Shown one piece after another: positions 1 through 11,580 of a stretch of 11,580 nt of DNA. Source of the DNA: Deltaproteobacteria bacterium RIFOXYA12_FULL_61_11 (GTDB taxonomy: Bacteria; Bdellovibrionota_F; JAHFAK01; YA12-FULL-61-11); contig MGSU01000071.1 of assembly GCA_001799195.1 (NCBI GenBank), positions 3,189 to 14,768 of the forward strand. The letters run 5' to 3'. Position 1 is the stretch's first letter, and every line of letters begins with the position of its first letter. The notes beneath the pieces were generated by a model, which saw only the letters and a program-made list of their open reading frames with translations, did no database searches and was not told the DNA's origin. The position numbers and the translations under genes are program-made.

Positions 1-1
1 C

Positions 2-802
2 TTGCCCCCGCTCGTGCTCAATCTCGGGAAGGGCTTCATCGCCCTTGCGTGCATGCTTCCTTTCCTGTTACCTCTCCCCTCCGTGCTCTCTTCGGGCGAT
101 CACCTCCAGGCCATCCTCTTCCTCGGGGTCAGCGGTCTCCTCGGGATCACGATCGGCGACACCACCTTCTTCGCATCCCTCAACATCCTCGGCCCTCGCC
201 GTAGCCTCCTGCTCGCATCCCTCATCCCCGTCTCCACCGCTCTCCTGGCCATGCTATTCCTCGGGGAATGGCTGCCCCCGGGAGCCTATCTCGGAGCCGC
301 CCTCTGTGTCGGAGGGGTCTACTGGGTCATGCGGGAGCGGAGTGATCGAACGGTAGCCCCGACACCTCAGGCCAAAGGTATCTTCTATGGTTGTATTTCC
401 ATTCTGGCCTGCTCGAGTTCGGTGATCCTGACCAAACAGGCCCTGGTCGACATCCCCTCTCTTCCCGCCACCGGAGTGCGGTTGTCCGCGGGAACCCTCG
501 GCTTGTTCCTCCTCGTCCTGGTCACCTCGAAATCTTTCAAGGTCCTACAACCCTTGGTTTCGTGGCGTATCCTCACCATGCTCGTCCCGGTAGCGATCGC
601 CAGTACGTTCTTCGGTCTCTGGTTGTCCCTTGCAGCTCTGCAGTTCACGACCGCCACGGTGGCTTCGGTGTTGAACGCGACCAGTCCGCTGTTCATCCTC
701 CCCCTCTCGGCCATCTTCCTGCGAGAGCGCATTTCCCGCTCCGCACTGACAGGTACCCTGCTCGCCACCTTGGGGATCGCCCTGCTCCTCTGGCTACCTT
801 AA
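2..802 (+). CDS. EamA/DMT-family transporter, 5'-truncated by the window edge
   Basis: This is the C-terminal 266 residues of a drug/metabolite-superfamily inner-membrane carrier; the substrate cannot be told from sequence. EamA proteins carry two repeats of about five membrane helices in roughly 290-300 residues. Here the first repeat lacks its opening 30 or so residues and closes near residue 110 with the FLGEWLPPGAYLGAALCVGG segment. The second repeat runs from about 125 to 266 and ends with the typical VLNATSPLF...FLRERI...GTLLATLGIALL signature. The apparent TTG start at base 2 falls inside the first repeat and is most likely an internal leucine codon, so the true start lies outside the window. 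The gene is convergent with the FGE-like gene, with 32 bases between the stops. Nothing links it functionally to its neighbours. The family call is firm. Confidence 0.88.
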   Translation: MPPLVLNLGKGFIALACMLPFLLPLPSVLSSGDHLQAILFLGVSGLLGITIGDTTFFASLNILGPRRSLLLASLIPVSTALLAMLFLGEWLPPGAYLGAALCVGGVYWVMRERSDRTVAPTPQAKGIFYGCISILACSSSVILTKQALVDIPSLPATGVRLSAGTLGLFLLVLVTSKSFKVLQPLVSWRILTMLVPVAIASTFFGLWLSLAALQFTTATVASVLNATSPLFILPLSAIFLRERISRSALTGTLLATLGIALLLWLP

Positions 803-834
803 ACCGACCTCGTTCCAGAAAGGTAAGGCCGAGC

Positions 835-1764
835 TCATTCGCCCGCGTTATCGTCGCGCTTGGTAGGGAAGTCGAGACTTGTCGCGGCCTTGACGAGACG
901 CAAACCGATATCGTAGCTGCGGAAATGGGGATAATCGGGGATATCCTCCCCCTGAATACAGAGCGGGGAGAACTCGCACCAACTCAACCCCTGGAACACA
1001 TGCCGAATACCACCGGGAGCACCTTTCGGGTCGATGCGAGAGGTATAGGTATAACCGGGACGATGCCAGTCCCAACACCATTCCGAGACAGTATCGTCGA
1101 GCCCACGGAAACCACCCCAGCCCGCCACGGAACAGTGAACCGGCCCAGGGCTGTCCGATCGCGGAGGGCATTGATCCTCGAACTCGCGGGTGGGTAACTC
1201 CGACGTGCGAGTCTTGATAGTATGAGCGGCGTACCGCCACTCGGCGGCCGTGGGTAAACGAAACCCCCCACAATCCTCGAGATAGACGGCATCCGCATTG
1301 ATCCCGTAACATTCCCGGTAGCCGAAATGTCTCGAGAGCCTGTTCAAGAAATGAATACTCTCGATCCAGGTCACCGATTCGACGGGGCAATCATCCCCGC
1401 AGGAACGGAATTGACTGGGATTGTTCCCCATGATGACCTTCCACAAGCCCTGGGTCACCTCGGTCTTGCCGATGAAAAAACCTCTCGATATCGTTATCTG
1501 TTGGGCTTCCCCCGGTTCATACCCTCGAAGCTTGAACGTGCCCGCGTCGAGGTAGAGCATCTCGATGAGCGGAGGTTCCTCGAGGATCGACGTTCTTTTG
1601 GGATGCAAGTCGATGGCCTGAGAGAGCATGACGTCATACATGAACTCTTGTTTTTCCCGCTGTAGGAACTGAAAGGTGTTGCCCGTGAAAACCACGACAT
1701 TGCCCAGCACCAACCCCAGTAATGTGAACAGGAGCAGTGCCTGGAATTGCTGAGAGCTGGTCAT
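835..1764 (-). CDS. Membrane-anchored FGE/SUMF1-like (formylglycine-generating-enzyme fold) protein
   Basis: This 309-residue protein has one N-terminal hydrophobic helix (about 9-28), a linker, then an FGE-sulfatase domain (about 66-292). Family landmarks seen are GKTEVTQGLW (99-108), NPSQF (115-119), PVESVTW (127-133), GFRLPTAAEWRYA (167-179), VSEWCWD (226-232) and a closing IGLRLV (286-291). In true FGEs the domain converts a sulfatase cysteine to formylglycine with a cysteine pair after the GGS motif; many bacterial relatives lack those cysteines and have other or unknown roles. Here GLSW (259-262) is followed by C263 and C269. C269 has the same offset from the serine as the second catalytic cysteine of human FGE, while C263 is one residue early. 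The protein has nine cysteines. No sulfatase gene is nearby. Its ATG overlaps the upstream methyltransferase-like stop as ATGA, so the two are probably translationally coupled. Catalytic function is unproven. Confidence 0.82.
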   Translation of the reverse strand: MTSSQQFQALLLFTLLGLVLGNVVVFTGNTFQFLQREKQEFMYDVMLSQAIDLHPKRTSILEEPPLIEMLYLDAGTFKLRGYEPGEAQQITISRGFFIGKTEVTQGLWKVIMGNNPSQFRSCGDDCPVESVTWIESIHFLNRLSRHFGYRECYGINADAVYLEDCGGFRLPTAAEWRYAAHTIKTRTSELPTREFEDQCPPRSDSPGPVHCSVAGWGGFRGLDDTVSEWCWDWHRPGYTYTSRIDPKGAPGGIRHVFQGLSWCEFSPLCIQGEDIPDYPHFRSYDIGLRLVKAATSLDFPTKRDDNAGE

Positions 1765-2687
1765 GGTCCCGGTTTCCTGAATTTCAGGTAGAAGGTCGTC
1801 TTCGGGTTGGTGTTGTAGAACGGCCCCTCGACAAGGACGAAACCATAGGTCGTGTAATGGCGCACGATGGTATCGGGAACATGCTCCGGTACGATGCTCT
1901 CATCGCCGATGGCGAGGATCCCACCTGGCTTCAGTGCCGTATACATGCTTTTGATCATGCGGATGTTTTCCTCCATAAGGAGGGGTCCGTTGTGAAAATG
2001 GACCTGGCTGAGCCAAATGGTATCGATCGATCGGGGCGGGAGTTTGGCGTCGTCCGGAGCATTGACGAAGGTGATGATGTTGTCGAAGGGATTGAGGAGC
2101 TTGCTGCGGGCATGCTCGTTCACGACTTCGATAGCAGCAGCCTGTACATCAATGGCGTAGAGCCGACCGGTCGTACCGAGGGCTCTCGCGATAGGGAAGG
2201 TGTAGGCGCCGACTCCACAGCCGATGTCCGCGAGAGTCTGGCCAGGGGTTATCTCGAGGAATTCCAGGACGAAGGGTATTTCCGGGCGATTGTAATACTT
2301 CTGTTCACTCCGGGCCAGGAAGCTGGCATCATACGTCGGGTAGGTCATGCTGAGCTGTTGTAGGAGCGCGTCTGCATTGTCCCCGACCTTCATGGGTCTG
2401 ACGAGGATATCGTCACTCGTCTCCGCAGGATCAACATCGAGTCGCAGGGCGAGGCCATCCTTGAGATGTCCCGGCACCGGCACCTTGTCCCGACGCGTCA
2501 AGGGCGCATAGAGCTCCGGGAAGAAATAGTTACCGATGAAACGAGAGATCCGGGGATCGTCCCATTGCATGCCAAGCAGTACTGCATTCAGCGCAATGGT
2601 CCCGAAGAGGAGGAGGTAGAGAGTCATCCTGCCGGCTTTCCCGAAACCTGACCAGAACCACATAGTGACGCTACTCGTACCGTTCAT
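1761..2687 (-). CDS. Membrane-anchored class I SAM-methyltransferase-like protein
   Basis: As called here the product has 308 residues. The open frame extends to 2762, but the ATG at 2687 is preferred: it has GAGGG four bases upstream, and the best candidate promoter lies inside the extension. One hydrophobic helix (about 21-40) follows K17 and R20. A linker leads to a Rossmann methyltransferase domain (about 115-305) with SAM-binding motif LADIGCGVG (152-160), acidic motif II YAIDVQ (177-182; D180), an HFHN motif (230-233) and LKPGGILAIGD after it. The domain is closely similar to the C-terminal domain of the divergent gene at 2836. Substrate is unknown. The helix and positive-inside rule predict the domain outside the cytoplasm, odd for a SAM enzyme; an N-out arrangement with a cytoplasmic domain is the alternative. 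It overlaps the FGE-like gene by four bases, so a shared transcript is likely. Confidence 0.85.
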   Translation of the reverse strand: MNGTSSVTMWFWSGFGKAGRMTLYLLLFGTIALNAVLLGMQWDDPRISRFIGNYFFPELYAPLTRRDKVPVPGHLKDGLALRLDVDPAETSDDILVRPMKVGDNADALLQQLSMTYPTYDASFLARSEQKYYNRPEIPFVLEFLEITPGQTLADIGCGVGAYTFPIARALGTTGRLYAIDVQAAAIEVVNEHARSKLLNPFDNIITFVNAPDDAKLPPRSIDTIWLSQVHFHNGPLLMEENIRMIKSMYTALKPGGILAIGDESIVPEHVPDTIVRHYTTYGFVLVEGPFYNTNPKTTFYLKFRKPGP

Positions 2688-2706
2688 TGTACCCTCGATG
2701 CCTTTC

Positions 2707-2735
2707 CAGCTACCATCCGGAGTCGGTACTGTCAA
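2707..2735 (-). promoter_or_regulatory. Candidate sigma-70-type promoter for the methyltransferase/FGE-like unit
   Basis: Read on the minus strand, a perfect TTGACA -35 box (2735-2730) is followed by a 17-base spacer and TAGCTG (2712-2707), a poor match to TATAAT. It would start transcription near 2700, just upstream of the GAGGG ribosome site and the ATG at 2687, giving a short leader. The -35 and spacing are seen; activity is inference, and the weak -10 keeps confidence low. Confidence 0.35.
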
Positions 2736-2782
2736 TGCACCGGTCCAAGGCGAGCATGCCACCAGAAAACTCCCTTGACCTT

Positions 2783-2800
2783 AGGTACCTCTTGGGCCAA
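2783..2800. promoter_or_regulatory. Two adjacent small palindromes in the divergent intergenic region (possible operator)
   Basis: AGGTACCT (2783-2790) is a perfect 8-base palindrome, followed two bases on by TTGG-G-CCAA (2792-2800). They lie between the two divergent methyltransferase-like genes, 36 bases upstream of the ATG at 2836, where a regulator could control the plus-strand operon. A TTGACC at 2775-2780 could be a plus-strand -35, but I find no convincing -10 at proper spacing. Sites this short occur by chance, so this is only a candidate. Confidence 0.2.
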
Positions 2801-2835
2801 AGTCTCTACAAGGTGTTGGCTGGAATATCCCCCTC

Positions 2836-4434
2836 ATGATGCTATCCCGTCGGCCGTCCGGCACGGTGCTGTACTCACTCCTCTGGTTGTTCCTCCTCCA
2901 CTGTGCCCCTGGACACCGCCCCGCGGCGGTCCTCCCCACGCCTCTTTCGCCCCCTCCCCTTCCAGGCCAGGCCCTGGACCACGGTTCCTCGACCGATCCC
3001 AACCCGCAAGTGGCCTGGTGCAGAACGATCATCCAACGGTATTTCCAAGCTCGCACCAATCTCACGGTGGCCGATCTCAGCGGACATCCCGAACACCCCT
3101 TCAGCACCTCGCTCCAGGCGCTGCTCCACCCCTATCGCCACCGTTTCATTTTCGACCCGCACATCGACCCCTCTGGGGACCTCACGGTGCTTCCACCCCA
3201 CCCCCTGCCCATCCCTCGCATCGGGTTGGAAGCCTTGCATGCGCTGCGGGATCGTCTGGACATCGGCATCATCCATCATAAGAATTTTAATCATGGCGAT
3301 ACCTTCCTGCCTCTGGCGCAGGATCATCTCGATGCGATCGTCTCCGCGATCAAACCCTCGGGTATCCTTCTGATCCTCGACACCCCGAGGACGAAGAACC
3401 TTGAGGCATGGCGTCACGACCTCGCTACCCAGTTCGATGAGACAACTCCCTTCCCCATCTTCGAGACCTTCGAGATCTCCTCGAACAAGACCCGCGAGGG
3501 CAGGTATTTCCTCGCGCTCTTGATGTCGCGGAAACCCGTCTTCCTCGAGAGCGATTACGAGGCCATGAGTGCCCATTATTTCACGACCGAACTCCCCGGC
3601 CTGATCGATGAACAGATCCGGATCCAACTTGCCAACGAGCAACCGAGCGACCTCATCTTTAGAAAAATTTGGGAGCACGTCTTCGACTTCTTCGCCCGAG
3701 AAGATGAGCGTTGGCGTTCCGATCCAACCTCGGTAACGACCATGGCAGGGTGGGACCAGAGCGATGATATTCCCTTCGAACTCGCTTTGCAGAACTATCT
3801 GACCATCTCGAAGAAACGACTATTTCGGGAACTCTTCCGGATTCAACTGGCCGAGACCGCACCGGATTATCGACCAGGTCACTTCGAGGAAATGAGTACC
3901 CGTTCCACAGAGCCTCGGTGGCCACAATTCGCCGAGCATTTCAAAATAGTCCCGGGCATGACGGTCGCCGATGTCGGCTGCGGTACCGGGAACTACACCT
4001 TCCACATGGCCCGTGAAGTCGGCCCGAAAGGCAGGGTCTACGCCGTGGATGTCCAGAAGACCATGCTCGACCTCATCGGGAACAAGGCCCGATCGGAGCT
4101 CCACAATCCCCATCAGAACATCACGATACTGCAAAGCCGAATCGACGATGCCCGTCTCCCCGAGGCCTCGTTCGACCACATCTATCTCATCAACATCCAT
4201 TTCCATAACTACCCCAGGCTGTTCGAGACGAACAAGGCCATGATCAGCAGCCTTATCCGCGGCCTGAAGCGAGGAGGGCGGCTCTTCCTCATCGACGGGA
4301 CCAACACCATGGCCCCGATGAGCGTCGGCAACAATATCATTCAACACTATTCCAATGCAGGGTTGCACTTCCTCGAGGGTCCCATCCGTCTCCCTGGTTA
4401 TTACGAGGTCCTCGTGGTATTCGAGAAATCCTAG
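2836..4434 (+). CDS. Exported or membrane-anchored tandem methyltransferase-fold protein (degenerate N-domain, intact C-domain)
   Basis: The 532-residue product starts with a signal-like segment (R5-R6, then hydrophobic 10-22) and a proline-rich linker (29-44). The C-terminal domain (about 345-530) is an intact class I methyltransferase fold: TVADVGCGTGNYTF (376-389), motif II YAVDVQ with D405, HFHN (455-458), then LKRGG (477-481). It closely matches the divergent protein at 1761-2687. Residues 60-235 look like a decayed copy: TVADLSG (77-83) replaces the glycine motif, FIFD ends at D107, NFNH (150-153) sits where HFHN would, and KPSGILLILD begins at 173. The spacing from that motif to the lysine is 23 residues in all three domains. 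A helical linker (about 230-345) separates the halves. L-H-C at 21-23 is a poor lipobox. The start has no good ribosome site but is the first ATG in frame. It heads a four-gene run. Substrate is unknown. Confidence 0.85.
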   Translation: MMLSRRPSGTVLYSLLWLFLLHCAPGHRPAAVLPTPLSPPPLPGQALDHGSSTDPNPQVAWCRTIIQRYFQARTNLTVADLSGHPEHPFSTSLQALLHPYRHRFIFDPHIDPSGDLTVLPPHPLPIPRIGLEALHALRDRLDIGIIHHKNFNHGDTFLPLAQDHLDAIVSAIKPSGILLILDTPRTKNLEAWRHDLATQFDETTPFPIFETFEISSNKTREGRYFLALLMSRKPVFLESDYEAMSAHYFTTELPGLIDEQIRIQLANEQPSDLIFRKIWEHVFDFFAREDERWRSDPTSVTTMAGWDQSDDIPFELALQNYLTISKKRLFRELFRIQLAETAPDYRPGHFEEMSTRSTEPRWPQFAEHFKIVPGMTVADVGCGTGNYTFHMAREVGPKGRVYAVDVQKTMLDLIGNKARSELHNPHQNITILQSRIDDARLPEASFDHIYLINIHFHNYPRLFETNKAMISSLIRGLKRGGRLFLIDGTNTMAPMSVGNNIIQHYSNAGLHFLEGPIRLPGYYEVLVVFEKS

Positions 4435-4456
4435 AGCGGGTCTACCAGGAAGCGCG

Positions 4457-5422
4457 ATGTTGTCGATCATCCTTCCCGTTTACAACGAAGCGCCGAACCT
4501 TTTGGAAATGCACGCCAAGCTGACTTCGGCGCTCGACACCCTCGGACGAGACTACGAGATAGTGTATGTCGATGACGGCAGTCGGGACGGCAGCACCGAG
4601 CTCCTCGCGGGCTTCGCTTCCCCGCGGGTCCGGGTCATCGAATTGGCCCGCAACTACGGACAAACCGAAGCAATGCAAGCAGGTATCGACCATGCGAACG
4701 GCGACATCTTGATCTTCCTCGATGCCGACCTGCAGAACGATCCCTCCGATATCGCCACGCTGGTCGCCAAACTTGAAGAAGGGTATGATCTGGTCAGCGG
4801 CTGGCGTCGGCATCGCCAGGATTCGTGGCTCTTCAGACGCCTCCCTTCGCTCCTCGCCAACAGGCTCATCACTGGGCTCAACAAAACCCCCCTGCACGAC
4901 CTCGGCTGCACCCTCAAGGCCTATCGCCGCTCCATCCTCGGCCCTATCCGACTCCACGGTGAGATGCATCGACTGCTCCCCCTCTACGCGATCAGGCGCG
5001 GGGCACGCCTCGCGGAGGTCGAGGTCCTCCACCATCCCAGGTCGGGGGGACGCTCGAAATACGGTTTGGGCAGGACACCCAAAGTCTTATTGGATCTCCT
5101 CACCGCTACCTTCATCAATCATTACTTCAACAAGCCGATGTACGTCTTCGGCATGGGAGGCATCCTCCTTTTATTCCTCGGGGTCCTGACCGGTTGCTTC
5201 ATCATCGTACGGACGATCTACTTCGGCGGCACCTGGGTGAGCCCCATGCTCTTCCTGATGACCATGTGCATCCTCATTGGGTTCCAATTCCTCCTCATGG
5301 GCCTGCTCGCCGAGATCATGATCAGACTCTACTACCGGAACACCGAGGAGTTGTCCTACTCCGTGCGCAGAAGCCTTGGCGGCAGTGAGACGGACCGATC
5401 AACCGAGGTATCGCCCCCATGA
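4457..5422 (+). CDS. GT2 glycosyltransferase, polyprenyl-phosphate type (DPM1/GtrB/ArnC-like)
   Basis: The 321-residue product is predicted to move a sugar from a nucleotide donor to a polyprenyl-phosphate carrier at the cytoplasmic face of the inner membrane. The GT-A domain occupies residues 1-220: LSIILPVYNEAPN at the N-terminus, DDGS (39-42) for nucleotide binding and LDADLQNDP with the metal-binding D89/D91. Two C-terminal helices (about 229-252 and 262-290) and a basic tail match the two-helix anchor of the GtrB/DPM1-like group. The frame is open back to 4355, but the ATG at 4457 begins exactly at the family's conserved start and has AGGA six bases upstream; the longer version would overlap the preceding gene. 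The gap to the upstream gene is 22 bases, and the stop overlaps the next start as ATGA. Donor sugar and final acceptor cannot be told. Confidence 0.92.
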   Translation: MLSIILPVYNEAPNLLEMHAKLTSALDTLGRDYEIVYVDDGSRDGSTELLAGFASPRVRVIELARNYGQTEAMQAGIDHANGDILIFLDADLQNDPSDIATLVAKLEEGYDLVSGWRRHRQDSWLFRRLPSLLANRLITGLNKTPLHDLGCTLKAYRRSILGPIRLHGEMHRLLPLYAIRRGARLAEVEVLHHPRSGGRSKYGLGRTPKVLLDLLTATFINHYFNKPMYVFGMGGILLLFLGVLTGCFIIVRTIYFGGTWVSPMLFLMTMCILIGFQFLLMGLLAEIMIRLYYRNTEELSYSVRRSLGGSETDRSTEVSPP

Positions 5423-6897
5423 GACGCTCCTCCTCGTACCCGAGACCGGTGTCTTTCGGGGTGGCTGGGCCACTCGAGGTCCTCCTGGTCTCCCCTCCCC
5501 TCCGCGCCGAACAACGGTATGGCCGTTTAGCTGCCGCGGGCATGTACATGCCGCCGATGGGTTTGACGGTGCTCGCGGCCTCCCTGCGCAAGGCCGGCCA
5601 TAGCGTGGCCCTGCTCGACTGCGAAGCCCTCGGTCTCAATCACCAGGAGGCGAAGGAACAGTGCCGTCGGTCGGCTCCCAGGATCCTGGGCCTGACCGCG
5701 GTGACCATGTCGGTCCAATCAGCCGCGGACCTTGCAGCGCTGCTCAAACCCCTCCTGCCGAACACCGTGTTTGTGCTCGGAGGTCCCCACCTCAGCGCAG
5801 CCCCCGAGGAAACCCTCACCAGGTATCCGCAGTTCGATGTCGGCGTGATCGGCGAAGGCGAAGAAACCCTCCTCGAACTCGTCCGCCGGGTGCTCTGCGA
5901 GGAATCGATCACCGACCTCGAGGGTACAATCGTGTGGATCGGGGACACCCTGCGACGCAACCCGAACCGCGCCTTGCTCGAGGACATCGACACCATCCCC
6001 TTTCCCGCTTGGGACCTCTTGCCGGAACTCCAGACCCACTACCGTCCCTCGGCCTTCGGCTTCCGGAAATTGCCCTGCATGTCCGTGCTGACTTCCCGTG
6101 GCTGTCCCGGCCGTTGTTCCTTCTGCAGCCAGGGAGTCTGGACTGATCGATACCGAGAGCACAGCGCAGGCTACGTCCTGAAAATGATCCGCGAGCTCTA
6201 TCATCACTATGGTATCCGGGACCTGTGCATCTACGACGGCACCTTCGGGGTGAAGAGATCCCGGCTGATCGAGTTGTGCGAACTCCTGATCGCCGAACGC
6301 TGGGACCTCGTCTTCTCGTGCAACCTCAGGGTCGGGATGGCCGACGAGAAGATGCTCCGACTCCTCAAGAGAGCCGGCTGTTGGGGAGTGGCCTACGGCA
6401 TCGAGAGCGGATCCTCGAAGATTCTCGAGCACCTCCGGAAAGACATCACTCCGGCCATGATCCAACGCGCCATCACCCTCACCGCCCGCGCGGGATTGAT
6501 CAGCAAGGGCTACCTCATGGTCGGAACCCCCGCGGAGACCGAGGAGACCTTGGCAGAAACCCTCGCCTTCATCTCCACCCTCGACCTCGATCTGCTCACC
6601 GTGAATTCCTTCACCCCGTTCCCGGGCACTCTGGACTGGGAACGCGCCGACGGCTTTGGCACCTTCGACAAAGATTGGTCCCGGCTCAACCAGCACTCCT
6701 ACGCCTTCGTCCCTCACGGGTTAACCCGGGAACGCCTCGAGTACTACGTGCGCCTGATCACCCGGACCTTTTACGTGCGACCTCGCGTCATGATCAATTT
6801 CGCCCGGCTGATGCTCAATCCCTATCACCTCCCCCTCATCTACTCGGGGCTCACCTCTTTCGCGTCCTTCGTCGGCCGTTCCCATCGAGACCTCTGA
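5419..6897 (+). CDS. B12-binding-domain radical SAM protein (class B type)
   Basis: The 492-residue protein has the layout of cobalamin-type radical SAM enzymes. An N-terminal B12-binding-like domain (about 19-165) contains MYMPPMGLTVLAASLRKAGH, GGPHLSAAPEETL and VGVIGEGEETLLELV. The radical SAM barrel (about 215-430) has TSRGCPGRCSFCSQG, with C229, C233 and C236 (CxxxCxxC) binding the 4Fe-4S cluster that cleaves SAM. GIESGS and MVGTPAETEETL follow in the barrel, and a helical tail completes it. The classical DxHxxG cobalamin-ligand motif is absent, as in many BchE-like members, so B12 dependence is uncertain. Relatives do C-methylation, ring formation and other carbon chemistry on lipids and small molecules; the reaction here is unknown. 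The ATG overlaps the glycosyltransferase stop by four bases, with only a distant GAGG, which suggests translational coupling. Confidence 0.9.
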   Translation: MRRSSSYPRPVSFGVAGPLEVLLVSPPLRAEQRYGRLAAAGMYMPPMGLTVLAASLRKAGHSVALLDCEALGLNHQEAKEQCRRSAPRILGLTAVTMSVQSAADLAALLKPLLPNTVFVLGGPHLSAAPEETLTRYPQFDVGVIGEGEETLLELVRRVLCEESITDLEGTIVWIGDTLRRNPNRALLEDIDTIPFPAWDLLPELQTHYRPSAFGFRKLPCMSVLTSRGCPGRCSFCSQGVWTDRYREHSAGYVLKMIRELYHHYGIRDLCIYDGTFGVKRSRLIELCELLIAERWDLVFSCNLRVGMADEKMLRLLKRAGCWGVAYGIESGSSKILEHLRKDITPAMIQRAITLTARAGLISKGYLMVGTPAETEETLAETLAFISTLDLDLLTVNSFTPFPGTLDWERADGFGTFDKDWSRLNQHSYAFVPHGLTRERLEYYVRLITRTFYVRPRVMINFARLMLNPYHLPLIYSGLTSFASFVGRSHRDL

Positions 6898-6919
6898 GCT
6901 TCCCGGGAGGAGGTCTGGC

Positions 6920-8788
6920 ATGTGCGGCATTGCGGGTATTTTTGACGGTCATGGCCGGAGCCCCGGCCGAGAACTCGGCGCCATGCTCGGTACGCTGGTC
7001 CATCGCGGTCCGGACCACACGGGTTTTCACGAGGAACCTCACTGCGCCCTCGGCACCGCTCGTCTCGCCATCGTCGACCTCTTCACGGGTGACCAACCCC
7101 TGTATGACGAGACCGGCCGTTTCGTACTGTGTTGCAACGGGGAAATCTACAACGCGCCCGCGTTGCGCGAAACCTTGCTCGCCGGGGGCCATCGGTTTCG
7201 CAGTCGTTCGGATGCCGAAGTCATCGTGCATCTCTTCGAAGACCAGGGTCCCTCCTGTCTCACCAGCTTACGGGGCATGTTCGCCCTCGCCCTCTGGGAT
7301 CGGGCCCAGCGACGGCTGTTCCTCGCTCGGGACCGCCTCGGCATCAAGCCCCTCTTTTACTGGCAAGCGGGTTCCCGCTTTGCTTTCGCTTCCGAGATCA
7401 AGGCTTTGCTGACCCTACCTTGGGTTTCTGCTGATCCCGAGCCCAAGGCGGTTTCTCTTTTCCTGAGCCAGGGCTATATCCCCTCCGGATGCTGTGCCTT
7501 TACCGACGTGCAGGCCGTACTCCCCGGTCACACCCTGACGGTCGGAGAAGAGGGCGAGATCTCCCACGCGTGCTGGTGGAACTTGCCACTACCTGGTCGC
7601 TCGGAACCTTGTTCAGTGCAGGAAGCGACCCATGAGCTGCGGAAGCGCCTGACTGTCTCGGTGGATGAACATCTCATTTCTGACGTACCGGTCGGTGTCT
7701 TTCTCAGCGGGGGGTTGGATAGCAGCATCCTGACCTCCCTCGCCGCCCGCCGGCACCGGAAGTCCATGACCTGCTTTTCTATTTCCTTCGACGAAGCCGG
7801 CTATGACGAATCGGCCCATGCCCGAACCGTATGCGGGAATATTGAAGTAGAACTGCGTACGCTGCACTTTTCCAAGCGGGAATTCCTGGCAGCCTACACT
7901 GCGCTGACACCTATGCTCGACGAACCCTTCGCCGACAAGGCGATTTTCCCCTCGTACCAACTCTCCCGGCAGTGCCGCGAGAGCGTCAAGGTCGTGCTCA
8001 GCGGGGAAGGCGCGGACGAGGTGTTCCTGGGCTATCCAACCTACCTCGCTCATTACCTGCTCGCCCCCGCCCTTCGTCTTCCTGCGAGTTCGAGATCCTT
8101 CCTCGCCGCCCTCGGCGGGAGCCTACCGGATCCCCCCGGTTACATGACCCCTCTCTACAGGATACGCCGACTACTCGCGGGTCTGAGCACGACCGACGAA
8201 CTCCGACGGCATCTCGCTTGGATGGGTCAGGGTGCGGGAGACCTCGCCCCCCGACTCCTCCTTCCTGGCTTGACCCATTCCCCGAGCCTCGGCGAACTCG
8301 GCATCACCGCGGAGGAACTCCCCTCCAGCCTGCTGAGGCGGGTCCAACTCCTCGACTTCCGCACGTATTTGGCCGCAGATCTCTTGGTCAAGGCCGATCG
8401 GGCTTCCATGGCGTGCGGTCTCGAGCTGCGAGTCCCCTTCCTGGACCATACCCTGGTCGAATGGTTATGGTCCCTGCCCGAGGACCTCATCCTCTGCAAA
8501 CGGATCCTGCGCCGAGCCTTCTCCGCCGCTCTTCCCCCCTCGGTGCTTCACAGGAGGAAGCACGGTCTGTCCGTGCCCTTCGGTCAATGGTTGCATGACC
8601 CTGCCTTCAGGCAACACTTCGCACCCTGTTTTGCCCCCGCCTTGCTCCGGAGACAAGGTCTGTTCCGGCCTTCCGTCCCGCAAGAGCTGTTGGACCAACA
8701 CCTCCGGAAGAAGGCCAACCATCAATGGCCGCTCCTCACCTACATCATGTTCCAGACGTGGTACCGCCGTTGGGTCGAGAAGACCTGA
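6920..8788 (+). CDS. asnB: Asparagine synthetase, glutamine-hydrolysing (AsnB type)
   Basis: The 622-residue product is the usual length for AsnB. It starts MCGIAGIF, so Cys2 becomes the N-terminal nucleophile of the class II glutaminase after Met removal. The glutaminase domain (1 to about 200) shows RLAIVDL, CNGEIYN, SDAEVIVHLF and RDRLGIKPLFYW. The synthetase domain has the ATP-pyrophosphatase loop SGGLDSS (263-269), LSGEGADEVFLGYPTY, VKADRASMACGLELRVPFLD and a C-terminal RRKHGLSVPF segment. The standard reaction is ATP-dependent amidation of aspartate using glutamine-derived ammonia, but AsnB homologues in biosynthetic and polysaccharide loci often amidate other carboxylates. Its place as last gene after a glycosyltransferase and radical SAM gene makes a specialised role plausible. 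AGGAGG lies six bases before the ATG. It is convergent with the HAMP-protein gene, only nine bases apart. Confidence 0.93.
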   Translation: MCGIAGIFDGHGRSPGRELGAMLGTLVHRGPDHTGFHEEPHCALGTARLAIVDLFTGDQPLYDETGRFVLCCNGEIYNAPALRETLLAGGHRFRSRSDAEVIVHLFEDQGPSCLTSLRGMFALALWDRAQRRLFLARDRLGIKPLFYWQAGSRFAFASEIKALLTLPWVSADPEPKAVSLFLSQGYIPSGCCAFTDVQAVLPGHTLTVGEEGEISHACWWNLPLPGRSEPCSVQEATHELRKRLTVSVDEHLISDVPVGVFLSGGLDSSILTSLAARRHRKSMTCFSISFDEAGYDESAHARTVCGNIEVELRTLHFSKREFLAAYTALTPMLDEPFADKAIFPSYQLSRQCRESVKVVLSGEGADEVFLGYPTYLAHYLLAPALRLPASSRSFLAALGGSLPDPPGYMTPLYRIRRLLAGLSTTDELRRHLAWMGQGAGDLAPRLLLPGLTHSPSLGELGITAEELPSSLLRRVQLLDFRTYLAADLLVKADRASMACGLELRVPFLDHTLVEWLWSLPEDLILCKRILRRAFSAALPPSVLHRRKHGLSVPFGQWLHDPAFRQHFAPCFAPALLRRQGLFRPSVPQELLDQHLRKKANHQWPLLTYIMFQTWYRRWVEKT

Positions 8789-8797
8789 ACGCGGGGC

Positions 8798-9298
8798 TCA
8801 AGGCTTCCGCTGGAGCACCTCGAAAAGCAATTCGAAGACGTCTCTAAATTCGTCTCCCTTCCGCAGGTTGCGACGTTCGACTTGGCCCTCGGCACGGTGC
8901 TGGCGCAGGAGGCGACGGATGACCATCATCGGACCGGCGATCCGGTGGGTGATCAGAATGGTGAGAAAACAAGCCGTGCAGAAGACCACGGCGATGAAGC
9001 CCCACGAGGCCCACTGCAGAGCCTGGAGCAAGGAGCGATTCTCCTCGACGAACTGCTCGGTCCGTTGGAGGTTGCGATCCGCGCCGGCCTTCTCTTCGGC
9101 CGAGATCTCCACGATGGTGTGCACCAGATCCACCTGATCGCGGCCGAGCCCCAGGAGCTGCTCGTTGGCATGGCTCATCCTGCCCGCCAGATGGGTCACG
9201 GCCACGAGGAACACCCCCGACAGGATCGCCAGGACGGAGAGCACATAGACCACGTACCGGAGTTGGAAACGCCAATCGGAAAGGTAGCGCAACCTCAT
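8798..9298 (-). CDS. Small TM-TM-HAMP membrane protein without an output domain
   Basis: The 166-residue product has a basic N-terminus, a first membrane helix (about 14-37), a mostly helical, charged extracytoplasmic stretch (38-96) and a second helix (about 97-118). A HAMP-like segment follows directly: HRIAGPMMVIRRLLRQHRAE, then GDEFRDVFELLFEVLQ up to the C-terminus. This matches the front half of a chemoreceptor or sensor kinase, but no kinase, cyclase or methyl-accepting domain follows, and the stop leads straight into the convergent asnB stop. It could pass a signal to a separate partner or act as a structural membrane subunit. AAGGAAGGA lies upstream of the ATG, which overlaps the TlpA-like stop as ATGA, so it belongs to the minus-strand respiratory operon. 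The function is unknown; the HAMP call rests on the P-x-x-x-I start and E-F-R-D pattern. Confidence 0.78.
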   Translation of the reverse strand: MRLRYLSDWRFQLRYVVYVLSVLAILSGVFLVAVTHLAGRMSHANEQLLGLGRDQVDLVHTIVEISAEEKAGADRNLQRTEQFVEENRSLLQALQWASWGFIAVVFCTACFLTILITHRIAGPMMVIRRLLRQHRAEGQVERRNLRKGDEFRDVFELLFEVLQRKP

Positions 9299-9888
9299 GG
9301 TTTTCCTTCCTTTCGCCGGTCGGTCCCGCCGGGAAGGGGTAAAACCCGCTCGAGTGTAGTAACCATCCGTTGTTCGATGGCGTGGTCGAAGCCGAGGAAA
9401 CGCTCGACCAGGACCCCCCGCCGGTCGAGGAGGAAGGCCACTGGCAATTCGCTGACCTCATACCGTTGCATCAACACCGAGAAGACGTCCTTGACCACCG
9501 GCAAGGTGATGCCGGCTCCGCGGAGATAGGTGCGCACCTCCTCTCGCGGGACCTTGTCGACCCCGATGACCACGATCTCGAGGCCGCGTTCGGCATACCG
9601 TTGACGCAGGGTTTGAAGAGCGGGGAGCTGCTGCTTGCAGACCCCGCACCACATGGCGAAGAAGCTGACCACGACCGCCGCGGCGGGTTTCACCGCGGTC
9701 TCACCCACCCGCTCATCGAGGCAATAGCGCGAAGAAGCGGTCTCGGCCTCGTCGAGGACGCTGAGGCAAAACCCCGGGGCGCGTGCACCCTTCTCCAGGG
9801 CATGAGCCCCGTCCCCCCCCGGAACCACAAGGATGATACCCAGGAAGAATAAGAACCCGGCCTGTCGGGAACCGATCACGGTCTTCAT
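9295..9888 (-). CDS. Exported TlpA/ResA-type thioredoxin-like protein
   Basis: As called here the product has 197 residues. A Sec-type signal peptide (1 to about 30; K2 and R8, a hydrophobic core FLFFLGIILVV, likely cleavage after AHA) sends it to the periplasm. The thioredoxin fold follows, with the redox motif MWCGVC (C81, C84), an IVVIGVD strand and the cis-proline segment VSELPVAFLLD. TlpA/ResA proteins reduce or exchange disulfides, often for cytochrome c maturation or oxidase assembly. Two extra cysteines (C41, C56) precede the active site. The frame is open to a GTG at 9978, but that start has no ribosome site and would put a long non-signal tail ahead of the signal peptide. The ATG at 9888 itself has only a weak ribosome site, so the start is uncertain. 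The gene follows the DsrP-like gene and overlaps the HAMP gene by four bases. A role in handling thiols or haems of the neighbouring complex is inference. Confidence 0.85.
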   Translation of the reverse strand: MKTVIGSRQAGFLFFLGIILVVPGGDGAHALEKGARAPGFCLSVLDEAETASSRYCLDERVGETAVKPAAAVVVSFFAMWCGVCKQQLPALQTLRQRYAERGLEIVVIGVDKVPREEVRTYLRGAGITLPVVKDVFSVLMQRYEVSELPVAFLLDRRGVLVERFLGFDHAIEQRMVTTLERVLPLPGGTDRRKEGKP

Positions 9889-9913
9889 ACCGGTTGGCTC
9901 AGGGGAGGCATGC

Positions 9914-9959
9914 ATGCCCGGCAGCATACTCCAAGCAAGCGGGCTTGGGAACCGGGCAT
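9914..9959 (-). other. Nested inverted repeats (two-stem hairpin) between the dsrP-like and tlpA-like genes
   Basis: An 8-base perfect outer stem, ATGCCCGG (9914-9921) with CCGGGCAT (9952-9959), encloses a 6-base perfect inner stem, CCAAGC (9931-9936) with GCTTGG (9943-9948), and a 6-base loop. It lies in the 91-base gap between the dsrP-like stop and the tlpA-like ATG. No T-run follows on the minus strand, so it is not a standard intrinsic terminator. A processing or stabilising hairpin that sets relative expression of the operon genes is a reasonable guess. Confidence 0.5.
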
Positions 9960-9979
9960 TTCGGCGAAACCACCCCACT

Positions 9980-11134
9980 TCAGGAGTGGGCCCGCTTCAC
10001 CGAGAGGGCAATCTTGTAGAGCACGGTGATGCAGAAGAACCCGAGCGAGTAGATGGCCAGCGAGATGAGCAGCTCCGGTGCGGTCGGGAAGTATTCCTGG
10101 ACGTGGCCGAGAGGCGAAGGAATGAAGCCGGTGACCACCATGCCCAGACCCTTGTCGATCCAGAGTGCGGAGAAGACGGCCAGACAGGCCACGACCAACA
10201 GGTTCTCGTTCTTCCGGGTCGCAGGGTTGAGCAGGATCACCAGCGCCAGGACCGCAAGACTGATGGAAGTCCACATCCACGGCACCAGAGCACCCTTGCC
10301 GTGGTAGCCGAAGAAGAGGTAGCTGAAGTGGTGCATGTGCTCCGGCAATTGGCTATAAAAGGTGGTGAACAATTCCATGGCCACGAAAAACAAGTTGAGG
10401 AGCATGGCGTAGGTGATGATCACGGCCAGCTTCTGAATGGGTTCCTTTCCGACGTCGTAACCGGCCACCTTGCGCAGGAGCAAACACAAGAGGATCAGGA
10501 AGGACGGGCCGGAAGCGAAGGCAGAGGCCAGGAAACGCGGGGCCAGGATGGCGGTCATCCAGAAGCCGCGGGCTGCCAAGCCACTGTAGAGGAAGGCTGT
10601 AACGGTATGAATGCTGACGGCCCAGGGAATGGAGAGGATGATCACCGGTTTGATCCAGCGAGGTGGGGGTATGGACTTGCGCTCGGCATCCAGCGTGATC
10701 CTGCTGATCAGGACGTTGAGGCCGAGGTAGCCCATGAGGGAGATCATGTCCCAGAACATCATCGAATTGGGGGTCGGATACAGCATCACGTTGGTGACCC
10801 GCTGGGGCTGCCCCATGTCCACGACGATGAAGAGCATGCACATAAGGACTGCGCTGATCGCCAGGAACTCGCCGAGAATGGTCATCTTCCCGAAGGCTTT
10901 GTAATTATGCAAATAATAAGGTAACACCACCATGACCGCCGAGGCCGCCACCCCGACGAGGAAGGTGAACTGGGCGATGTAGAAGCCCCAGGTGACATCG
11001 CGGGACATACCCGTGATGCCGAGTCCTACATTGAGCTGCAAAAGGAAACACGCCGCTCCTATGCCCATGAAGACGAGCAGGAGCAGGATCCATGACCAAT
11101 AGCGGCGATCGCCGAGGAGTGCTTTCTCGAGCAT
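9980..11134 (-). CDS. dsrP: NrfD/PsrC-family membrane subunit, DsrP-like
   Basis: The 384-residue, very hydrophobic protein has about ten predicted membrane helices, as in the NrfD/PsrC/DsrP family. These subunits exchange electrons with menaquinone in the membrane and pass them to a ferredoxin-like partner. The start MLEKALLGDRRYW and the segments SRDVTWGFYIAQFTFLVG, MVVLPYYLHNYKAFGK and VVDMGQPQRV (104-113) agree with my recollection of DsrP from DsrMKJOP complexes; this is memory of the family, not a search. The ATG at 11134 is chosen over the open frame to 11293 because it has GAGAGAGG seven bases upstream and a typical family N-terminus, and the extension would overlap the preceding gene. 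That gene ends 13 bases upstream and encodes the expected Fe-S partner. The gene symbol is tentative; other NrfD-type complexes of cytochrome-rich bacteria are the alternative. Confidence 0.85.
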   Translation of the reverse strand: MLEKALLGDRRYWSWILLLLVFMGIGAACFLLQLNVGLGITGMSRDVTWGFYIAQFTFLVGVAASAVMVVLPYYLHNYKAFGKMTILGEFLAISAVLMCMLFIVVDMGQPQRVTNVMLYPTPNSMMFWDMISLMGYLGLNVLISRITLDAERKSIPPPRWIKPVIILSIPWAVSIHTVTAFLYSGLAARGFWMTAILAPRFLASAFASGPSFLILLCLLLRKVAGYDVGKEPIQKLAVIITYAMLLNLFFVAMELFTTFYSQLPEHMHHFSYLFFGYHGKGALVPWMWTSISLAVLALVILLNPATRKNENLLVVACLAVFSALWIDKGLGMVVTGFIPSPLGHVQEYFPTAPELLISLAIYSLGFFCITVLYKIALSVKRAHS

Positions 11135-11147
11135 GGGTCGACCTCTC

Positions 11148-11579
11148 TCAGAGCAAGTAGAAGACGTGGGGCAAGGTGCCCAGGGTGGGTTTGCGACAGA
11201 CCGTGTAACGGGTGCGCAACAACTCACGCACCGCGGAGCCGGGCTGGAGCAAGTCCCCGAAGGTGATGCTGCGCTTGGGACAGGCTTCGACACACAGCGG
11301 TTCCCGCCCCTCGGCCAGGCGCTCGGAGCAGAAGTTGCACTTCTCGACCACGCCCTTGGTGCGGGTAGGATACTGGGGGTTGATGCGCCCGGCCAGGTAG
11401 GGCCGCGGGTCGCGCCAATTGAAGCTGCGTGAGCCGTAAGGACAGGCCGCGACGCAATAGCGGCAGCCGATACAACGGTGCATGTCCATGGCCACGATCC
11501 CGTCCTCGCGCTTGAACGTAGCCTGGGTCGGGCACACCCTCACGCACGGCGGGTTGTCACAGTGATTGCAGAGGACCAT
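11148..11579 (-). CDS. dsrO: Ferredoxin-like 4Fe-4S subunit, DsrO/PsrB/NrfC type, N-terminus outside the window
   Basis: Only the C-terminal 143 residues are present; the Met at 11579 is internal to the family, so the start and any Tat signal lie beyond the edge. Cysteine groups seen, in order, are [14 protein letters not shown] (Cx2Cx4Cx3C), [14 protein letters not shown] (Cx2Cx2Cx3C) and a Cx2Cx11Cx3C group starting CNFC and ending CVEACP. This is the layout of the four-cluster electron-transfer subunits that pair with NrfD-type membrane proteins, with the remaining cluster ligands expected upstream. It would carry electrons between the membrane subunit encoded next (13-base gap) and a catalytic or cytochrome partner probably encoded just outside the window. 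In dsrMKJOP order, O precedes P as here. Assignment to Dsr rather than Psr/Nrf/Hmc-type complexes rests on the neighbour and is tentative. Confidence 0.85.
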
Positions 11580-11580
11580 C

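Follow-up and report, generated by a model that had tools for sequence, protein, structure and literature searches.

In nematode phosphoethanolamine methyltransferases (PMT), one copy of the methyltransferase (MTase) domain is vestigial. PRMT7 and PRMT9 carry two MTase modules per chain, one of them without the SAM-binding motifs, and in PRMT7 this inactive module is required for the activity of the other (PMC8399567, PMC10908127). The tRNA m1A58 methyltransferase TRM6-TRM61 is a duplicated MTase in which the copy without SAM binding serves as the partner (PMC5007650). Here, we analyzed a window of 11,580 nucleotides (the whole stretch of DNA under study) from Deltaproteobacteria bacterium RIFOXYA12_FULL_61_11, in which a 532-aa protein very probably joins an intact MTase domain to a much more diverged one.

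Two divergent genes encode paralogous class I MTase domains

The minus-strand gene (1761..2687) encodes a 308-aa membrane-anchored class I SAM MTase, as judged by its Pfam match and its identity to the C-terminal half (C-half) of the 532-aa protein. The ATG at 2687, with GAGGG upstream, is the likelier start, and a GTG at 2762 is also able to open the reading frame. A single transmembrane segment is predicted at residues 22-40 (2568..2624, minus strand; hydropathy peak 1.93). On the plus strand, an open reading frame with coding-like codon use throughout (2836..4434) encodes the 532-aa protein, which is read as an export signal followed by a pseudo-MTase domain, a helical linker and an MTase domain. 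Its N-terminal basic-plus-hydrophobic segment MMLSRRPSGTVLYSLLWLFLLHC (2836..2910) is likely, from its sequence, a signal peptide or lipoprotein signal; the lipobox is non-canonical, with H preceding C, and in a Kyte-Doolittle scan with a window size of 19 residues the short hydrophobic core stays under the threshold of 1.6. The linker (residues 234-345; 3535..3870, plus strand) is helical in the single-sequence model and belongs to no family, nothing convincing being found in Pfam, and its seeming likeness to a helical insert of P0003, a third MTase of this genome, gave a null BLAST result. The C-half (residues 350-532; 3883..4431, plus strand) is a class I SAM MTase domain with an intact motif I, DVGCGTGNYTF (Pfam Methyltransf_25, E 4e-16).

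The C-half and the minus-strand protein share 41% identity over 181 residues (E 5e-42), which is far beyond chance, and score 59.8 and 45.8 bits, respectively, against Methyltransf_25, for which the curated cut-off is 27. Both keep the motif I GxGxG (DVGCGTG and DIGCGVG) and the motif II acid (D405 and D180). The first-pass annotation had described motif I, motif II, HFHN and LKxGG as common to the two proteins, with equal spacings, and this description holds in full: T376, D405, H455 (HFHN, 4198..4209, plus strand) and K478 (KRGG) in the C-half, and T151, D180, H230 (HFHN, 1989..2000, minus strand) and K253 (KPGG) in the minus-strand protein numbered from ATG 2687, are separated by 29, 50 and 23 residues in both cases. 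By sequence, the minus-strand protein and the C-half, at residues 350-532, are thus paralogs within the class I SAM MTases. A plasmid search with either of them returned generic and exported MTases, and the PDB sequence matches of the C-half (5wp4 and 5wp5, E 7.5e-6) reflect generic similarity.

The N-terminal half is very probably a third, diverged copy

The N-terminal half (N-half) of the 532-aa protein, at about residues 52-233 (2989..3534, plus strand), is very probably a third and much more diverged copy of the domain. It contains T77 in the motif I remnant TVADLSG (3064..3084), D107 at the position of the motif II acid (3154..3156), N150 in NFNH, the counterpart of HFHN (3283..3294), and K173 in KPSG, the counterpart of K(P/R)GG (3352..3363), all on the plus strand. 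The outer spacings of 30 and 23 residues are those given in the first-pass annotation, and the middle one is 43 residues in the N-half as against 50 in both intact copies. SGHPEHP occupies the place of GxGxG, a signature that the same annotation had reported as lost, and without a SAM loop of the expected form the N-half has therefore probably, indeed quite likely, given up SAM binding.

Profile tests, with about 500 real protein segments of the same genome as controls, place the N-half at or near the top. It ranked first of 509 with an MTase HMM and second of 509 with an HMM of the exported family, behind RsmH, a true MTase and the sole rival in the HMM tests, so that its whole-domain profile similarity exceeds that of the non-MTase controls. 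By semi-global profile score, it ranked first of 487, and first of 121 when both MTases of the window were removed from the profile, and it dropped to third of 121 with a profile of generic MTases only. In a full-length profile alignment made without using the motifs, the register first proposed was recovered for TVAD, D107, NFNH and KPSG as well as for the last strand. A MAFFT alignment begun upstream of the domain misplaced NFNH and for this reason was not used for structure prediction.

Two single-sequence AlphaFold runs gave low-confidence models (pLDDT 37 and 47), which therefore neither prove nor contradict a seven-stranded Rossmann MTase fold of the N-half. Both nevertheless show, within the N-half, the order beta4-alphaD-beta5-alphaE-beta6-beta7 of the second half of the MTase fold, the D helix and strand 5 lying at a 305-residue offset, the same as for the C-half, while strands 1-3 are unformed. 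A fold search with the whole-protein model returned MTases on top, with the source half not distinguishable. Codon usage of the N-half matches that of the rest of the gene, C-half included, which shows that it is a maintained coding domain.

Three copies of one domain, as the first-pass annotation had proposed, are thus supported by profile tests, register and secondary-structure order; profile comparison of the two halves, where a lack of similarity would have counted against the proposal, was not null and put the N-half above controls. We hold an MTase fold of the N-half to be very likely. The proposed history of duplication, fusion and decay stands as regards the common domain. "Decay" describes no more than the cofactor loop, since the N-half has the same codon usage as the remainder of the gene. 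Duplication and fusion may have taken place in this lineage; as the two intact copies resemble each other (41%) far more than either resembles the N-half, an older fusion is equally compatible with the data, and so is the capture of another member of the family.

Export signals and gene neighborhood

Export or membrane-anchor signals, which the first-pass annotation had missed on all these proteins, are present on both window proteins and on P0003. They are also found on the MTase of another genome of the phylum and on relatives from Bradyrhizobium (WP_280978374), Delftia (WP_031942805) and Methylosinus (WP_161915469), that is, in Alpha- and Betaproteobacteria. The annotation of these three relatives goes no further than "class I SAM-dependent methyltransferase" or "methyltransferase domain-containing protein". 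From sequence, the export signal, borne by all members examined, appears to be a family trait that is unexplained, and a periplasmic location is likely.

No second tandem was found; the phylum sample was one other genome, whose MTase is generic, anchored and without the tandem. Among the matches listed to the 532-aa protein from 398 genomes in the phylum of a Clostridia MAG, all lie in the C-terminal part and none in the N-half. Peptide-pattern searches with the whole protein found no relatives in genome contigs, those of viral contigs gave none either, and a pattern search of genome contigs with the two-MTase alignment returned two remote MTases. A literature search on COG4798 found no paper.

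The minus-strand MTase gene overlaps by 4 bases, and is probably cotranscribed with, a gene for a membrane-anchored FGE/SUMF1-like protein (835..1764, minus strand; PF03781, E 1.6e-16; hydropathy 2.37 at residue 9). An EgtB/EgtD or OvoA thiohistidine pathway, considered for an FGE-like gene beside an MTase, was rejected because the DinB domain is absent: the FGE-like protein matches PF03781 only, with no DinB match, and has a membrane anchor. Starting 22 bases past the 532-aa gene, a polyprenyl-phosphate-type GT2 glycosyltransferase (4457..5422; PF00535, E 7.7e-37; ArnC-like NF007986, E 3e-59, below cut-off) is followed by an overlapping B12-binding radical SAM protein (5419..6897; PF02310 and PF04055) and an asparagine-synthase-like amidotransferase (6920..8788; TIGR01536, 445.6 bits, exceeding the cut-off of 267.1; TIGR03108, 475.6 bits, below its cut-off), all on the plus strand. 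The scaffold also carries a foreign, eukaryote-like segment past an N run located about 3 kb from the 532-aa gene.

Proposed role of the tandem and its alternatives

We lean slightly toward a tandem with a catalytic C-half and an MTase-fold N-half as built-in partner. Two divergent operons would each be headed by a membrane-targeted class I MTase, both enzymes belonging to a single family recognizable by the H/Y-H-N-type motif that follows strand 4. The enzyme on the minus strand consists of one domain, and the 532-aa enzyme would be a tandem. The C-terminal domain with the SAM loop would be the putative catalytic unit, and the N-terminal domain an MTase-fold paralog whose SAM loop is gone. 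By analogy with PRMT7, there is perhaps an even chance that the N-half forms a pseudo-dimer with the catalytic domain and contributes to stability or to shaping of the acceptor site. The acceptor could be a cell-envelope product of the GT2, radical SAM and amidotransferase genes co-transcribed with the tandem, either a lipid-linked sugar or an amidated metabolite; we consider such a putative envelope substrate evenly balanced.

A less likely explanation is that the MTase-derived N-half, instead of pairing as a pseudo-dimer, binds the substrate or serves as a scaffold, bringing in the envelope acceptor or the neighboring enzymes. The long helical linker would permit its independent placement, and D107 and NFNH, the aromatic/polar motif after strand 4, were retained despite loss of the SAM loop; however, in related tandem proteins the inactive domain usually pairs with the catalytic MTase (PMC10908127).

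More doubtful still is that the exported family does not methylate at all and was reused outside the cytoplasm, the glycine loop of the C-half binding another nucleotide or nothing. We know of no extracytoplasmic SAM pool, which makes an exported SAM-dependent enzyme puzzling, and all members examined bear export signals. On the other hand, the C-half and the minus-strand protein retain motif I (DVGCGTG) and the motif II acid, as do most of the distant relatives. An exported SAM-type MTase family spread over several phyla, in a version provided here with an inactive MTase partner, would imply either SAM methylation outside the cytoplasmic membrane or reuse of a SAM-type fold for another reaction, a generalization that we offer only tentatively.

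It is improbable that the N-half is another alpha/beta domain, unrelated to MTases, with short motifs arising by chance. No match at E<=10 was obtained in Pfam, MTase profiles included, or among PDB sequences, none in NCBIfam, and the plasmid search with the N-half returned nothing meaningful. Pairwise similarity to the other copies is weak (BLASTP E 0.021, in register; hhalign probability 5%), and Foldseek with the low-confidence model gave no match below E 0.1, MTases being mixed with DHFR, acetyltransferases and cyclases among the top matches; Z did not exceed 4.3. Nevertheless, the N-half outscores every non-MTase segment and ties with a true MTase, the motif-free alignment recovers the register of the whole domain, and the secondary-structure order is correct for an MTase. 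Finally, two genes joined by misassembly, as the foreign segment on the scaffold and a layout seen in one genome only might suggest, are hardly conceivable given a single unbroken frame without N, an N run about 3 kb away and uniform codon use through N-half, linker and C-half.

Comparison with known active/inactive MTase pairs

Returning to the tandem with a built-in partner, its design of an active plus an inactive MTase is already known (PMC8399567, PMC10908127, PMC5007650) and the 532-aa protein itself is undescribed; the statement of the first-pass annotation that no described family has this layout is thus right for the protein and too broad for the design. If true, our reading would make a bacterial, exported addition to the small set of enzymes keeping a dead copy of the catalytic domain as partner, and it points to a membrane-targeted MTase family with an unexplained methyl donor. 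The exported class I MTases WP_280978374, WP_031942805 and WP_161915469 resemble the 532-aa protein in the N-terminal export signal, the intact SAM loop, YHN, YHE or YHH at the HFHN position and the same C-terminal strand, but have a single MTase domain and lack the pseudo-MTase half. Plant and nematode PMT (PDB 5wp4, 5wp5) have two class I MTase domains per chain; they are however cytosolic and act on phosphobases, and the similarity of the C-half to them is generic (E 7.5e-6). TRM6-TRM61 lost SAM binding in one copy of a duplicated MTase, but consists of two separate subunits, is intracellular and acts on tRNA. PRMT7 and PRMT9 resemble the 532-aa protein in that a single chain combines two MTase modules, of which one is devoid of the SAM-binding motifs; no PRMT profile is among the Pfam or NCBIfam matches listed for the 532-aa protein. 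In PRMT7 and PRMT9, the N-terminal module is the active one and a PRMT beta-barrel is part of both modules, whereas the 532-aa protein is bacterial and exported and has its intact module at the C-terminus.

The 532-residue protein contains an intact methyltransferase domain

The C-terminal half (residues 350-532) of the 532-residue protein (2836-4434, plus strand) aligns over 181 residues with the 308-residue protein encoded divergently at 1761-2687 on the minus strand, with 41% identity (BLASTP, E 5e-42). The first matches Pfam Methyltransf_25 (59.8 bits) and the second Methyltransf_31 (47.8 bits), both above the cut-off of 27, and both keep an intact motif I (DVGCGTGNYTF and DIGCGVGAYTF, respectively). 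There is no doubt that the two are class I SAM methyltransferase (MTase) domains and close paralogs. In translation, the motif I threonine, the motif II aspartate, HFHN and the next lysine fall at 376, 405, 455 and 478 in the C-terminal half and at 151, 180, 230 and 253 in the minus-strand protein (residue 1 being the ATG at 2687), giving the spacings of 29, 50 and 23 that the first-pass annotation had claimed for each. Counterparts in the N-terminal half stand at 77, 107, 150 and 173 (spacings 30, 43 and 23). Translation and motif positions thus bear out its reading of 1761-4434 as three MTase-like domain copies in two divergent genes.

The N-terminal half is very probably a divergent copy of the same domain

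Searched alone, the N-terminal half gave nothing in Pfam at E<=10, nothing among PDB sequences and no NCBIfam family. Pairwise, hhalign returned a probability of 5%, and BLASTP against the minus-strand protein was marginal (E 0.021, residues 141-182), in the register that had been proposed. Profile comparison, named at the outset as a check, did reveal similarity. Nine MTases went into a profile: both window copies, three from the window's genome and G001 (another genome of the phylum) and four from plasmids. The controls were 508 real-protein segments taken from the window's own genome. With HMMER, the N-terminal half came top of the 509 segments, and its score was reached by none of 3000 shuffles, 1501 of which were reported. 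When the whole domain was forced to align in a semi-global test, it ranked first of 487, with z about 3.4 above real proteins; it was first of 121 with a profile lacking both window copies and third of 121 when the Bradyrhizobium and P0003 sequences (described below) were also removed. When an HMM built from the exported relatives was used, just one of the 508 controls outscored it, namely RsmH (MraW), a genuine SAM MTase. The semi-global alignment, in which motifs were not used, placed TVAD on TVAD, FIFD on YAVD, NFNH on HFHN, KPSG on KRGG and GRYFLALLMSRK on GYYEVLVVFEKS; the pairing from TVAD to GRYFLALLMSRK means that the match spans the whole domain, residues ~52-233.

AlphaFold2, run without alignment, gave poor models of the full protein (pLDDT 37) and of residues 52-238 alone (pLDDT 47, ~60 in the second half). 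In both, the first half of the N-terminal domain was unformed and the second was modelled as strand-helix-strand-helix-strand-strand, the order of class I MTase beta4-alphaD-beta5-alphaE-beta6-beta7. The full-length model has helix 158-172 and strand 176-183 ~305 residues ahead of their C-terminal counterparts, as the motifs are. The isolated, low-pLDDT model gave mixed weak matches in Foldseek and VIA-align (best E 0.14, best Z 4.3), and prediction neither proves nor refutes an MTase fold here.

This copy had been called decayed. SAM binding has probably been lost, since SGHPEHP stands in place of the glycine loop, but the DNA shows no decay, with per-codon log-odds of 0.17 for the N-terminal half, 0.20 for the linker and 0.19 for the C-terminal half, the other forward frames being negative.

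Related MTases carry export signals

The 532-residue protein has an export-type segment, basic and hydrophobic, at its N terminus; hydropathy predicts a membrane segment near the N terminus of the minus-strand MTase and of an FGE/SUMF1-like protein. Positive charges precede the hydrophobic segment in both MTases; judged solely from hydropathy and charge, the domains would sit outside the cytoplasm. A third MTase of the window's genome, P0003 (402 residues, minus strand, L004:793-1998 on contig G000:C109), has a signal peptide and an MTase domain; a long insert of helices separates strand 5 from the last strands. The MTase of G001 has an N-terminal membrane segment, and plasmid-borne MTases of Bradyrhizobium (L022:871-2142), Delftia (L014:1767-2495) and Methylosinus (L061:1803-2534) have clear signal peptides, with YHN, YHE or YHH at the HFHN position. 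The best matches of the Bradyrhizobium protein in the window's genome are the three exported MTases, an arsenite-type MTase coming far behind. Taken together, these proteins form a family of MTases with an export signal or an anchor, of which we found no discussion in the literature searched. The export signals are less expected than the tandem, and the plasmid-borne enzymes would need a methyl donor outside the cytoplasm.

Gene neighbourhood

A GT2 glycosyltransferase gene starts 22 bases 3' of the 532-residue gene on the plus strand, overlapped by a B12-binding radical SAM gene and followed by one for an asparagine-synthase-like amidotransferase; the three share one operon (4457-8788). The amidotransferase resembles the XrtA/PEP-CTERM type, under that type's cut-off. 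The membrane-anchored FGE/SUMF1-like protein (835-1764, minus strand) is not EgtB-like, and that identity was rejected; its gene overlaps the minus-strand MTase gene by 4 bases and is probably cotranscribed with it. Farther along, a 166-residue protein with two hydrophobic segments (8798-9298, minus strand), for which no family match was found, adjoins TlpA/ResA-like thioredoxin and NrfD genes. Immediately upstream of the window, the left end of the contig (G000:C71:1-3188, L032) looks eukaryotic, with a weak UBP24/USP9X ARM repeat match (E 0.0004) and an EF-hand-like ORF; a run of N parts it from the bacterial window, and a scaffold misjoin with host DNA in the MAG is probable.

A tandem of known design

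The tandem occurs once in the window's genome and is absent from G001, the sole other genome of the phylum examined. Genome scans by sequence pattern turned up no close relative, and none of the matches listed from 398 genomes of G002's phylum (G002 being a Clostridia MAG) reached the N-terminal half. Most economically, the C-terminal half would be the enzyme and the N-terminal half, descended from the same domain, its structural or regulatory partner. The co-transcribed genes suggest that the acceptor may be an envelope glycolipid or an amidated metabolite. The first-pass interpretation was mostly right in seeing three copies of one domain and overstated the novelty of the layout: the 532-residue protein, not itself described, would be a variant of an already known design, likened to PRMT7, in which an active MTase is documented with an inactive partner derived from the same domain, and comparable to TRM6-TRM61, where the pairing is between separate subunits.
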